Assembly: GCA_024641005.1 (NCBI GenBank) | Contig: JAHEDX010000009.1 | Span: forward strand, 16,564-80,563 | Source: Acidimicrobiaceae bacterium | GTDB taxonomy: Bacteria > Actinomycetota > Acidimicrobiia > Acidimicrobiales > Ilumatobacteraceae | Direction: 5' to 3' | DNA length: 64,000 nucleotides | Shown here: positions 1-64,000 of the stretch, piece after piece | How positions within the stretch are numbered: the first letter of the stretch is position 1 | Layout: the number at the start of each line of letters is the position of its first letter | Program-made: the position numbers and the translations under genes | The notes under the pieces: model-generated | Database searches by the model: none | What the model was told of the DNA's origin: nothing | What the model saw: only the letters and a program-made list of their open reading frames with translations

Positions 1-1910
1 CCCGCCGCAACGCCGGGGGGCGGCGGGACGTCGACGGCATTCAGCACCAAACGGCGCCCGGCATCGAGCGGCGCTGTGCTGTCGAACAACACCGTCTCGC
101 CCGTGCTCTCCCCGAGCGCCACCTGGAGCTGGACCACACCAGGGGACAGCTCGACGTCGACCAGCCCGATCGCGGTGGTCCCGCTGACGGGCACCCGGCG
201 GCGAGCCACCTCGTTGCCATCGGACCGAACGATCACCTCCACATCGTCGCCCCGACGGCCTGTCGGCGCAAGCTGCCCCTCGAGCTGCGCCCCGGGGGTG
301 TGGTCGACGACCACCCGCAGACCAGCCTCGTCGCCATGGCCTGCGTACGGGGCGCGCGTCGCCAAGGCGACACCAGCGATCGACACCAACACCACGCTGA
401 TCGCACCCAGCATGCGACGCCCGGGCACGAGGCGCGTCGCGTCTGCCGAAGGATGTCCGTTGGGGTGAGCGAGCGCATCGACCAACTCCCCCGGCGCCAC
501 CCAGTCCTCGTCGGCGGTACCCGCCCATCGCCGCGGCACGTGAGGAGCACGATCGCCGGCAAGTCGCTCGGCCAATACCGTATTGCCCAAGCCGTAAGCA
601 CAATCACCCGGCGGACAGCCGACGACCTGCACGCGGGTGGCGCCGGCCTGCGCGAGCGACCCGATCGCGTTGGCGTGCACCATGCCCGAGCAGGACACCT
701 CGACCACGGCGACGTCGTCTGCGAACCGATTGGCCGATGTCGATTGCAGGTGGCGGCTACAGGCGATCACCACGTGGCGACCCGTCGGGTCGAACGCCTC
801 CGGTGACTCGAACCCCGGCAGGGCGATGGCGCCGAACGAGCACGACCCGATACAGATACCGCAGCCGACGCACGCATCAGCATCGACGACGGCGCTCGGA
901 CGCAGCGCCTGGGTGCCGGCGGTCGCGTCGGCATCCGAGCGGTCGTGCATCGACAACGCCAGGTACGGGCAGTCGACGACACAGAGCTCGCAGCCCGTGC
1001 ACGCGAGTTCGTCGATCGCGACGACCGGCGGCCGCGAACTTCGAACGTGGGGTGCGATCAACGCCCCAGCGATGACGACCACCAGCAGCCCGACGGCGAA
1101 CCACGCCCACGACGACAGCAGCGGCGGCAGCAGGAACAGCACGAACGGGTCGAGAGGGAGGTCCCCGATCAGTCTGCTGGGATCGGCCGGCCCCAACAGA
1201 TCAGCGGGGAACACCAGTGACACCACCAGGAGCGCACCGAACATGATCGCCATCCAATGACGCGGCGGCAGCACCCGAAGGCGGGTTCGACGAACGTGCC
1301 GCCACACGAAGTATCCGATCACACCGGTCAATGCGAGATGCACGATCCAGATCAGGAACACCACCGGCCAGCCGGTCCCCACGTCGGGCCCAGAGACATT
1401 GCGGACGACGAAGGTCGACACCCACCCAGCGCCGCCGATCACCGAGTCGGTCGCCTCATTGAGCGCTTGCGCCCGACGGTCCCACACCAACCAGTAGCCC
1501 GTGACCCCCGCCATCCACACCGTGACGAGTGAGGCCACTCCAGTCGTCCACCGCCAACGCCGTGGGCCACGAAATCGACCGGCGACGAAGATCCTCCAGG
1601 CGTGCACCAATGTCGTGAGCACCAGCCCGGCCGACGAATACCGGTGAATCGTGCGAACGACGGACTGGATCGGATGATCGTCGATGCGCTGGACGGACGC
1701 GTACGACGCCTCGAAGCCATATTGGAAGAACAAGGTGATGTAGACACCGCTGGCGACGACGACACCGAGCAGGAACACGCTGATCGTGCCGGCGTGCGGC
1801 AAGGGATTCAGCCGATGCGAGCGGACCACCTTGCGAATCGGTGACTCGGCCCGAAACGTGGCCCGCTCGAGTGCCGGAACCAGGCGTGGACGACCTGTTC
1901 GCTCGGTCAT
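1..1910 (-). CDS. Fused cytochrome b / bis-[4Fe-4S] ferredoxin / MvhD-like redox protein (partial, stop outside window)
   Basis: The frame is open from ATG 1910 to the left edge; 636 residues are visible. Residues 40-290 form a membrane cytochrome b domain with two histidine pairs, His89/His103 and His191/His205, each 14 apart, the bis-heme pattern of cytochrome b. Residues 300-360 carry two 4Fe-4S motifs (Cys304, 307, 310, 314 and Cys347, 350, 353, 357). Residues 378-450 resemble the MvhD / hydrogenase iron-sulfur subunit family, with Cys384, Cys407, Cys432 and Cys437. A further hydrophobic helix (about 501-520) and a beta-rich tail follow. The gene starts 58 bases after the oxidase subunit I stop on the same strand. 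It probably passes electrons between a soluble Fe-S or flavin partner and quinone or cytochrome; direction and partner are inference. I know of no characterised protein with this domain order. Confidence 0.85.
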   Translation of the reverse strand, partial: MTERTGRPRLVPALERATFRAESPIRKVVRSHRLNPLPHAGTISVFLLGVVVASGVYITLFFQYGFEASYASVQRIDDHPIQSVVRTIHRYSSAGLVLTTLVHAWRIFVAGRFRGPRRWRWTTGVASLVTVWMAGVTGYWLVWDRRAQALNEATDSVIGGAGWVSTFVVRNVSGPDVGTGWPVVFLIWIVHLALTGVIGYFVWRHVRRTRLRVLPPRHWMAIMFGALLVVSLVFPADLLGPADPSRLIGDLPLDPFVLFLLPPLLSSWAWFAVGLLVVVIAGALIAPHVRSSRPPVVAIDELACTGCELCVVDCPYLALSMHDRSDADATAGTQALRPSAVVDADACVGCGICIGSCSFGAIALPGFESPEAFDPTGRHVVIACSRHLQSTSANRFADDVAVVEVSCSGMVHANAIGSLAQAGATRVQVVGCPPGDCAYGLGNTVLAERLAGDRAPHVPRRWAGTADEDWVAPGELVDALAHPNGHPSADATRLVPGRRMLGAISVVLVSIAGVALATRAPYAGHGDEAGLRVVVDHTPGAQLEGQLAPTGRRGDDVEVIVRSDGNEVARRRVPVSGTTAIGLVDVELSPGVVQLQVALGESTGETVLFDSTAPLDAGRRLVLNAVDVPPPPGVAA

Positions 1911-1968
1911 GTGCGACCGAGCGAACCGAGCACACGCGTCATGACGAATCCCCGGTCATCGCCCAACG

Positions 1969-3666
1969 TCACCAGGGCCGGAAGCTGGTACCCGGAGCGT
2001 TCAGATTCATGTGGACGATCTGGTCGATCAGCTGTGGGCCATACGAGAGCAGCAGCAGCACACCGGCCGCGATCAGCCACGGCTTGAACCGGTCGAGCCA
2101 CACGGGCGTGAGCTGTGGGTCGCGCAACGACTCGGCGACCGGCATCTGGGGCACGAGCGCCGCCTCGACCTTCGGCCCCCGAACGGTCTTGATCATCACC
2201 AACAGGTACATCAGCACGGCGACCAGCAGGATCGTGCCACCGATCGACACCCGCAGCAGGTGCCCGTTCCACTCGTCGGGCACGTACAACGCCTCGCCGA
2301 GTGGGGTGCGACGCGGCGCACCCAGCAGCCCCAGCATGTGCATCGCGTTCGAGAAGATGACCATGCCGACGAACCAGGTCCACGACTGGGCAACGGCGAT
2401 CTTGCGGCCCCACAGTTGCTTGCCCATCAGCATCGGCACGAGCCAGTAGGTGATGCCGATGAACGACAATGTGACCGCAGTGGCGACCGTGAGGTGGAAG
2501 TGCCCCGGCACCCAGGCGGTGTTGTGGATCACCAGGTTGATGTTGTAGCTGGCATTCGTCAGCCCACCGATGCCGCCGAACATGAAGAGGATGCCGGCGA
2601 GCAGCTGAGCCGTGACCGATGGATCGTCCCACGGCAACGCCCGAACCCATCCGATCAGGCCTGTGCCTCCTCGGCGGCGTGCCGCGTACTCGAGCGAGGC
2701 GATCACCGTGAACGCGGTCAGCATGGACGGGAAGAACACCGCGTACGTGAGCAGGGCGTGGATCCACTTCCAGACCTGCGGAATGCCGGGGTCGACGAAC
2801 TGGTGGTGGAAACCGACCGGTACGGACACCAGCAGGAACATCCAGAAGCTCAGACGCGCCAGCGAGTCCGAGAACAGCTTGCCGCCGGCCTGCTTGGGCA
2901 ACATGCCGTACCACGACACATAGGCGGGCAGCAGCCAGAAGTACACGAGCGGATGCCCGGTGAACCAGAAGTAGGTGCGCGCCAGTTGGGGATCGGTGGC
3001 GTCGGTGATGCCGAACGACCACGGGATCAGCATCGTCAGCATCTCGACCGCGATGCCGAGGGTCGCTATCTGCCACATCGCGGCGTTGATCACACCTGCC
3101 AGAGCGATGAAGGGTGAGCGGACCCCACGGTTGTCCCGACGCCACGCCCGTAGCGTGAGATAGAAGCCCAGGCCCTCGATCCAGCTCCCGACGACGACCA
3201 ACGTGAGGCCGCAATAGAACGCCCAGCTGGCCTCGAGCGGCGGGTAGAACGTGTAGAGCACCGTGGCCTGGTTGAGCAGCATCGGCACCGCTGCCATGAC
3301 CAGGCCGACGATCATGGTGATGAACCCGACCTGGTTCACCTTCGGGTTGCTCAGGGGGCGTCCGAGGCCCTTGATCGTGGTCAAGTTGGTGAACCCGACG
3401 ATGAAGAATGTGGTCCACACCAACGCGTTCAACACGCCGTGCAGGGTGAGGCCCTGGTAGTAGCTCTTCAGCACGGGTTCGAGGTACTGGTACAGGTCGA
3501 CGTTCGAGAACTCGAGCGCCTGGAGCGGGCCGATCAGGCTGCCGATCGCGAGCGCGGTGATAGCGATGATCAAGTGCCCGCCGATGAATCGGCGTTCCCA
3601 CCGGGTCAGCTCGTAGCCCTGGCGAGCCGTCTCGGTCGCGGTCGCCGGTCGTTCCTCGATCGTCAT
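1969..3666 (-). CDS. cbaA: Cytochrome c oxidase subunit I, ba3 type
   Basis: Catalytic subunit of a heme-copper oxidase (565 residues) that reduces oxygen to water in the membrane. The low-spin heme ligand is His76. The CuB centre is seen as His238 and the His287-His288 pair, with Tyr242 four residues after His238 (motif GHPLVY) as the likely cross-linked tyrosine. The tail motif VPGHFHLT near residue 385 supplies the remaining heme histidines. Spacing and the short subunit II place it in the B family (Thermus ba3-like) rather than the aa3 A family, typical of high-affinity oxygen use. ATG 3666 overlaps the subunit II stop (ATGA). It is the third gene of a minus-strand operon after subunits IIa and II. 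Family placement rests on motif pattern and operon order. Confidence 0.93.
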   Translation of the reverse strand: MTIEERPATATETARQGYELTRWERRFIGGHLIIAITALAIGSLIGPLQALEFSNVDLYQYLEPVLKSYYQGLTLHGVLNALVWTTFFIVGFTNLTTIKGLGRPLSNPKVNQVGFITMIVGLVMAAVPMLLNQATVLYTFYPPLEASWAFYCGLTLVVVGSWIEGLGFYLTLRAWRRDNRGVRSPFIALAGVINAAMWQIATLGIAVEMLTMLIPWSFGITDATDPQLARTYFWFTGHPLVYFWLLPAYVSWYGMLPKQAGGKLFSDSLARLSFWMFLLVSVPVGFHHQFVDPGIPQVWKWIHALLTYAVFFPSMLTAFTVIASLEYAARRRGGTGLIGWVRALPWDDPSVTAQLLAGILFMFGGIGGLTNASYNINLVIHNTAWVPGHFHLTVATAVTLSFIGITYWLVPMLMGKQLWGRKIAVAQSWTWFVGMVIFSNAMHMLGLLGAPRRTPLGEALYVPDEWNGHLLRVSIGGTILLVAVLMYLLVMIKTVRGPKVEAALVPQMPVAESLRDPQLTPVWLDRFKPWLIAAGVLLLLSYGPQLIDQIVHMNLNAPGTSFRPW

Positions 3667-4274
3667 CCCTGGTTCTCCGTGGTCTGCGTGGCGGACGAGT
3701 CGCTGGTCTCAGTGGCCGTGTCGGTGGTGAGCGCCGCATAGTCGGCCTCGGACACGACCTTGACGGTGCCGTACATCGCGGCGTGACCCTGGCCGCAGTA
3801 TTCGGTGCAGATGTAGGGGAACTCCCCGATGTCGTCGAACGTGAACGACAACTTCGACACCTGGCCGGGCACGACCATCATGTTGACGTTCGTGTCGGTG
3901 ATCTTGAACCCGTGTTGGAGGTCGGCGGAAGTGACGTAGATGTCGACCTCGGCACCGACGGGCACGACCAGCTCGCGCGGTGCGAAGTTCCAGGTCTGGG
4001 CCAGCACATAGGCCTCGAACTGTCCGTCACCGATCTGGCGCAGGCCCGGCTGGGCCCAAGGGCCTGACTGGGTGACGGTGCGCGGGTCGAGTTCGGACTC
4101 TGGGCCAGGGAGCTGGAAGCCACCGGCAAATCCGGCGATCGTGATCGCAATGGCGAAGATCACGAGTAGTGCGATCGATACCCGCATCCAGTTCTTCTCC
4201 CATGGGTCGATGCCCATGGTCAACGGTGGTTCGGCGGCGCCGCCGCTCGGGCGCTCGTCGAGTTCGGTACTCAC
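3663..4274 (-). CDS. cbaB: Cytochrome c oxidase subunit II, ba3 type (CuA)
   Basis: Accepts electrons from cytochrome c through the binuclear CuA site on the outer face of the membrane (203 residues). There is one N-terminal membrane helix at about 31-52, then a cupredoxin domain. CuA ligands are visible: His121, Cys156, Glu158 (backbone ligand in the family), Cys160, His164 and Met167, in the block CTEYCGQGHAAM. A single helix and a short soluble domain match ba3 enzymes. The start is GTG 4274, overlapping the stop of the small upstream gene (GTGA); the stop overlaps the start of subunit I (ATGA), so translation is probably coupled. The C-terminal 20 residues are Thr/Ser-rich and look like a flexible tail. 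Confidence 0.93.
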   Translation of the reverse strand: MSTELDERPSGGAAEPPLTMGIDPWEKNWMRVSIALLVIFAIAITIAGFAGGFQLPGPESELDPRTVTQSGPWAQPGLRQIGDGQFEAYVLAQTWNFAPRELVVPVGAEVDIYVTSADLQHGFKITDTNVNMMVVPGQVSKLSFTFDDIGEFPYICTEYCGQGHAAMYGTVKVVSEADYAALTTDTATETSDSSATQTTENQG

Positions 4275-4435
4275 AGGGTGACGCCGCGACTGAGGAGGAT
4301 GACGTACACGGAGGCCCAGAGCAGGATGATCGTGGCGACGAAGAGCGCCAACACGAACACGGTGCCCGTGGGTTTGAAGTGTTCGGTCGAGTCGCTCACG
4401 TCGTCGGAGTGGTCATCGAGCGCGGTCGTCCCCAT
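4271..4435 (-). CDS. Cytochrome c oxidase subunit IIa-like single-helix protein
   Basis: A 54-residue protein with an acidic N-terminus (residues 7-19) and one hydrophobic helix at about 25-48. In Thermus-type ba3 oxidases a single-helix subunit IIa fills the place of a helix missing from subunit II, and its gene lies just before subunit II, as here. ATG 4435 is preceded by a GGGAG-type ribosome site, and its TGA overlaps the GTG of subunit II. The gene is easily missed because longer antisense and in-frame extensions obscure it. It opens the oxidase operon and faces the cytochrome bc operon across a 172-base divergent region. Assignment rests on position and topology, since such short sequences carry little family signal. 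Confidence 0.82.
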   Translation of the reverse strand: MGTTALDDHSDDVSDSTEHFKPTGTVFVLALFVATIILLWASVYVILLSRGVTL

Positions 4436-4607
4436 ATGTCTGTCTCCCTCTCCCCGGCACTCCCAGTGCCGTCGATGGCATAGTCCAGGGACCAGTGAAC
4501 TTTCTCGTGATACCGCGCAGCCAGGGACCAAGGTCCCTTTCTCCGGACCCTGCTCTTCACCAACAATGGGGCCAGTCCGTACCGACCAGCAGCAACCGAG
4601 GAGCCAC
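4436..4607. promoter_or_regulatory. Divergent control region between the oxidase and bc-complex operons
   Basis: This gap must carry the promoters for both respiratory operons. Visible structure: a hairpin with 7-base arms CGGCACT/AGTGCCG and a 3-base loop at 4455-4471; a direct repeat CCAGGGACCA at 4485-4494 and again at 4521-4530 (36 bases apart); and a second hairpin AGGGACC/GGTCCCT with a 2-base loop at 4523-4538 that includes the second repeat. No convincing -35/-10 pair was found by eye. The repeats could be operator sites for a shared respiratory regulator; this is inference. Confidence 0.5.
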
Positions 4608-5390
4608 ATGGCCGCTGACATCGACGAACCGAGCATCGCGCCGGCACGGTGGTCGCGTTGGCTCCCGTTCCTGGTGTTGTTCGGCGCGCTCGTCGCTGCG
4701 CCCTTCGCCGGCTCGACACGGTCGGTCGACGCGAGCCCCGATGACGACGTGCTGCGCGCCGGCGCCGAAGTGTTCTCCTCGGTGTGCGCGTCGTGCCACC
4801 AGGCCGGCGGCGTCGGACTCGAGGGCAAGTACCCACCGTTGGTCGGCAACCCACACGTCGATGACGCCGCCTATGTCGAAGACGTCATCCGTAACGGCCG
4901 CACCGGCGAGATCATCGTCAACGGGGTCACCTACAACGGGGTGATGCCCGCCCAGGCGACGTTGAGCGATGCCGACATCAATGCCGTGATCGTCTACATC
5001 CAGTCGGGATTCGCTGCACCGGCCGTCGACCTGCCTGCGGTCGATACCGGGCCGGTCGCGGGCACCGAACTTCCGGCGCTCGCCAACTACACCTACCTGG
5101 TGGCACTGTTGATCGCTCTCGGGTTGGGTGCTGTTGTGCTGGGCCCACGTGTGATCGCCGCCAACGACCGTCGTGAGACCCTCTGGCTCGACGCCTGGAT
5201 GAAGACCGCAGTCATCGTGGTGGGCGTGATCGTGTCGGTGGTGTACATCCCGGCCAAGGTGCTCGAGCTCGAAACCGTCCAGGAGCTGCCACGCGCCGGA
5301 CAGGACCTGATTGCGGTCAGTCTCTGGGCCGGTGGTCTGGCCGTCACGCTGCTCGCCTTGTGGTACGCCCACCGGGAGCGGCGGATCTGA
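4608..5390 (+). CDS. Membrane-bound mono-heme cytochrome c with C-terminal helices
   Basis: Class I cytochrome c domain exported on an N-terminal helix (about 16-36). The heme site is CASCH (Cys60, Cys63, His64) and the sixth ligand is probably Met113 in NGVMPAQA. After the heme domain come three hydrophobic segments (about 155-175, 190-210 and 228-250), so the protein is anchored at both ends; 260 residues. ATG 4608 was chosen because GAGG lies just upstream and because export signal and heme domain follow; an in-frame open stretch further upstream has no such support. It is the first gene of a seven-gene operon, and its TGA overlaps the next ATG (TGATG). It likely carries electrons from the bc complex or the neighbouring flavoprotein to the oxidase. 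Confidence 0.85.
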   Translation: MAADIDEPSIAPARWSRWLPFLVLFGALVAAPFAGSTRSVDASPDDDVLRAGAEVFSSVCASCHQAGGVGLEGKYPPLVGNPHVDDAAYVEDVIRNGRTGEIIVNGVTYNGVMPAQATLSDADINAVIVYIQSGFAAPAVDLPAVDTGPVAGTELPALANYTYLVALLIALGLGAVVLGPRVIAANDRRETLWLDAWMKTAVIVVGVIVSVVYIPAKVLELETVQELPRAGQDLIAVSLWAGGLAVTLLALWYAHRERRI

Positions 5391-7198
5391 TGGTCGCCGA
5401 ACTCGAGTACTACGACACCAACATCCCGTGCCTGGCGGCCTGCCCGGTGCACACCAACGCGGGCATGTACGTGGCGGCCATCGCCGACGGCGACGACGAG
5501 TTGGCCTACCTCACCGCCCGGCTGCCCAACCCGTTCGCTTCGGTGTGCGGACGGGTCTGCGCCGCTCCCTGCGAGGACGCGTGCAGACGCGGGGCGATCG
5601 ACCGGCCGATCGCGATCCGAGCGCTGAAACGTTTCGTCACCGAACAGTTCGGCCCCGAGCACGGCGAGAGCGACGCCTGGAACCGGGTGGCCGCGCCTCC
5701 ATCGGAAGAACGCCCCGAGAGCATCGGCATCGTCGGTGGCGGCCCGGCGGGTATGGCCTGTGCCCACGATTTACGACGGCTCGGCTACCAGGTCACCGTC
5801 TACGAAGCCACCGACAAGCTCGGTGGTGCGATGTGGCTGGGCATTCCCGAGTACCGGCTCGACCGCAGCGTGCTCGCAGCCGACATCGACGCCATCGTCG
5901 GCCTCGGTGTCGAGGTGCGTTACGAGACGCGGCTCGGCGTCGACATGACGCTCGACGAGCTGATGGTTCAGCATGATGCCGTATTCCTCGGCATCGGCGC
6001 CACGCTCGGTCGTGGGCTCGACATCGAGGGCGCCGACGCCGACGGAGTGTTCAAGGCGATCGAGTTCCTGATCAACATGAACCGGGGTTTCTCGGTCGAC
6101 GTCGGCGAGCGGGTGGTGGTGATCGGGGGCGGCGATGTCGCGATGGACGCCGCACGCACGGCGCTGCGGGCATCCGAGTACTCGGGCGATCCTCGCGCAT
6201 CCAGTGGCGACTATGTCGTCGCCGATGCCGATGTGGCGGCAGATCAGCGCTCGTCGATGACCGAGGCGATCGACGTCGCCCGCTCGGCTGCACGCGCCGG
6301 TGCCCGCGAGGTCACCGTGGTCTCGCTCGAGTCTCGCGACGAGATGCCGGCTCACGACTTCGAAGTCGAAGAAGCCCAGCACGAAGGCATCACGTTCGTG
6401 CCTCGGCGTGGCCCGGCACGGGTCGTGGTCGACGACGGCCGCGTGGCGGGCATCGAGACGATCGGCGTGACCTCCGTCTTCGACGCCGACGGTCGTTTCG
6501 CTCCACAGTTCGACGACACCGATCGTCAGACCTTCGACGCCGACACCGTGATCCTGGCGATCGGGCAGGCGATCGACCTCGACGCGCTCGGGGTCGACGG
6601 ACCGGCCGTCAGCCCGCGCCGCACGATCCAGATCGACAACAACTCAGGGCGCACCACCATGCCTGGCGTCTGGTCGGGCGGAGACGCCGCCAAGGGCCCG
6701 CGCACACTGATCGATGCGATCGCCGACGGGCGTCGCTCGGCGGCCGACATCCATCAGGCGTTCGGCGGCGACCGAACACCTCCGCAGCCGGCCACCTTCG
6801 TGAAACTCACCCAGTTCCATCGCCTCGACGATGGCTACGACCAGATCGAGCGCGTGTCGGTGCCCACGCTCGACACCGGGCGGCGGATCGGTCTGGCCGA
6901 AGTCGAACTCGGCTTCACCGAGCAGCAGGCGCGCTGCGAGGCGTCGAGATGCCTGCGCTGTTTCGCCAACATCATCCTCGATGTCGACAAGTGCGTGCTG
7001 TGCGCACTCTGTGCCGACGTGTGCCCGGTCGACGTCATCTCACTCGTGCCGTCCGAGGAGATCGACCCCGGCGTCCCGGGAGGCACCGCCCTGCTGCTCG
7101 ACGAGGAGCGATGCATCCGGTGCGCGCTGTGTATCGAACGTTGCCCACCCGACGCTTTGTCGATGGGTCTGTGGAAAGGAGTCGGGGTACCCACATGA
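5390..7198 (+). CDS. GltD/NfnB-like FAD- and NAD(P)H-binding iron-sulfur oxidoreductase
   Basis: A 602-residue flavoprotein of the glutamate-synthase small-subunit type. Residues 14-65 hold six cysteines (14, 18, 53, 57, 61, 65), the N-terminal Fe-S domain of this family. The FAD site is GGGPAG at 116-121 and the pyridine nucleotide site is GGGDVA near 246. Residues 517-525 add CEASRCLRC, and two ferredoxin motifs follow at about 534-544 and 575-585. True GltD lacks this C-terminal bis-[4Fe-4S] ferredoxin, and no large GltB subunit is nearby. Lying between a cytochrome c and cytochrome b gene with start/stop overlaps on both sides, it is probably an electron-input subunit for the membrane complex, oxidising NAD(P)H or ferredoxin. 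That role is inferred from position. Confidence 0.85.
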   Translation: MVAELEYYDTNIPCLAACPVHTNAGMYVAAIADGDDELAYLTARLPNPFASVCGRVCAAPCEDACRRGAIDRPIAIRALKRFVTEQFGPEHGESDAWNRVAAPPSEERPESIGIVGGGPAGMACAHDLRRLGYQVTVYEATDKLGGAMWLGIPEYRLDRSVLAADIDAIVGLGVEVRYETRLGVDMTLDELMVQHDAVFLGIGATLGRGLDIEGADADGVFKAIEFLINMNRGFSVDVGERVVVIGGGDVAMDAARTALRASEYSGDPRASSGDYVVADADVAADQRSSMTEAIDVARSAARAGAREVTVVSLESRDEMPAHDFEVEEAQHEGITFVPRRGPARVVVDDGRVAGIETIGVTSVFDADGRFAPQFDDTDRQTFDADTVILAIGQAIDLDALGVDGPAVSPRRTIQIDNNSGRTTMPGVWSGGDAAKGPRTLIDAIADGRRSAADIHQAFGGDRTPPQPATFVKLTQFHRLDDGYDQIERVSVPTLDTGRRIGLAEVELGFTEQQARCEASRCLRCFANIILDVDKCVLCALCADVCPVDVISLVPSEEIDPGVPGGTALLLDEERCIRCALCIERCPPDALSMGLWKGVGVPT

Positions 7199-7995
7199 GC
7201 CTCACCAAGAACGACCGTGACGAGGCGGTCGGAGCACACGACGGCCCCGACCGGGGCCGCGCCGACGAGCTCGTCGAACGCCTACGCGGCACCCCGGTCG
7301 GCAAGTCGATATTCCGGTCGCCCCGGCGCATCACCCCGCGCGACCGCGCCGCCGGCCACTGGTCGAGCTTCCTGTTGCACATCTACCCCGTCAAGATCCG
7401 CAAGAAGGAACTGGCATTCAAGTACTCGTGGTACCTGGGCGTGGTGTCGATGGTGTTGCTGGGCAGCCTGATCGCCTCGGGTGTGTACCTGATGTTCTTC
7501 TACGTGCCGTCGCCGGCCAACGCCTACACCAACATCCAGACGATCCAGACCGAGGTGCCGTTCGGCCAGTACGTGCGCAACGTGCATCGTTGGTCGGCCC
7601 ACCTGATGGTGCTCGCCGTGGCTGCCCACATGGCCCGCGTCTTCTACCGGGGCGCCTACAAGAAGCCGCGCGAGTTCAACTGGGTGATCGGTGTCGTGTT
7701 GCTGATGCTCACACTGCTGATGTCGTTCACCGGTTACCTGCTGCCGTGGGACCAGTTGGCCTTCTGGGCAGTCACGGTGGGCACCGAGATGGCCGGCTAC
7801 GTGCCGTTCATCGGCGACCAGGTGAAAGAAGTGTTGCTCGGCGGCCCCACGGTCGATTCATCGACCCTGCTGCGGTTCTATGTGCTGCACGTCGCCGTGC
7901 TGCCCACGCTGATCATCTTCGTACTGATGATCCACCTGTGGCGTTGGCGCAAGGACTCGATGTTCGATCAGCAGACGGAGGATGGCGATGAGTGA
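7195..7995 (+). CDS. Cytochrome b, N-terminal half (b6-like)
   Basis: Heme-bearing half of a split cytochrome b (266 residues, four membrane helices). Heme ligands are His131/His145 and His232/His247, spaced 14 and 15, which matches cytochrome b6 rather than mitochondrial-type cytochrome b (14 and 14). The Qo-side motif and the PWDQ loop near 184-187 are present. No cysteine is seen where b6 binds heme cn. ATG 7195 overlaps the flavoprotein stop (ATGA). Together with the next three genes it forms a quinol:cytochrome c oxidoreductase in the cytoplasmic membrane. The first 60 residues are a charged cytoplasmic tail. Confidence 0.93.
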   Translation: MSLTKNDRDEAVGAHDGPDRGRADELVERLRGTPVGKSIFRSPRRITPRDRAAGHWSSFLLHIYPVKIRKKELAFKYSWYLGVVSMVLLGSLIASGVYLMFFYVPSPANAYTNIQTIQTEVPFGQYVRNVHRWSAHLMVLAVAAHMARVFYRGAYKKPREFNWVIGVVLLMLTLLMSFTGYLLPWDQLAFWAVTVGTEMAGYVPFIGDQVKEVLLGGPTVDSSTLLRFYVLHVAVLPTLIIFVLMIHLWRWRKDSMFDQQTEDGDE

Positions 7996-8539
7996 CCTCG
8001 AACATTCGACGCCGGTCGAACTCAGCCGAACGCCCAACAGCGTGGAGGGCAAGCGGGTACTCGGTGTGGTGCCGGGCAAACCGGCCGCCGGCGAGCGCAA
8101 GGTGATCGATCCGGACGACAGCGTGATGGTCTGGCCGCACCTGCTCGTCCGGCACGCTGTCGCGGCGATGGTCACGCTGCTCACCGTCATGGTGATCGCG
8201 GTGTTCTTCGATGCGCCACTGCGCGAGGTGGCCAATCCTCAGAACACACCCAATCCCGAGAAGGCTCCCTGGTATTTCGCAGCACTGCAGGAACTCCTGT
8301 CGATGTTCCACCCGCTCGTGGCCGGCATTCTGATCCCCGGAGCGATCGTGATCGGCCTGGTCGCATTGCCCTACATCGACAACAGCAGGTTCATCAAGCC
8401 ACGCCATCGCAAGGTCGCGGTCACGGCGTTCACGTCGTTCATGGTGATCTGGATCGTGTTGACCCTGATCGGTTTCATGTTCCGCGGGCCCAACTGGGGT
8501 TGGGTGTGGCCCTGGCAAGAATGGCACGGAGAACTATGA
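7988..8539 (+). CDS. Cytochrome b, C-terminal half (subunit IV-like)
   Basis: Three-helix C-terminal half of the split cytochrome b (183 residues), which completes the quinol oxidation site. The PEWY motif of classical Qo sites appears here as KAPWYF, so the glutamate is replaced by alanine; such variants occur in non-photosynthetic bacterial complexes. Two ATGs are possible, 7982 and 7988; GGAGG at 7976-7980 is 7 bases from 7988 but only 1 from 7982, so 7988 is chosen. The gene overlaps the end of the N-terminal half by 8 bases, and its TGA overlaps the Rieske ATG (ATGA), indicating coupled translation of a stoichiometric complex. Confidence 0.92.
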   Translation: MSDLEHSTPVELSRTPNSVEGKRVLGVVPGKPAAGERKVIDPDDSVMVWPHLLVRHAVAAMVTLLTVMVIAVFFDAPLREVANPQNTPNPEKAPWYFAALQELLSMFHPLVAGILIPGAIVIGLVALPYIDNSRFIKPRHRKVAVTAFTSFMVIWIVLTLIGFMFRGPNWGWVWPWQEWHGEL

Positions 8540-9039
8540 GCACCATGAAGAGAAGGCGATTCCTGTCGCACCTGTGGCAGGCGGGCGCAGCCCTGGTCGC
8601 ACTCGCCGGCGCCTGGACCTCGTGGGATCTGTTGCGCCCCGGTGAGGCGAAGGGTTTCGGCGGCAAGATCCGCACGGTGCCGCCCGCCGCGATCCCCGAG
8701 AACGGGGTGATCGAGATCGCTGCCGCCCGCGCCTATCTGGTCAACATCGGCGGCGAGGTCGTCGCGCTCTCGCAGAAGTGCACCCATCTCGGCTGCCGGG
8801 TGCCGTGGTGCGAATCATCCAGCGCGTTCGAATGCCCGTGCCACGGGTCGGTGTTCAACCGGGCCGGCGAGTATCGCGCCGGGCCGGCACCCCGAGGCAT
8901 GGACCGGCATCCGATCGAGGTCGGCACCGACGGTCTGATCTACATCGACACCGGCTCCACCGAAGACGGCCCTCCGCCGGGCCCCGAGACGATCGACGAG
9001 CCGGTCACCGGTCCGAACTGCGCACAGGGAGCCGAGTGA
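8536..9039 (+). CDS. Rieske [2Fe-2S] protein of the cytochrome bc/b6 complex
   Basis: Moves electrons from quinol to cytochrome c (167 residues). The cluster ligands are Cys82/His84 in CTHLGC and Cys100/His103 in CPCHGS; Cys87 and Cys102 form the conserved disulfide. The N-terminus KRRRFL followed by a hydrophobic helix (residues 12-28) resembles a Tat-type signal anchor, the usual export route for Rieske proteins. The protein ends in an acidic Pro/Glu-rich tail. ATG 8536 overlaps the subunit IV stop, and TGA 9037-9039 overlaps the next ATG. Confidence 0.95.
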   Translation: MSTMKRRRFLSHLWQAGAALVALAGAWTSWDLLRPGEAKGFGGKIRTVPPAAIPENGVIEIAAARAYLVNIGGEVVALSQKCTHLGCRVPWCESSSAFECPCHGSVFNRAGEYRAGPAPRGMDRHPIEVGTDGLIYIDTGSTEDGPPPGPETIDEPVTGPNCAQGAE

Positions 9040-9497
9040 TGCCCTACGAGTACGCCAACGACGACGACATCGAGCGATCGACCAACACCTGGATGGTGGC
9101 CGGGGTTGCGCTGCTGTTCCTGATGGCGCTGGTGTTCCCGTTCTACCGCTGGTACGAGCCCGCAGCGCGCGCCGACAGCCGCGAGCTGCAGGCGGCCTCG
9201 CTGGCCGCCGAGGGTGAGAGTGTGTGGACGTACAGCTGCGCCTCGTGTCATGGAACTTCGGGCGAAGGTGCCGTCGGCCCCGCGCTCAACTCCAAGCAAT
9301 TCCTGCAGTCGGCGACCGACGCCCAGGTGGGGACCTTGATCGCCGTGGGCATCCCCGGTACACAGATGAACGCGTTCTCGCTCGATCACGGCGGCCCGCT
9401 CACCTCCGAGCAGATCAAATCGGTGGTCGCCTACATCCGCTCGTGGGAGCCGAATGCTCCGGATCGGCCGGACTGGCGTGACATGGTCGGCGGTTGA
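9039..9497 (+). CDS. Membrane-anchored mono-heme cytochrome c
   Basis: A 152-residue class I cytochrome c with one N-terminal anchor helix (about 18-36). The heme motif is CASCH (Cys67, Cys70, His71) and the likely axial methionine is Met110 in GTQMNAF. It follows the Rieske gene and may serve as the c1/f-like acceptor of the complex, handing electrons to the oxidase. The start overlaps the Rieske stop (TGATG), and the TGA overlaps the TTG of the next gene. The operon therefore holds two mono-heme cytochromes c at opposite ends; which is the physiological electron acceptor cannot be told from sequence. Confidence 0.9.
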   Translation: MPYEYANDDDIERSTNTWMVAGVALLFLMALVFPFYRWYEPAARADSRELQAASLAAEGESVWTYSCASCHGTSGEGAVGPALNSKQFLQSATDAQVGTLIAVGIPGTQMNAFSLDHGGPLTSEQIKSVVAYIRSWEPNAPDRPDWRDMVGG

Positions 9498-10003
9498 TCG
9501 ACCTGGCATCCTCGCGTTGGTTTCGGCTCGCTGGAGTCCTCATCGCGTGCGTGCTCGGGGCGTGTTCGTCGGGCGCCGAGGATGGCGAGCCGTACGGTGC
9601 CGTCGCGTTCGACACCGGGGCACCGGTGACGGTCGATCAGTTCCTCGGGGGTCCTGTCCTGCTGGCGGGTTGGGCCACATGGTGTGTGCCGTGTGAGCGT
9701 GAACTGCCGGCGCTGAACGTCTTCGCCGCTTCGCCGCAGGCGGCACAGCTCACGGTCGTCGCCGTGAACCTCAACGACGCATCGGTTGGTCGCACCGACA
9801 TCGAAGCCATGCTCGATCGGCTCGACGTGACGCTCCCGGTGTGGCGCGACGTCGACGGCACCCTGTTGACCCGGTTCGGTGGCTCGCTGATGCCGTACTC
9901 GGTGCTGCTCGACAGCGAAGGCCAGGTAGCAGCGTCGTGGGTCGGCGCAATCGACGTCGACGACGACGAATTTCTCGCGTCGATCGCCGCGGTGTCGGAC
10001 TGA
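9494..10003 (+). CDS. TlpA/ResA-like thioredoxin lipoprotein
   Basis: Thioredoxin-fold protein (169 residues) with a lipoprotein signal: a hydrophobic stretch at 11-21 and lipobox LGAC with Cys24. The redox motif is WCVPC at 63-67, and a cis-proline region (LMPYSVLLD) is present. Family members act outside the membrane, keeping the CXXCH cysteines of apocytochrome c reduced for heme attachment. Its place at the end of an operon with two c-type cytochromes fits that job. The only start that keeps the signal peptide is TTG 9494, which overlaps the cytochrome stop (TTGA), so this is a rare-start, translationally coupled gene. Confidence 0.85.
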   Translation: MIDLASSRWFRLAGVLIACVLGACSSGAEDGEPYGAVAFDTGAPVTVDQFLGGPVLLAGWATWCVPCERELPALNVFAASPQAAQLTVVAVNLNDASVGRTDIEAMLDRLDVTLPVWRDVDGTLLTRFGGSLMPYSVLLDSEGQVAASWVGAIDVDDDEFLASIAAVSD

Positions 10004-10138
10004 CTCACTGCACAGCCAGCTGGGACGTGATCGGCACGAGCTGACGGGCACGATGTGACCTTCGACGGTTGCGAGGGCCGCAACGCCGAGCGCATCATCG
10101 GGGTGTCGGATGTCGACGGTCCGCGTCCGGAGGTGCGC

Positions 10139-11566
10139 ATGTCGGCGAATCGAGTCCCCATGCTGAGCTTCATCGGCGGGGCGCGAACGGTCACCGGGAG
10201 CAAGACCCTGATCGACACCAGCGACGCGCGCGTGCTCGTCGACTGCGGGTTGTTCCAGGGTCGCAAAGAACTCAGGCAGGCCAACTGGAAGCCCTTCCCG
10301 GTGCCCATCGAGTCGATCGACGCCGTCGTGCTCACCCATGCCCATGTCGATCACTGCGGCTATCTGCCGCGCCTGTGGCGACTCGGGTTCCGGGGACCGG
10401 TGTACTGCACACAGGGCACGCGCGACCTCGCTGCGATCGTGCTCCCCGACAGCGGTCACCTCCAAGAGGAAGAGGCCGAGTTCGCCAATCGGATGGGCTT
10501 CTCGAAGCACGACCCTGCCGAGGCGCTCTACACCGAGGAGGAGGCGACCAACAGCCTCGAGTTGTTCGAGACGGTGCCGTTCGACGAGCTGCGCTCGGTC
10601 ATCGCCGGCGTCGACGTCACCTGGCGGCGGGCAGGGCACATCCTGGGAGCGGCCTCGCTGCACGCACGGCTGACCGAAACCGACACCGACGTGGTGTTCA
10701 GCGGCGATCTGGGCAGGCCGGCCCATCCGATCCTGCTGCCGCCCGACGACATCGGACCCACCGACGTGATCGTCGTGGAGTCGACCTACGGCGACGAGGA
10801 GCACCTCACCATCGACCCCGAAGACGAGATGGCACGCGTCGTCAACGACGCAGCTGCGTGCGGTGGTGTCGTGGTGATACCTGCCTTCGCTGTCGACCGC
10901 ACCGAGGTGGTGCTCTGGCACCTCAACGAACTCGTCGAACGCGGCGAGGTGCCAGACGTGCCCGTCTTCGTCGACAGCCCGATGGCGAGCAGGGCGCTGG
11001 ACCGATACCGCTCAGAGGTCCGGCGAAGGTCCCCCGAGATCCGGCCCGAGCTGTTCGGCCGTGAACTGTTCTCGTCGATCAACCTGACGGAAACGCGAAC
11101 GACGGCCGAGTCGAAGGCGCTCAACGATCGCCGCGGTCCGATGGTGATCATCTCCGCGTCGGGCATGGCGACCGGCGGACGGGTGGTGCATCACCTGGCA
11201 CGCCACATCGGCGACAGCCGCAACACCGTGATGCTGGTCGGATTCCAGGCACCCGGCACCCGTGGCGATCGACTTCGCTCGGGTGCCACCACCCTCAAGA
11301 TGCTGGGCCACTACTTCCCGGTGCGCGCCGACGTGTGTTCGATCGAACTCTCGACGCATGCCGACCAATCCGAACTACTCGACTGGATCGCGACTGCGGA
11401 CCATCCGAACCGGGTGTACGTCAATCACGGTGAGCCGGATGCCTCCGATGCACTCGTCCAAGCCATCTCGTCTCGTTTCGACGTGATCACCGTGTCGCCC
11501 GACGCCGGCGAGCGCGTGCGGCTCGATCGGCTGTCGAGCCATGCACATCGACCTGGACATCGTTGA
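10139..11566 (+). CDS. Metallo-beta-lactamase / beta-CASP family RNA hydrolase
   Basis: A 475-residue protein of the beta-CASP branch of metallo-beta-lactamases, related to the archaeal and eukaryotic CPSF-type nucleases. The zinc motif HAHVDH is at 67-72, a further ligand lies in GHILGAASLH, and the beta-CASP insert with VIISASGMATGG follows. The C-terminal motifs (VNHGEPDA) complete the fold. ATG 10139 was chosen over an upstream GTG because GGAGG at 10129-10133 sits 5 bases before it and conserved sequence begins there. It probably cleaves or trims RNA. It lies 135 bases after the respiratory operon and is likely a separate unit. Confidence 0.88.
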   Translation: MSANRVPMLSFIGGARTVTGSKTLIDTSDARVLVDCGLFQGRKELRQANWKPFPVPIESIDAVVLTHAHVDHCGYLPRLWRLGFRGPVYCTQGTRDLAAIVLPDSGHLQEEEAEFANRMGFSKHDPAEALYTEEEATNSLELFETVPFDELRSVIAGVDVTWRRAGHILGAASLHARLTETDTDVVFSGDLGRPAHPILLPPDDIGPTDVIVVESTYGDEEHLTIDPEDEMARVVNDAAACGGVVVIPAFAVDRTEVVLWHLNELVERGEVPDVPVFVDSPMASRALDRYRSEVRRRSPEIRPELFGRELFSSINLTETRTTAESKALNDRRGPMVIISASGMATGGRVVHHLARHIGDSRNTVMLVGFQAPGTRGDRLRSGATTLKMLGHYFPVRADVCSIELSTHADQSELLDWIATADHPNRVYVNHGEPDASDALVQAISSRFDVITVSPDAGERVRLDRLSSHAHRPGHR

Positions 11567-11630
11567 CCCGGACTGCGGTCGGGGCCGAGCGGGAACGGCC
11601 GGCCGCCGGGCAGAGGTGCCGCGCCGACGG

Positions 11631-11639
11631 TTATCCACA
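11631..11639 (+). other. Isolated DnaA-box-like 9-mer
   Basis: TTATCCACA, an exact match to the consensus DnaA box, occurs once in the 236-base gap between the hydrolase gene and the SHOCT-like gene. No second box, AT-rich unwinding element, dnaA, dnaN or partition gene is near, so there is no case for a replication origin. It may be a DnaA titration or control site, or chance. The rest of the gap shows no clear feature apart from the ribosome site of the next gene. Confidence 0.3.
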
Positions 11640-11802
11640 GCCGCTGGTAGGGTCGATGGTTCTCGGGTCACGTGTCTCGCTCGGGCATGTCGGTGAGCTG
11701 CCGGTCCGTGCCAGCTCGACTCCGCAGCCCGAATCGACCGGCCGATACCCTGTTCGCACCGCTTGCGGTGTTGACGGCGGCACCTCGGCGAAAAGGAGAC
11801 TC

Positions 11803-12054
11803 ATGAGCCAGGCACGATTCCAGAAGCGTCAACGAGAGATGCAGCGCGCCGAGAAGGCCAAGGCCAAGGCTGCCCGCAAGGCCGAGCGCGTGGAAGCGGC
11901 GGCCGATGCCCCCGACGAGGAGCCCTCAGACACCGACGCCGGCGCCGTGATGGCCAAGCTCGAGGCTCTCCACAAGGCATTCGACGACGATCAGATCGGC
12001 TTCGACGAGTTCGAAGAGGCCAAGCAACAGCTGCTCAGCCAGCTCCAGGTCTGA
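11803..12054 (+). CDS. Small basic coiled-coil protein with SHOCT-like C-terminus
   Basis: An 83-residue cytoplasmic protein. Residues 1-37 are a Lys/Arg/Ala-rich helix, then an acidic linker (38-50), then a short domain at about 51-83 with the pattern of SHOCT-type oligomerisation motifs (LEALHKAFDDDQIGFDEFEEAK). ATG 11803 follows AAAAGGAGA, a strong ribosome site. SHOCT domains are usually found at the ends of larger proteins; here it stands almost alone with a nucleic-acid-like basic segment. Function is unknown; binding of RNA, DNA or membranes is possible from charge alone. The 3' end is partly repeated downstream. Confidence 0.75.
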   Translation: MSQARFQKRQREMQRAEKAKAKAARKAERVEAAADAPDEEPSDTDAGAVMAKLEALHKAFDDDQIGFDEFEEAKQQLLSQLQV

Positions 12055-12109
12055 CCCCTTCCCACCTCCCTGCACCCGCTGCATCACCAGCAGGTGCTCA
12101 GCCAGCTCC
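12032..12109 (+). repeat. Direct repeat of the SHOCT gene 3' end
   Basis: The 15-mer TGCTCAGCCAGCTCC occurs at 12032-12046 inside the end of the small gene and again at 12095-12109 after its stop. The bases just before each copy are also similar, so a segment coding for roughly QQ-L-LSQL was duplicated beyond the stop codon. It looks like a remnant of a local duplication rather than a mobile element. Confidence 0.55.
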
Positions 12110-12246
12110 GATTCGCCGACCAGAATTTGCCTCGCCACGCCGCGACGCAGCAAGGTGCCACTGCGCCGATCCCTCCAGTGGCCACCTCGAGTCGGGCGAC
12201 CGCTCGTTTCGCGGTGACCGACCCTCGTTCAGGAGTTGACACACCC

Positions 12247-13716
12247 ATGAGCTCGCTCGATCCCCGCACCCCGATCATCGTGGGCGCGGCTCAGCTCAAC
12301 GACCGCGACCACGGGTCCGAACCGGTCGATCTGATGACGCGATGTGCTCAGGCCGCACTGGCCGACACGGCATCGGCCCGCGTGCGCGACCGTGTCGATG
12401 CCGTACGGGTCGTGTGGGGTGTCTGGCCGTACGCCGATCCCGGACGCCTCGTCGCCGACCGCTTGGGCGCGACGAACGCACGGACCACGGTCACCACCAT
12501 GGGTGGCAATCAGGTGTACGACCTCGTCGCCGATACCGCCTCCCGGATCCAGTCCGGCGAGCTCGACGTGACGATCCTGTGCGGAGCCGAGACGCTACGA
12601 ACCCGCCGCAGCGATCACGCCAGGGGAGTTCGCACCGAGTACCTGACCGAGCGGGAGGGAGCATCGCCCGACGAAGTGCTCGGCATGGACCAACCGCTCA
12701 ATACCGATGCCGAGCGGGCGATCGGCATCGAGACCGTCTCGCGTTTCTACGCGATGGCCGAGACCGCCCTGCGCCATCGACTCGGAGAGGGTCTCGACGA
12801 GCACCGCGCCCGTGTTGCAGGACTCTGGGCCCGGGCCAGCGAGGTCGCGGCAGCGAACCCGACGGCATGGACCCGGCGCTCGGTCTCCGCCGACGAGATC
12901 GCAACCGAATCCGCCACGAACCGACCCGTGGCATCGCCCTACCCGAAGCTGATGACCTCGAACCTGAACGTCGATCAAGGCGGGGCCGTCGTGATGTGTT
13001 CGGTCGAAGCCGCCGAGGCCCTCGGGATACCCCGCGACCGCTGGGTCTTCCCCTGGTCCGGGGTCGGCGCCGCCGACCACTGGTATCCGACCAACCGTTG
13101 GGCCTTCGACCAGTCGCCTGCGATGAGGATCTCGGGTCTGCGGACGCTCGAGCTCGCCGGGCTCGGCATCGACGACTGCGATCTGATCGACCTGTACTCG
13201 TGTTTTCCTGTCGCCGTGCAGGTCGCCCAGCGCGAGCTCGGTGTCGACCCGACCCGGCCCTTCACCATCACCGGCGGGCTCACCTTCGCCGCTGGTCCTC
13301 TGAACTGTTATTGCCTGCTCCCGCTGACCCGGGCTGTGTCCCTGCTGCGCGATGCGCCCGATCAACGGGCACTGCTCACCGGAAACGGAGGGTCGTTCAC
13401 CAAGCACAGCTCGATCGTGCTCGCCGCCGCACCCTCTGGACGTGGGTTCGTCACCGACGACGTCCAGAAAGCTGTCGACGCGCTGCCATCCCGGCCGACC
13501 CCGAACCGACCGGTCGGCGACGTCACACTCGAGACGTACACGGTCACGTCCGATCGCGACATGCAGCCAGAACGGGCGATCATGGCCGCTCTCGATGCGG
13601 ACGGTCGGCGCCACTGGGCGAGATCGACCGAGCCGGCGATGATGGCCGAACTCTTGGCGAACGACTGCTGCGAGCGTGCGATGCACCTCGACGGCGACGT
13701 CGCCACCCTCGTATGA
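12247..13716 (+). CDS. Thiolase-like protein (acetyl-CoA acetyltransferase superfamily)
   Basis: A 489-residue thiolase-fold protein with the modern C-terminal extension seen in actinobacterial thiolase-like proteins (about 400-489). N-terminal motif PIIVGAAQLN and C-terminal motif NGGSFTKHS are typical of this subgroup. At the usual nucleophile position there is GGN (residues 86-88) rather than a cysteine, so classical thiolysis chemistry is doubtful. Members resemble mycobacterial thiolase-like proteins and are often near fatty-acid or steroid degradation genes, but none is adjacent here. ATG 12247 is preceded by AGGAG 11 bases upstream; in-frame upstream sequence has low-complexity composition and overlaps the duplicated segment. 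Confidence 0.8.
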   Translation: MSSLDPRTPIIVGAAQLNDRDHGSEPVDLMTRCAQAALADTASARVRDRVDAVRVVWGVWPYADPGRLVADRLGATNARTTVTTMGGNQVYDLVADTASRIQSGELDVTILCGAETLRTRRSDHARGVRTEYLTEREGASPDEVLGMDQPLNTDAERAIGIETVSRFYAMAETALRHRLGEGLDEHRARVAGLWARASEVAAANPTAWTRRSVSADEIATESATNRPVASPYPKLMTSNLNVDQGGAVVMCSVEAAEALGIPRDRWVFPWSGVGAADHWYPTNRWAFDQSPAMRISGLRTLELAGLGIDDCDLIDLYSCFPVAVQVAQRELGVDPTRPFTITGGLTFAAGPLNCYCLLPLTRAVSLLRDAPDQRALLTGNGGSFTKHSSIVLAAAPSGRGFVTDDVQKAVDALPSRPTPNRPVGDVTLETYTVTSDRDMQPERAIMAALDADGRRHWARSTEPAMMAELLANDCCERAMHLDGDVATLV

Positions 13717-13735
13717 GCCGACGGGCGACCGGGTG

Positions 13736-14734
13736 TCAGACCAGCGTCGGTCGCGGGGCGAGACCAGCGGCGCGATAGCACGCGTCGACGATCTCCATGT
13801 TGCGAACGCCGTCGTCAGCGGTCGTGGGAAACGCGATGCCATCGTTGATGGCATCACGAAAAGCGACCAGCTGGTGGAAATAGGTGCTCGTGCGGTCGCC
13901 TACGTACCGTTCGGTCGCACCCGCAGTCTCGACGGTGATCACCGCTCCCCCGTTCTGCGGGGCCAGAGGATTGGCGGCCATCATCGTTCCGAGCGCCCCG
14001 GTGACCTTGAGATAGGCGACGACCGAGTCACCCTCGGCGATCATCGACGACCCGACCGAGCCGGTCAGACCCGACGGCCACCTGAGTTCGGCGACCAGCG
14101 ACCCGTCGATGTCGGGCACGGGACAGACAGCGGTCGCGGACACGACATCGGGATCGCTGCCCGCTGCGAAGCGGGCCCACTGGATCGAGTAACAGCCGAG
14201 GTCCATGGTGGCCCCACCACCGATGGCGAGGTCCCACCGGATATCGGTGCGAGGGATCCGGCCGTCGGGAATGTCGAACACCGCCTCGATCCGGTCGAGC
14301 CGACCGAGCACCCCCGAGTCGAGCACCGCCCGGATCTGCTCGGCGTACGGGTGGTAGCGCCAGTGGAACGCCTCCATCACCACCACGCCACCGGCACGGG
14401 CGGCGTCGGCGATCAGTCGAGCGTCATCGGCGTTCGCGGCGAACGGCTTCTCGCACAGCACATGCTTGCCCGCCTCGATCGCAGCGATCGCCGACTCACG
14501 ATGCAAGCTGGCCGGCGAGCCGATGTAGACGGCATCCACCTCGTCGGAGGCGATCAGATCGGCATACGAGCCGTACGCGTGGGGAATGTTCCATTTCGCC
14601 GCCGCCGCGCGGGCGCGGGCCAGATCGCGAGCTCCGACGGCGGTCAATTCGACGCCGGCAACCTCGGGCGCCGGGTCGATCACCGCCGCCTGGGCGATAC
14701 GAGAAGCTGCGACGAGGCCGAGACGGATGCTCAT
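13736..14734 (-). CDS. Gfo/Idh/MocA-family NAD(P)-dependent oxidoreductase
   Basis: A 332-residue dehydrogenase acting on sugars, cyclitols or related alcohols with NAD(P). The N-terminal Rossmann motif is GLVAASRIA (residues 6-14), and the catalytic-site signature EKP is at 95-97. A C-terminal beta-sheet domain has the GGGATMDLGCY pattern of the family. Substrate cannot be told. It is the only minus-strand gene here; its start at 14734 faces the amylosucrase gene (GTG 14772) across 37 bases, so the two share a tight divergent promoter region and may be linked in sugar metabolism. Confidence 0.87.
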   Translation of the reverse strand: MSIRLGLVAASRIAQAAVIDPAPEVAGVELTAVGARDLARARAAAAKWNIPHAYGSYADLIASDEVDAVYIGSPASLHRESAIAAIEAGKHVLCEKPFAANADDARLIADAARAGGVVVMEAFHWRYHPYAEQIRAVLDSGVLGRLDRIEAVFDIPDGRIPRTDIRWDLAIGGGATMDLGCYSIQWARFAAGSDPDVVSATAVCPVPDIDGSLVAELRWPSGLTGSVGSSMIAEGDSVVAYLKVTGALGTMMAANPLAPQNGGAVITVETAGATERYVGDRTSTYFHQLVAFRDAINDGIAFPTTADDGVRNMEIVDACYRAAGLAPRPTLV

Positions 14735-14771
14735 GCGGCGGATGGTAGCAAGCAGACCTACCCTGATCGCC

Positions 14772-16649
14772 GTGACGACTGACTTCGAAGCCCGCGTGCA
14801 GGAATGGCGGCCCGATCTCGATGCTGCGCTGTGCGGGCTCTACGGCGACGACGCCGGCCGGATCGGTGATCAGCTGGTCGCGGCCGCACGCCGGGTGAAC
14901 GAGCGACGCGACCCCGAGCTGATCGACCTCGACCGGTCACGGGCAGCAGCACCGTTCTGGTACCAGCAACCGCAACGGGTCGGCTACATGGCGTACGTCG
15001 ACCGCTTCGGCGGCGACCTGGCCGGGGTGCGGGCGCGGATCCCCTATCTCGACGAGCTCGGGGTCGACACCCTCCACCTCTTGTCGCTCCTGCAGCCGCG
15101 CCTCGGCGAGAGCGACGGAGGCTACGCCGTTCGTGACTACCGTGTGCCCGACGCCCGGCTGGGCACCCCTGCCGACCTCGACGATCTGATCACCGATCTG
15201 AGGCATCACGGGATCAGCCTGTGCGTCGACTTCGTGCTCAACCACACCAGCGATGATCACGAATGGGCGACTGCCGCCAAAGCCGGCTCCGAGTACCACC
15301 GGGCGCTCTATCGGATGTACGCCGATCGCACCGAGCCGGACGAGTGGGAGCAGAGCTTGCCGGAGGTGTTCCCCGAACTCTCGCCCGGCAGCTTCACGTG
15401 GAACGCCGACCTGGGCCGATGGGTGTGGACCACGTTCCGCGAGTTCCAGTGGGACCTCGACTGGTCCAACCCCGACGTGATGCTCGAGGTGTGCGCGCTC
15501 GCATTGCATCTCGCGAACCTCGGTGTCGAGATCCTCCGGCTCGACGCGATCGCATTCACTTGGAAGCGCCGTGGCACGAACTGTCAGAACCAACCGGAAG
15601 CGCACCTCATTGCTCAGGCCCTGCGGGCCACGATGGCGATGGCTGCGCCCGCGTGCCTACTGCTCGCCGAGGCGATCGTCGGACCCGACGACCTGGTCGG
15701 ATATCTCGGCCGGCACGAACGCGAACGTCGCGAGTGTGAGCTGGGCTACCACAACCAGCTGATGGTGCAGTGCTGGTCGATGCTCGCGTCACGTCGCGCC
15801 GACCTTGCGCGCAACGCCATGGCCCGACTACCCGACACCCCCGGACGAGCCACCTGGTTCACATATGTGCGTTGCCACGATGACATCGGCTGGGCGATCG
15901 ACGATGTCGATGCCGAAAGCATCGGTGTCACTGGCGCGGGGCACCGCGAGTTCCTGGCCGCGTTCTACCGAGGCGATTTCTGGCAGTCGTTCGCCCGAGG
16001 GGTGCCCTTCGGCGTCAATCCGGCGACGAACGACGAGCGCACCAGCGGCATGACATCGACCCTCGCAGGCGTGGCGGCCGCGCTCACGGGCGACGACGCG
16101 AACGACCTCGATCTGGCCGTGCAACGGATGCTGCTCGTCTACGGGATCGTGTTCGGCTACGGCGGCATCCCGGTCATCTACATGGGTGACGAACTCTGCC
16201 AGGGAGACGACCGCTCGTATGTCGACGACCCCGACCGCGCCGCGGACAGCCGCTGGACCCACCGACCGGAGTTCGACGATCGAGCTGCTGGCGAGCGGCA
16301 GGATCCGTCGACGCTGACCGGTCGCGTGTGGGCAGGGATGCGACACCTGATCGAGACGAGGAAGGCCTGTCAACCACTCCACGACGACGATGCCGTCGTG
16401 CGCCTGTTCGACCCCGGCTACTCGTCGGTGTTCGCCTGGCACCACCACCATCCCCGGTTCGGGGACATGGTCGGACTGGCGAATGTCGGGCACACCGTTG
16501 CCGTCGTCGACCGGCACCCGACACTGCCGGCCGGGGCCATCGACGTGCTCGCTCCCGAGGACCCGGATCCGTGGCGGCTGGCACCACTCCAGGTGCGGTG
16601 GATCACCTCCGAGCGCGGGTACGCGACGATCCCGCATCCAGCCTCATGA
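14772..16649 (+). CDS. Amylosucrase-like GH13 glucosyltransferase
   Basis: A 625-residue GH13 enzyme closest in pattern to amylosucrase, which builds alpha-1,4-glucan from sucrose, or to related sucrose hydrolases. Catalytic signatures: nucleophile Asp258 in RLDAIAF, acid/base Glu300 in LLAEAIV, and the stabilising aspartate at 370-371 in RCHDDIGW, the last being diagnostic of the amylosucrase group. FVLNHTSDDHEWA is also typical. GTG 14772 is the chosen start; ATG codons further upstream lie inside the divergent oxidoreductase gene. The stop overlaps the next ATG (ATGA), coupling it to a potassium channel gene. No signal peptide is seen, so it acts in the cytoplasm. Confidence 0.88.
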   Translation: MTTDFEARVQEWRPDLDAALCGLYGDDAGRIGDQLVAAARRVNERRDPELIDLDRSRAAAPFWYQQPQRVGYMAYVDRFGGDLAGVRARIPYLDELGVDTLHLLSLLQPRLGESDGGYAVRDYRVPDARLGTPADLDDLITDLRHHGISLCVDFVLNHTSDDHEWATAAKAGSEYHRALYRMYADRTEPDEWEQSLPEVFPELSPGSFTWNADLGRWVWTTFREFQWDLDWSNPDVMLEVCALALHLANLGVEILRLDAIAFTWKRRGTNCQNQPEAHLIAQALRATMAMAAPACLLLAEAIVGPDDLVGYLGRHERERRECELGYHNQLMVQCWSMLASRRADLARNAMARLPDTPGRATWFTYVRCHDDIGWAIDDVDAESIGVTGAGHREFLAAFYRGDFWQSFARGVPFGVNPATNDERTSGMTSTLAGVAAALTGDDANDLDLAVQRMLLVYGIVFGYGGIPVIYMGDELCQGDDRSYVDDPDRAADSRWTHRPEFDDRAAGERQDPSTLTGRVWAGMRHLIETRKACQPLHDDDAVVRLFDPGYSSVFAWHHHHPRFGDMVGLANVGHTVAVVDRHPTLPAGAIDVLAPEDPDPWRLAPLQVRWITSERGYATIPHPAS

Positions 16650-17728
16650 TCGAGGCACTCGCGATCGTCGGCGGGGCGGGTCTCGTGCTCCTCGCCCTCG
16701 CCGACCTGGTCAACACGCTGGTCTCCACGTTCACCTCGTATGCCCGGTGGTGGCCGTCCCGGGTAATCGGCCGCTCGACCTTCGTCGCGATCCGTTCGAT
16801 CGCGCGCCGGTTGCCCGACGAGTCGCGGTCGCGCGAACGGATGCTGGCGGTGTTCGGCCCGTTGCTGTTGATCGAGTTGCTGTTCGCATGGGCGCTGCTG
16901 CAGGTGATCGGCTTCGGGATGATCTGGTGGGGGCTCGGCGACATATCGACCATCGGGGGCCTCGGCGATGCCTCGTACTACTCGGGGGTGATCTTCTTCA
17001 CCGTGGGTTTCGGTGAGATCGTGCCCACCGAACTGATCCCCCGTGCCGGAGCGATCCTCGAGGCGTTCTTCGGCGTGATCACCGTCGCGTTGGTCGTCGG
17101 CTACCTGCCATCGCTCTACGCCGCCTACTCCGACCGCGAACGAACGCTCATGACGCTCGACGCCGGCGGTACCGAGCGGATCACGCCGACCGCGCTCATC
17201 ATGGCGTGGGCCCCCGACGCCGATCCCAAGAAGATCGATGCCCAATTCGAACGCTGGGAGGCGTGGGCGGCCGGCATCCTCGAAACGCATTCGACCGTGC
17301 CGTTGCTGGCAATGTTCCGCTCCCACGACCAGCGCCAGAACTGGGTCACCGCGCTGGGACTGTTGTGCGACGCCGCCCTGCACGCCCAGATCATCATGGG
17401 CGCCACCGACGGCCACGGCTATTGGTTCCTCCGTCGGGCCGAGGCGATCTTCCGCGAGATGACTCAGGGCGTCGATCTGAGCGCCTACCAGGACGATGTT
17501 GGTGACACCGACGAGCCGTCACCCTTGTTCCGCAATCTCTACACCGAGCTGACCGCTCACGGTTTCCTGCTCAGGCCGTTCGACGAAGCCGTGGTGTACA
17601 CCCGCCAGGCCCGCCAGACGTTCGCTCCGGCGATGGAGTACCTGATCGACGACCTGCTCTGCCCCCGCGGCTTCTGGTCGATCGACAGCACCGTGCGGAG
17701 CTGGTCGGCCGACCACGACCTCGGCTGA
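16646..17728 (+). CDS. Two-helix potassium channel with large cytoplasmic C-domain
   Basis: A 360-residue ion channel of the Ion_trans_2 type. Hydrophobic segments at about 4-28, 70-97 and 133-158 surround the pore loop, with selectivity filter TVGFG at 119-123 (KcsA-like TVGYG with Phe). About 200 C-terminal residues are soluble and rich in Trp and charged residues; no RCK nucleotide-binding motif was recognised. The start ATG overlaps the amylosucrase stop (ATGA), so the two proteins may be co-made, possibly linking potassium flux and sugar storage in osmotic adaptation; this is inference. Confidence 0.85.
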   Translation: MIEALAIVGGAGLVLLALADLVNTLVSTFTSYARWWPSRVIGRSTFVAIRSIARRLPDESRSRERMLAVFGPLLLIELLFAWALLQVIGFGMIWWGLGDISTIGGLGDASYYSGVIFFTVGFGEIVPTELIPRAGAILEAFFGVITVALVVGYLPSLYAAYSDRERTLMTLDAGGTERITPTALIMAWAPDADPKKIDAQFERWEAWAAGILETHSTVPLLAMFRSHDQRQNWVTALGLLCDAALHAQIIMGATDGHGYWFLRRAEAIFREMTQGVDLSAYQDDVGDTDEPSPLFRNLYTELTAHGFLLRPFDEAVVYTRQARQTFAPAMEYLIDDLLCPRGFWSIDSTVRSWSADHDLG

Positions 17729-17751
17729 GCCGCGGCGTACGATCCCCGTGC

Positions 17752-19197
17752 ATGGGGATCATGTCGATGTCGCGGGCAATCACGATGCACGCAACCGAAC
17801 GGCCACACGAGCCGGCGCTCACCTGCGGCGACGTCACGCTGAGCTGGCAGCAGTTCGACCGGAGCACCAACCGGCTGGCGCGAGCATTCGCGGAGATGGG
17901 TGTGAATGCGGGGGATCTGGTCACGATCGCGTTGCCGAACTCGACCGCGTTCTTCGAGTCGGCCTTCGCAGCCTGGAAACTGGGCGCGACACCCCAGCCG
18001 GTGTCCGCCAAGTTGCCGGGCCGCGAGCTCGAGGAGATCGTCGAGCTCGCCGACTCCAAGCTCGTCATCGGCGTCGAGGCCGGCCGGATCGCCCACCGCA
18101 CATGCGTACCGATCGGGTACGTGCCCGATGCCGAGATCAGCGATGACGAATTGCCCGATGCGATCACGCAGAACTGGAAGGCGCCCACCTCCGGAGGCAG
18201 CACCGGCCGACCGAAGATCATCCTGGCGAGCAATCCCGGCGTGTTCGACACGGAGGCGGCCGGCTTCTCACTGCCGGCGCGTTCGGCCTGTGTGATCCCC
18301 GGGGTGCTGTACCACAACGCCCCGTTCTCGATCTCGTCGCTCGCCCTGGTCGCCGGCAACCATGTGGTCAACTTCCCGCGCTTCGTTCCCGAGCTCGTCC
18401 TCGAGGCCGTCACCCGCCATCGCCCGAAGTACCTGTACCTGGTCCCCACGATGATGGCCCGAATCTGGAAGCTGTCCGCCGAGGTACGCGACGCCGCCGA
18501 CATGTCGTCACTCGAGGTGGCGGTGCACATGGCGGCGCCGTGCCCGCCGTGGCTGAAGGAGGAATGGATCCACTGGGTCGGGCCCGACGTGCTCTGCGAG
18601 CTGTATGCCGGCACCGAGGTGCAGGCGATCACCTGGATCACGGGGAGCGAGTGGCTCGAACACCACGGCTCGGTGGGACGGCCGATCGTCGGACGGATGA
18701 AGGTCGTCGGCGACGACGGTCAAGATCTACCGGCAGGTGAGATCGGCGAGATCTACATGCTCGCCGACGGCGGGCAGGGATCGACGTACCGATACCTGGG
18801 CGCCGAACCCAAACAGTTGAACGACACCGAGTGGGAGAGCCTCGGCGACATGGGCTGGATGGACGAGGACGGTTTCGTGTACCTCGCCGACCGCCGCAAA
18901 GACCTGATCCTGCGCGGCGGCGCCAACATCTACCCGGCCGAGGTCGAAGCGGCACTCGAGGAGCACCCCGCCGTGCGGAGTTGTGCCGTGATCGGCATCC
19001 CCGATGACGATCTCGGCCAGCGGGTACACGCCGTCGTCGACGCCCCCGGCGGCGTGACCGTCGACGAGCTCCGCACCCACATGGCGGAACGACTGGTCAG
19101 CTACAAGTGCCCCGACAACTACGGGTTCGTCGACGATCCGGTTCGCGATGACGCCGGCAAGGTCAGGCGCTCGCTGTTGGCCGAAGAGCACAGCTGA
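17752..19197 (+). CDS. AMP-forming acyl-CoA synthetase/ligase
   Basis: A 481-residue member of the ANL superfamily that activates a carboxylic acid as acyl-AMP and transfers it to CoA. The phosphate-binding loop TSGGSTGRPK is at about 146-155, the GDMGWMDEDG motif near 365-375 and the hinge/A8 motif RRKDLILRGG follow. The adenylation Tyr-Gly-x-Thr-Glu motif reads LYAGTEVQ here. ATG 17752 lies 23 bases after the channel stop. Substrate is unknown; short proteins of this type often act on medium-chain or aryl acids. There is no adjacent beta-oxidation gene, so no pathway can be assigned. Confidence 0.87.
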   Translation: MGIMSMSRAITMHATERPHEPALTCGDVTLSWQQFDRSTNRLARAFAEMGVNAGDLVTIALPNSTAFFESAFAAWKLGATPQPVSAKLPGRELEEIVELADSKLVIGVEAGRIAHRTCVPIGYVPDAEISDDELPDAITQNWKAPTSGGSTGRPKIILASNPGVFDTEAAGFSLPARSACVIPGVLYHNAPFSISSLALVAGNHVVNFPRFVPELVLEAVTRHRPKYLYLVPTMMARIWKLSAEVRDAADMSSLEVAVHMAAPCPPWLKEEWIHWVGPDVLCELYAGTEVQAITWITGSEWLEHHGSVGRPIVGRMKVVGDDGQDLPAGEIGEIYMLADGGQGSTYRYLGAEPKQLNDTEWESLGDMGWMDEDGFVYLADRRKDLILRGGANIYPAEVEAALEEHPAVRSCAVIGIPDDDLGQRVHAVVDAPGGVTVDELRTHMAERLVSYKCPDNYGFVDDPVRDDAGKVRRSLLAEEHS

Positions 19198-19243
19198 CGC
19201 CGGCCCGCTCCTGTCCCACGAGGTGGGTGACTCGGATCGGGCG

Positions 19244-20452
19244 TCAGGCGTGGCCGGTGACCGCGCTCGCCGGATCGAGCACCAGCTCGTCAGGTGCGCG
19301 TCGAGCCCGATACTCGGGCCCTGCGAGTGCGTACGCGCCGAGCGCGAGTGCGATCATGATCGCCGAGCACGTGCTGTAGGCGAGCACGCGACCGCCCCAC
19401 GAATACAGCACGCCGGCCATCACCGCCGTCACACCGCCGGTGAGGGTCTCCGAGGCGCCCAGGATGCCTTGTGCCCCCGCCTGTCGCTCGGCCGGCGCCA
19501 CGATTCCGACGGCGACCGCGGTGCTCGACACCGTCAGACCGTCGCACACGGCGTGCACCGCACCGACGGCCAGCATCGCCAACCCGGTGGGCATCATGCC
19601 GTACAGGAACATGAAGCAAGCACCCGCCACGAGACCGAGCGGACCGAGGCGAAATGGTCCGACTCGCTGTGCGAGGCGACCGCCGTATGCGCCCAGGAAG
19701 ACCAGTGGCAGCGCAAAGATGGTAATGCCGAGGTTCGCTACGAACTCGCCGGCATCGAGATCGTCGAGCACCACTGCCCACATGGCGTCGAAGGTGCCGA
19801 TCATCAAGAACAGACACGCCGCCATCAACATCGCCGACATCATCGGGCGACTGCGGAGCAGATCGAACGCGAGCCTGCTGCCCTGGGTTGCGCCCGGCAC
19901 GACCTCCGCCTCGACGATCGGGACGCGGAACACCACGGGCATGCACACCAGCGACAACGCGGCGATCGTCAGGAACGGTGCCGCCAGTCCCAGCGTCGGC
20001 ACCATGATCGCGGACAGCGCCGGGCCCGCCGCGAAGCCTGCGACGTCGGCCGACAGCAGGAGCCCGAGATTGTTGCCGAGGTGGTCGGGATCGGCATTGA
20101 CCACGATCCGCCGGATCGCCGGGAACGCCATCCCGACGCCGATGCCCGACACGAACCGACCCAGCAGCAACGGCGTCAACGACGTGCCGAAGGCCATCAC
20201 GACCAGCCCGGCGACGTTGAGCAGCACCCCGGCGATCACCAGCCGGCGAGCATGTCCGCGATCGGCAAGCGGAGCGAGAAAGATCTGGGCGACGAACGAC
20301 GAGAAGAATCCGACCCCGACGATGAGACCAAGCCATTGCGCCTGAATGCCGTACTGGTCTCGAAAGTCGTCGAGCACGGTGAACATGACGCCATATCCCG
20401 ACGACATCACCGCGGTGATCAGGCCGAAGAGAAGGACCCGAGATCTCCGCAC
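19244..20452 (-). CDS. Major facilitator superfamily transporter
   Basis: A 402-residue transporter with about twelve membrane helices. The loop 2-3 signature appears as PLADRGHARRLV, matching the MFS motif with Arg/Lys-rich end, and a second similar loop (GGRLAQRVGPFRLG) occurs in the second half. GTG 20452 lies 9 bases after the stop of the DUF58/transglutaminase gene, so the gene is probably the last of a minus-strand operon with that gene and the MoxR ATPase. Cargo cannot be predicted; drug-efflux-type members share this shape. Confidence 0.85.
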   Translation of the reverse strand: MRRSRVLLFGLITAVMSSGYGVMFTVLDDFRDQYGIQAQWLGLIVGVGFFSSFVAQIFLAPLADRGHARRLVIAGVLLNVAGLVVMAFGTSLTPLLLGRFVSGIGVGMAFPAIRRIVVNADPDHLGNNLGLLLSADVAGFAAGPALSAIMVPTLGLAAPFLTIAALSLVCMPVVFRVPIVEAEVVPGATQGSRLAFDLLRSRPMMSAMLMAACLFLMIGTFDAMWAVVLDDLDAGEFVANLGITIFALPLVFLGAYGGRLAQRVGPFRLGPLGLVAGACFMFLYGMMPTGLAMLAVGAVHAVCDGLTVSSTAVAVGIVAPAERQAGAQGILGASETLTGGVTAVMAGVLYSWGGRVLAYSTCSAIMIALALGAYALAGPEYRARRAPDELVLDPASAVTGHA

Positions 20453-20461
20453 GTAGCGAGG

Positions 20462-23428
20462 CTACCGAGACGGCCCGGGGAGTGACCCGACGAGTTTGCG
20501 CGTCTCTGCGAACAGCTGGGGATCGTCGGCGAATGTCGGGTCGAACGCGACCCGGTCGAGACGTTCGGCGACGACCCGAGCCGTCTCGGCGTCGTCGGTC
20601 TCCGTCCACGCCATCGCGAGACGCGGGTTGGAGGCCCCGGCGGTCGCACCTCGCTGCGCCGCCACCGATCCGAACCGGTCCTGGAGCAGGCCCCACCGCC
20701 CGCGATCGCGCCGGTATCTGAGTTCACGGATCACCTGCGCCGAGACGAGACCGCCGAGACCGAACGCAACGATCAACGCCATCCACGCCAGATGGTCCCG
20801 TACGAACCGGCCCATGCCGGCAGCCAGGTCTGCGCCGACCGAGTCGATCTGCGAGTCGGCCGACAGCGGTACGGCTGCCGTGGGGTCGAAGGCCTGCCAA
20901 CCGGTTTCGGGGAACCACACCTCGACCCACGCGTGCGCGTCGCTCGCCTTGACCTCGAAGACCCCGGCGACCCGGTCGCGAGTGCCAGGGAGGTAGCCGG
21001 TGACGAGCCGCGCGGGAACACCCTGCGTGCGCAACATGATGGTCAACGAGCTCGCGATCTGCTCGCAGAAACCGGCGCGTGAGTCGAACAGGAAATCGTG
21101 CACCGCGTCCTCACCGGGGTCGGGCAGCGGCGCCTTCAGGTCGTATTCGACGTTCTGGCTCATCCAGATCTCGTAGGCGCGTACTACGTCATACGTCGAA
21201 GGCTGTCCCTCGGCGAGTTCGTTGGCGAGTGCGATGGTTGCCGGAGTGGTCGATGGCGGCAACTCGAGATACCGGCTCAGTGCCTGACGCCCCAGTTCGG
21301 TCAGCCTGTCGCCGATCAGGCCCTGCCGACGCAGCAGCCGCTCGTCGATCTCGGCGCGTGCCGAGACCACCGTGTAGATCGATCCTTGCGGCAGCACGGT
21401 CGAGGCGCGGATCGCTCCGTCCTGGCGTGTCCACGCGTCGGCATCGATGATCACCTGGACCGGGCGGTTGGCGTGGAACACCAGATTCGGCATGTCGACT
21501 TCGAGATGGTAGGTCTGCACGAACTGGTCGACCGCGACGTCGTCGGCGAGTCGGATGTCGCCGAGCGCCGAGGGGACCTCGATGTTGGGCCCGTCCTGCC
21601 TGACACCGACCTCCGGGTCGGCATACCAGCGACGCCCGTCGAACGATGCGAATGTCTGTCCACGCCAGAAATCGGGTTCGGGAGCGCGTACCCGCATCAC
21701 CACTCGATCGCTCAGTTCGCCTCGCACCGAAGTGTCCATCTCCTGAGCAAAGCCGGTGTACCCACCCGCCTGTCCCGGCGGGGCTCGGTCCGACCCTGCC
21801 GGACCGGGGTCGGAGTCGTTCACCTGGCCATCGGGCCCCGCGATCGCACCCGGGCGTGGCACATCGGACGCGTCGCGAACGAGCGTCGGCAATGTCAGGT
21901 TCGCCGGTCCTGCAGGGACCGGGACGACGGCAAGGATCAGGAACGTGGCGGCGAACCCACCGCACAGGCCGGCGGTTCCCGGCAACCAACGACCGATGCC
22001 GAACCGTGAGGTCGACGCAGAGGGGACACGGCGTGCCCGTCTCGTGGGACGCGCCAGCTTCGACAGCGCGACGCCGAAGCAGATCGACCAGGCGATCAGC
22101 CACAGGCCGACGCGATCGTCGACCCGGAATCCCGCCGCATACATCATCACGATCGCCGAGATCCCCAGTCCCACGCGGATCGTGCGTCGGTCATGGCACT
22201 CGAAGCCGTGCAACACGATCAACACGATCAGCACCTGTGGCAAAGGACCGCGGAGAACACCGAGGAGACCCTCCAACCGGCCACTCGCCGCCAGGACCAT
22301 CCCGATCGCCACCATGGCGCCTGCGGCGATCACCACGCGTGTGGCCAGCGACGGCTGCTCGCCGGTGCTGAGTGTGCGGGCGCTCACCGCTGCCCCGGCG
22401 AAGGTTCCGGACGCCGCCAGCACCGACATCATCGCGCCGTAGTCCAGCGCACCGATCAGCATCCACAGCGACACGACCGTCGCTGCTGCGGCCCACCATC
22501 GGGCAGCGACGGACGAGGTCGACTCGGGTTCGCACGGCGTGGCCTCGGAGCGTCGTGGGGACTGCGCCGGTGACGTCGGGCCCAGATCGGCGAGCGCCGA
22601 CCAGTGGGCCGCAGCTTCCACGTCGGAGATCGCGACGATCTCGGCGTCGCCGACCGCCACGCCGACCCGGGCCCCGGATCGAAGCCCCTGTTCGAGTGCC
22701 CATCGAACCACTCCCGCCTCGGCATCGGGATCCGGTGCGGACGGTCGCGCCCGCACGACCCAGACCAGATCGCTGTCGCCCCGACGGTCGTGGACCACGA
22801 GTTCCCCGCTCCTGACGGTCGACGCCCAGTGCACGAATTTCTCGCTGTCACCCTCGCGCCAGGGGCGCACGCCGTCTATCTCGCCGGCGATCGCTCCGGA
22901 CGGTCCGAATGACTCGCCATCATCGACGTGAGAGGAACGCTCGATCAGCACGTCACCCGGATGAGCGCGCGCTGCGACGAGGAGTGTTCCCGTCTCGACG
23001 CTGAAGCGTCTGCTCCACCACATGAGTCCGATCGCTCCGGCCGACCGCACGCGCACGTCGAGCCGCTCGATCACGCCGCGTTGCGCCATCACCGCCGACT
23101 CGCGGAAGCCGCCATCGATCGCCCAACCACTCGACACGACGTCCGCGCCGGCGCGCACCTCCACCCACACAGGGCGCGGTGACCGAACCGTCAGCGACAG
23201 CACGAACGGGTCATCCTGGGTGGTACTCGGGGGCAGTCGCATCGAATCGATCGCCACAGATCGCAAGGTCACCGGCCCGGCCACCATCGCAGCGACGAAG
23301 AGCACCATCCCGGCCGCGAGCAGGATCACCACGGGGGTCGCTCCGGTGAGCCGTGCGATGGTCGCTCCGCCCACCCACGCCAGCAGCAAGCCGACGCCAC
23401 CGGCGGAAACTCCGACCGGGCGGTTCAT
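20462..23428 (-). CDS. DUF58 - membrane - transglutaminase-like fusion protein
   Basis: A 988-residue membrane protein that fuses two modules normally made by separate genes beside MoxR ATPases. After two N-terminal helices (about 8-50), residues 60-320 form a DUF58 domain with its signature VRPWREGDSEKFVHW. A cluster of about six helices spans 315-510. Residues 560-960 form an outer transglutaminase-like region: the nucleophile is the Cys in RAGFCEQIA (about 810) and the His/Asp pair lies in DAHAWVEVWF and FDPTAA (about 855-875). A last helix at about 900-920 precedes a cytoplasmic tail. ATG 23428 is 1 base after the MoxR stop. Such systems are thought to act in folding, assembly or cell-wall processes; the substrate is unknown. 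Confidence 0.87.
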   Translation of the reverse strand: MNRPVGVSAGGVGLLLAWVGGATIARLTGATPVVILLAAGMVLFVAAMVAGPVTLRSVAIDSMRLPPSTTQDDPFVLSLTVRSPRPVWVEVRAGADVVSSGWAIDGGFRESAVMAQRGVIERLDVRVRSAGAIGLMWWSRRFSVETGTLLVAARAHPGDVLIERSSHVDDGESFGPSGAIAGEIDGVRPWREGDSEKFVHWASTVRSGELVVHDRRGDSDLVWVVRARPSAPDPDAEAGVVRWALEQGLRSGARVGVAVGDAEIVAISDVEAAAHWSALADLGPTSPAQSPRRSEATPCEPESTSSVAARWWAAAATVVSLWMLIGALDYGAMMSVLAASGTFAGAAVSARTLSTGEQPSLATRVVIAAGAMVAIGMVLAASGRLEGLLGVLRGPLPQVLIVLIVLHGFECHDRRTIRVGLGISAIVMMYAAGFRVDDRVGLWLIAWSICFGVALSKLARPTRRARRVPSASTSRFGIGRWLPGTAGLCGGFAATFLILAVVPVPAGPANLTLPTLVRDASDVPRPGAIAGPDGQVNDSDPGPAGSDRAPPGQAGGYTGFAQEMDTSVRGELSDRVVMRVRAPEPDFWRGQTFASFDGRRWYADPEVGVRQDGPNIEVPSALGDIRLADDVAVDQFVQTYHLEVDMPNLVFHANRPVQVIIDADAWTRQDGAIRASTVLPQGSIYTVVSARAEIDERLLRRQGLIGDRLTELGRQALSRYLELPPSTTPATIALANELAEGQPSTYDVVRAYEIWMSQNVEYDLKAPLPDPGEDAVHDFLFDSRAGFCEQIASSLTIMLRTQGVPARLVTGYLPGTRDRVAGVFEVKASDAHAWVEVWFPETGWQAFDPTAAVPLSADSQIDSVGADLAAGMGRFVRDHLAWMALIVAFGLGGLVSAQVIRELRYRRDRGRWGLLQDRFGSVAAQRGATAGASNPRLAMAWTETDDAETARVVAERLDRVAFDPTFADDPQLFAETRKLVGSLPGPSR

Positions 23429-23429
23429 G

Positions 23430-24446
23430 TCACGCCGTGGGTGCCGGCACCAGGTCGAGGCACTCGAGCACGACCTCGCGACCAGCTCGAACCGAACCCG
23501 ACGCATCGGACACGATCACCCGATGGGCGAGCGCCGACTCGGCGAGCGAAGTGACGTCGTCGGGCACGACGTAATGACGGCCTGCCATGGCGGCGCGCGC
23601 CTTGGCGAGGCCGATCAGTGCGACGCCCCCGCGCGTCGACGCGCCGAGGCGCACCCGCTGGTGACGGCGCGTCGCGTCGAGCAACCCGACCACGTAGCGG
23701 GCAATCGCGTCGGCCACGAACACGTTGGTCACGACCGTGCGCGCCTCGACCACATCCCGAATATCGACGACCGGCATCACCGAACGCAACAGGGTCCGAC
23801 CACGCCGGCCGGTGAGCACCTCGACCTCGTCGTCGGGGCTGGCACGGCCCGGCGTGACGACGGCAGCGAAACGATCGAGGGCACCTTCGCCGAGCGGGTA
23901 CGTGCCCGTCATCTCGAGCGGGTTCTGCGTCGCGATCAGCAGGAACGGCAGCGGCAGTTCACGTGTGACACCGTCGATGGTGACGGCCGACTCCTCGGTC
24001 GCCTCGAGCAACGCCGACTGTGTACGTGGATTGGCACGGTTGAGTTCATCGAAAACAACGATGTTCGAGAAGATCGGGCCGGCCCGGAAACGTAGGTCGA
24101 AGGTGTCGCCGTGGGGCACCATCGTGCCCGTCACGTCGCCGGGCAACAGATCTGGTGTCCCTTGGATGCGGTGGAACGAACCGCCCACCGACGAAGCGAG
24201 AGCCTGTGCGAGCAGGGTCTTTCCCACGCCGGGGATGTCCTCGATCAACAGATGCCCACCCGACAACAGACAGGCGACCGCCGTGTCGATCGCGCGCTCG
24301 CGTCCCGCCAGAACCGCGCCGATCGACGCGGAGATACGCCCGGCGGTGTCGGCAACCCTTGCCGCGTCTGCAGGCGCGGGAGGAGACGCCGCATGCTCGG
24401 GCTCAGCCATCATCGATTCCACCGTCACGTCCATGCCGAAACTCAT
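23430..24446 (-). CDS. MoxR-family AAA+ ATPase
   Basis: A 338-residue ATPase. Walker A is GVGKT at 73-77, Walker B is VVFDELN near 130-136, and sensor motif ATQNPLEMTGTYPLGE is classic for MoxR. These ATPases act as chaperones in maturing protein complexes and are encoded with DUF58 and transglutaminase-type membrane proteins, as seen immediately downstream (1-base gap). ATG 24446 is the first start; the pair of ATGs at 24413/24410 has a better ribosome site (GGTGGA) and could be the real start, shortening the protein by 11-12 residues. Confidence 0.92.
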   Translation of the reverse strand: MSFGMDVTVESMMAEPEHAASPPAPADAARVADTAGRISASIGAVLAGRERAIDTAVACLLSGGHLLIEDIPGVGKTLLAQALASSVGGSFHRIQGTPDLLPGDVTGTMVPHGDTFDLRFRAGPIFSNIVVFDELNRANPRTQSALLEATEESAVTIDGVTRELPLPFLLIATQNPLEMTGTYPLGEGALDRFAAVVTPGRASPDDEVEVLTGRRGRTLLRSVMPVVDIRDVVEARTVVTNVFVADAIARYVVGLLDATRRHQRVRLGASTRGGVALIGLAKARAAMAGRHYVVPDDVTSLAESALAHRVIVSDASGSVRAGREVVLECLDLVPAPTA

Positions 24447-24524
24447 GCTGTCAGATCATCGGACCGATGTGTGCCCGCCTTGAGCCGATCAAGAATCGAA
24501 CGCCGGTGCCCGCCCGCCGCCCGA

Positions 24525-25292
24525 TCAGTGGGCCGTGAACCCGCCGTCGACGAGGAGGGCATGGCCGGTGATGTACGACCCGGCCGCGCTGGCGAGCAGC
24601 AGCAATGCTCCATCGAGTTCGTGGTCGTACCCCATCCGGGGAATCGCGGCAAAGGTTCGGATGTACTGCTCGCTGCTCTCGTCGCCGAGCATCGGCTCGG
24701 TCATCTCCGACGGGAAGTACCCAGGGCACAGTGCGTTGACGCGGATCCCCTTGCGGGCGAGTTGCAGTGCCAGCTCGCGGGTCATGTTGACCACGGCGCC
24801 CTTGCTCGCGCAGTAGTTGGCCTGCTTGATCGGCGTCGCCCCGACGAGACCCAGCATCGATGCGATGTTGACGATCACTCCGCTCCCCCGCTCGGTCATG
24901 TGGGGCACGCACAGCTTGATGAGATGCCACACCGCGGTCGTGTTCACCTGCATCGCCTGTTCGAACTGATCGAGTGTCTCGCGCTCGATGCCGACGATGT
25001 GGGACACACCGGCATTGTTGACGAGCACGTCCAGGCGCCCTGCCCGCTCGATGGTCTCGACGATCAGTCGTTCGCGATCGTCGGCAACGGAGACGTCGGC
25101 GGGGATCACGATCGCGCCCGGCAGCTCGCCGGCGAGCGATTCGAGTCGCTCGACGCGTCGAGCGCTGATGACGACGGTGGCCCCGACCCGGTGGAGCACC
25201 CGGGCGAACCGGGCGCCGAGACCCGCCGACGCCCCGGTCACCAGGGCTACCTGCCCGTCGAGGCGAAACAGATCGAGCGGATCGTCGGACAT
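24525..25292 (-). CDS. Short-chain dehydrogenase/reductase
   Basis: A 255-residue NAD(P)-dependent SDR. The nucleotide motif is TGASAGLG (about 18-25), NNAG lies near 94-97, and the catalytic Ser plus YCASK (Tyr-x-x-x-Lys) are near 146-163. The C-terminal VDGGFTAH is typical of the enoyl/3-oxoacyl reductase-like group. Start ATG 25292 is chosen because AGG lies 7-9 bases upstream, but the frame stays open through a 15-base tandem repeat that adds five in-frame ATGs at 25313, 25328, 25343, 25358 and 25373, each opening a MTTDP-type unit. Alternative longer N-termini are therefore possible. Substrate unknown. Confidence 0.88.
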   Translation of the reverse strand: MSDDPLDLFRLDGQVALVTGASAGLGARFARVLHRVGATVVISARRVERLESLAGELPGAIVIPADVSVADDRERLIVETIERAGRLDVLVNNAGVSHIVGIERETLDQFEQAMQVNTTAVWHLIKLCVPHMTERGSGVIVNIASMLGLVGATPIKQANYCASKGAVVNMTRELALQLARKGIRVNALCPGYFPSEMTEPMLGDESSEQYIRTFAAIPRMGYDHELDGALLLLASAAGSYITGHALLVDGGFTAH

Positions 25293-25305
25293 GGGCACCT
25301 CGTCA

Positions 25306-25380
25306 GTCGTCATCGGGTCAGTCGTCATCGGGTCAGTCGTCATCGGGTCAGTCGTCATCGGGTCAGTCGTCATCGGGTCA
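25306..25380. repeat. 15-bp tandem repeat, five perfect copies
   Basis: The unit GTCGTCATCGGGTCA is repeated five times without change. It fills the gap between the SDR start (25292) and the dimethylargininase stop (25385-25387), both on the minus strand. Read on the minus strand it codes for five MTTDP units in frame with the SDR, each supplying an ATG. Copy number may vary between strains by slippage. Confidence 0.95.
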
Positions 25381-25384
25381 CTCG

Positions 25385-26158
25385 TCACGGGCGGATCCGA
25401 ACCGACAAGCAGGTCACGCAACCTTCGAGCTTCTCGAACTCGGAGATGTCGACCTCGACCGTTTCGTATCCCATCGATCGGAACAAGGCGGCCGACTGCG
25501 GCGCGTCGGCAGCCATCAGCAGCCGGTCGTCGCCCAGCACGACGACATGCGCCCCGGCGGGTTCGGGAACCGGCAGGAAGCGTTCGAATGCCGAGGGTTC
25601 GTCGACCAAATCGGGATAACCCACGATCGTTCCGTCCGGCAACGCCGTGACCGCCGACTTCAGGTGGAGCACGCTGCGCACCGGCACCGCACGGACGTCC
25701 CATCCCCAGGGCATCAACAATGCCGTGAGCTGAGCCACCGCCTCGGCATTGGTACGGCCGCCGACGCCCACATAGACCATGCGGTCGACCTTCAACACGT
25801 CGCCACCATCGAGCGTGCCCGGCTCGACGATGTGGTGCACCTCGAGACCCGCAGCGATCGCTGCGGTCTCGGCACCGACCACCTCGGCACGACGGCTGAG
25901 CGCTCCCGGCCGGGCGACCACGCATCGATCGCCGAACACCACCATCGCGTCCTCGATGAACACGGCGTCGGGACAGTCGTCGGCCCGTTCGACCTCGGTG
26001 GTATCCCAGCCATCGGCTTGCATCGCCGCCACGTACGCCCGCCACTGCTCGGCGGCGAGCTCGATGTCGACCGGCACCCGGGCGCTGTGTGTGACCAGAC
26101 CGTCCGCGAGCAGCGGGCCGGGCGGACGGACGAGGGCGTGGGGCACGAGCGTCGACAT
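25385..26158 (-). CDS. Dimethylarginine dimethylaminohydrolase (DDAH)-like amidinohydrolase
   Basis: A 257-residue pentein-fold hydrolase that converts N-omega-methylated arginines to citrulline and mono- or dimethylamine. The catalytic cysteine lies near the C-terminus in EGCVTCLSVR (Cys250), the active-site histidine in SVLHLKSAV, and the FIEDAM segment near 67-72 matches the substrate carboxylate/acid region of DDAH. Length is normal for bacterial DDAH. Its product, methylamine or dimethylamine, fits the methylamine-linked metabolism encoded elsewhere in the window. ATG 26158 faces the SHMT-family gene (26211) across 52 bases. Arginine deiminase or a related amidinotransferase is less likely given the size. 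Confidence 0.82.
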   Translation of the reverse strand: MSTLVPHALVRPPGPLLADGLVTHSARVPVDIELAAEQWRAYVAAMQADGWDTTEVERADDCPDAVFIEDAMVVFGDRCVVARPGALSRRAEVVGAETAAIAAGLEVHHIVEPGTLDGGDVLKVDRMVYVGVGGRTNAEAVAQLTALLMPWGWDVRAVPVRSVLHLKSAVTALPDGTIVGYPDLVDEPSAFERFLPVPEPAGAHVVVLGDDRLLMAADAPQSAALFRSMGYETVEVDISEFEKLEGCVTCLSVRIRP

Positions 26159-26210
26159 TACCGGGAGGCCGGCCGTCCCCTAACGTCGACACAGAGTCCG
26201 AGGAGGGCCG

Positions 26211-27518
26211 ATGAACAAGCTCGCACGCCGCGATTGGGTTCCGCCAGACAGTGAAGATCTCGTCCAGCAGATCGCCGGGCGCGTCGCCACGACCGACGCC
26301 GACGCGCTCGATGACGAGCTGATCGGCCTGACCGCCGAGAACCGACGGATCCACCAACACGACTGTGTGAACCTCAACCCGGCGGCGAACACCATGAACC
26401 CCCGCGCCGAGGCCCTGCTGGCCTCAGGGCTCGGTTCGCGCCCGTCGCTCGGCTACCCGGGCGACAAGTACGAGATGGGCCTCGAGGCGATCGAGCGGAT
26501 CGAGGTGATCGCTGCCGGGCTGGCCGCCGAGATCTTCAGGGCTTCGTTCGCCGAGGTGCGGGTGGGTTCGGGTGCGCTGGCCAACCTGTACGCGTTCATG
26601 GCGGTCGCCGAACCCGGTGACCCGATCATCGTTCCGCCCGCGTCGATCGGGGGCCATGTCACCCATCAACAAGCGGGCGCCGCGGGCCTGTACGGGCTCG
26701 ACATCCACACGGCGCCGATCGACGCCGATCGGTACACCATCGATGTCGACTCACTCAGGATGCTTGCTCACCGGGTCCGGCCCAAGCTGATCTCGGTGGG
26801 AGGCAGCTTGAACCTGTTCCACCATCCTGTCGCAGCGGTCCGTGCCATCGCCGACGAAGTCGGCGCGATCGTGTTGTTCGACGCCGCCCACCTCTCGGGC
26901 CCGATCGCCGGCGGCGCCTGGCCCGATCCGCTCGCCGAAGGCGCCCACGTGATGACGATGAGCACGTACAAGAGCCTCGGCGGTCCACCTGCCGGGCTGT
27001 TGGTCACCAGCGATGCCCGGATCGCCGAGCGCGTCGATGCGATCGCATACCCCGGACTCACTGCGAACTTCGACGCCGCCAACACCGCTGCCCTGGCCAT
27101 GACGCTGCTCGACTGGCGCACGCACGGGGCCGACTACGCCGCGACGATGGTCGGTGTCGCGCAGGTGTTGGCCGCCGAGCTGGCAGGCCGGGGGCTGCCG
27201 GTACACGCCGCCGCCGACGGGGCCACCGAATCCCACGCGTTCGCGCTCGATGCGAGTGGGCGTGGCGGTGGGCACCCGACCGCTCGCGCCCTCAGGGCCG
27301 CGAACCTGCTGACATCGGCGATCGGGCTGCCGGACGATGCGGGTGCGGGCGTTCGGATCGGCACGAACGAGATCGTGCGCTGGGGGATGACGGCCCTCGA
27401 CATGCCAGAGCTCGCCGACCTCGTCGCCCGCGCCTGGCGCGCTGATACCCCGGGACCGATCGCCGCCGAGGTGACCGCGTTCCGTGGCCGCTTCAACGAC
27501 CTGCACTACATCCGCTGA
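26211..27518 (+). CDS. Serine hydroxymethyltransferase-family PLP enzyme
   Basis: A 435-residue fold-type I PLP enzyme of the SHMT family. The PLP lysine is Lys254 in STYKSLGGPPAG, the counterpart of the SHMT THK-x-LRGPRGG motif, and NLNPAANTMNPRAEA resembles the SHMT N-terminal substrate region. Differences (Tyr before Lys, and GGP for RGP) suggest a divergent member that could act on glycine/serine with tetrahydrofolate or on related beta-hydroxy amino acids. Beside folate-linked dimethylglycine demethylation genes, a role in joining methylene-tetrahydrofolate to glycine is attractive but inferred. GAGGAGG lies just before ATG 26211. Confidence 0.8.
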   Translation: MNKLARRDWVPPDSEDLVQQIAGRVATTDADALDDELIGLTAENRRIHQHDCVNLNPAANTMNPRAEALLASGLGSRPSLGYPGDKYEMGLEAIERIEVIAAGLAAEIFRASFAEVRVGSGALANLYAFMAVAEPGDPIIVPPASIGGHVTHQQAGAAGLYGLDIHTAPIDADRYTIDVDSLRMLAHRVRPKLISVGGSLNLFHHPVAAVRAIADEVGAIVLFDAAHLSGPIAGGAWPDPLAEGAHVMTMSTYKSLGGPPAGLLVTSDARIAERVDAIAYPGLTANFDAANTAALAMTLLDWRTHGADYAATMVGVAQVLAAELAGRGLPVHAAADGATESHAFALDASGRGGGHPTARALRAANLLTSAIGLPDDAGAGVRIGTNEIVRWGMTALDMPELADLVARAWRADTPGPIAAEVTAFRGRFNDLHYIR

Positions 27519-27571
27519 CCGTCGCCGGCCGAAGGCGCGGTCACGCCGGTCGCGGGCGACCCGCAGTCGGT

Positions 27572-28216
27572 TCAGCTGGCCAGAGGCGGGCCGAGCCGGG
27601 CGGTGACCGCAGCTCTCACCTGGTCGTCGAAGCTTCGCACGTGGGCCTCGACAGCGGCCGCGCACACATCCGGATCTCCGGACCGCAGCAGTTCGAGGAT
27701 CTCGATGTGCTCGTCGACCGCGTGTCGCGTGTCGGCGACGTCGGCGAGGTACATGTGCCAGACCCGGTCGCTGTGGGCGTAGAGCATGTCGAGCGTGTCG
27801 GTGAGGAACCGGTTGCCGCTGGCGTCCCAGATGATCTCGTGACAGCGCCGGTCGACCGCGAGCAACTGCTCGGGGGGCACGCCGCCGCGCAGCGAGTCCT
27901 CGATCACGGCAGCCATCTCGTTCCACTGGTCGGTGGTGCCCCGCACACATGCCAGGCGAGCGGCGTAGGGCTCCATCATCGCCCGGGTCTCGTACAGCAT
28001 CGAGAGTTCGGCGACGTCGATCGGGGCGACCAACATGCCACGTCGGGGGATCACGGTGACGAACTGGTCTCTGGCGAGGCGTTGCAGCGCCTCGCGGATG
28101 GGGGTGCGGCCGATGCCGAGGCGTGCTTGCAGCAGATCCTCGCGGACGACCTCGCCGGGCGCGAGCTCGAGCCGGACGATGAGCCGGCGAATTCGTTCGT
28201 ACGCCTGTGTACTCAA
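27572..28216 (-). CDS. GntR/FadR-family transcriptional regulator (FCD domain)
   Basis: Winged-helix DNA-binding domain at the N-terminus (LSTQAYERIRRLIV through GRTPIREALQRLARDQFV) followed by an all-helical FCD ligand domain with metal-binding-type His residues (RRCHEIIW, HIEILELL). About 214 residues from the TTG at 28216. The start is uncertain: no ATG exists in frame near the domain start, and the frame stays open further upstream into the neighbouring gene. CTG near 28252 is another candidate. It is transcribed away from the dimethylglycine-dehydrogenase-like gene, so it probably regulates that gene and etfBA in response to a substrate such as dimethylglycine or a related acid. Confidence 0.85.
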   Translation of the reverse strand: MSTQAYERIRRLIVRLELAPGEVVREDLLQARLGIGRTPIREALQRLARDQFVTVIPRRGMLVAPIDVAELSMLYETRAMMEPYAARLACVRGTTDQWNEMAAVIEDSLRGGVPPEQLLAVDRRCHEIIWDASGNRFLTDTLDMLYAHSDRVWHMYLADVADTRHAVDEHIEILELLRSGDPDVCAAAVEAHVRSFDDQVRAAVTARLGPPLAS

Positions 28217-28238
28217 GGATTCAGTCGTGATAGATTCA

Positions 28239-28248
28239 TGATATATCA
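28239..28248. promoter_or_regulatory. Candidate operator palindrome
   Basis: TGATATATCA is a perfect 10-base palindrome in the short AT-rich stretch between the GntR regulator and the flavoprotein gene that begins at 28272. A partial second half-site, GTGATAG, lies at 28227-28233. Position and symmetry fit an operator for the divergent GntR protein; no footprint is available. Confidence 0.45.
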
Positions 28249-28271
28249 GTCCTTCGAACAAGGGGAACCCC

Positions 28272-30818
28272 GTGAGTGATGTTTCTTCCAACACGGTGCC
28301 GGCCACGGCAAAGTGCGTCGTCATCGGCGCCGGCATCGTCGGCAACTGCCTGGTGGGTCACCTCGCCCGGCTCGGCTGGACCGACATGGTACTGATCGAC
28401 AAGGGCCCCCTGCCCAACCCGGGCGGTTCGACCGGCCACGCCTCGAACTTCATCTTCCCCGTCGACCACAACAAGGAGATGGCCCTGCTCGGACAGCAGA
28501 GCGCCGACCAGTACCGCGAGGTCGACCGGTCGGTCGACTCGGGCGGCATCGAGGTCGCCCGCACCCAGGCCCGTATGGACGAGTTCCAACGTCGCATGAC
28601 GTCGGCCGCCGCGTGGGGCATCCAGGCCGAGTTGCTCACCCCGGCCCAGGTCAAAGAACTGGTGCCGTTCATCAATGACGACGTCATTCTCGGTGGCTTC
28701 CACTGCCCCACGGTGTCGGTCGTCGACTCGCTCGACACCGGCACACTGTTCCGCAACGAGGCGATCGAGAAGGCCGGGCTGCGCGTGTTCGCCAACACCG
28801 AAGTGCTCGACGTCGAGACCGAGGAAGAACCCGCCACCGGCCTCAAGAAGGTCACCGCCGTCGTCACCGACAAGGGCCGCATCGAGGCCGAGTACGTCGT
28901 GATCGCATGCGGTGTGTGGTCGAACCGCATCGCCAACATGGCGGGCGCAACAATCCCCCTCGTGCCCGCCGTGCACCAGATGGCCGACGTCGGCCCGATG
29001 GACGTGTTGGTCGAGACCAACAAGGAGATCGGCTACCCGATCGTTCGCGACATGGACACGTTCTGCTACGAGCGCCAGTCATCAGGCTCGATGGAGGTCG
29101 GCTCGTACGCCCACCGCCCGATCCTGCACCACCCCGACGAGATCCCGTCCAACGAGGAAGCCGCTCTGTCGCCGACCGAGATGCCGTTCACCCCTGACGA
29201 CTTCGACGACCAGATGGAGCAGGCGATCGAACTGATGGACATGCTCGGCGATGCCGAGATCAAGTACGCCATCAACGGCCTGCTCTCGCTGACCCCCGAC
29301 GCGATGCCCTGCCTCGGCGAGACGGCCGAGGTGCGCAACCTGTGGTCGGCCGCAGCGGTCTGGGTGAAGGAAGGTCCGGGCATGGCCCAGGTCGTCGCCG
29401 AGTGGATGACCTACGGCTACCCGCGGGTCATCGACGCACACGGCGCCGACATCGCCCGCTTCTATCCCCAAGAGCGCAACGACGAACACATCTGGCGGCG
29501 GGCCGAAGAGCACTTCAACAAGACGTACGGCATCGTGCACCCGCAAGAGCAGTGGGCCGGCCGACGCAACCTGCAGGTGTCGCCGCTGTTCTCGCGGCAG
29601 CAAGCGCTCGATGCGTTCTTCTTCCAGGCCCGCACCTGGGAACGTCCGCAGTGGTACGGCAGCAACGCCGACTTGGCCGAGCGCTACGGCGTCGCCGAGC
29701 GCGAGGTCGAGTGGGACAACCGCTGGTGGAGCCCGATCACGGTCGGCGAACACCTCAACATGCGCGAGAACTGCGGTCTCGTCGACCTGTCGGCGTTCCA
29801 AGAGTTCGAGATCTCCGGCCCTGGTGCGGTCGAGTTCGCCGACTTCTTGGCGGTCAACAAGATCGGTCCCGTCGGACGCGCCACCTACACACCGTGGCTG
29901 ACGCCCGATGGTGGCTTCCACTCCGACCTCACGATGCAGCGCATCGCCGACGATGTCGTGATGGTCGTCACCGGCGTGTTCGATGGCGGCCGCGACATGC
30001 ACTGGATGCGCAAGTACATGCCCAAGGACGGCTCGGTCACGGTGACCGACCGTACGCTGGAGATCTCGACGCTCGGCCTGTGGGGCCCGAAGGCGCCTGC
30101 GGTGCTGGCCACCCTCACCGATGCAGATCTCAGCCAGGAGGGTTCGCCGTACGGCTCGCTGGTCAACGTCACCCTCGACGTCGGTGGGTCCACGATCCCG
30201 GCGACCCTGTTCCGGATCTCCTACGTCGGCGATACCGGCTGGGAGATCTATGTGGCATGGGACGACGCCCGTGCCGTGTGGGACGCCCTCATGGCAAACG
30301 GCGCCGAACACGGCATCCGCCCGACGGGCGGCGGCGTGTACGGAACATCCGGTCGCATCGAGAAGGGTTACCGCTTGCAGGGAGCCGAGCTCGAGAGCGA
30401 GTACAACCCGCTCGAGGCCGGCCTCGCCCGCCCGAAGGTGAAGTCGGCCGACTTCATCGGCAAGGCTGCGTACCTGGCTGCCCGCGAGCTGGGCGAGCCT
30501 GCGGTCCACATGTGCACCTTGTCCGTCGAGGACCAAACCGACTCGAAGGGCCGCAAGCGGTGGATGCAGGGGGGCAACGAGCCGATCTGCGATCTCGACG
30601 GCAACGTCATCTTCGACTCGCACGGACGCGTCTCGCGCGTGACCACCGCCGGCTACGGCCCATCCGTCGGCAAGCACCTGCTGATGGCCTACCTGCCCAC
30701 GCAGCACGCGGCGCCCGGCACCGACCTGCAGGTCATGTACATGAACGAGCTGTTCCCCGTGAAGGTCGTCGGCACCGGAAGCGCCTTCGATCCCGACGAC
30801 ACCCGCCTCAAGGGCTGA
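28272..30818 (+). CDS. Dimethylglycine/sarcosine dehydrogenase-like FAD + GcvT-domain protein
   Basis: An 848-residue two-domain flavoprotein. Residues 14-430 are the FAD oxidoreductase (DAO) domain, with dinucleotide motif GAGIVG near 19-24 and GSTGHAS near 52-58, where the family's His can bind FAD covalently. Residues 430-848 are FAO_M and GcvT/aminomethyltransferase-like domains that bind tetrahydrofolate and catch formaldehyde as methylene-tetrahydrofolate. This is the plan of dimethylglycine and sarcosine dehydrogenases. Electrons normally pass to ETF, and etfB and etfA follow directly. Start is GTG 28272, after AAGGGGA. The exact N-methyl substrate is unknown. Confidence 0.87.
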   Translation: MSDVSSNTVPATAKCVVIGAGIVGNCLVGHLARLGWTDMVLIDKGPLPNPGGSTGHASNFIFPVDHNKEMALLGQQSADQYREVDRSVDSGGIEVARTQARMDEFQRRMTSAAAWGIQAELLTPAQVKELVPFINDDVILGGFHCPTVSVVDSLDTGTLFRNEAIEKAGLRVFANTEVLDVETEEEPATGLKKVTAVVTDKGRIEAEYVVIACGVWSNRIANMAGATIPLVPAVHQMADVGPMDVLVETNKEIGYPIVRDMDTFCYERQSSGSMEVGSYAHRPILHHPDEIPSNEEAALSPTEMPFTPDDFDDQMEQAIELMDMLGDAEIKYAINGLLSLTPDAMPCLGETAEVRNLWSAAAVWVKEGPGMAQVVAEWMTYGYPRVIDAHGADIARFYPQERNDEHIWRRAEEHFNKTYGIVHPQEQWAGRRNLQVSPLFSRQQALDAFFFQARTWERPQWYGSNADLAERYGVAEREVEWDNRWWSPITVGEHLNMRENCGLVDLSAFQEFEISGPGAVEFADFLAVNKIGPVGRATYTPWLTPDGGFHSDLTMQRIADDVVMVVTGVFDGGRDMHWMRKYMPKDGSVTVTDRTLEISTLGLWGPKAPAVLATLTDADLSQEGSPYGSLVNVTLDVGGSTIPATLFRISYVGDTGWEIYVAWDDARAVWDALMANGAEHGIRPTGGGVYGTSGRIEKGYRLQGAELESEYNPLEAGLARPKVKSADFIGKAAYLAARELGEPAVHMCTLSVEDQTDSKGRKRWMQGGNEPICDLDGNVIFDSHGRVSRVTTAGYGPSVGKHLLMAYLPTQHAAPGTDLQVMYMNELFPVKVVGTGSAFDPDDTRLKG

Positions 30819-30833
30819 CACCGACACATCTCC

Positions 30834-30893
30834 ACCCCGTTCTGTTCAGCGTTTGGCAGGACCGGTCCTGCCAAACGCTGCGCAGAACGGGGT
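30834..30893. repeat. 60-bp near-perfect palindrome between the flavoprotein and etfB genes
   Basis: The core CAGCGTTTGGCAGGACC (30847-30863) is followed without a loop by its exact reverse complement (30864-30880). Outer arms CCCCGTTCTG (30835-30844) and CAGAACGGGG (30883-30892) also pair, with one 2-base mismatch (TT/CG) and an extra A-T pair outside. As RNA it would form a very stable hairpin ending 16 bases before the etfB start. No T run follows, so it is not a typical intrinsic terminator. It may be an mRNA processing or stabilising element, or a member of a repeated palindrome family. Confidence 0.93.
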
Positions 30894-30909
30894 TGTGGAA
30901 AGGGCTGAC

Positions 30910-31674
30910 ATGAAGATTTTGGTATGCGTGAAGCGGGTCCCCGCTCCGGGGTCGAAGATCAACGTCACCGCCGACGGACAGTCGGTCGACGCCACGAATC
31001 TGGGGTTCACGATGAGCCCGCACGAAGAGTGCGCCGTCGAGGCCGCCGCCCAACTCGTCGAACAACACGGAGGCGATGCCACCGTGCTCACCCTCGGAGC
31101 CCCCGAGGCCGAAGAGCAGGTGCGCTACGGCGTGAGCGTCGGCATCCAGCGCGCGGTGTTGATGCCGACCGCCGACGGCGAATGGGACCCTCAACGAACG
31201 GCGCAGGCGATCACCGCGGCGATCGGCGAGCTGGAGGCCGCGGACGGGCCGTTCGACGTGATCTTGTTCGGCAACGAATCGGCCGACTCCGGAGGTTTCC
31301 AGGTGGGCGTCCGCGTCGCCCATGCGCTCGGTCGGCCGATGGTCAACGGTGCGAAGGGTCTGACGCTGAGCGACGGTATCGCCCACGTCGAACGTGAAGC
31401 CGACGCCGGCCGCGAAACCTACGAACTCCCGCTGCCCGCCGTGGTCGGGGTGAAAGAGGGCATCAACCTGCCGCGCTACCCCACCATGAAGGGCCGCCTG
31501 GCATCGAAGAAGGTCGAGGTCAGCTCGATCGCCCCTCACGGTGACGTCGGTGGGCTCGGCAAGATCACATTGCGTCAACCACCCGAACGCAAGTCCGAGA
31601 CGATCATCCTCGGAACCGGACCCGACGCCGCCGCAGCCGTGGTCGACGTCCTCGAAGAAATCGGAGTCCTGTGA
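30910..31674 (+). CDS. etfB: Electron transfer flavoprotein, beta subunit
   Basis: A 254-residue ETF beta subunit, which binds AMP and, with the alpha subunit, carries electrons from dehydrogenases to the quinone pool. The N-terminus MKILVCVKRVPAPGSK and the later motif LASKKVE (of the VMKAKKK type in the signature region) are typical. ATG 30910 follows GAAAGGG, 7 bases away. Its stop overlaps the next ATG (TGATG). Placement after a dimethylglycine-dehydrogenase-like gene indicates a dedicated acceptor for that enzyme. No ETF:quinone oxidoreductase gene is visible in the window. Confidence 0.93.
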   Translation: MKILVCVKRVPAPGSKINVTADGQSVDATNLGFTMSPHEECAVEAAAQLVEQHGGDATVLTLGAPEAEEQVRYGVSVGIQRAVLMPTADGEWDPQRTAQAITAAIGELEAADGPFDVILFGNESADSGGFQVGVRVAHALGRPMVNGAKGLTLSDGIAHVEREADAGRETYELPLPAVVGVKEGINLPRYPTMKGRLASKKVEVSSIAPHGDVGGLGKITLRQPPERKSETIILGTGPDAAAAVVDVLEEIGVL

Positions 31675-32639
31675 TGTCTGGCACCACGCTCGTCGTCGTC
31701 GAGCACGACCGCGGCACGATCGCCCCAGCCACGCTCGAAGCGTTGACTGCAGCGCGTTCGCTCGGCGGTTCGTTGGAGGCGCTCTCGATCGGCACGGCAG
31801 CAGATGGGCTCACCACCGAGCTCGCCGACTACGGCGTGTCGGTGGTCCACCAGGTCCACGACGACCAGCTCGCCGACTACGGCCCCGAGGCATGGGGCGA
31901 AGTGGTCGCTCAAGCGGTGCGCTCGCTGTCCCCGGCGATCGTGTTGGCGACCGGCACCGATCGCGGTAACGAGGTGCTCGCCCAGGCAGCAGCTCGACTC
32001 GACCTGCCCTTCTCGGCGAACTGCACCGAGTTCCGGCCCGGCGATCGTTTCGAGATGACCCGCGTCCGATGGGGTGGTTCGTTGCTCGAGGATGCGTCGC
32101 TCACCGCCGACGTCAAGCTGGTCACGCTCGCCCACCACACCGTCGAGGCCGTGCCATCGGATTCACCCGGCGCAGCCGCCACCACCGCCCTCACCGTCAC
32201 CCTCGATCCTTCGCTCGCACGGTCGATGGTGAAGGGCCGGGTCGAGCGCGAGGCCGGCGTCACGTTGTCGACCGCCCCGGTCGTCGTCGGCGGGGGCCGA
32301 GGCGTCGGATCGGCGGACGGGTTCGCTCCACTCGACGCGCTCGCCGACGCGCTCGGCGGCGTCGTGGGATGTTCGCGAGCGGTCACGAACAACGGCTGGC
32401 GCAGCCACACCTCACAGGTCGGGCAGACCGGAACCCGCATCGCCCCCGACGTCTATTTCGCCTGTGGCATCTCCGGTGCGATCCAACACTGGGTCGGAGC
32501 GATGGCGAGCAAGAACATCATCGCCATCAACACCGATCGCGACGCCAACATGGTCACCAAGGCCGGCTACGCGGTGATCGGCGACCTCCATCAGGTCGTA
32601 CCAGCGATCACCGAAGAGATCCGGCGTCGTCGCGGCTGA
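31674..32639 (+). CDS. etfA: Electron transfer flavoprotein, alpha subunit
   Basis: A 321-residue ETF alpha subunit. The C-terminal FAD domain shows the family signature region GQTGTRIAPDVYFACG followed by GISGAIQHWVG. ATG 31674 overlaps the etfB stop; a GTG 3 bases upstream is a weaker alternative. The last codons (RRRG and stop) lie inside the first unit of a 39-base tandem repeat that continues past the stop. With etfB it forms the soluble heterodimer receiving electrons from the upstream flavoprotein and perhaps from other demethylases in the window. Confidence 0.94.
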   Translation: MSGTTLVVVEHDRGTIAPATLEALTAARSLGGSLEALSIGTAADGLTTELADYGVSVVHQVHDDQLADYGPEAWGEVVAQAVRSLSPAIVLATGTDRGNEVLAQAAARLDLPFSANCTEFRPGDRFEMTRVRWGGSLLEDASLTADVKLVTLAHHTVEAVPSDSPGAAATTALTVTLDPSLARSMVKGRVEREAGVTLSTAPVVVGGGRGVGSADGFAPLDALADALGGVVGCSRAVTNNGWRSHTSQVGQTGTRIAPDVYFACGISGAIQHWVGAMASKNIIAINTDRDANMVTKAGYAVIGDLHQVVPAITEEIRRRRG

Positions 32640-32779
32640 ACCGACACGGCGCGGCTGATCCAGCGTCGTCGCGGCTGAACCGACACGGCGCGGCTGATCC
32701 AGCGTCGTCGCGGCTGAACCGACACGGCGCGGCTGATCCAGCGTCGTCGCGGCTGAACCGACACGGCGCGGCTGATCCG
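32624..32779. repeat. 39-bp tandem repeat, four copies, starting inside the etfA end
   Basis: Units begin at 32624, 32663, 32702 and 32741, each starting GCGTCGTCGCGGCTGAACCG; the last unit differs only at its end. The first unit contains the etfA stop, so the tail of the gene has been duplicated three times beyond it. The unit is 13 codons long and carries TGA in the etfA frame. Short inverted segments suggest RNA structure, but no clear terminator is seen. The rest of the gap to 32836 shows nothing else. Confidence 0.95.
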
Positions 32780-32835
32780 GTGACGGTCGTCGAGGCCCCG
32801 CCGCTGCGCCACGACTAGTCTCGCCGCGACAGGCC

Positions 32836-34311
32836 GTGCCCTTCGGCACGTTCATCGAATCCACCATGCGCCGACGACCACCGCGATCCGAGCAACCGAT
32901 GCCCGCTCCGACCGACGCCGCCGCGGTGAACGCGCTCGGTGCGACCGTGACCACCCTGATGTCCCAACTCGCCGGGGCTCGTTCTGCTCTGGCCGACGCG
33001 GCCGGGCGAATCGCCGGGCTCGAGCAGCAGATCGGCGAACTCGGCGAACGGGTCACCGCGAGCGAGAGCGCTCGTGCAGGTTCATCTGGCGCCGTGACTG
33101 CGCACGCAGCACGTGCGGCTGCGATCTCGCTGCTCTGGTTGGGGCAGGCACCCCTCCGGCGAAACCCGCTGGTGTCGGTCGTGATGCCGACCTACTCACG
33201 AGCCCGCCTCGAGCTGCTCCGAGGGGCTGTCGACAGCGTGCTCGATCAGACGTACCCGGCATGGGAACTGCTGGTCGTCGACAACTCAGACGACGGAATG
33301 CTCGACTCCGTCCCCGATTGGTGGCCCCAGGACGATCGGGTCCGGGTCCTACGCTCGACGCCGCACCGGGCCAGCGAAGCCCGCAATGTCGGTCTCGATG
33401 CGGCCGCCGGCGAGTTCATCGCCTATCTCGACGACGACTGCCGATGGTTCCCCTGGTGGTTGCGCACTGCGGTCGCGACGTTCGAGTTCTCACCCTCCTC
33501 GATCTTCGTGCACGGCATTCGCTTCTCGGGTGGGCCGTCGATGTCGCCAGGGCTCGTGCAGGCCGAATCGGTGACACCCCTGAAGCTGCACGTCGACAAC
33601 TTCGTGGACACCAACACACTCGTGCACCGCGGAGACACCGGTGAGCGGTGGGACGAGGCATTGCACGCATGCAGTGACTACGACCTGATGGTCAGGATCG
33701 CGCACCACCCACACCAGTTCGTGCCCGTGCCTGCGTGCACCTACGGGATCGGCACCCCAGGGCAGGTGTGGTCACTCGAGAACGAGGCAGCGAATCGAGC
33801 CGAGAGGGACGAGGTGCGAGCGAGGGCCCGGCGTCGGCGCCCACTACGGATCGTCGCGGTCGACAGCAGCGATGCACCCGGCGCGCAGACCGAACTCCTC
33901 GACGAGATCGACGAACTTCGGCGACACGGTGCCGACATCGCGCTCGCCGGTCGAGCATCGGGACCGACTCACCGGACAACCGCGAGCGGGGTCGCCGTCT
34001 ACGGAGCGCTCGACGAGGCGCTCGGGTCTCACCACCCCGATCTGGTGCTCGTGTACGGAGCCGGGCCGCGGCCTGCCGTCCGCGACACCCTCACCGACCG
34101 TGGCCTCCCCTATTTGATCCGCCTGCACCCGGCCGGTCAGCCCGATCTCGATCCCGGCCCGCTCGATGACGCATGCATCGGCGTGTGGGCGCCGCCCGAC
34201 GCCGAGCACTTCGACGACTGGGTGGTCTCGTTGACCCGGGTGCTGGCCGATTGGCACGATCGCACCGACGAGCAGTCCATCGCTCAACGCCGCTGGTGGA
34301 CAGGGCGATAG
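32836..34311 (+). CDS. Family 2 glycosyltransferase with N-terminal coiled coil
   Basis: A 491-residue protein. Residues 30-90 form a predicted coiled coil (Ala/Leu/Glu heptads), then a GT-A domain starts at about 113 with VSVVMPTYSRARLELL; the sugar-nucleotide/metal site is AYLDDDCRW near 197. About 150 C-terminal residues after 330 form a second domain of unclear type that ends in GIWAPP-like and Trp-rich sequence. The start is uncertain: GTG 32836, ATG 32866 or ATG 32899. No membrane helix is seen. With the next gene it may decorate a surface polymer or protein; the acceptor is unknown. Confidence 0.82.
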   Translation: MPFGTFIESTMRRRPPRSEQPMPAPTDAAAVNALGATVTTLMSQLAGARSALADAAGRIAGLEQQIGELGERVTASESARAGSSGAVTAHAARAAAISLLWLGQAPLRRNPLVSVVMPTYSRARLELLRGAVDSVLDQTYPAWELLVVDNSDDGMLDSVPDWWPQDDRVRVLRSTPHRASEARNVGLDAAAGEFIAYLDDDCRWFPWWLRTAVATFEFSPSSIFVHGIRFSGGPSMSPGLVQAESVTPLKLHVDNFVDTNTLVHRGDTGERWDEALHACSDYDLMVRIAHHPHQFVPVPACTYGIGTPGQVWSLENEAANRAERDEVRARARRRRPLRIVAVDSSDAPGAQTELLDEIDELRRHGADIALAGRASGPTHRTTASGVAVYGALDEALGSHHPDLVLVYGAGPRPAVRDTLTDRGLPYLIRLHPAGQPDLDPGPLDDACIGVWAPPDAEHFDDWVVSLTRVLADWHDRTDEQSIAQRRWWTGR

Positions 34312-34330
34312 CTCGTCGACACCCCGGAGG

Positions 34331-35899
34331 TCAGATCACGTAGCGATCACCGAGCTCGAGGTCGCCGTCGGCATACGTGGTGAGCGCCGGTTGGGACGCG
34401 ACCCGCGGTGTCAGGATCACACCGCGCAGCTCGCCCGAGGCGCACCGCGACCCGAGGTACTGATCGATTGCGACGTGCTCCTCGAGCCAGCGGTCGAACT
34501 CGGGGCCGTCCTCGGGGATGTCGGCGAGAATCCGATCGAACACCCGTGAATGAATCGCCGTCGCGTGGGTGCAGGTGACATACCCGGCGGGCTTGATGAA
34601 TCGTTGCCCCGGCTCGGGGCCCGGCCCGGCAGTTTGCTCGACCCCACCGAGGAAGCAGACGTCCCATTCGAGGTCATCGAGTTCGGCGACCGCGCCGGCG
34701 AGCACCTCACGCGTGGCGTCGAGGAAGACGGCATCGTCCTCGAGCCCCAGGAAGTGCTGATAGCCGCGGCGCTGGGCCGTTTCGATCATGCCGCGCCACG
34801 ACAGCGCACAGCCCCTGTGATGGTTGTCGGGCGTCTCGACCGCCGACACCCGTTCGACCCGCCACGCGATGTCGAGTTGTGCGTACCGATGCTCGGCTGC
34901 GGCGCGGCGCTCGACCGCGTTGTCGAGATTGAGGCTGAAGATGGCATCGAAGTACCCGAACGGGCTCGTCGACTGGGCGACCGCCCGGTCGAACACCTCG
35001 TTGAAGCCGGCGTTGGTGGCGTACTCCTCGAAGAAGTGCTCGGCGATGGGTTCGGTGTCCCAACCGACCTCCGACCAGCCGATGTGATAGTTGCGGATCC
35101 GGTCATCGAAGGTGGGTTTGTACGGGACACCCGTCGGACGAGCGAACCGGTGCAACCACCCGAACTGCGGGAGACAGAGCACACGGCCACCGGCGCGCCG
35201 GAACTTCTCGTGGATGTAGCCCTCCTCGCCGCCGAACCCACGGAACCGGGGATTGAAGCCCGACCAAGCGTCGCGACGGCATGCGAACACACCCAGGCCC
35301 TGCATTTCGATCTCGAATGGTTGGCCCGACGGGTCGTCGACGCGCTCATCGCGACCCCAGCGTCCGTACATGCCGGCGCCCCATTCGGGCAGGAAGTGAG
35401 TTCCGACCCGGGAGTTGAGGTCGTCAGACCACAACGGGCCCTGGATGAGATCGACCGTGTCGGGATGTTCGTCGAAGTAGGACAGCAGCGCCTGCAGGGC
35501 GCCGGGAGCGAACAACACATGGCTGTCGACGCAACAGACGTAATCAGCGTCGGCCTCCCGGAACAGCAGATCGCGCACCGCCGTGCCACGGAATCCCGAG
35601 AACGGCAGATAGCGAGCGTTGTCGGTGGACGCCACGACATCGCGGAGCGCCTGGGACTGCAGCCCCTCAGGATGATTGTCGATGATCAGGATGCTCAACC
35701 GGTCAGCGACCTCCGGGTGATGGAGGCGGATGCTCTGCATCGTGAAGTAGGCGCCGTCGAAGTCGTCGTAGACGCTCATCCCGACGCACAGCGAACGATG
35801 CCCGACCGGCCCGGTGGGCTCGGGAACGGGGCGATCGGCTTCGGCCGCGGCATCGAGCTTGCCGAGTACGTCGACGAGCAAGAGGCGTGCGTCAGACAT
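34331..35899 (-). CDS. Two-domain glycosyltransferase (GT2-like plus GT25-like)
   Basis: A 522-residue fusion. Residues 30-300 are a GT-A domain with VCCVDSHVLFAPGAL as the DXD-type region and FGGEEGYIHEKFRRAGG as an acceptor-side motif. Residues from about 318 resemble family 25 glycosyltransferases: IFSLNLDNAVERR, RGCALSWRGMIETA and LGLEDDAVF (near 388) match the family's N-terminal, GCALSH and EDDA motifs. Family 25 includes LPS and collagen-type galactosyltransferases. The start overlaps the upstream small gene by 8 bases. Substrates unknown; closeness to a Thr/Pro-rich exported protein raises the possibility of protein glycosylation (inference). Confidence 0.84.
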   Translation of the reverse strand: MSDARLLLVDVLGKLDAAAEADRPVPEPTGPVGHRSLCVGMSVYDDFDGAYFTMQSIRLHHPEVADRLSILIIDNHPEGLQSQALRDVVASTDNARYLPFSGFRGTAVRDLLFREADADYVCCVDSHVLFAPGALQALLSYFDEHPDTVDLIQGPLWSDDLNSRVGTHFLPEWGAGMYGRWGRDERVDDPSGQPFEIEMQGLGVFACRRDAWSGFNPRFRGFGGEEGYIHEKFRRAGGRVLCLPQFGWLHRFARPTGVPYKPTFDDRIRNYHIGWSEVGWDTEPIAEHFFEEYATNAGFNEVFDRAVAQSTSPFGYFDAIFSLNLDNAVERRAAAEHRYAQLDIAWRVERVSAVETPDNHHRGCALSWRGMIETAQRRGYQHFLGLEDDAVFLDATREVLAGAVAELDDLEWDVCFLGGVEQTAGPGPEPGQRFIKPAGYVTCTHATAIHSRVFDRILADIPEDGPEFDRWLEEHVAIDQYLGSRCASGELRGVILTPRVASQPALTTYADGDLELGDRYVI

Positions 35900-36275
35900 C
35901 GTCACACCGCCCGATCGGCCTGGCGGTGGCCGGCGCCGGGCGATCGCCGTCGAGCCAGGCCATCGAGCGGTACGGAGCCACGAACTCGAGGTAGTCGTCG
36001 TCGTCGGCGCCGATCCAACGATCGGCCGCCGCCCAGACCCCGACGGCCGGCACGGCAGCATCAGGGGCCCGCCCGATCCTCAGATCGATGCTGGGGCGGA
36101 GCTCGCTCCACCACATGCCGTACGGAAGCTGGTCGGTCCACACCTCACACCGACCGTGGTGTCGCACGGCTGACGCGATCGCGACGAATTCCTCGAAGGT
36201 GAACGGGCGGTCGGGATCCTCGCAGACGATGGCGAATCCGTGCCGCGCCACCGAAGCGATCTGGCCGGAGAGCAC
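35892..36275 (-). CDS. Unrecognised small protein upstream of the two-domain glycosyltransferase
   Basis: About 127 residues from GTG 36275; the frame is open a little further upstream, but that part overlaps the divergent PqqD-like gene. The sequence is acidic and Trp/Tyr-rich (for example WTDQLPYGMWW and WIGADDDDYLEF), with no membrane helix, signal peptide or family I recognise. It overlaps the downstream glycosyltransferase start by 8 bases, so it is likely co-translated with it. It could be a partner or acceptor-recognition protein of that enzyme. Confidence 0.6.
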   Translation of the reverse strand: MLSGQIASVARHGFAIVCEDPDRPFTFEEFVAIASAVRHHGRCEVWTDQLPYGMWWSELRPSIDLRIGRAPDAAVPAVGVWAAADRWIGADDDDYLEFVAPYRSMAWLDGDRPAPATARPIGRCDDV

Positions 36276-36280
36276 GTCCG

Positions 36281-36286
36281 TATACT
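36281..36286 (+). promoter_or_regulatory. Candidate -10 element for the PqqD-like gene (possible leaderless transcript)
   Basis: TATACT lies 8 bases before GTG 36295, close enough for transcription to begin at or near the start codon. No ribosome site is seen upstream of that GTG and no good -35 was recognised. Leaderless mRNAs are common in actinobacteria, so this arrangement is plausible. Confidence 0.4.
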
Positions 36287-36294
36287 GGCCGACT

Positions 36295-36561
36295 GTGACG
36301 GTCGACGACAACCACCTCCCTGTCAAGGTGCCCGGCGTCGAGGTCAACGAAGTCGCCGACGGCCTGGTCGTCTTCGATCCGGGCGCGCAGCAGGTCCACT
36401 ACCTCAACAGCACCGCCTCGGTGGTGTACGAACTGTGTGACGGCCGGTCGACGACGGCGATCATCGTCTCGGGAGCGCTCGAACTGTTCCCGGATGCCAG
36501 TTCGCCCGAGATCTTCGTGGAGTGCCTCGACGATCTTGCTCAGCGCGGTCTGATTCGCTGA
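36295..36561 (+). CDS. PqqD-family peptide-recognition protein
   Basis: An 88-residue protein with the PqqD/RRE fold pattern: an N-terminal beta strand pair, LVVFDPGAQQVHYLNSTASVVYELCDG and a helical tail ending DDLAQRGLIR. PqqD-like proteins bind leader peptides and present them to modifying enzymes; a subgroup is encoded next to HprK-related kinases, as here. GTG 36295 is chosen because the fold starts there and a -10-like element lies just upstream. It is followed 6 bases later by the kinase-like gene. No radical-SAM enzyme or lasso cyclase is nearby. Confidence 0.82.
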   Translation: MTVDDNHLPVKVPGVEVNEVADGLVVFDPGAQQVHYLNSTASVVYELCDGRSTTAIIVSGALELFPDASSPEIFVECLDDLAQRGLIR

Positions 36562-36567
36562 CGCGCC

Positions 36568-37389
36568 TTGCCGGACATCGTCGATTTCCAGCTGCTGTGG
36601 CACTCGGTGTCGATCGACACCACCCGCGCCGACGCACCGGTCGAGCATGCGTTGACGTATCTGGTCAACGACGCGGACCACGATCTCGCACCGGCGAACT
36701 CGATGAGGTACGTCGTCGTCAGCGGCGCTGACGGTCACGCGATCTTCGAGGACGGTGACCGACTCGTCGTCGCCGACGATGCCGCAGACGTGCTCGATGT
36801 CCTGTATCGGCGCGTCCACCAGCGGGCGTTCGAACTCGCTTCGTTGCGTGGCTGGGTGCGCGTGCACGCCGCCACGGTCGATCTTCCCGGTGGCCGGGTG
36901 CTCATCTCGGCCGAGTCCGGCACGGGCAAGACGACGCTCGCTTGTGCCCTGAGATCGGCCGGCATCGACGTGCCTGCTGACGAGAGCGTGCTCGTGCGCG
37001 ACGGGGAATCGATCCCTGTCGCCAGACGCTTCCATGTCAAATCGACGGCGGTCGAGGTGCTCCCCGAGCTCGCCCGGGTGATCGCCTCCGAGCCGCGACT
37101 GGACGAAGCAGGGATCGTCGCGGTGAATCCCCGCCTGCTCGGCGGCGATTGGCAGATCGACCAACGTCCGGTGAGAGCGCTCGTCGTGCTCGAACGCGGC
37201 GAAGGCACCGAGCTCAGCGACATCTCCTCCGTGGAGGCAGTCCCCCAGCTCGTCGACGGCTGCTTCCGGAATCAGGAGGCGCTCTCCGACGTGTTCCGCG
37301 CGATCTCGAGCGTCGCCGTGTCTGCGAGCTGTCATCGGCTCCGGATCGACGATCCCCATGACGCGTTGTCGTGCCTGCTCTCGATCTGA
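36568..37389 (+). CDS. HPr kinase-related P-loop protein
   Basis: A 273-residue protein related to HPr kinase/phosphorylase. The P-loop AESGTGKTT is at 115-123, a preceding VHAATV strand (99-104) and an ADES segment (137-140) match the HprK-related group. No HPr-binding signature is evident. Such kinases occur beside PqqD-like proteins in peptide-modification or exopolysaccharide loci and in some lasso-peptide clusters, where they phosphorylate the product. Start is TTG 36568, right after the PqqD-like gene. The substrate may be the Ser/Thr-rich exported protein encoded next; this is inference. Confidence 0.8.
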   Translation: MPDIVDFQLLWHSVSIDTTRADAPVEHALTYLVNDADHDLAPANSMRYVVVSGADGHAIFEDGDRLVVADDAADVLDVLYRRVHQRAFELASLRGWVRVHAATVDLPGGRVLISAESGTGKTTLACALRSAGIDVPADESVLVRDGESIPVARRFHVKSTAVEVLPELARVIASEPRLDEAGIVAVNPRLLGGDWQIDQRPVRALVVLERGEGTELSDISSVEAVPQLVDGCFRNQEALSDVFRAISSVAVSASCHRLRIDDPHDALSCLLSI

Positions 37390-37532
37390 CCCCCACCCCG
37401 AGGCGCTGATCCAGAACACGAACGATCTTGCCGAATACCAGAAGAAGTGATCATTCACCTGTGAACCCGCCGCTGCTATCGTTGACGGCAGTCGAGCGCG
37501 TTCGGGCCTCGACCTACCCCCGAGGAGCGACC

Positions 37533-37877
37533 ATGAGTGGCGACGAGATCCAGAATGGCGATCGCGATCGGCGGTCGTTCCTGAAGAAGATGGCCCTGGC
37601 CGGATTCATCGCGCCGGTCGTCACCACCTTCGGAACACAGGGGCTGCAGTCGAGCTTTGCCCAGGCGGCGAGCGCGTCGGGCACCGCCCCGACCTCGACG
37701 ATCGCTGGTGACAGCGGCGGAGTGGTTCCCACCACGACGCCGGCTCCCACCACGTCGGCTCCCACCACCACGTCGGCTCCGACGACGACACCGGCTCCGA
37801 CGACGACACCGGCTCCGACCACCACACCGGCTCCGACCACCACGTCGGCTCCCACCACAACGCCAGCGCCAGCCTGA
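37533..37877 (+). CDS. Small Tat-signal protein with Thr/Pro/Ala repeats
   Basis: A 114-residue protein. Residues 12-20 (DRRSFLKKM) and the hydrophobic stretch to about 34 form a twin-arginine signal. From residue 67 the chain is almost only T, P, A and S, in PTTTPAPTTTSA-like units, the type of segment that is O-glycosylated or spans the cell wall. There is no folded domain. ATG 37533 follows CGAGGAGCGA. Lying between the HprK-like kinase and the nucleotidyltransferase, it is the best candidate for the substrate of this cassette. It could also be a simple wall-associated spacer protein. Confidence 0.78.
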   Translation: MSGDEIQNGDRDRRSFLKKMALAGFIAPVVTTFGTQGLQSSFAQAASASGTAPTSTIAGDSGGVVPTTTPAPTTSAPTTTSAPTTTPAPTTTPAPTTTPAPTTTSAPTTTPAPA

Positions 37878-39043
37878 GCGCGCGGTTCGTCGCCCTACGA
37901 CGACCAGGTTCGCGCCCGACCGCGAGCCTGATCCGGCTGCTCGACGGCACCACCACGCCTGCCGCGCTGGACCCCCTCGACCTCATTGCTGCTGCCCGCA
38001 CGGCCGACGCCGTCGGGCTGGCCCCGGCGCTCTGGGCCCATGGCACTCGTGTCGGCTGGTGGCAACCGATACCCGCTGACGCAGCACGCCTGATCCGTCG
38101 TCATTCGAGCGCACCGTTCGGGCAACCCGAGCTCGCCCTGCAGCATTCGTTCGACGACAACACGTCTCGAATGCAGGATCTGCTGGCCCAGGGTGAACTG
38201 GTCGAGGACGCACTCCGTACTGCCGGCGTCCGCTCGGTCCGGCTCAAGGGATGGCACACCGTGACAGCAGGCTGGTGGGCCGATCCCGCCGAGCGCACGA
38301 TGACCGACCTCGACGTGCTCGTCGCCGCATCCGACGCCGAACGAGCTGCCCGGGCCTTGGCCGGGATCGGCTATGTCCCCATCGAATCGGGGCATACGGC
38401 GTTCGCGGATCACGAGCTCGCGCCGGTGCATCTGCCGGGTCGAGCGGGATCGGTCGAGATCCACACGGCGCTCGCGGTGAGCCGCTGGGCCTCCGTGCTC
38501 CCGCCGAGCGATGTCCTGGCGGTGGCCGGACCGATGTCGTCGACCGATGCCGTCACCCATCTGATCGTCCACGCACAACTCCACGACGAGGGCCATCTGC
38601 TCGGTCGGGTGCCGCTGAGAGCGGTCCACGAGTTGGCCGTCAGGTCGAGGCTCGACCTCGCGGACGAGGTCGATTGGGAGGTGATCCGGTCACGATTCGG
38701 CTCGGTCGGCGCCGAGGCAGCTCTCGACAGCTTCCTGACCCTCGCACGAAGGATGTTCGCCGCAGAGGTACCGGCTCCTCACCCTCGATTCGTACGCGTC
38801 GTTCCACACGCCGCAGCCGCGATGGCGATGTTGGACCGTCCGCGTCTCGCCTCGCTGTATGCCCGCCTCGCCTACCTGCCGAGAGCGCTCTCGGCCACCA
38901 GGATGCAGTCGCTGTTCCCCGGCCGACCTGTGTGGCGTTCACGGCTCGGCTGGATCGTCGACGGGATCGGTCGATCACTGCGAGGCGTCGCGCACGGCAG
39001 AGCGAACCGCCAAGGTGGCAACGCCCGTTCGCCCGCCGAGTAG
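37874..39043 (+). CDS. Nucleotidyltransferase-family protein (NTP_transf_5 type), start uncertain
   Basis: The catalytic core shows VRLKGWHTVTAGWW followed by MTDLDVLVAA, the DxD metal motif of the uncharacterised nucleotidyltransferase family found in polysaccharide and RiPP loci. The first ATG in frame (38171) would remove the N-terminal helical region, which is clearly readable upstream (for example ALDPLDLIAAARTAD and a Trp-Trp segment) as far as 37874. No ATG, GTG or TTG exists there, so a CTG at 37874 overlapping the stop of the Tat protein (CTGA) is the likely start; this gives about 389 residues. It may transfer a nucleotide or sugar-nucleotide group to the product of the cassette. 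Confidence 0.75.
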   Translation: MSARFVALRRPGSRPTASLIRLLDGTTTPAALDPLDLIAAARTADAVGLAPALWAHGTRVGWWQPIPADAARLIRRHSSAPFGQPELALQHSFDDNTSRMQDLLAQGELVEDALRTAGVRSVRLKGWHTVTAGWWADPAERTMTDLDVLVAASDAERAARALAGIGYVPIESGHTAFADHELAPVHLPGRAGSVEIHTALAVSRWASVLPPSDVLAVAGPMSSTDAVTHLIVHAQLHDEGHLLGRVPLRAVHELAVRSRLDLADEVDWEVIRSRFGSVGAEAALDSFLTLARRMFAAEVPAPHPRFVRVVPHAAAAMAMLDRPRLASLYARLAYLPRALSATRMQSLFPGRPVWRSRLGWIVDGIGRSLRGVAHGRANRQGGNARSPAE

Positions 39044-39106
39044 CTTGGCGAAGGTGAACGCCTCGTCACGGCGAACCTGGTCGTCGTCAGCGATCGGCCT
39101 GCACGC

Positions 39107-39877
39107 ATGAGCAGCGTCGGACGCCCGCATGTCGAGCTCGGGATGTACCCCTTCGCGTCCGTCGAGTGGGCGTGGGACGAGATCTGGTCAGCGATCCACG
39201 AGCGCGCGGCATGGACCCCTCCATCGCTGACCCGCTCCGGTGACGTGCATGCCCGCTGGCACGACTCGGACTGTCTGGTCACCCATGTGTGCGGCTGGCC
39301 GTTCGCAGCGCTCCACCGCGACGAGATGCATCTGATCGGGGCATTCGCCCTCGACCTTCCCGAAGCAGACGGCGGGCACTATCACAGCGTGTTGTTGAGC
39401 CCCCACGATCGGCCACTCGACCAGCTGGTCTCGAGCGAGGCACACGCCGTCGCCAACAGCCCCGACAGCCTGTCGGGCTGGTTGAGCCTGCTCGGGGCGA
39501 CCGTCGGAGGGGCCGAGAAGTGGCCCGGGACGGTCACGTTCACCTCAGCTCACCACGAGAGCCTGGTGGCGTTGGCCAGCCGAAAGGCCGACATCGCCAG
39601 CATCGACTCGTTGAGCCTGGCACTGATCGCCGCCGAGGAACCCGAACTCGTCGCCGGCCTGCATCGGGTCGGCCTCGGCCCGCGGATCCCGACCCCCGCC
39701 ATCACGGTACGGCGCACTGTCGACCTCGAACAGGTCGACGAGCTGCAGCACGCGTTCCGCGAAGCCCTCACGGACCCGACGACCGAAGCGGCGAGAACCG
39801 CCCTGCACATCGCAGGGTTCGCCGAGAACGGTCTCGACGACTATCTCGCGATCCTGGCCCTCGGGCCGACCGGTTGA
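39107..39877 (+). CDS. PhnD-like periplasmic-binding-fold protein without signal peptide
   Basis: A 256-residue protein matching the phosphate/phosphonate-binding (PhnD-like) family: LGMYPFASVEWAWDEIW at the N-terminus, SSEAHAVANSPDSLSGW in the hinge region and ADIASIDSLSLALI before the C-terminal part. No export signal or lipobox is present, and no ABC permease or ATPase is nearby, so it may be a cytoplasmic sensor or enzyme partner rather than a transporter subunit. ATG 39107 is used; Met13 (MYPF) is another possible start. It lies just upstream of the MttB/dimethylglycine operon, and cytoplasmic members of this group do occur in methylated-amine regions. Confidence 0.72.
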   Translation: MSSVGRPHVELGMYPFASVEWAWDEIWSAIHERAAWTPPSLTRSGDVHARWHDSDCLVTHVCGWPFAALHRDEMHLIGAFALDLPEADGGHYHSVLLSPHDRPLDQLVSSEAHAVANSPDSLSGWLSLLGATVGGAEKWPGTVTFTSAHHESLVALASRKADIASIDSLSLALIAAEEPELVAGLHRVGLGPRIPTPAITVRRTVDLEQVDELQHAFREALTDPTTEAARTALHIAGFAENGLDDYLAILALGPTG

Positions 39878-39913
39878 ACCGTCGCGCGAACCGGCGGGCG
39901 TGACGCCTCGCTC

Positions 39914-39941
39914 GTGACATCGCCACCGCGTATGGGATAAT
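39914..39941 (+). promoter_or_regulatory. Candidate promoter of the first MttB operon
   Basis: GTGACA (39914-39919) and GATAAT (39936-39941) are separated by 16 bases, each one mismatch from consensus. It overlaps an ATG at 39940 that would otherwise extend the coding frame, so translation more likely begins at ATG 39985, downstream of the predicted transcription start. Confidence 0.5.
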
Positions 39942-39984
39942 GTCCCGCACACTCGTACCGGGAATTACAGCGCAGTTTGGGGAC

Positions 39985-41541
39985 ATGGTGGCTGAGCAGA
40001 CCGAATCGCGAGGTCGACGGAAGGGCCGCGACCGCGCCGAGGCGAGCCCGCGCTCCCGACTCCCCGAGCAGCGTCCGTTCGCCCAGCCGCGACTGCTCCA
40101 CGGCCCCACCGAGCTGGCGAACGCCGACCAGCTCGAATCGATCCACCAGGCATCGCTGCGGATCCTCAGCGAGATCGGCATGAAGGTCCTCGACGACGAG
40201 ACCCGCGCCCTGTTCGTCGGTGCAGGCGCCACCGCCCACGACGACCAGATGGTGCGATTCGACCCCGAGATGATCGATCCGATCATCTCGACCGCACCCG
40301 GCCAGTTCACGCTGCACGCCACCAACCCCGCCCACCACCTCACGATCGGTGGCGATCACATCGCCTTCGGGTCGGTCGCCAGCGCCCCCAACGTGGCCGA
40401 TCTCGACGGCGGCCGCCGCACCGGCAACCGCCACGACTTCCGCAACCTGCTCCGGCTGATCCAATCGTTGAACTCGGTCCACTTCACCGGCGGCTACCCC
40501 GTCGAACCGGTCGACATCCACGGCTCGATCCGGCATCTCGAAACATCACTCGACCTGCTCACGCTCACCGACAAGGCGATCCACGTCTATTCACTCGGTC
40601 GCCGACGCAACGTCGACGTGATCGAGATGGTGCGTATCGCACGCGGTGTCACCGACGAGCAACTCGACGTCGAGCCGAGCGTGTTCAGCATCATCAACAC
40701 GAACTCGCCGCTCACGCTCGACGTGCCGATGAGCCACGGCATCATCGAGATGGCGCGCCGCAACCAGGTGATCTGCGTCACCCCGTTCACGCTCGCAGGA
40801 GCGATGGCCCCGATCACGCTGGCGGGCGCCGTGTCACAACAGAACGCCGAGGCGTTGGTCGGCCTGATGCTCACCCAGATCGTGCGTCCCGGGAGCCCGT
40901 TCGTGTACGGCGGCTTCACCAGCAACGTCGACATGCAGTCCGGGGCACCCGCATTCGGGACGCCCGAGTACTGGAAGACCGCCGTGGTCGGCGGTCAACT
41001 GGCGCGTCGATATGGCGTGCCGTTCCGCAGCTCGAACACCTGCGCCGCCAATGCCGTCGACGCACAGGCCGCTTACGAGTCGATGTTCTCGATCTTCGGA
41101 GCGATCAGCGGCGGCGTGAACATGATGATGCACGGTGCCGGTTGGATGGAAGGCGGCTTGCACGCGAGCTTCGAGAAGATGGTGATCGACGCCGACCTGT
41201 TGCACATGGTGTCGGCGATGCTCGACCCGTTCGTGGTCGACGACGAGTCGCTGGCGTTCGACGCGATCGCCGAGGTGGGCCCTGGCGGGCACTTCTTCGG
41301 GACGGCGCATACCCAGGCGAGATTCCGAAGCGAGTTCTATCGCCCGTTGGTCAGCGACTGGCGCAACTACGAAAACTGGGCCGATGCCGGTCGCCCCGAT
41401 GCCGCCCACAAGGCGAACGGCCTGGTCAAGGCATACCTCGCGGAGTACCAACCTCCTGCCATGGACGACGCCGTCGTGGCCGAACTCACCGACTTCGTCG
41501 CCCGGCGCACCGCCGAGGGTGGCGTGCCCGTCGATTACTAG
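39985..41541 (+). CDS. MttB-family (trimethylamine/glycine betaine) corrinoid methyltransferase, copy 1
   Basis: A 518-residue TIM-barrel methyltransferase that moves a methyl group from a quaternary or tertiary amine to a corrinoid protein. Family blocks are clear (ILSEIGMKVLDDET, the PVEPVDIHG segment, GGVNMMMHGAGWMEGGL). There is no in-frame TAG, and the region where archaeal MttB carries pyrrolysine reads NAVDAQAAYES, so it belongs with the non-pyrrolysine group that includes glycine betaine methyltransferase MtgB. The first 30 residues are basic and disordered. ATG 39985 is chosen because a promoter overlaps the earlier ATG 39940. A dimethylglycine-dehydrogenase-like gene follows after 9 bases. 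Confidence 0.87.
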   Translation: MVAEQTESRGRRKGRDRAEASPRSRLPEQRPFAQPRLLHGPTELANADQLESIHQASLRILSEIGMKVLDDETRALFVGAGATAHDDQMVRFDPEMIDPIISTAPGQFTLHATNPAHHLTIGGDHIAFGSVASAPNVADLDGGRRTGNRHDFRNLLRLIQSLNSVHFTGGYPVEPVDIHGSIRHLETSLDLLTLTDKAIHVYSLGRRRNVDVIEMVRIARGVTDEQLDVEPSVFSIINTNSPLTLDVPMSHGIIEMARRNQVICVTPFTLAGAMAPITLAGAVSQQNAEALVGLMLTQIVRPGSPFVYGGFTSNVDMQSGAPAFGTPEYWKTAVVGGQLARRYGVPFRSSNTCAANAVDAQAAYESMFSIFGAISGGVNMMMHGAGWMEGGLHASFEKMVIDADLLHMVSAMLDPFVVDDESLAFDAIAEVGPGGHFFGTAHTQARFRSEFYRPLVSDWRNYENWADAGRPDAAHKANGLVKAYLAEYQPPAMDDAVVAELTDFVARRTAEGGVPVDY

Positions 41542-41550
41542 GAGCAACAC

Positions 41551-44001
41551 ATGAAGACATCAGCACAGGTGGTCGTGATCGGAGGCGGGGTCGTCGGCGC
41601 GTCCGTGCTGTTCCACCTCACCGAGAACGGGTGGACCGACGTCGTGTTGGTCGAACGCAAGGAACTCACCGCCGGTTCCACCTGGCACGCGGCCGGCGGC
41701 ATGCACACGCTCAACGGCGATCCAAACGTCGCACAGCTCCAGCAGTACACGGTGCAGCTGTACAAGAAGATCGAAGAGCGCTCCGGCCAGAACTGCTCGA
41801 TACATCTTCCCGGCGGCATCACGCTCGCGGCCGACCAGGACCGTATGGACTGGCTGAAGATGGCGGTCGCCCGCGGCAGATACCTGGGCATGGACGAGCT
41901 CGAGATGATCTCGCCGAAGGAGGCTCAAGAGCTGTTCCCGCTGCTCGACCCGCAGTACTTCCTCGGTGCCATGTGGGACCCGATCGAAGGTCATGTCGAC
42001 CCGACGGGAGTCACCAACGCGTACGCGATCTGTGCCCGGCAGCAGGGTGCCGAGGTGTACAAGCAGAACTGGGTGAGCGCACTCGTGCAGCGCACCGACG
42101 GCACATGGACCGTCATCACCGAGCACGGTGAGATCCACGCCGAGCACGTCGTGAACGCAGGTGGCCTGTGGGCTCGCGAGGTCGGTCGGATGGCCGGGCT
42201 CGAACTGCCCGTGCTGGCGATGCAACACCACTATCTCGTGACCGAACCGATGGACGAGGTCAAGCAACACATGGCCTCCACCGGGCGCGAGATGCCGATG
42301 GCGATGGACTTCAAGGGTGAGATCTACATCCGGCAGGAGGGCGACGGCATGCTGCTCGGCACGTACGAGCAGAACTCGCGTGCCTGGTCGGAGCACACGA
42401 CACCCTGGACGTTCGACATGGAGTTGCTGCCGCCCGATCTCGATCGCATCGAGCCCGAGCTCAGCGTCGCGTTCCAGCATTATCCCGCCATGGCGACCGC
42501 CGGCATCAAGACGATCGTCAACGGGCCGTTCACGTTCACGCCCGATGGCAACCCGCTCGTCGGTCCCGTCCCCGGCCTGACCAACTACTGGACGGCATGT
42601 GGCGTGATGGCCGGCCTGTCGCAGGGCGGCGGTGTCGGGCTCGCGCTCGCGAACTGGATGACCGAGGGCGACCCTGGGTTCGACATCTGGGGTATGGACG
42701 TCGCCCGCTTCGGCGACTACGCCACGCTGCCCTACACACGGGCCAAGGCCGAGGAGAACTACCGGCGCCGTTTCCGGATCACGTTCCCGAACGAACAGCT
42801 ACCCGCAGCGCGTTACGTACAGACGGTGCCGATCCACGACCGCCTCGTCGAGCACAACGCGGTGTGGGGCGTCGACTTCGGCCTCGAATCACCGCTGTGG
42901 TTCCAGCGCCCTGGCGAGGATCCCGTCGAGAACGTCACGTTCCGGCGCTCGAATGCATTCGATCTGATCGGCGAAGAATCGTTCGCCGTGCGCGAAGCCG
43001 TCGGATTGACCGAGGTCACGAACTTCTCGAAGTACCGCGTCAGGGGCCCGGGCGCCGCCGACTGGCTGCGGGGGCTGTTCACCAACACCCTCCCCAAGGT
43101 CGGCCGGATCAGCCTCACCGCGATGCTGAACCACCTCGGCCACGTGATCGGCGAGTTCTCGGTGGCCCGCATCGACGACGACGACTTCTTCTTGTTCAGT
43201 TCGCTCGGCGCCACCGACCATCATCGTCGATGGTTCCTGCAGCACATGCCGGCCGATGCGCGGTTCGGTGTCGAGGTGGTCGGCCAACGGATGGTCGGGC
43301 TGTCCGTCGCCGGGCCGAGCTCGCGAGAGGTGTTGCAGTCGCTGACCCGCGTCGACATGTCCAACGAGCACTTCCGGTTCATGGACTTCCGTCGGATCGA
43401 TCTCGCCATGGCACCGTGCTGGGTGGGCCGCATGACCTATACGGGCGATCTCGGCTACGAGATCTGGGTCTCTCCCGAGTACCAACGCCACCTCTTCGAT
43501 GCACTGATGCAGGCCGGCGAGCCGCACGGGATTCGATTGTTCGGTGTACGGGCACTGCTCACGATGCGCCTCGAGAAGATGTTCGGTACCTGGTTCCGCG
43601 AGTACCGCCCGATCTTCACCCCCTACGAGTCACGCATGGATCGGTACGTCAAGCTCGATCACGAGTTCGTCGGGCGGGCAGCGCTCGAGACCGCTGCCCC
43701 ACCCCGGCGCTACCTCTCGTACTTCGAGGTCGACACCGATCCGGACGAACCGGCCGACGTGATCGGCGACGAACCGGTGTGGTACGAGGGCCCCGACGGC
43801 TGGCGGGTGGTCGGCTGGATCACGTCCGGCGGCTACGCCCACTATGTCGGTAAGTCGCTGGCACTCGGCTACATCGACGCGCAGGTCGCCGATGATCCCA
43901 GCGGTGGTCGCTTCGAGATCGAGGTCATCGGGCAGCGTCGGCCGGCCACGCTGTTGCGCGAACCCGTGCTCGACCCGCAGGGCGTGCGGATGCGGGGCTG
44001 A
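41551..44001 (+). CDS. Dimethylglycine dehydrogenase-like FAD + GcvT-domain protein, copy 2
   Basis: An 816-residue flavoprotein with the same domain plan as the one at 28272: DAO/FAD domain (VVVIGGGVVGASVL at 7-20, GSTWHAAGG near 42-50, where His binds FAD covalently in mammalian enzymes), then FAO_M and GcvT folate-binding domains from about 430. The STWHAAG motif is closer to classical dimethylglycine/sarcosine dehydrogenase than the first copy. GAG-type ribosome site TAGGAGCA precedes ATG 41551. It sits between an MttB methyltransferase and a TetR regulator, which suggests stepwise removal of N-methyl groups from the same compound. No ETF genes are adjacent. Confidence 0.88.
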   Translation: MKTSAQVVVIGGGVVGASVLFHLTENGWTDVVLVERKELTAGSTWHAAGGMHTLNGDPNVAQLQQYTVQLYKKIEERSGQNCSIHLPGGITLAADQDRMDWLKMAVARGRYLGMDELEMISPKEAQELFPLLDPQYFLGAMWDPIEGHVDPTGVTNAYAICARQQGAEVYKQNWVSALVQRTDGTWTVITEHGEIHAEHVVNAGGLWAREVGRMAGLELPVLAMQHHYLVTEPMDEVKQHMASTGREMPMAMDFKGEIYIRQEGDGMLLGTYEQNSRAWSEHTTPWTFDMELLPPDLDRIEPELSVAFQHYPAMATAGIKTIVNGPFTFTPDGNPLVGPVPGLTNYWTACGVMAGLSQGGGVGLALANWMTEGDPGFDIWGMDVARFGDYATLPYTRAKAEENYRRRFRITFPNEQLPAARYVQTVPIHDRLVEHNAVWGVDFGLESPLWFQRPGEDPVENVTFRRSNAFDLIGEESFAVREAVGLTEVTNFSKYRVRGPGAADWLRGLFTNTLPKVGRISLTAMLNHLGHVIGEFSVARIDDDDFFLFSSLGATDHHRRWFLQHMPADARFGVEVVGQRMVGLSVAGPSSREVLQSLTRVDMSNEHFRFMDFRRIDLAMAPCWVGRMTYTGDLGYEIWVSPEYQRHLFDALMQAGEPHGIRLFGVRALLTMRLEKMFGTWFREYRPIFTPYESRMDRYVKLDHEFVGRAALETAAPPRRYLSYFEVDTDPDEPADVIGDEPVWYEGPDGWRVVGWITSGGYAHYVGKSLALGYIDAQVADDPSGGRFEIEVIGQRRPATLLREPVLDPQGVRMRG

Positions 44002-44002
44002 C

Positions 44003-44602
44003 ATGGCTCGCCCGATCGATTTCGACCGTCGAGACGCACTGCTCGACGAAGTGGTCACCTATGTCGGCGAACATGGGCTCGCGAATCTGTCGCTGCGTCC
44101 GCTCGCGGAACATCTCGGCGTCGGCGTCAACTCGTTGATGCACCACTTCGGGTCGAAGGACGACCTCATCGTCGCTGCGCTGCGCCGATCGGGTGAGCAG
44201 CAGCAACGGGTCGAGGCGGGTTGGCTGCGGCGGCGACCGGCGATGACACAGACCGACCTGCTGCGGGCGTGGTGGCGCTGGATCATCTCGTCACCGCAGC
44301 ATCTCGCGCTGGCGCGGCTCGGTATCGAGGCGGCTGCGCTCGAGGCCACGCTCGGTGGCCTACCGCGCCAGGTGCGAGGTGAGCAGATCGGCTTCTGGCG
44401 AACCAACATCGAGACCCGGTTCATCGACGAGGGCATGCCCACCGAGGTCGCCGTCGTCGAAGCCTCACTCGCCAAGGCCATGTTCACCGGCCTGGTCATC
44501 GACTTGCTGGCGACAGGCCAGAAGACCCGGCTGACCAGGTCGTTGGAGGCCGGACTGGTACGGCTCGACGGCGTCGTGGCGTCGTCCAGCCGACCGGCCT
44601 GA
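44003..44602 (+). CDS. TetR-family transcriptional regulator
   Basis: A 199-residue regulator with an N-terminal helix-turn-helix (ALLDEVVTYVGEHGLANLSLRPLAEHLGVG then SLMHHFGSKDDLI) and an all-helical ligand domain. ATG 44003 lies 1 base after the dimethylglycine-dehydrogenase stop, so it is in the same transcript and probably represses its own operon, released by a pathway substrate. The stop codon lies inside the first unit of a 9-base tandem repeat. The gene converges on the TMADH-like gene. Confidence 0.87.
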   Translation: MARPIDFDRRDALLDEVVTYVGEHGLANLSLRPLAEHLGVGVNSLMHHFGSKDDLIVAALRRSGEQQQRVEAGWLRRRPAMTQTDLLRAWWRWIISSPQHLALARLGIEAAALEATLGGLPRQVRGEQIGFWRTNIETRFIDEGMPTEVAVVEASLAKAMFTGLVIDLLATGQKTRLTRSLEAGLVRLDGVVASSSRPA

Positions 44603-44633
44603 GTGGCCTGAGTGACCTGAGTGGCCTGAGCTG
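44598..44633. repeat. 9-bp tandem repeat, four copies, at the TetR gene end
   Basis: Units of CCTGAGTGG begin at 44598, 44607, 44616 and 44625; the second and fourth copies have one to three changes. The first unit contains the TGA stop of the TetR gene. The rest of the 88-base convergent gap shows no strong terminator. Confidence 0.85.
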
Positions 44634-44690
44634 CAGTCGACTGTCACAGCGCGACGACCCCGTCGAGTTTCGACAGCGTCGAATCCGGCC

Positions 44691-46727
44691 TCAGAGGTCC
44701 TTGACCAGGCGGAGCGCGTCATACACGGCAGCGTGGATGTTGCGGCTCGACACTGCGTCACCGATGCGGAACAGTTGGAAACGTCCGTCGGGATTGCGCA
44801 GGAGGTCTTGTCGCCGACCGTCGATCAACGCGCCGTAGTCGACGGCCCCCAGGTTCGACGACTGCTCCTTGAGCTCGAAGTAGACATCGGCGAGCGCCGC
44901 CGTACCGTGGTCGGCCACCACCGTGTCGACGTATCGCACCGAGCGATGACTCGTGTGCTCACTGCCGAGTTCGACCCGCAGACGGCCCTGGTCGGGCTGC
45001 ACGCTCAACACCCTCTGGTGCAAGGTGATGCGGGTGTCGGTCTCGTTGAACGCGCGCGCATACGGAACGTGGTTCATGCCACCGACCTCGATACCGAACA
45101 TCCGCTCGGGCGTGACGATCTCGAGGTTCGCTCCCGACAGTGCGATCAATTCGGCAGCCGAGAGCGCCGAGTGCGTGCCGTTGTCGTCGAAGAACAACAC
45201 GTCGCCCTTCGGCGTGACGTCACCACCCAGCACATCCCAGCTGGTGACGAGTCGATCGGCCCCCTCCTCGAGCTCGGGTAGCTGCGGCTGGCCACCGGTG
45301 GCGATGATCACCACGTCTGGTTCCAACTCCGTGACGACGTTGCCGTCGGCGTAGGTGTCGTACCGGATGTCGACGCCGAGCCGAGCACATTCGGATACCC
45401 GCCAGTCGATGATGCCCCGCAGATCCATGCGACGCGGATTGCGCACCGCCAGGTTGATCTGGCCGCCGGCCCACGGCATCGCCTCGAGCACCGTCACCGC
45501 GTGCCCACGCTCCCCCGCGACGCGGGCGGCTTCGAGACCGGCCGGGCCGCCCCCGACGATCACGACCCGGCGCGGCGACGGTGCCCGCTCGATGTCGTGT
45601 GGCATCGTCTGCTCACGGCTGGTGGCCGCGTTGTGGATGCACAACGCTTCGCCGGCCTCGTAGATGCGGTCGAGGCAGTAGGTCGCACCGACACACGGTC
45701 GGATCTGCGACTCGCGTCCCTGGATGATCTTGCGCACGATGTGTGGATCGGCGAGGTGGGCCCTGGTCATGCCGACCAGGTCGAGCTTGCCCTCGCGGAT
45801 GGCGTGACGGGCCGAGGCGACCTCGTCGATCTTCGCTGCGTGCATCACCGTGAGGTCGGTGTGGGCACGCACCATCCCGGCGAAGTCGAGATGCGGCACC
45901 GAGGGCATGCCGTGGATCGGGATCACCTCGGTCAGCGCTGCCTCGTGCTCGATGTGCCCACGAATCACGTTGATGAAGTCGATCAGGCCGGCCCGTTCGA
46001 AACGCTGCAGCACATCGAGACCGCGCGGGGTATCGATCCCCCCGGGGAGCGTCTCGTCGATCACCATCCGGATGCCCACGACGAAATCGGCACCGACCCT
46101 GCTGCGAATCGCGCTGAGCACCTCCCAACCGAACCTCAGCCGTCGCTCGTCATCGCCGCCCCATCCGTCGTCGCGTCGATTGGTCAGGGGCGACAAGAAC
46201 TGATCGAACAGGTGCCCGTACGCCTCGACCTCCACGCCGTCCATGCCGCCGGCCTGCATCCGTTCGGCAGCGTCGGCGTACTGGCCGATGATCCGCTCGA
46301 TGTCCCAGTCTTCGGCAGGTTTCGGGATGCCGCGGTGAGCCGGTTCCCGCAGCGCGGAGGCCGACACGATCGGCAACCAGTCGTCCTGGCCCCAACCGCT
46401 GCGCCGCCCGAGATGGGTGATCTGGATCATGCAGGCGGTCCCGTGCTCGTGCACATCATCGGTCAGGCGACGGATCCAGGGAACGATGGCGTCGTCGTAG
46501 GCGTGCAGATTGCCGAATGCCGGCGGGCTGTCGGGCGCAACGACCGCGGACCCCGCCGTCATCGTGAGCCCGATTCCGCCCTTCGCCTTCTCGACGTGAT
46601 AGAGCCGGTACCGGTCTTTCGGCATCCCGTCCTCGGAATAGGCAGGCTCGTGGGCCGACGAGAAGACTCGATTGCGCAACGTCAGATGCTTCAATGCGTA
46701 CGGTTGGAGCAGCGGATCATCCGTCAT
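44691..46727 (-). CDS. TMADH/DgcA-like FMN-[Fe-S]-FAD oxidoreductase
   Basis: A 678-residue enzyme: an old-yellow-enzyme TIM barrel (about 8-350, FMN), an Fe-S segment (about 350-380) and an FAD/NAD-type domain (VVIVGGGPAGLEAARV near 390). This is the plan of trimethylamine and dimethylamine dehydrogenases and of N-methyl-proline or dimethylglycine demethylases. In TMADH the 4Fe-4S ligands follow CxxCxxC; here the segment is CVGATYC followed by Cys 12 residues on, so the second cysteine is Ala. The cluster therefore has three obvious cysteines or another fourth ligand. ATG 46727 begins the conserved region; a longer in-frame stretch upstream looks non-coding. It likely removes N-methyl groups as formaldehyde. 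Confidence 0.85.
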   Translation of the reverse strand: MTDDPLLQPYALKHLTLRNRVFSSAHEPAYSEDGMPKDRYRLYHVEKAKGGIGLTMTAGSAVVAPDSPPAFGNLHAYDDAIVPWIRRLTDDVHEHGTACMIQITHLGRRSGWGQDDWLPIVSASALREPAHRGIPKPAEDWDIERIIGQYADAAERMQAGGMDGVEVEAYGHLFDQFLSPLTNRRDDGWGGDDERRLRFGWEVLSAIRSRVGADFVVGIRMVIDETLPGGIDTPRGLDVLQRFERAGLIDFINVIRGHIEHEAALTEVIPIHGMPSVPHLDFAGMVRAHTDLTVMHAAKIDEVASARHAIREGKLDLVGMTRAHLADPHIVRKIIQGRESQIRPCVGATYCLDRIYEAGEALCIHNAATSREQTMPHDIERAPSPRRVVIVGGGPAGLEAARVAGERGHAVTVLEAMPWAGGQINLAVRNPRRMDLRGIIDWRVSECARLGVDIRYDTYADGNVVTELEPDVVIIATGGQPQLPELEEGADRLVTSWDVLGGDVTPKGDVLFFDDNGTHSALSAAELIALSGANLEIVTPERMFGIEVGGMNHVPYARAFNETDTRITLHQRVLSVQPDQGRLRVELGSEHTSHRSVRYVDTVVADHGTAALADVYFELKEQSSNLGAVDYGALIDGRRQDLLRNPDGRFQLFRIGDAVSSRNIHAAVYDALRLVKDL

Positions 46728-46883
46728 CGTTGGCAACCCCACCTCATCGTGTCGCAAGGATAGTTGCTCAGTCGAATTGCGACCGTTCGGACATCGCTCG
46801 ATGCGACGTATCGTGGACCCGACGGGTCGCGCGTCGTGCACGACGCGATCCCGGCGCTTCGACCCCGACTGGAAGAGGCACAC

Positions 46884-47573
46884 ATGTCGCACAAGGAAAC
46901 GCACCGGACACACCGGATCGGGTGGCTACGGGCAGCGGTGTTGGGTGCAAACGATGGGATCGTCTCCACGGCGAGCTTGATCATCGGTGTTGCTGCGTCG
47001 AGCGCTTCGCGCAGCCAGGTGCTCGTCGCAGGCGTGGCCGGCCTGGTCGCTGGTGCGATGTCGATGGCCGCGGGCGAATATGTCTCGGTCAGCTCACAGG
47101 CCGACACCGAGGCGGCCGACCTGGGGCGCGAACAACGCGAGTTGCGTGACGATCCCGAGCGCGAACTCGACGAGCTGAGCGCCGTCTACCGTGGCCGGGG
47201 GCTCGACGCCGAACTCGCCCGTCGCGTGGCAGAGGGCCTCACCGCCCACGATGCGCTCGGCGCCCACGCCCGAGACGAGTTGGGTATTTCCGACACCACC
47301 GCCGCTCGGCCGGTACAGGCCGCGTTCACGTCGGCCGCCACGTTCGCCGTCGGTGCCGCCTTGCCGTTGCTCGCGGCGGCAACCGCCACGGGGGCCGCTC
47401 AGATCGTCGTCGTGGCGGTCACTGCGCTGGTGCTGCTCAGCGTGCTCGGCGCGGTCGGTGCTCGAGCCGGAGGCGCACCGGTTGGCGCCGCTGCGGCACG
47501 CGTGACCTTCTGGGGTGCGTTGGCGATGGGGGTCACCGCCCTGATCGGCTCGCTCTTCGGCGCTGTCGTCTGA
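46884..47573 (+). CDS. VIT1/CCC1-family metal transporter
   Basis: A 229-residue membrane protein with the VIT family N-terminus (GWLRAAVLGANDGIVSTASLIIGV) and five likely helices: two near 15-70, then a charged cytoplasmic loop with REQRELRDDPERELDELSAVY, then three near 145-229. The conserved AMSMAAGEYVSV motif forms part of the Fe/Mn transport path. Family members move iron or manganese out of the cytoplasm. ATG 46884 follows GGAAGAGG. It is divergent from the TMADH-like gene across 156 bases. The metal is not predictable. Confidence 0.9.
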   Translation: MSHKETHRTHRIGWLRAAVLGANDGIVSTASLIIGVAASSASRSQVLVAGVAGLVAGAMSMAAGEYVSVSSQADTEAADLGREQRELRDDPERELDELSAVYRGRGLDAELARRVAEGLTAHDALGAHARDELGISDTTAARPVQAAFTSAATFAVGAALPLLAAATATGAAQIVVVAVTALVLLSVLGAVGARAGGAPVGAAAARVTFWGALAMGVTALIGSLFGAVV

Positions 47574-47632
47574 CCCGTGATCGGTCCGAACCCGGCCGAA
47601 TCGTCGCCCAACGGATGCGCACCAGGCGGAAT

Positions 47633-49207
<1,575 letters not shown>

Positions 49208-49309
49208 TCGATACCTCCTGGGTGGTGCGCTGTGCCGGTCACCCGCACGACGCAAAAGTAGTCGGCTCGCGTCGGCGGTGCAGTTGCGCCGGCCGAACCT
49301 GTGCCTCGT

Positions 49310-49870
49310 TCAGCCCGACGGGACCGGATCGACCGCGTTCCGCCGGCCATCCAGCCCGACCGCGTGGAGCAGCCCGTCGGTCACGTCGTAGACGAATCCG
49401 GAGATGTGGTCTTTGTGTCGGATGAACGGCGTCATGAACAGCCGCTGCATCGATTGACGCACGTCCTCGTACGGGTCGGTGAAGGTCTCGAGCGACCACC
49501 ACGGCTTGACGCCCAGTTCGGCCGCGAGTTCGTCGCGGAACTCGGCCTCGTCCACCTTCTGCAGTCCGCAGTCGGTGTGGTGCACCAACACGATCTCGCG
49601 AGTGCCCAGAAACCGTTGCGAGAGGCACAGCGACCGGATCACGTCATCGGTGATGATGCCGCCGGCATTCCGGATGATGTGGGCTTCGCCGTTGCCGAGG
49701 CCGAGCACCGCGAACGTGTCGATCCGTGAATCCATACATGTGACGACCGCCAGTTGACGGGTCGGTCTGACCTGCAGATCGGCGTCGACGAAGCGTTCCG
49801 CGTAGCGACGGTTGCGGCCAACCAACTCGGCGACGTTGGCGGTGAAACGGGATGATGTGTCGCTCGTCAT
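49310..49870 (-). CDS. Beta-class carbonic anhydrase
   Basis: A 186-residue enzyme converting CO2 and bicarbonate. Zinc ligands are Cys45, His98 and Cys101, with the Asp47-Arg49 dyad in CMDSR and the HHTDCG motif. The short length and ARRNAG-like block RNAGGIITDD place it with small plant-type/mycobacterial beta enzymes. ATG 49870 is chosen; an upstream in-frame stretch overlaps the winged-helix gene. It may supply bicarbonate or proton balance next to the Mrp antiporter operon. Confidence 0.9.
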   Translation of the reverse strand: MTSDTSSRFTANVAELVGRNRRYAERFVDADLQVRPTRQLAVVTCMDSRIDTFAVLGLGNGEAHIIRNAGGIITDDVIRSLCLSQRFLGTREIVLVHHTDCGLQKVDEAEFRDELAAELGVKPWWSLETFTDPYEDVRQSMQRLFMTPFIRHKDHISGFVYDVTDGLLHAVGLDGRRNAVDPVPSG

Positions 49871-49928
49871 GAGTGCTCTTTCGGGTTGGCGAGTGGCGTG
49901 TGATGCCGACGCAGGGGGACGCGCCGAG

Positions 49929-50228
49929 TCAGGACTCGGGAGAGTCGTTGATGCTGAAGAGAATCTCGGCCATCGTGTGATCGCGTTCGAGCGGGTGCCG
50001 CAACGGCCGGTCGGCATCGATCTGGTAGCGGTTGCGACGGCCGACCCGTTCACGGCGCAGGAAGCCGGCATCTTCGAGTTCGTGCAAGATGCGCTGCACT
50101 GCGCCCTCGGTGATTCCCACCAGTTGGCTGATATCGCGTTGACGTAGTTCGGGGTCTCGACTGATGGCGATCAGGACGTGTGCGTGATTCGTGAGGAAGG
50201 TCCACCCTCTCGTCTCGGCCAGGTTCAT
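49929..50228 (-). CDS. Small winged-helix (MarR-like) transcriptional regulator
   Basis: A 99-residue protein that is almost only a winged-helix domain: TNHAHVLIAISRDPELRQRDISQLVGITEGAVQRILHELEDAGFLRRERVGRRNRYQI, split here as helix-turn-helix plus wing. ATG 50228 coincides with the expected start of transcription from a promoter just upstream, so it is probably translated from a leaderless mRNA. It lies between the carbonic anhydrase gene (58 bases downstream, same strand) and the divergent Mrp operon, and may control either. No ligand domain is present. Confidence 0.8.
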   Translation of the reverse strand: MNLAETRGWTFLTNHAHVLIAISRDPELRQRDISQLVGITEGAVQRILHELEDAGFLRRERVGRRNRYQIDADRPLRHPLERDHTMAEILFSINDSPES

Positions 50229-50234
50229 ACTCAA

Positions 50235-50263
50235 TACATAACATACCTTTTGTAATTGGTCAA
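50235..50263 (-). promoter_or_regulatory. Promoter of the winged-helix gene (minus strand)
   Basis: On the minus strand TTGACC (50263-50258) and TATGTA (50240-50235) are separated by 17 bases, a strong match to a vegetative promoter. The first transcribed base would be about 50228, the A of the ATG. The surrounding 50221-50280 stretch is unusually AT-rich for this genome and includes imperfect CAAT...ATTG symmetry at 50232-50258 that could be the regulator's own operator. Confidence 0.65.
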
Positions 50264-50347
50264 TCAGGTTGCAGTAATTGCCTCGATGGCCTAGGGTCAT
50301 CGCCACAACCGAGGCGCGCCGGGAAGTCTGGTCGGCAACACCAACCC

Positions 50348-53122
50348 GTGATCCTCGCTGTCCTCTTCCTCCACCTCGTGCTCGGCATTGCGCTCGTCGC
50401 TGCCGGCGACCGTGCGGGTAGTCGTGCCTTCGCCCTCGCAGCGATCGCACCCACGGTGACCTTGGCCTGGCTGGCGACCGAGATCGGATCCGTCCTCGAC
50501 GATCGCCCGGTCGAGCAACGGATCGAGTGGATCCCCCAACTCGATCTGGCGATCGATCTGCGGCTCGATGCGATGGGTGCCGTCATGGTCATGCTCGTCT
50601 CGGGCATCGGTCTGTTGGTCTGTGTCTACGCACTCGGGTACTTCTCACACCCGAAGCCCGGCACAGGTCGGCTGGCCGGACTGCTGACCGTATTCGCCGG
50701 ATCGATGCTCGGCGTCGTGTTGTCCGATCACCTGATCGCGCTGTTCCTGTTCTGGGAGCTCACGTCGGTCACGTCGTACCTGCTGATCGGCAACGACGAC
50801 CGCAACCCGCGAGCCCGTGACGCAGCGTTGTCGGCGATCCTGATCACCGGAAGCGGTGGTCTCGCGATGCTGGCCGGGTTCGTGCTGATCGGCCAGGCGG
50901 CGGACACCTATCGGCTCAGCGAGCTGGTGGCGACCCCTACCGGCGGCACAGTCATGACCGCCGGGGTCGTCCTGGTCCTGATCGGCGCCTTCACGAAATC
51001 CGCACAGCTACCGTTCGCCGGCTGGCTACCCGGGGCGATGGTGGCACCGACACCGATCAGCGCCTATCTCCACGCCGCAACGATGGTGAAGGCCGGCGTC
51101 TACCTCATCGCACGCCTGGCGCCGCTGCTCGCCGACATCGGGCCATGGCGGCCGATGGTTCTCGTGATCTCGTCGACGACGATGGTCGTCGGCGGTTGGA
51201 AGGCGCTGCGCCAACACGACCTCAAACTGTTGCTCGCGTACGGGACCGTCAGCCAGCTCGCGTTCATGATGTTGCTGTTCGGAATGGGCCGCTACGACCT
51301 GGCGCAGGCCGGCATCGTCGTGCTGATCGCACACGGTGCGTTCAAGGCAGCGTTGTTCATGGTGGTCGGCATCATCGACCACCAGACCGGCACGCGAGAC
51401 GTGCGACAGCTGCACGGCTTCGGCCGTGCATGGCGCCCGGTCGTCATCACCTCGGTGCTGGCCGCCGCCTCGATGGCCGGGTTCCCTCCCCTGCTCGGGT
51501 TCATCGCGAAGGAGAAGGGCCTCGACGCGGCGCTCCACGCCGACTTCGGCGGCGGCACCGCGCTCGTGGTCGTCCTGATCGCCGGGTCGATCCTCACGGT
51601 CGCGTACTCCGGCCGATTCGTGCTGGGCGTGTTGGGCAGGCTCGCCGAACCCGACCGGGACGCCGTCTCCACGACCGCGGCCGCACCGGCGGGCTGGTTC
51701 GTGGCCCCCGGGTTGCTGCTGGCGATCGGGTCGCTGGCGGCCGGGCTCGCCCCGGTGCTGGTCGACGAGACGGTGCAGGCCGCAACCGTGTCGCTGTATT
51801 CGGCCGCTGAACCCAAGCACGTCGTGCTGTGGGCAGGGTTCAACACGGCGCTGATGCTGTCGGCCGTCGTCATCGTGGCCGGGGCCGTGATGATCGCGTC
51901 GCACCGGCGGATCGAGCTCGCCCAACACGCGTTCGGCAGCGCGATCTCCCGCGTCCCCGACGCCGACCGCGTGTTCTGGGGGATCGTCACCGGCACGTCG
52001 CGGTTCGCAAAGCGGATCACCGCCATCGTGCAGAACGGCTCTCTGCCGATCTACCTCATGGTCATCCTCGGCGTCGCCACGGCACTGCCGCTCGTTCCGG
52101 CACTCACCTCGTTCGACACGTTGCCCGACACGATCGGCACCTGGGTGCACGTGCCGATCGCAGGCGTCATCGTCGTCGCCGCGGTCGGCGCCACGGTCGT
52201 GCGCCGTCGCATCGCAGCGGCGCTCATGCTGGGGGCGGTCGGCTACGCGATGGCCGGTTTCTACGTGGTGCAGGGCGCACCCGACCTGGCCCTCACTCAG
52301 TTCACCATCGAGACCCTCGCCACGGTGCTGTTCGTGCTGGTACTGCGGTTCCTCCCGCGTCGATTCACCGACGCGAGGGCCGTCGTCACCGCACCGGTGC
52401 GGTTGGCCGTCGCCGGCCTCGTGGGCGTGACCGTGTTCGTACTCGCACTCGTGGCGGCCGGCGCCCGCAGCGACGTGTCGCAGGCGTCGATCTCGGGCGA
52501 GATGCTCGAACGCTCGGTGCCAGACGGCAAGGGCGCCAACGTCGTCAACGTCATCCTCGTCGACTTCCGCGGCCTCGACACGCTGGGCGAGATCACGGTG
52601 CTGGCGGTGGCCGCGCTGGGCGCCGTGTCGCTCGCCCGGGTGGCGCGCCGCCCCGGTGAGCGAGCCGCCGCCAACAGAAGTTTCGCCAAGCTACCGATCG
52701 TCGATGCGTCCGCCCGGCTGCTGTATCCGAGCATCCTGGTGCTGTCGGCCTACTTCCTGTTCGCTGGCCACAACCAACCGGGCGGCGGCTTCGTCGGCGG
52801 TCTCACCGCCGGAGCCGCTATCAGTCTGCGCTACATCGCCGGAGGCGTGGCAGCCGTGCGCAAGTCGTTCCGCCTCGCGCCGTGGACGATCCTCGGTAGT
52901 GGGCTGGCGATGTCTGGTCTCACCGCGTTGGTACCGCTCGCAACCGGCAACTCGCTGCTCGAGCATGCCGACGTCAAGTGGAACCTCCCCCTCGTCGGCA
53001 CGATGAAGGCGACGTCGGCACTGCCCTTCGACATCGGCGTCTACCTCGTGGTGGTCGGCCTGGTGCTGATGGCCTACGAAGCCTTTGGCGATGACCAGGC
53101 ACCCGAGGCGGTGGCCACATGA
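50348..53122 (+). CDS. mrpA: Mrp antiporter subunit A fused to subunit B
   Basis: A 924-residue membrane protein. Residues 1-500 are an NADH-dehydrogenase-like proton channel module (key residues in LFLFWELTSVTSYLLIG and the TPISAYLHAATMVKAG segment), residues 560-740 are the MrpA C-terminal part, and residues from about 770 (ASARLLYPSILVLSAY, GHNQPGGGFVGGLTAGAA) are MrpB. The A-B fusion is usual in actinobacteria and some proteobacteria. It exchanges Na+ for H+ with the other subunits. Start is GTG 50348. It opens a six-gene operon in which each junction overlaps by 4 bases. Confidence 0.93.
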   Translation: MILAVLFLHLVLGIALVAAGDRAGSRAFALAAIAPTVTLAWLATEIGSVLDDRPVEQRIEWIPQLDLAIDLRLDAMGAVMVMLVSGIGLLVCVYALGYFSHPKPGTGRLAGLLTVFAGSMLGVVLSDHLIALFLFWELTSVTSYLLIGNDDRNPRARDAALSAILITGSGGLAMLAGFVLIGQAADTYRLSELVATPTGGTVMTAGVVLVLIGAFTKSAQLPFAGWLPGAMVAPTPISAYLHAATMVKAGVYLIARLAPLLADIGPWRPMVLVISSTTMVVGGWKALRQHDLKLLLAYGTVSQLAFMMLLFGMGRYDLAQAGIVVLIAHGAFKAALFMVVGIIDHQTGTRDVRQLHGFGRAWRPVVITSVLAAASMAGFPPLLGFIAKEKGLDAALHADFGGGTALVVVLIAGSILTVAYSGRFVLGVLGRLAEPDRDAVSTTAAAPAGWFVAPGLLLAIGSLAAGLAPVLVDETVQAATVSLYSAAEPKHVVLWAGFNTALMLSAVVIVAGAVMIASHRRIELAQHAFGSAISRVPDADRVFWGIVTGTSRFAKRITAIVQNGSLPIYLMVILGVATALPLVPALTSFDTLPDTIGTWVHVPIAGVIVVAAVGATVVRRRIAAALMLGAVGYAMAGFYVVQGAPDLALTQFTIETLATVLFVLVLRFLPRRFTDARAVVTAPVRLAVAGLVGVTVFVLALVAAGARSDVSQASISGEMLERSVPDGKGANVVNVILVDFRGLDTLGEITVLAVAALGAVSLARVARRPGERAAANRSFAKLPIVDASARLLYPSILVLSAYFLFAGHNQPGGGFVGGLTAGAAISLRYIAGGVAAVRKSFRLAPWTILGSGLAMSGLTALVPLATGNSLLEHADVKWNLPLVGTMKATSALPFDIGVYLVVVGLVLMAYEAFGDDQAPEAVAT

Positions 53123-53556
53123 CGATCCTCGTCGCCGCCGTCGCCGCCGTGCTGTTCGCGTGCGGCACCTGGCTGTTGATGCAGCGGCGTCTCTCGCGCA
53201 TCATCATCGGTATCGGCCTGCTCGGCCACGGCGCCAATCTGCTGCTGGTCACCTCGGGCGGCAGCGGTGGGCGCCCACCCATCATCGACGGGTCACCGCT
53301 CGGCGACTACGCCGATCCGCTGCCACAGGCCCTGGCGCTCACGGCGATCGTGATCACGTTCGGCGTGACCGCCTTCCTGTTGGCGCTCGGGTACCGCAGC
53401 TGGCAGCTGACCGGCGACGACCAGGTCGAGGACGATGTCGAGGACCGCATGGTCCAGCGACGCGAGGCCGACCATGCCGAGTCGGAGCACCCCGATGTCG
53501 ACCCTGACAACGACCTCGGGTCCGACCTCGAACCAGCACCGGTGGAGCAGGCATGA
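53119..53556 (+). CDS. mrpC: Mrp antiporter subunit C (MnhC-like)
   Basis: A 145-residue NuoK-like subunit with three helices (about 2-20, 28-50, 75-97), followed by an acidic tail of about 45 residues (EDDVEDRMVQRREADHAE) longer than in many homologs. ATG 53119 overlaps the MrpAB stop (ATGA). It is part of the membrane antiporter complex. Confidence 0.92.
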   Translation: MTILVAAVAAVLFACGTWLLMQRRLSRIIIGIGLLGHGANLLLVTSGGSGGRPPIIDGSPLGDYADPLPQALALTAIVITFGVTAFLLALGYRSWQLTGDDQVEDDVEDRMVQRREADHAESEHPDVDPDNDLGSDLEPAPVEQA

Positions 53557-55052
53557 GCACCCTCGTTCCGCTTCCGATGGCCATCCCATTGGTCGCATGT
53601 GCACTCTCGATCGTGGTCGGACGGTGGCGCAGCGTGCAGCGTCTCATCAGTGTCACCGCCCTCACCGCCGTGCTGGGGGTCAGCGTCGCGCTGCTGGTGC
53701 GGGCGGACGACGACGGCTTCATCGTGCACCGGTCCGGCGGCTGGTCGGCCCCCCTCGGCATCACTCTCGTCGTCGACCGTCTCGCCGGGCTCATGCTGGT
53801 CGTGTCGGCGCTGGTGCTGCTGGCCGTGATGATCTACGCGATCGGTCAGGCCGGCCAAGAACGGCAGCGAGTCGCCTTCCATCCCGTGTACCTCGTGCTC
53901 GCCACGGGCGTGTCGGCCAGCTTCCTCACCGCCGACCTGTTCAACCTGTTCGTGGCCTTCGAGATGATGCTCGCCGCAAGCTACGTGTTGATCACGATCG
54001 GAGGGCGGCCCGACCAGGTCCGCTCGGGCATGAGCTATGTCGTGATCAGCCTCGTCGCATCGACGCTGTTCATCACGGTGCTGGCGCTGATGTATGCAAG
54101 CACCGGCACCGTCAACATGGCCGACCTCAGCCTGAGGTTGGCGGAACTCGACGGCGGTGTACGCGCTGCGCTCGCGCTCGCGCTGCTCGTGGTGTTCGGT
54201 ATCAAGGCCGGGTTGTTCCCGCTGTTCTTCTGGCTGCCCGACAGCTATCCCACGGCGCCGGGCCCGGTCACGGCGATCTTCGCGGGTCTGCTGACCAAGG
54301 TCGGGGTGTACGCCATCATCCGCACGCAGACACTGCTGTTCGACGCCCCTGACTGGATGGGCACCGTACTGATCGTCGTCGCCGTACTCACGATGACGGT
54401 CGGCGTGCTCGGGGCGATCGCCCAGGACGACATGAAGCGCATCCTGGCGTTCCACATCATCAGCCAGATCGGCTACATGATCTTCGGGCTCGGCCTGTTC
54501 ACCGTGGCCGGGCTCGCCGGCGCCGTGTTCTACATCGTGCACCACATCATCGTGAAGACCGCCCTGTTCCTCGTGGCCGGTCTGGTCGACCGGCGAGCCG
54601 GCTCGAGTCGCCTCAGCGAGATCGGAGGCCTCGTTCGCACGGCACCGATGCTGGCCCTGCTGTTCGCGGTGCCCGCACTCAGCCTGGCCGGCATTCCCCC
54701 GTTCTCGGGGTTCCTGGCCAAGTTCGCCCTGGTCGACGCCGGCCTCGCGTCGTCGTCGTGGTGGGCGGTCGGGTCCAGCCTCGCCGTCGGACTGTTGACA
54801 CTGTTCTCGATGACCAAGATCTGGACGGGGGTGTTCTGGGGTGAGGCGGACGAGCAACCACGTCGCGAGCCCCGCGGCGACGGCCGGTTGGGCGGCCCGA
54901 TCGGCATGGTCGGGGCGACCGCAGCGCTGGGGTTGGCATCCATCGCCGTCAGCATCTTCGCGGGGTCGATCTACGGCATCGCCGAACGCGCCGGCCACGA
55001 CCTGCTCGCACCCGAGCGCTACGTCACAGCCGTGCTGGAGGCGAACGAGTGA
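53553..55052 (+). CDS. mrpD: Mrp antiporter subunit D
   Basis: A 499-residue NuoN/M-like proton-pumping subunit with about fourteen helices. Typical residues are in LFVAFEMMLAASYVLI (Glu on helix 5) and GIKAGLFPLFFWLPDSYP (Lys on helix 7), and KTALFLVAGLVDRRAG. ATG 53553 overlaps the MrpC stop (ATGA) and the TGA overlaps the MrpE GTG. Confidence 0.94.
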   Translation: MSTLVPLPMAIPLVACALSIVVGRWRSVQRLISVTALTAVLGVSVALLVRADDDGFIVHRSGGWSAPLGITLVVDRLAGLMLVVSALVLLAVMIYAIGQAGQERQRVAFHPVYLVLATGVSASFLTADLFNLFVAFEMMLAASYVLITIGGRPDQVRSGMSYVVISLVASTLFITVLALMYASTGTVNMADLSLRLAELDGGVRAALALALLVVFGIKAGLFPLFFWLPDSYPTAPGPVTAIFAGLLTKVGVYAIIRTQTLLFDAPDWMGTVLIVVAVLTMTVGVLGAIAQDDMKRILAFHIISQIGYMIFGLGLFTVAGLAGAVFYIVHHIIVKTALFLVAGLVDRRAGSSRLSEIGGLVRTAPMLALLFAVPALSLAGIPPFSGFLAKFALVDAGLASSSWWAVGSSLAVGLLTLFSMTKIWTGVFWGEADEQPRREPRGDGRLGGPIGMVGATAALGLASIAVSIFAGSIYGIAERAGHDLLAPERYVTAVLEANE

Positions 55053-55576
55053 GCGCCCCGCGACATTTCGCAGTGCTGCTGTGGACCGTGACCCTCTGGG
55101 TGCTGCTGTGGGGCGAAGTCAGCATTGCCAACGTTCTCAGTGGCCTCGCTGTGGCGGCGACCGTGTCGGTCCTGGCGGGGCGTCCGCGCTCCGCCGAGCC
55201 CGAGCGCCGAGCGCGGATCGCTCCGCTGGCGGCGATCCACTTCGCCGGGTTCTTCATCTACAAGCTGGTCGAGGCCAACCTGGTGCTGGCGTGGGAGATC
55301 GTCACGCCGCGCAACCGCATCCACACCGGCATCGTCGAGGTGCCGCTGCGCACCGAGACCAACCTGGCAACGATGATCGTGGCGGACGTGATCACACTCA
55401 CCCCGGGTTCGCTCGTGATCGAGGTAGTGGGTTCGCCGCCGGTGCTCTACGTCAACGTGCTGCACCTGCACCACCTCGAGCGAGTCCGACGCGACCTGCT
55501 GCGGATCGAGGAGCTGTCGGTGCGGGCGTTCGGGTCACCGACGGCACGCGCCCAGCTCGCGAGGAGCACGCCATGA
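55049..55576 (+). CDS. mrpE: Mrp antiporter subunit E
   Basis: A 175-residue small membrane subunit with two or three N-terminal helices and a cytoplasmic part; the block TEANL-type KLVEANLVLAWEIV and the strand pattern DVITLTPGSLVIEV are characteristic. GTG 55049 overlaps the MrpD stop (GTGA). Confidence 0.9.
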   Translation: MSAPRHFAVLLWTVTLWVLLWGEVSIANVLSGLAVAATVSVLAGRPRSAEPERRARIAPLAAIHFAGFFIYKLVEANLVLAWEIVTPRNRIHTGIVEVPLRTETNLATMIVADVITLTPGSLVIEVVGSPPVLYVNVLHLHHLERVRRDLLRIEELSVRAFGSPTARAQLARSTP

Positions 55577-55824
55577 CCGCGGTCGCCTACGTCATCTTGT
55601 CCCTCGCCGCGTCGATCTTCGTGATTCGGCTGCTGCTCGGCCCCAGCGTGGCCGACCGCGTGGTCGCGCTCGACGGCCTGTTGATCACCGTCATGTGCGG
55701 TGTGCTGGTGGCTGCCGCCGACCAGGACTCGGCGATCGGTCTCGACACGGTGCTGGTTGTCTCACTACTCGGATTCATCGGCACAGGGGTGCTGGCCCGC
55801 TACGTCGAACAGCGAGGCGGATGA
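55573..55824 (+). CDS. mrpF: Mrp antiporter subunit F
   Basis: An 83-residue three-helix subunit; the motif RLLLGPSVADRVVALD is diagnostic for MrpF/MnhF. ATG 55573 overlaps the MrpE stop (ATGA). The gene is easily lost inside a longer open frame in the same phase. Confidence 0.92.
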   Translation: MTAVAYVILSLAASIFVIRLLLGPSVADRVVALDGLLITVMCGVLVAAADQDSAIGLDTVLVVSLLGFIGTGVLARYVEQRGG

Positions 55825-56147
55825 TGGACCAGATCGGTGGCGTCGTGTTGGTGCTCGGTTCGCTGTTCATCCTGCTCGCCGCAGTCGGAACGCTGCGTTT
55901 CGACGACGTCTATGCCCGCATGCATGCCGCCGCCAAGGGGCCGGCGTTGGGCGTCCTGCTGACGGGCATCGGGACGGCGTCGATGATCAGGTCGGTGGCC
56001 GCCACCGTGGCCGTCACGCTCGTGATCGTGCTACAGCTGTTGACCGGTTCGGTCGGATCGCACATGCTCGGCAGATCGGTCTACCGCTCGATACGCCCAC
56101 CACTCGACGGTCCCGACGAACTGGCCGATCGCGAGCGGGCGGACTGA
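55821..56147 (+). CDS. mrpG: Mrp antiporter subunit G
   Basis: A 108-residue three-helix subunit; VGTLRFDDVYARMHAAAK is the family signature (LPDFYTRMHAATK-like). Two adjacent ATGs (55821 and 55824) are possible starts; the first overlaps the MrpF stop (ATGA). It ends the operon, and its stop lies 9 bases from the convergent methyltransferase stop. Confidence 0.92.
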   Translation: MMDQIGGVVLVLGSLFILLAAVGTLRFDDVYARMHAAAKGPALGVLLTGIGTASMIRSVAATVAVTLVIVLQLLTGSVGSHMLGRSVYRSIRPPLDGPDELADRERAD

Positions 56148-56156
56148 TCAGCGGGT

Positions 56157-57683
56157 TCAGTACCACATGTCGGGCATCGACGCCTTCTTGCGGCCCATGT
56201 AATCGAGCAGCGCCTCGTCGAGCGCCTCGTCGAGTGGTGGCGCCTGGTAGTTGGCGAGCATCTCGACGACCCGCCGCGCTGCCCGCTCTTCGGTGCGTGA
56301 CTCGCCGGCGTCCCGCCACTGCTCGTAGCTGTTGTTGTCGGCGGTGACGCTGTCGTAGAACGCCGTCTCGTAATGCCGCAAGGTGTGCTGCGAGCCGAAG
56401 AAGTGTTTGCCGGGGCCCACCTCGTGGAATCCATCGATGGCGAACTCGTCCGACTCGAGCGATACCCCCTCGAGATACCGGTGCAGAGCACCGCAGAAGT
56501 CGGCGTCCATCACGAATTTCTCGTACCCCATCGACAGTCCGCCCTCCAACCACCCCGCGGAGTGCAGGAGGAAGTTCGTGCCGCACAGGATCGCCGACAT
56601 CATCGACATCGTCGACTCGGCCATCGCCTGACCGTCTGGAATCTTCGAGGCCGTGAAGGCGCCCGCGCAGCGCAACGGCAGGCCGACCCGGCGGGCCAGC
56701 TGCCCGACCACGAGCGAGCCGATCGCTGGTTCGGGGGTTCCGAATGTCGGCGACCCGGACCGCAGTGCCATCGACGACAAGAAGTTGCCGTAGATCACCG
56801 GGCAGCCGGGGCGGATCAGCTGCGCGAGCGCGACACCGACCATGGTCTCCGCGTGGGCCTGGGCGATGTCTCCCGCCAGCGTGACCGGGCCCATCGCCCC
56901 ACCGAGGATGAACGGCACGATCACCGGCGCCTGGTTGGCTTCGGCGTAGGCGCGGATCGCCCCCGTCATCGCGTTGTCCCACACCAGCGGCGAGTTCACG
57001 TTGACGTTGCCCAAGATCACGCAGTGATCGTCGAGGAACTCGGCGCCGAACAGGATCCGGGCCATCTCGACCGAGTCGCGTGCCCGCTCGGGGATGGTGA
57101 CCGAACCCATGAATGCCTGGTCGTTGTACTTGATGTGGCTGTACACCATGTCGAGGTGGCGCTTGTTCACCGGCACGTCGACCGGTTCACAGATCGTGCC
57201 GCCCGAGTGGTGCAACCAGGGAGTCGAGTACGTGAGCTTGATGAAGTTCCGGAAGTCCTCGAGCGACGCGTAACGGCGGCCTCCCGCCAGGTCACGAACG
57301 AACGGCGACCCGTAGGCCGGCGCCATCACGACATTGTTGCCACCGATGATCACCGACTTGTCGGGATTGCGGGCATGCTGGGTGAACTCGCTCGGCGCCG
57401 ACTTCACGAGTTCGCGGATCAGGCCTGGTTCGAAACGCACCCGCGTGCCGTCGATCGAGGCCCCTGCCGCACGGAATTCCTCGCGGTCCTCTTGCTCGTT
57501 GATGTCGATCCCGATCTCGGCCAGGATCTGGTCGGCCTTGCTCTCGACGAGGTCGAGGCCGTCCGGTGTGATCAGGTCGTGCGGCATCACCTTGCGGCGG
57601 ATGAACGCCGGACCTGCTGGGCCGGAGTCGACCCCGGTGCGCTCTTCGACTCGTGCTGCTCGACCGCCCCCGCGTCGCGTCAT
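56157..57683 (-). CDS. MttB-family corrinoid methyltransferase, copy 2
   Basis: A 508-residue paralog of the methyltransferase at 39985. Family blocks: ILAEIGIDINEQEDR, HHSGGTICEPVDVPVNKRHLDM split around residues 165-190, and FLLHSAGWLEGGLSMGYEKF. The pyrrolysine region reads TASKIPDGQAMAE with no in-frame TAG. The C-terminal MPDMWY resembles the end of copy 3, and overall copies 2 and 3 look closer to each other than to copy 1. ATG 57683 follows GGGGGAA. It is the last gene of the minus-strand methyl-transfer operon. Confidence 0.88.
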   Translation of the reverse strand: MTRRGGGRAARVEERTGVDSGPAGPAFIRRKVMPHDLITPDGLDLVESKADQILAEIGIDINEQEDREEFRAAGASIDGTRVRFEPGLIRELVKSAPSEFTQHARNPDKSVIIGGNNVVMAPAYGSPFVRDLAGGRRYASLEDFRNFIKLTYSTPWLHHSGGTICEPVDVPVNKRHLDMVYSHIKYNDQAFMGSVTIPERARDSVEMARILFGAEFLDDHCVILGNVNVNSPLVWDNAMTGAIRAYAEANQAPVIVPFILGGAMGPVTLAGDIAQAHAETMVGVALAQLIRPGCPVIYGNFLSSMALRSGSPTFGTPEPAIGSLVVGQLARRVGLPLRCAGAFTASKIPDGQAMAESTMSMMSAILCGTNFLLHSAGWLEGGLSMGYEKFVMDADFCGALHRYLEGVSLESDEFAIDGFHEVGPGKHFFGSQHTLRHYETAFYDSVTADNNSYEQWRDAGESRTEERAARRVVEMLANYQAPPLDEALDEALLDYMGRKKASMPDMWY

Positions 57684-57705
57684 CGTTCCCCCTGTCGCTG
57701 GTCCG

Positions 57706-59022
57706 TCAACCCATTACCGTGCCGGATGTGACGGCCTTCTCCCGGCGACGCGAGAACGCCCCGAGATCGATCATCTGCCCCGTGTAGGCACCGTGGAACT
57801 GCACCGGCTGGGCGTCGTGATCGTGTCCGCCCATGGTGGCGTCGATGATCTCCCTCATGTACTGCCCGGCGATCGGAGCGTTCTTGAACTGGTTACCACT
57901 CGTGCCGCACGCCATGAAGAACCCGTGCAGGCTGGAGCGGTCGTAGATCGGCACCCAGTCGTCGGACGCGTCGTACAACGCTGCGAGGCCGGTCGGCTGC
58001 GACGGCACACCGAACTCGGGGACTCGCCGAGCGAGACGCATCATGGCCGTCTCCCACACCTCGACCGTCGGATAGTCGGAGTTCGAATCAGGGTCGTCTA
58101 CCCAGTGCAACTCGTCGCACTCGGGCTCTGATCCACCGAGCAGCAGCGTCCCACCGATCTGCGGCCGGAAGTACTGACCGACGTCGAGGTCGGAGACGAA
58201 CGGGGCGCCGTCCTCGAGTCGCAGTCCAACCGGCGCGGGCGCGGTGAAGACCTCCTGGCGGAGCGCGCGGTGGCCGATGGCCATGTCGTCGGTGACGCCG
58301 GCCATCTCGTTGATGATCCGAGAATGCGGCCCGCCGACGTTCACGACCACGGGAGCCACGAGCGAGTCACCCGACGCCAACGTCACGCCGGTCACACCCA
58401 CGGAGTCCCGCTCGACCGACACCACCTCGCAACGGAACGCGAACCGGGCCCCGTGCAACCGCGCAGCGTAGGCAAGGTTCTTGGCCGACAGCATCGGGTC
58501 GTCGATGAAACCACAGCGCGGCGAGTACAGCGCGGTGAGCTCGCCGACGGCGTCATCGGCGAACGCCGGGTCGTCGAGACGTTTCGGCGGGTAGTACTTG
58601 CCGACGTCGAGCATCGGGAACCGCGCCGCGAGCGTCGCTGCGTCGAGATCCTCGTAGGGGATGTCGAATTCGTCCCACCAGGGCGTGATCGCCGTACCGT
58701 CGTAGCCCGTCGTACGCAGGATCAGGTTGCCGCACTCGATGAACCTGGCCATGCCGTCAGGATCGACAGCTCCCAGGTGTGCTTCCCAGTCGAACCACAT
58801 CTGGGCCGCCTCCCAAGCCGTGAGGATGGCGTCGCGCGTCGAGTAGCTGTACCGGATGATCGACGAGGAGGCACTGGTCGACCCGGCCCCGGCCCCTGGC
58901 CCCTTGTCGACCACCACGACGTCGCGGCCACCGCGAGCCAGCTCGAGCGCGACCGACGAACCGATCACTCCGGCTCCGATGACGATCGCGTCTGCCCGCA
59001 CGAGGTCACCCACCTCGTGCAC
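57706..59022 (-). CDS. Sarcosine-oxidase-like FAD-dependent oxidoreductase (DAO family)
   Basis: A 438-residue flavoprotein. The dinucleotide motif is VIGAGVIGSSVA (about 14-25), followed by GSTSASSSIIRYSYS, the region where related enzymes bind FAD; the C-terminal FMACGTSGNQFKNAPIAGQY is typical of the DAO/SoxB group. No folate-binding domain is attached, unlike the two larger flavoproteins. GTG 59022 overlaps the end of the MetF-like gene by 17 bases. Within the methyl-transfer operon it probably oxidises a secondary or tertiary N-methyl amine such as sarcosine or dimethylglycine. Confidence 0.84.
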   Translation of the reverse strand: MHEVGDLVRADAIVIGAGVIGSSVALELARGGRDVVVVDKGPGAGAGSTSASSSIIRYSYSTRDAILTAWEAAQMWFDWEAHLGAVDPDGMARFIECGNLILRTTGYDGTAITPWWDEFDIPYEDLDAATLAARFPMLDVGKYYPPKRLDDPAFADDAVGELTALYSPRCGFIDDPMLSAKNLAYAARLHGARFAFRCEVVSVERDSVGVTGVTLASGDSLVAPVVVNVGGPHSRIINEMAGVTDDMAIGHRALRQEVFTAPAPVGLRLEDGAPFVSDLDVGQYFRPQIGGTLLLGGSEPECDELHWVDDPDSNSDYPTVEVWETAMMRLARRVPEFGVPSQPTGLAALYDASDDWVPIYDRSSLHGFFMACGTSGNQFKNAPIAGQYMREIIDATMGGHDHDAQPVQFHGAYTGQMIDLGAFSRRREKAVTSGTVMG

Positions 59023-59908
59023 CGTTCACGATCGTCTCCTGCCAAGCGCGCGTGTCCGCGACCGCATTGAACGTGAACGAATGGAGCGCCTCGATCCCGA
59101 GTTCGAGCGCGTCATCGGCGAACGCCACGACCATGTCGGTCGGGTCGAAGCCGCCGGGCGCCATCAGTTGCATCACGGTCGAGCGGTTCTTGCTGAGATA
59201 TCGCAGCGACGCTCCGATCCCCAGCCTCGTGCCCATCGTCATCAGGCGAGCTCGGTCGACCACGCCGGGAAGACCCAGCCGCACGGGCAGCGTCAAACCC
59301 GCGGCACGCTCGGTCTGCAGCCACGAACGGATCTTCGCTTCGTCGAAGCACATCTGGGTCGAGACCCAACCGGCCACGCCCGCCTCGGCCAGCGCAGCCT
59401 GCTTGGCATGTAGTTGTGCGGTGATCTCTTCGTCGGCGATCATCGCGTGACCGTCCGGGTAGCCGGAGATACCCAACCGTTCGATGCCGGGGTTCGCACC
59501 CAACAGGTCGCGGATGAACGGCAGGGCGCCTGGGTACGGGCCGGCGGGTTCGGGTGCGTCACCGGCAATGACGAACACGTCGGACACGCCCACATCTCGC
59601 AGCCACGAGGCCAACGCAACGACGTGCTCAGGGCCTTCGACGAGCCGCGCCGCGAAGTGCGGAACGGGACGGTGGCCGAGTTCGAGCAACCGCTCGGTGT
59701 ACTCCTGGGTCACCGAGATGCCCTTCGCCGGCGAGCACGTGACCGACACGTGAGCACCTGCGGGAAGATCCTCGATCGCCTGGTCGATCGACTTCATCGG
59801 CACGATCTCGTAGTGGAGATCGGCGACGAGATTGCGCATCGCCGGCGAGCTCACCGGGTCGCGGGTCGTGTCCGGTGACCGTTTGAACTTCTTCAAGAGA
59901 TTCAACAT
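59006..59908 (-). CDS. MetF-like methylenetetrahydrofolate reductase
   Basis: A 300-residue TIM-barrel flavin enzyme. Matching blocks are HVSVTCSPAKGISVTQEY (N-terminal strand), VFVIAGDAPEPAGPYPGAL (the MTHFR R-GD-P type motif, here AGD), LGISGYPDGH and a C-terminal LGIEALHSFTFN. It interconverts methylene- and methyl-tetrahydrofolate. In an operon with corrinoid methyltransferases it most likely runs in the oxidative direction, from methyl-tetrahydrofolate to methylene-tetrahydrofolate. ATG 59908 follows GAGGAG. The first 20 residues are a basic extension (KKFKRS). Confidence 0.87.
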   Translation of the reverse strand: MLNLLKKFKRSPDTTRDPVSSPAMRNLVADLHYEIVPMKSIDQAIEDLPAGAHVSVTCSPAKGISVTQEYTERLLELGHRPVPHFAARLVEGPEHVVALASWLRDVGVSDVFVIAGDAPEPAGPYPGALPFIRDLLGANPGIERLGISGYPDGHAMIADEEITAQLHAKQAALAEAGVAGWVSTQMCFDEAKIRSWLQTERAAGLTLPVRLGLPGVVDRARLMTMGTRLGIGASLRYLSKNRSTVMQLMAPGGFDPTDMVVAFADDALELGIEALHSFTFNAVADTRAWQETIVNGARGG

Positions 59909-59921
59909 GTCGTGCTCCTCA

Positions 59922-61475
59922 TCAGCCGAAGGTGTCCGGCAGCTCGGCCTTGCGGCGAGCCACATAGTCGAGAAGTTCTGCATCGATCCCGTCGTCGATC
60001 TGGGGCGCCTCGTACGAGGCGAGCTGCGCCTTCCAGATCGCGTTGGCCCGCTGAGCGGCGTCGAGCGCACCGTCTTCGATCCACTGCTCGTAGCTGTTGT
60101 TGTCGGCGGTGTTCGATCGGTAGAAGGCGGATTCGAAGTTGGCAAGGGTGTGTGCGGTGCCGAGGAAGTGCATGCCGGGCTCGTGCTCGAGGATCGCGCC
60201 GAGCGCCTGACCGTTCTCGCTGAGGTCGATCCCTTTGACGAAGGTCGACATCGCGCCGAGCTGATCGCAGTCGAGCACGAACTTCTCGTAACCGATCGCG
60301 AGCCCGCCCTCGAGCCAACCAGCTGCGTGCAGCACGAAGTTGACGCCACCCAGCACGGTCGGCTGCAGCGTCGACGACGACTCGTAGGCGGCCTGCGCGT
60401 CGGGAAGCTTCGATGCACACAAGGACCCGCCCGAGCGGAACGGCACACCGAGCCGTCGCGCGAGTTGGCCCATGGTGTACAGCACCATGGCCGGCTCAGG
60501 GGTACCGAACGTGGGTGCACCGCTCTGCATCGACATCGAACTCGCGAACGATCCCAGGATCACGGGGGCACCGGGCCGCACGAGCTGGCAGAACGCCATC
60601 CCCGCCAACGCCTCGGCCAGGCTTTGCGCGGCCACCCCGGCGGAGGTCACCGGCGCCATCGCCCCCGCGAGGATGAACGGGGTCATGATGCACGCCTGAT
60701 TGTGCGTGGCATACACCTCGGCCGACTCGAGCATGGTCGCATCCCACACGAGCGGCGAGGACGCATTGATCAGGCTCGTCAACACCGTGCGGTCCTGGAG
60801 GTCACCACCGAACGCGATACGTGCCATCTCGACCGAGTCGAAGGCGCGCTCGCCGGCGGTGACCGACCCCATCAGCGGCTTGTCGCTGTACCGCAAGTGG
60901 CTGTAGACCATGTCGAGGTGACGCTTGCTGACGGGCACGTCGACGGGTTCGCACACCGTGCCGCCGCTGTGATGCAGGTACGGGGACATATAGGTGAGCT
61001 TCACGAAGTTGTCGAAATCGGCGAGGGTGGCGTATCGCCTGCCGTTGTCGATGTCGTGCACGAACGGAGATCCGTAGTTCGGGGCGAACACGGTCGCATC
61101 GCCACCGATCTGCACGTTGCGCTCACTGTTGCGGCCGTGCTGGGTGTAGATCGCCGGGGCTGACGTCTGCACGATCTGGCGGCACATTCCCCGCGGAAAC
61201 CGCACCCTGGTGCCGTCGACGTCGGCGCCGGCATCGCGGAATCGTTCGATCGCCGACGGATAGTCGCGCACCTCGATGCCCACCTGCTCCAGAATCGTGT
61301 CGGCGTTGTGCTCGAGCATCTCGAGGCCCTCGTCGCTCACGAGCTCGAACGGCTTCATGGTGCGCGTGAGGAATGCCGCCGCCGACGTGTCACCGGTGGC
61401 GCGCAAAGTGCGGCGGGCGTCCCGGCCACCCCCACGGCGCCCGCGTCGTTCCGGCGTTGCTGCTGCATCGGTCAT
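59922..61475 (-). CDS. MttB-family corrinoid methyltransferase, copy 3
   Basis: A 517-residue paralog with N-terminal basic tail (RRGRRGGGRDARR), ILEQVGIEVRDYPSA, HHSGGTVCEPVDVPVSKRHLDM (split at residues about 175-195) and FVLHAAGWLEGGLAIGYEKF. The pyrrolysine region is CASKLPDAQAAYES, no in-frame TAG. ATG 61475 overlaps the stop of the RACo-like gene (ATGA). It shares the operon with the reactivator, MetF and copy 2. Substrate is a methylated amine or betaine of unknown identity. Confidence 0.88.
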   Translation of the reverse strand: MTDAAATPERRGRRGGGRDARRTLRATGDTSAAAFLTRTMKPFELVSDEGLEMLEHNADTILEQVGIEVRDYPSAIERFRDAGADVDGTRVRFPRGMCRQIVQTSAPAIYTQHGRNSERNVQIGGDATVFAPNYGSPFVHDIDNGRRYATLADFDNFVKLTYMSPYLHHSGGTVCEPVDVPVSKRHLDMVYSHLRYSDKPLMGSVTAGERAFDSVEMARIAFGGDLQDRTVLTSLINASSPLVWDATMLESAEVYATHNQACIMTPFILAGAMAPVTSAGVAAQSLAEALAGMAFCQLVRPGAPVILGSFASSMSMQSGAPTFGTPEPAMVLYTMGQLARRLGVPFRSGGSLCASKLPDAQAAYESSSTLQPTVLGGVNFVLHAAGWLEGGLAIGYEKFVLDCDQLGAMSTFVKGIDLSENGQALGAILEHEPGMHFLGTAHTLANFESAFYRSNTADNNSYEQWIEDGALDAAQRANAIWKAQLASYEAPQIDDGIDAELLDYVARRKAELPDTFG

Positions 61476-63478
61476 TCGGCTACTCCCCTACGTCGGCGGC
61501 GGGCGCGCCCACCGGTGTCGTTTCGTTCCATCGGTTCGGGCAGCGCAACGAGCGTCGCCAGGTTCGGCGCCGGCGCAGAGGCGTGCGGCAGCGCCATCGC
61601 CGACACGAACAGCTCCTGGAATCGCGGCTCGGTCGCTGTTTCGATCTTCACGACCTCGCGCACTGCCTGCTCCATCTCGGCCCGCAAGGTTCGAGAGAGC
61701 AGGGCCTGCACCGCTCCGGTTCCCGCAGAGTTGCCGACCGCTCGAACGTTCGGCAGCGGGCAATCGGGCACCAGGCCGAGGACCATGGCGTGCAGTGGAT
61801 CGATGTGGGCCCCGAACGCCCCGGCCAGGCGCACCTCGCCGATCTGGGGGTTGCCCGCGTGCTCGACCAGCAGATCGATCCCGGCGCGCAACGCGGCCTT
61901 CGCGAGTTGGATCGCACGGATGTCGTTCTGGGTGACGGTGATCAGGTTGTCGCCGTGGCCCCACAGCACATACGAGAAAGTGCGACCCTGCTCGATCACC
62001 CGGTCGGTCCGCGATGCCAACTCGCCTCGGATCACACCGTCCTGGTCGATCACGCCCGCCAGAAACATCTCGGCGACGACGTCGATGATGCCGGAACCGC
62101 AGATGCCGGAGATGTCGAGTCGTCGAGTCGCCTCGGCGAAGCCTGGATCGTCCGACCAGACGTCGGCACCGATCACCTTGACTCGCGGCTCGAGCGTGAC
62201 CGGATCGATGCGCACACCTTCGATCGCCCCGGCGGTTGCCCGCTGGCCCGAGCTGATCTGGGCGCCCTCGAACGCCGGACCGGTCGGGCTCGATGCTGCA
62301 AACTGCCGGGCACGATCTCCGAGCACGATCTCTGCGTTCGTTCCGACATCGACCAGCAGCTGCATCGTGTCGGACCGGTGCGGGCCTTCAGCCAGGATCG
62401 CTGCTGCGGTGTCCGCGCCCACATGGCCGGCGATGCACGGACCGACCCAACAGCGGGCGTTCGGCAGGGCAAGATCGAGTTGCGCCGCAAGCGCCACGAC
62501 CGCCTCGTTCGTCGCCAGGGTGAACGGTGCCTGCCCGAGCGGCGTCGGGTCGATACCCAGCACGATGTGGTGCATGATCGGATTACCGACCACGACGACC
62601 TCGAGGACCTTGTCGCGCGAGGCTCCGGCCTGCTCGACGAGTTCGCCGACGAGTTCGTCGAGCGCCCCGCGGACGGTGTCGGTGAGCTCGCGGTCGCCAC
62701 CCGGGTTCATCATCACGTACGACACCCGACTCATCAGGTCCTCGCCGAACTTGATCTGCGGGTTCATCCGCCCGGCGCTGGCCACCACCTCGCCGGTGGT
62801 GAGATCGCACAGGTGCCCGGCGATCGTGGTCGACCCGACGTCGACCGCAACCCCGAATGCTGCATCGACGAAGCCCGGCCATGCCGCGACGATGCGATCT
62901 CGCTCGTCGATCGCAACGGTCACCGCGCCGTCACCGCGATCGATCGCCGGCTGCAACGACGCGAGCACCGGGAACGGGGCACTCGCAGGGACGTGCCCGT
63001 GTTGCTGTTCGATGGCCGACGCGAGGATCCGTGCGGCGGTCGATTCGTCACCCAGCTCGGCCTTCGCGACCTCCACGTACCAGAGCGTGAAGGACGGGTC
63101 GATCACCATCGGTGGCAGGTCGAGATCCTTGCGCACGACCTGACGGTGACGCTGGCTCGACGGCGGGATGTCGACGACCACGTCGCCGACGATCGCCGCA
63201 GCGCAACCCAGACGATGCCGATCGAGCAGGGGACGATTGCCCCGGTAATCGGTTTCGATCGATGCCGCCGGACCCAGCGAGTCGGCGTCGACCGTGATAC
63301 CCCACTTGGCGAACGCACCGTTCGCCGGTACCACCTGGCAGCGACCGCAGATACCTCGCCCACCGCAGACCGTGTCGAGGTCGGCCCCGAGGCGGCGCGC
63401 TGCTTCGAGCACGGTCGTGCCGTGCTCGACCGTGCCGTTCAGCCCCGACGGCGTGAAGACGATCCGATGATCGCCCAT
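61472..63478 (-). CDS. RACo-like corrinoid activation protein (2Fe-2S + ASKHA/DUF4445)
   Basis: A 668-residue ATP-dependent reductive activator of corrinoid proteins. The N-terminal plant-type 2Fe-2S ferredoxin has Cys38, Cys44, Cys47 and Cys92 (CGGRGICGRC). From about 205 the ASKHA fold begins (FGVAVDVGSTTIAGHL), with later motifs LLVDVGTNAEIVLG and GICGSGIID. Such proteins rescue Co(II) corrinoids to Co(I). ATG 63478 is chosen over earlier in-frame starts because GGGGA precedes it and the upstream gene stops at 63489. Its presence means the MttB-type enzymes act through a corrinoid partner, yet no corrinoid-binding protein gene is seen in the window. Confidence 0.9.
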   Translation of the reverse strand: MGDHRIVFTPSGLNGTVEHGTTVLEAARRLGADLDTVCGGRGICGRCQVVPANGAFAKWGITVDADSLGPAASIETDYRGNRPLLDRHRLGCAAAIVGDVVVDIPPSSQRHRQVVRKDLDLPPMVIDPSFTLWYVEVAKAELGDESTAARILASAIEQQHGHVPASAPFPVLASLQPAIDRGDGAVTVAIDERDRIVAAWPGFVDAAFGVAVDVGSTTIAGHLCDLTTGEVVASAGRMNPQIKFGEDLMSRVSYVMMNPGGDRELTDTVRGALDELVGELVEQAGASRDKVLEVVVVGNPIMHHIVLGIDPTPLGQAPFTLATNEAVVALAAQLDLALPNARCWVGPCIAGHVGADTAAAILAEGPHRSDTMQLLVDVGTNAEIVLGDRARQFAASSPTGPAFEGAQISSGQRATAGAIEGVRIDPVTLEPRVKVIGADVWSDDPGFAEATRRLDISGICGSGIIDVVAEMFLAGVIDQDGVIRGELASRTDRVIEQGRTFSYVLWGHGDNLITVTQNDIRAIQLAKAALRAGIDLLVEHAGNPQIGEVRLAGAFGAHIDPLHAMVLGLVPDCPLPNVRAVGNSAGTGAVQALLSRTLRAEMEQAVREVVKIETATEPRFQELFVSAMALPHASAPAPNLATLVALPEPMERNDTGGRARRRRRGVAE

Positions 63479-63488
63479 CGGGTCCCCG

Positions 63489-64000
63489 TCACCCAGCCGG
63501 TCGACGTCGGCGACCTTCGCGGCCACCGCGGCCGCCCTCACCGGTCGGGGCGTTGGGGTCGCGATTGGCACGGATCCAGGCAGCGCAGTCACGATCGGTT
63601 CCCATCAGCACGTCAGCGGCCATGACCGCCGACTTGACCTCGGCGTGCATCGGATTCATGATCGCCGACGTCATCCCCGAAGCGATCGCCATCGACAGGA
63701 ACGTGCCGGTCACCTGGTGCCGATTCGGCAAGCCGAAGCTCACGTTCGATGCCCCGCAGGTCGTGTTCACTGCGAGCTCCTCGCGCAGACGGCGCAGCAG
63801 GGCGAACGCCTGTTGTCCGGCGGTCCCCATCGCTCCGATCGGCATCACGAGTGGGTCGACCACGATGTCGCTGGACGGGATCCCGTGATCGGCCGCCCGG
63901 TGGACGATCTTCTCGGCGACGCTGAACCGCACATTCGGGTCTTCCGAGATACCGGTTTCGTCGTTCGAGATCGCCACCACGGCTGCTCCGTACTTTGCGA
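63489..64000 (-). CDS. Methyltetrahydrofolate:corrinoid methyltransferase (DHPS-like), 5' end outside window
   Basis: About 170 C-terminal residues of a pterin-binding TIM barrel of the AcsE/MtgA type, which passes the methyl group between a corrinoid protein and tetrahydrofolate. Visible blocks are KYGAAVVAISNDETG, DIVVDPLVMPIG, TTCGASNVSFGLPNRH and FLSMAIASGMTSAIMNP, the last two highly typical of this family. The frame is open to the right edge, so the start is outside. The protein ends with a Gly/Arg-rich tail. It lies 10 bases upstream of the RACo-like gene in the same operon. Confidence 0.88.
   Translation of the reverse strand, partial: AKYGAAVVAISNDETGISEDPNVRFSVAEKIVHRAADHGIPSSDIVVDPLVMPIGAMGTAGQQAFALLRRLREELAVNTTCGASNVSFGLPNRHQVTGTFLSMAIASGMTSAIMNPMHAEVKSAVMAADVLMGTDRDCAAWIRANRDPNAPTGEGGRGGREGRRRRPAG

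Follow-up and report, generated by a model that had tools for sequence, protein, structure and literature searches.

At its start the window, the 64,000-nucleotide stretch of DNA analysed here, carries a gene in which known modules are joined in a new order. Its product combines a cytochrome b6-like membrane domain, a ferredoxin module with two [4Fe-4S] motifs and an FlpD/MvhD-like domain, and the gene follows those of a ba3-type heme-copper oxidase (Table 1). The preliminary description had named these domains correctly but not the whole architecture: in relatives the chain also has one more membrane helix, the seventh, a beta domain in the periplasm and in most cases a cytochrome c. The fusion is a real, conserved and apparently uncharacterised component of B-family heme-copper operons, for which an electron-transfer role would be the natural reading. 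The explanation that we favour, tentatively, is a dedicated membrane electron-transfer subunit for one clade of these enzymes, passing electrons from the cytosol to cytochrome c and thence to O2 or NO.

Table 1. Coordinates of the fusion gene, its parts and its neighbours in the window.
Feature	Position	Strand	Basis
Fusion gene: cytochrome b, 2x[4Fe-4S] ferredoxin, FlpD/MvhD, transmembrane helix, periplasmic domain	3..1910	-	Open frame, Pfam, relatives
Cytochrome b6-like four-helix domain, heme-ligand His 89, 103, 191, 205	1296..1811	-	PF00033/PF13631, conservation, alignment to 1q90_B and 2zt9_A, fold
Two more membrane helices (about residues 219-290), at the place of cytochrome b helices E/F	1041..1256	-	Structure only (AF2 model of L034, Foldseek)
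Two [4Fe-4S] ferredoxin motifs (residues 302-361), predicted cytosolic	828..1007	-	PF12838/PF00037
FlpD/MvhD-like domain (residues 384-450), Cys 384/407/432/437	561..761	-	PF02662, MvhD/VhuD profile comparison
Seventh transmembrane helix, approximate	360..422	-	Aligned with helix 494-514 of the L034 model
Periplasmic beta-rich domain	3..359	-	Relatives, AF2 model of L034
ba3-type (B-family) heme-copper oxidase subunit I (COX1), active-site Tyr motif GHPLVY	1969..3666	-	PF00115
Oxidase subunit II, COX2 domain (CuA inferred)	3663..4274	-	PF00116
Cytochrome c, start uncertain, divergent from the oxidase genes	4494..5390	+	PF13442
GltD-like flavoprotein, C-terminal 2x[4Fe-4S], start uncertain	5378..7198	+	PF07992, PF14691, PF12838
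Separate bc-type complex	7201..9497	+	Pfam
Cytochrome b6 of bc-type complex	7201-7995	+	
Subunit IV of bc-type complex	7982-8539	+	
Rieske of bc-type complex	8515-9039	+	
Cytochrome c of bc-type complex	9036-9497	+	

Inspection of the frame shows it to be open from the ATG at 1910 through 636 codons, and the three domain searches proposed earlier all score above their Pfam cut-offs: Cytochrome_B (PF00033) at residues 34-145 with 47.1 bits against 27.2, Fer4_7 (PF12838) at 304-361 with 36.3 against 27, and FlpD (PF02662) at 391-450 with 36.9 against 22.3, this last being the only PF02662 match in the genome. Ligand conservation was assessed in an alignment of 81 rows (80 loci plus the window), which contains gaps because some loci are fragments. 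The heme histidines 89, 103, 191 and 205 are His in 78/78 or 79/79 lettered rows, the eight ferredoxin cysteines (304, 307, 310, 314, 347, 350, 353 and 357) are Cys in all 81, and Cys 384, 407, 432 and 437 of the FlpD domain in 80 of the 80 lettered. The single frame, the histidine pairs 89/103 and 191/205, the eight cysteines and the four-cysteine MvhD-like region of the preliminary description are thus all borne out. In profile comparison with solved MvhD/VhuD chains, 9sw2_D and 5odc_D among them, Cys 407, 432 and 437 align with the RVMC and GC..GDC cysteines; Cys 384 is matched to the CC/NWC region by a single alignment (9sw2_D) among the four listed, the other three beginning after it. By score and ligands, therefore, the protein belongs both to the cytochrome b/b6 family (PF00033) and to the FlpD/MvhD family (PF02662). 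Pfam finds neither PF00032 nor a Rieske domain in it, so that it is not assigned to the bc1/b6f complexes, nor is it an HdrA2 or heterodisulfide reductase protein, the match to HdrA2 being limited to residues 298-450 and reaching 41 bits against a family cut-off of 1100.

A fusion of this kind might be an artefact of assembly or annotation, or a chimera, especially as the window copy borders a run of 100 N and nearly all of the best 80 carriers are titled as metagenome-assembled genomes. However, 81 rows drawn from many assemblies share the architecture and its invariant ligands, and the structural model of the single chain is confident, which refutes an artefact for the family and makes it extremely improbable overall.

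The gene continues past the edge of the window. The 100 N lie directly before base 1 (L002:10465-10564, equivalent to C28:16464-16563) and have the look of a scaffold gap, although N can also stand for a withheld stretch; the gene runs on into them and its 3' end lies beyond. The gap probably accounts for the missing cytochrome c domain of the window copy: a C-terminal CxxCH cytochrome c domain is present in all 19 other homologues of the class, and a CxxCH near the C terminus in 69 of the 81 rows. Eleven rows, the window apart, have no fused c domain. In seven of these (L075, L091, L092, L093, L105, L107 and L110) a free monoheme lipoprotein-like cytochrome c is encoded just upstream, while the only upstream cytochrome c of L102 is that of a bc cluster, L104 has none, and the loci of L082 and L106 are cut or uninformative on this point. 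Whether c is fused or free, electron exchange with it would thus be the likeliest constant feature of the system. Compared with PDB sequences, the fused domain matches the diheme protein 7zs0 best (E 2e-21) and then 1w2l (E 5e-13), which the PDB names a 'cytochrome oxidase subunit II' c domain and which we take to be that of R. marinus caa3. Like the fusion, 1w2l is a C-terminal monoheme c domain beside an oxidase, although it scores below 7zs0 and, going by its entry name, is carried on subunit II rather than on a cytochrome b/ferredoxin chain.

Structure was predicted with AF2 for the orthologue in locus L034, which is 70% identical to the window copy and has a complete C terminus, using 71 aligned rows from the 80 loci (L035, L038, L048, L064, L066, L082, L093, L096 and L106 were left out). 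The model has a mean pLDDT of 90.2 and a pTM of 0.86, and seven of its predicted helices are assigned to the membrane. Every one of the 50 matches that Foldseek lists for the full model is a cytochrome b from a bc1 or b6f complex; query-normalised TM-scores are low (0.20-0.30) because the match covers the membrane part only, and rmsd values are near 13-14 Å over 340 columns but mostly 4.6-7.5 Å over some 280-320 columns. No FlpD or ferredoxin chain occurs among these 50, and the FlpD fold is therefore assigned from sequence. Helices 215-231 and 267-287 of the model appear, from the alignment lengths, to sit at the positions of cytochrome b helices E and F. A sequence-profile comparison of this region with subunit IV is not significant (probability 0.2, E 0.25), so the homology to E and F is an argument from structure. 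K/R-rich loops mark the predicted cytosolic face, to which the N terminus and the ferredoxin and FlpD domains are assigned, the c domain being predicted to lie on the opposite, outer face.

Fold and four heme histidines are shared with cytochrome b6 and the cytochrome b of bc complexes, but the fusion differs from them in having no Rieske partner in the chain, in its fused cytosolic Fe-S and periplasmic c modules, and at His39. This residue, His in 77 of 78 lettered rows, aligns in 1q90_B and 2zt9_A with a cysteine of cytochrome b6, the one that holds heme c_n. The coincidence is striking; no function follows from it.

The fold is that of cytochrome b, but the 'quinone-type' function named in the preliminary description is putative. 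Such a fold also invites a quinol-driven bifurcating or reverse-flow device, in which menaquinol would be oxidised near heme bL and its electrons split, one passing to cytochrome c and the oxidase and the other through bL, bH and the Fe-S centres to ferredoxin or NAD(P)+; in this way low-potential reductant would be formed with O2 reduction as the driving force. The L034 model does align with full-length cytochrome b, the two extra helices included, and the Fe-S module resembles that of HdrA2. Moreover, Tyr57, Phe61, Trp140 and Asp144 (each in 78/78 lettered rows) and Asp254 (81/81), at the predicted periplasmic end, would be compatible with a Qo-like site. However, the chain contains neither a Rieske domain nor a PF00032 match, the profile match to subunit IV falls short of significance, and the region corresponding to the PEWY motif of cytochrome b is altered in the fusion consensus. 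In addition, the cytochrome b6 of a bc cluster is seen in only 13 of the 80 loci, many of those loci being short. On balance we consider such a device unlikely.

The favoured role, that of a dedicated subunit, draws on the genomic association with oxidases. Near full-length homologues were found in 20 of 296 genomes of the class, the window's own included; the 19 others are 36-50% identical and keep the whole domain order, and all heme histidines and ferredoxin and FlpD cysteines are invariant in the 20. Among the three genomes sampled from the window's genus only its own has the fusion, and in a sample of 296 genomes from the phylum it occurs in three, all inside the class. The fusion is no speciality of Acidimicrobiia: a scan of named genomes gave 298 relatives, and among the best 80 of them the titles assign 54 to Chloroflexota (Anaerolineae, Caldilineae, Villigracilaceae and others); the remaining ones are mostly metagenome-assembled genomes of Ilumatobacter and other Acidimicrobiia. 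In the class to which the Chloroflexi genome of L055 belongs, 45 of 249 genomes have a match at E ≤ 1e-50, a figure that includes the sister clade discussed below.

The window COX1 belongs to the ba3-type B family, matching 1ehk and its kin at E around 1e-144. Among the best 80 of the 298 relatives, the order COX2-COX1-fusion on one strand is found in 65 of the 68 loci with at least 2.5 kb upstream. The exceptions are L079, where no oxidase is seen, L102, where a bc cluster takes its place, and L104, where COX1 lies about 8 kb away and is cut by the end of the locus. The cross-link tyrosine is present in 69 of 70 fusion-linked COX1 proteins, the remaining one being a fragment without the motif. 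Within the class, 22 of the 296 genomes have a COX1 of the close clade (63% identity or more); the fusion accompanies it in 20 and is absent from the other 274, which have no close COX1, in agreement with the proposed tie to the ba3 oxidase. More distant COX1 proteins (46-48%) occur in five genomes of the class, two of them among the 20 carriers, and leave this pattern unchanged. In G090 and G101 the oxidase is present with no fusion beside COX1, and in G101 a cytochrome c gene directly follows COX2-COX1; the oxidase can therefore do without the fusion. Distances between fusion proteins and between their COX1 partners are correlated (r 0.865 for 67 loci plus the window; none of 2000 Mantel permutations was as high), a value that is confounded by common descent and still contains shared ancestry. 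Taken together, the link to ba3 oxidases is strong. Other recurrent neighbours of the fusion, named by eye from their sequences, are an additional cytochrome c and proteins of SCO type or resembling PCuAC.

The preliminary description paired the fusion with the GltD-like flavoprotein at 5390, whose best NCBIfam match, PRK12771, is below its cut-off. The stronger form of this idea, an electron-input protein fed specifically by that flavoprotein, gains some credit from their proximity in the window and from the presence of an orthologue in 15 of the 20 fusion-bearing genomes of the class as against 8 of 26 hand-picked fusion-free ones, in a survey that scored at most 18 first-look candidates per genome. 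The flavoprotein gene is seen in 14 of the 80 loci; when only the 33 that extend at least 7.5 kb upstream and 6.5 kb downstream are counted, it is seen in 11. Yet a long match exists in only 7 of 24 fusion-bearing Chloroflexota tested, leaving 17 of these and 5 of the 20 class carriers without one, and in 13 of its 14 loci the flavoprotein accompanies bc-type genes, the fourteenth (L074) being cut inside the flavoprotein. An obligate partnership is rejected by this distribution, and specific feeding by this protein is improbable.

Nor is the fusion simply a substitute for complex III. PF00032 is found in 53 of 68 fusion-bearing genomes (all 20 class carriers and 33 of those behind 48 Chloroflexota loci), and in the 40 of the 68 searched for ActD and NrfD, 37 have a bc complex or ActD (alternative complex III), only G302, G313 and G342 having neither. 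The fusion therefore need not stand in for complex III, and replacement of that complex as its sole role is rejected. NrfD, found in 37 of the 40, proved too unspecific to serve as a marker.

The family extends beyond oxygen reductases. Paralogues of around 36% identity occur in Chloroflexota and in G058, a member of the window's class, in loci that hold a different COX2-COX1 pair. In ten loci the nearby COX1 carries GHPAQQ, with Gln at the cross-link Tyr position in 10/10, and by this residue would be an eNOR, the accessible text of PMC8756737 defining eNOR by exactly that Gln. The paralogue directly follows COX1 in L121 and L126, the latter with a cytochrome d1 nitrite reductase (PF02239) upstream. 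In L113-L116, L118, L119 and L122 it lies 3-4.5 kb from the eNOR genes on the same strand, with other genes between (in L113 one of these encodes a P-type ATPase); in L117 the orientation is divergent. Of the 14 further stretches inspected, L125 has an oxidase of the O2-reductase type, and in L120, L123 and L124 no oxidase gene is seen. A quick tree of 89 rows (the window, 76 loci of the best 80 and 12 further; L038, L066, L096 and L106, all short, and L121 were left out, and some loci without a phylum in their titles are labelled Actino) places 11 rows in a single clade with support 100; nine of these have eNOR-type COX1 in their locus, L123 and L124 being those in which no oxidase was seen. 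We regard the link to eNOR as good.

None of these 11 rows has a c domain. Six of them, forming one subclade, have lost all four FlpD cysteines while keeping the heme and ferredoxin ligands, and the FlpD cluster is therefore not always part of the path; in L121 the FlpD cysteines are kept and one ferredoxin Cys aligns with Asp. That selective loss is what one might expect if the protein were a simple quinol:cytochrome c reductase for the oxidase, as its cytochrome b fold and cytochrome c domain would also allow, with the ferredoxin and FlpD parts acting as redox sensor, gate or assembly element. This seems doubtful, however, given that all eight ferredoxin cysteines are kept where those of FlpD are lost and that 37 of 40 tested genomes are already equipped with a bc complex or ActD.

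For the dedicated subunit that we favour, a path can be proposed. A low-potential cytosolic donor, either ferredoxin or NAD(P)H acting through an interchangeable flavoprotein, would deliver electrons to the [2Fe-2S] cluster of FlpD, to the 2x[4Fe-4S] module or to both; these would cross the membrane by way of heme bH and then heme bL, and would pass through the tethered or neighbouring cytochrome c to subunit II and finally to O2 or NO. We infer here that the cofactor sites are occupied, that flow runs in this direction from such a donor and that the protein associates physically with the oxidase; it would serve ba3 O2 reductases in the main family and eNOR-type NO reductases in the sister clade. 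Electron input is the most economical account since it fits both the constant parts (hemes, ferredoxin, oxidase and cytochrome c) and the variable ones (the FlpD cluster and the fused or free state of c), and it also fits coexistence with a bc complex or ActD in most genomes. Counting against it, moving electrons outward across the membrane would consume membrane potential, the cytochrome b fold equally allows quinol oxidation, most sister-clade genes are apart from the eNOR genes, and in G090 and G101 the oxidase manages without the fusion.

Each module has known counterparts. The ferredoxin and FlpD pair matches, in the same order, the C-terminal region of HdrA2, which likewise has 2x[4Fe-4S] followed by FlpD (NF040770 positions 573-727); the fusion differs in lacking the HdrA flavin domain, in scoring far below the family cut-off (41 against 1100 bits) and in being joined to a membrane cytochrome. 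MvhD/VhuD, the delta subunit of F420-non-reducing hydrogenase, has an FlpD domain with cysteines aligned to those of the fusion but is a separate subunit. Homologues of MvhD carry a [2Fe-2S] cluster near the HdrA flavin, according to the accessible part of PMC12350162. No gene for a hydrogenase or Hdr protein stood out next to the fusion in neighbourhoods inspected unsystematically.

In the open-licence PMC literature we found neither a functional description of the fusion nor a characterised protein with the same domain order. The preliminary suggestion that it is undescribed holds in that functional sense, but one probable member has been listed: RME88945.1 appears as a single ORF in rows of Table A3 of a paper on Chloroflexi NirS (PMC8756737), with a cytochrome b6 (PRK03735), a DMSOR_beta-like domain, FlpD and a 'C1' cytochrome c homologue as in the fusion, and from these assignments very probably belongs to the same family. 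The accessible text of that paper does not go into its order, its linkage to an oxidase, its conservation or its function, and likewise describes no such protein beside eNOR, although the sister clade lies near eNOR-type COX1 in Chloroflexota. The eNOR of Ardenticatena sits in an operon with NirK (PMC4653789), and that paper mentions no such protein; neither do the accessible parts of PMC8446752, PMC5826079 and PMC5736913. It appears from the accessible text of PMC8756737 that many eNOR genes are wrongly annotated as oxidases, and for this reason the fusion could be a marker for finding these enzymes.

The occurrence of relatives beside O2- and NO-reducing enzymes in two bacterial groups suggests an uncharacterised route of electron feeding. 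The usual assumption is that soluble cytochrome c or cupredoxin supplies the electrons for B-family oxidases and eNORs. A conserved third gene tying periplasmic electron entry to cytosolic Fe-S centres would redraw electron flow in many Chloroflexota and some Acidimicrobiia, and would place an MvhD-type domain, known from methanogen bifurcation, in an operon of oxygen respiration as well. It is possible, on a slightly weaker footing than the subunit role itself, that these O2 and NO reductases, as a widespread and uncharacterised class, take electrons directly from the low-potential pool of the cytosol by a ferredoxin-MvhD-cytochrome b-cytochrome c wire across the membrane, with neither quinone nor complex III involved, or conversely that quinol together with O2 or NO yields low-potential reductant. 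If true, this would connect ferredoxin with B-family heme-copper enzymes in respiration, a link of which we found no description, and it leads to the testable hypothesis that fermentative reductant could serve such cells for the direct removal of O2 and NO.

Two minor observations concern the genome of the window itself: a neighbour of the fusion carries SCO1/SenC by Pfam, and a match to the large subunit of NiFe hydrogenase lies on another contig (C131).

Histidine is conserved at residue 39 of the fusion protein in 77 of the 78 rows having a letter there in the alignment of relatives. This position aligns with the cysteine of cytochrome b6 that serves heme c_n, so that the fusion has His39 where cytochrome b6 has Cys. 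Coordinates of this and the other features considered here are collected in the table.

The fusion is present in all three other sampled species of the genus to which genome G101 belongs, and G101, lacking it, is a natural absence.

The fusion paralogue was seen near eNOR-type COX2-COX1 genes, whose COX1 has Gln at the position of the cross-link Tyr, at loci L113-L119, L121, L122 and L126. All four FlpD cysteines are gone in six paralogues (L113-L116, L118 and L119), and in these the heme and ferredoxin ligands are retained. At L126, gene content suggests that the cluster unites nitrite reduction and NO reduction. The first ~1000 residues of the long frame at L121 matched no family in a Pfam search, and we take them to be probably just a long GC-rich open frame upstream of the paralogue.

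The GltD-like flavoprotein and bc-type genes of the window recur together in 13 of 80 loci (the best 80 of 298 matches), and may form their own flavoprotein-linked complex III. Genes similar to the sulfide:quinone reductase-like gene of L055 occur in eight further loci, at a median of ~0.8 kb downstream of the fusion.

Two candidate regulators were found around fusion loci. The Rrf2-type gene belongs to a BLAST group of 21 loci (L051 and 20 others), and suggests control responsive to Fe-S, NO or redox state. The BLAST group of the NarQ/NarX-like sensor kinase gene comprises nine loci.

Positions of features in the window and in loci of relatives
Feature	Position	Strand	Remark
His39 of fusion	window 1794-1796	-	
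COX2-COX1, then cytochrome c gene at once	L128:7152-9263 (G101)		fusion absent
Sulfide:quinone reductase-like flavoprotein	L055:13253-14689		score well below family cut-off
Open frame of 1671 aa	L121:4790-9802		holds G058 paralogue
Cytochrome d1 nitrite reductase bearing cytochrome c domains at its N terminus	L126:2254-4395		upstream of eNOR and paralogue
Rrf2-family regulator	L051:5616-6116		~3.9 kb upstream of fusion; TIGR00738 score above cut-off
NarQ/NarX-like sensor kinase	L060:1766-3760		upstream of oxidase cluster; score below cut-off
GltD-like flavoprotein with C-terminal ferredoxin, then directly bc-type complex genes	window 5378-9497		b6, subunit IV, Rieske, cytochrome c
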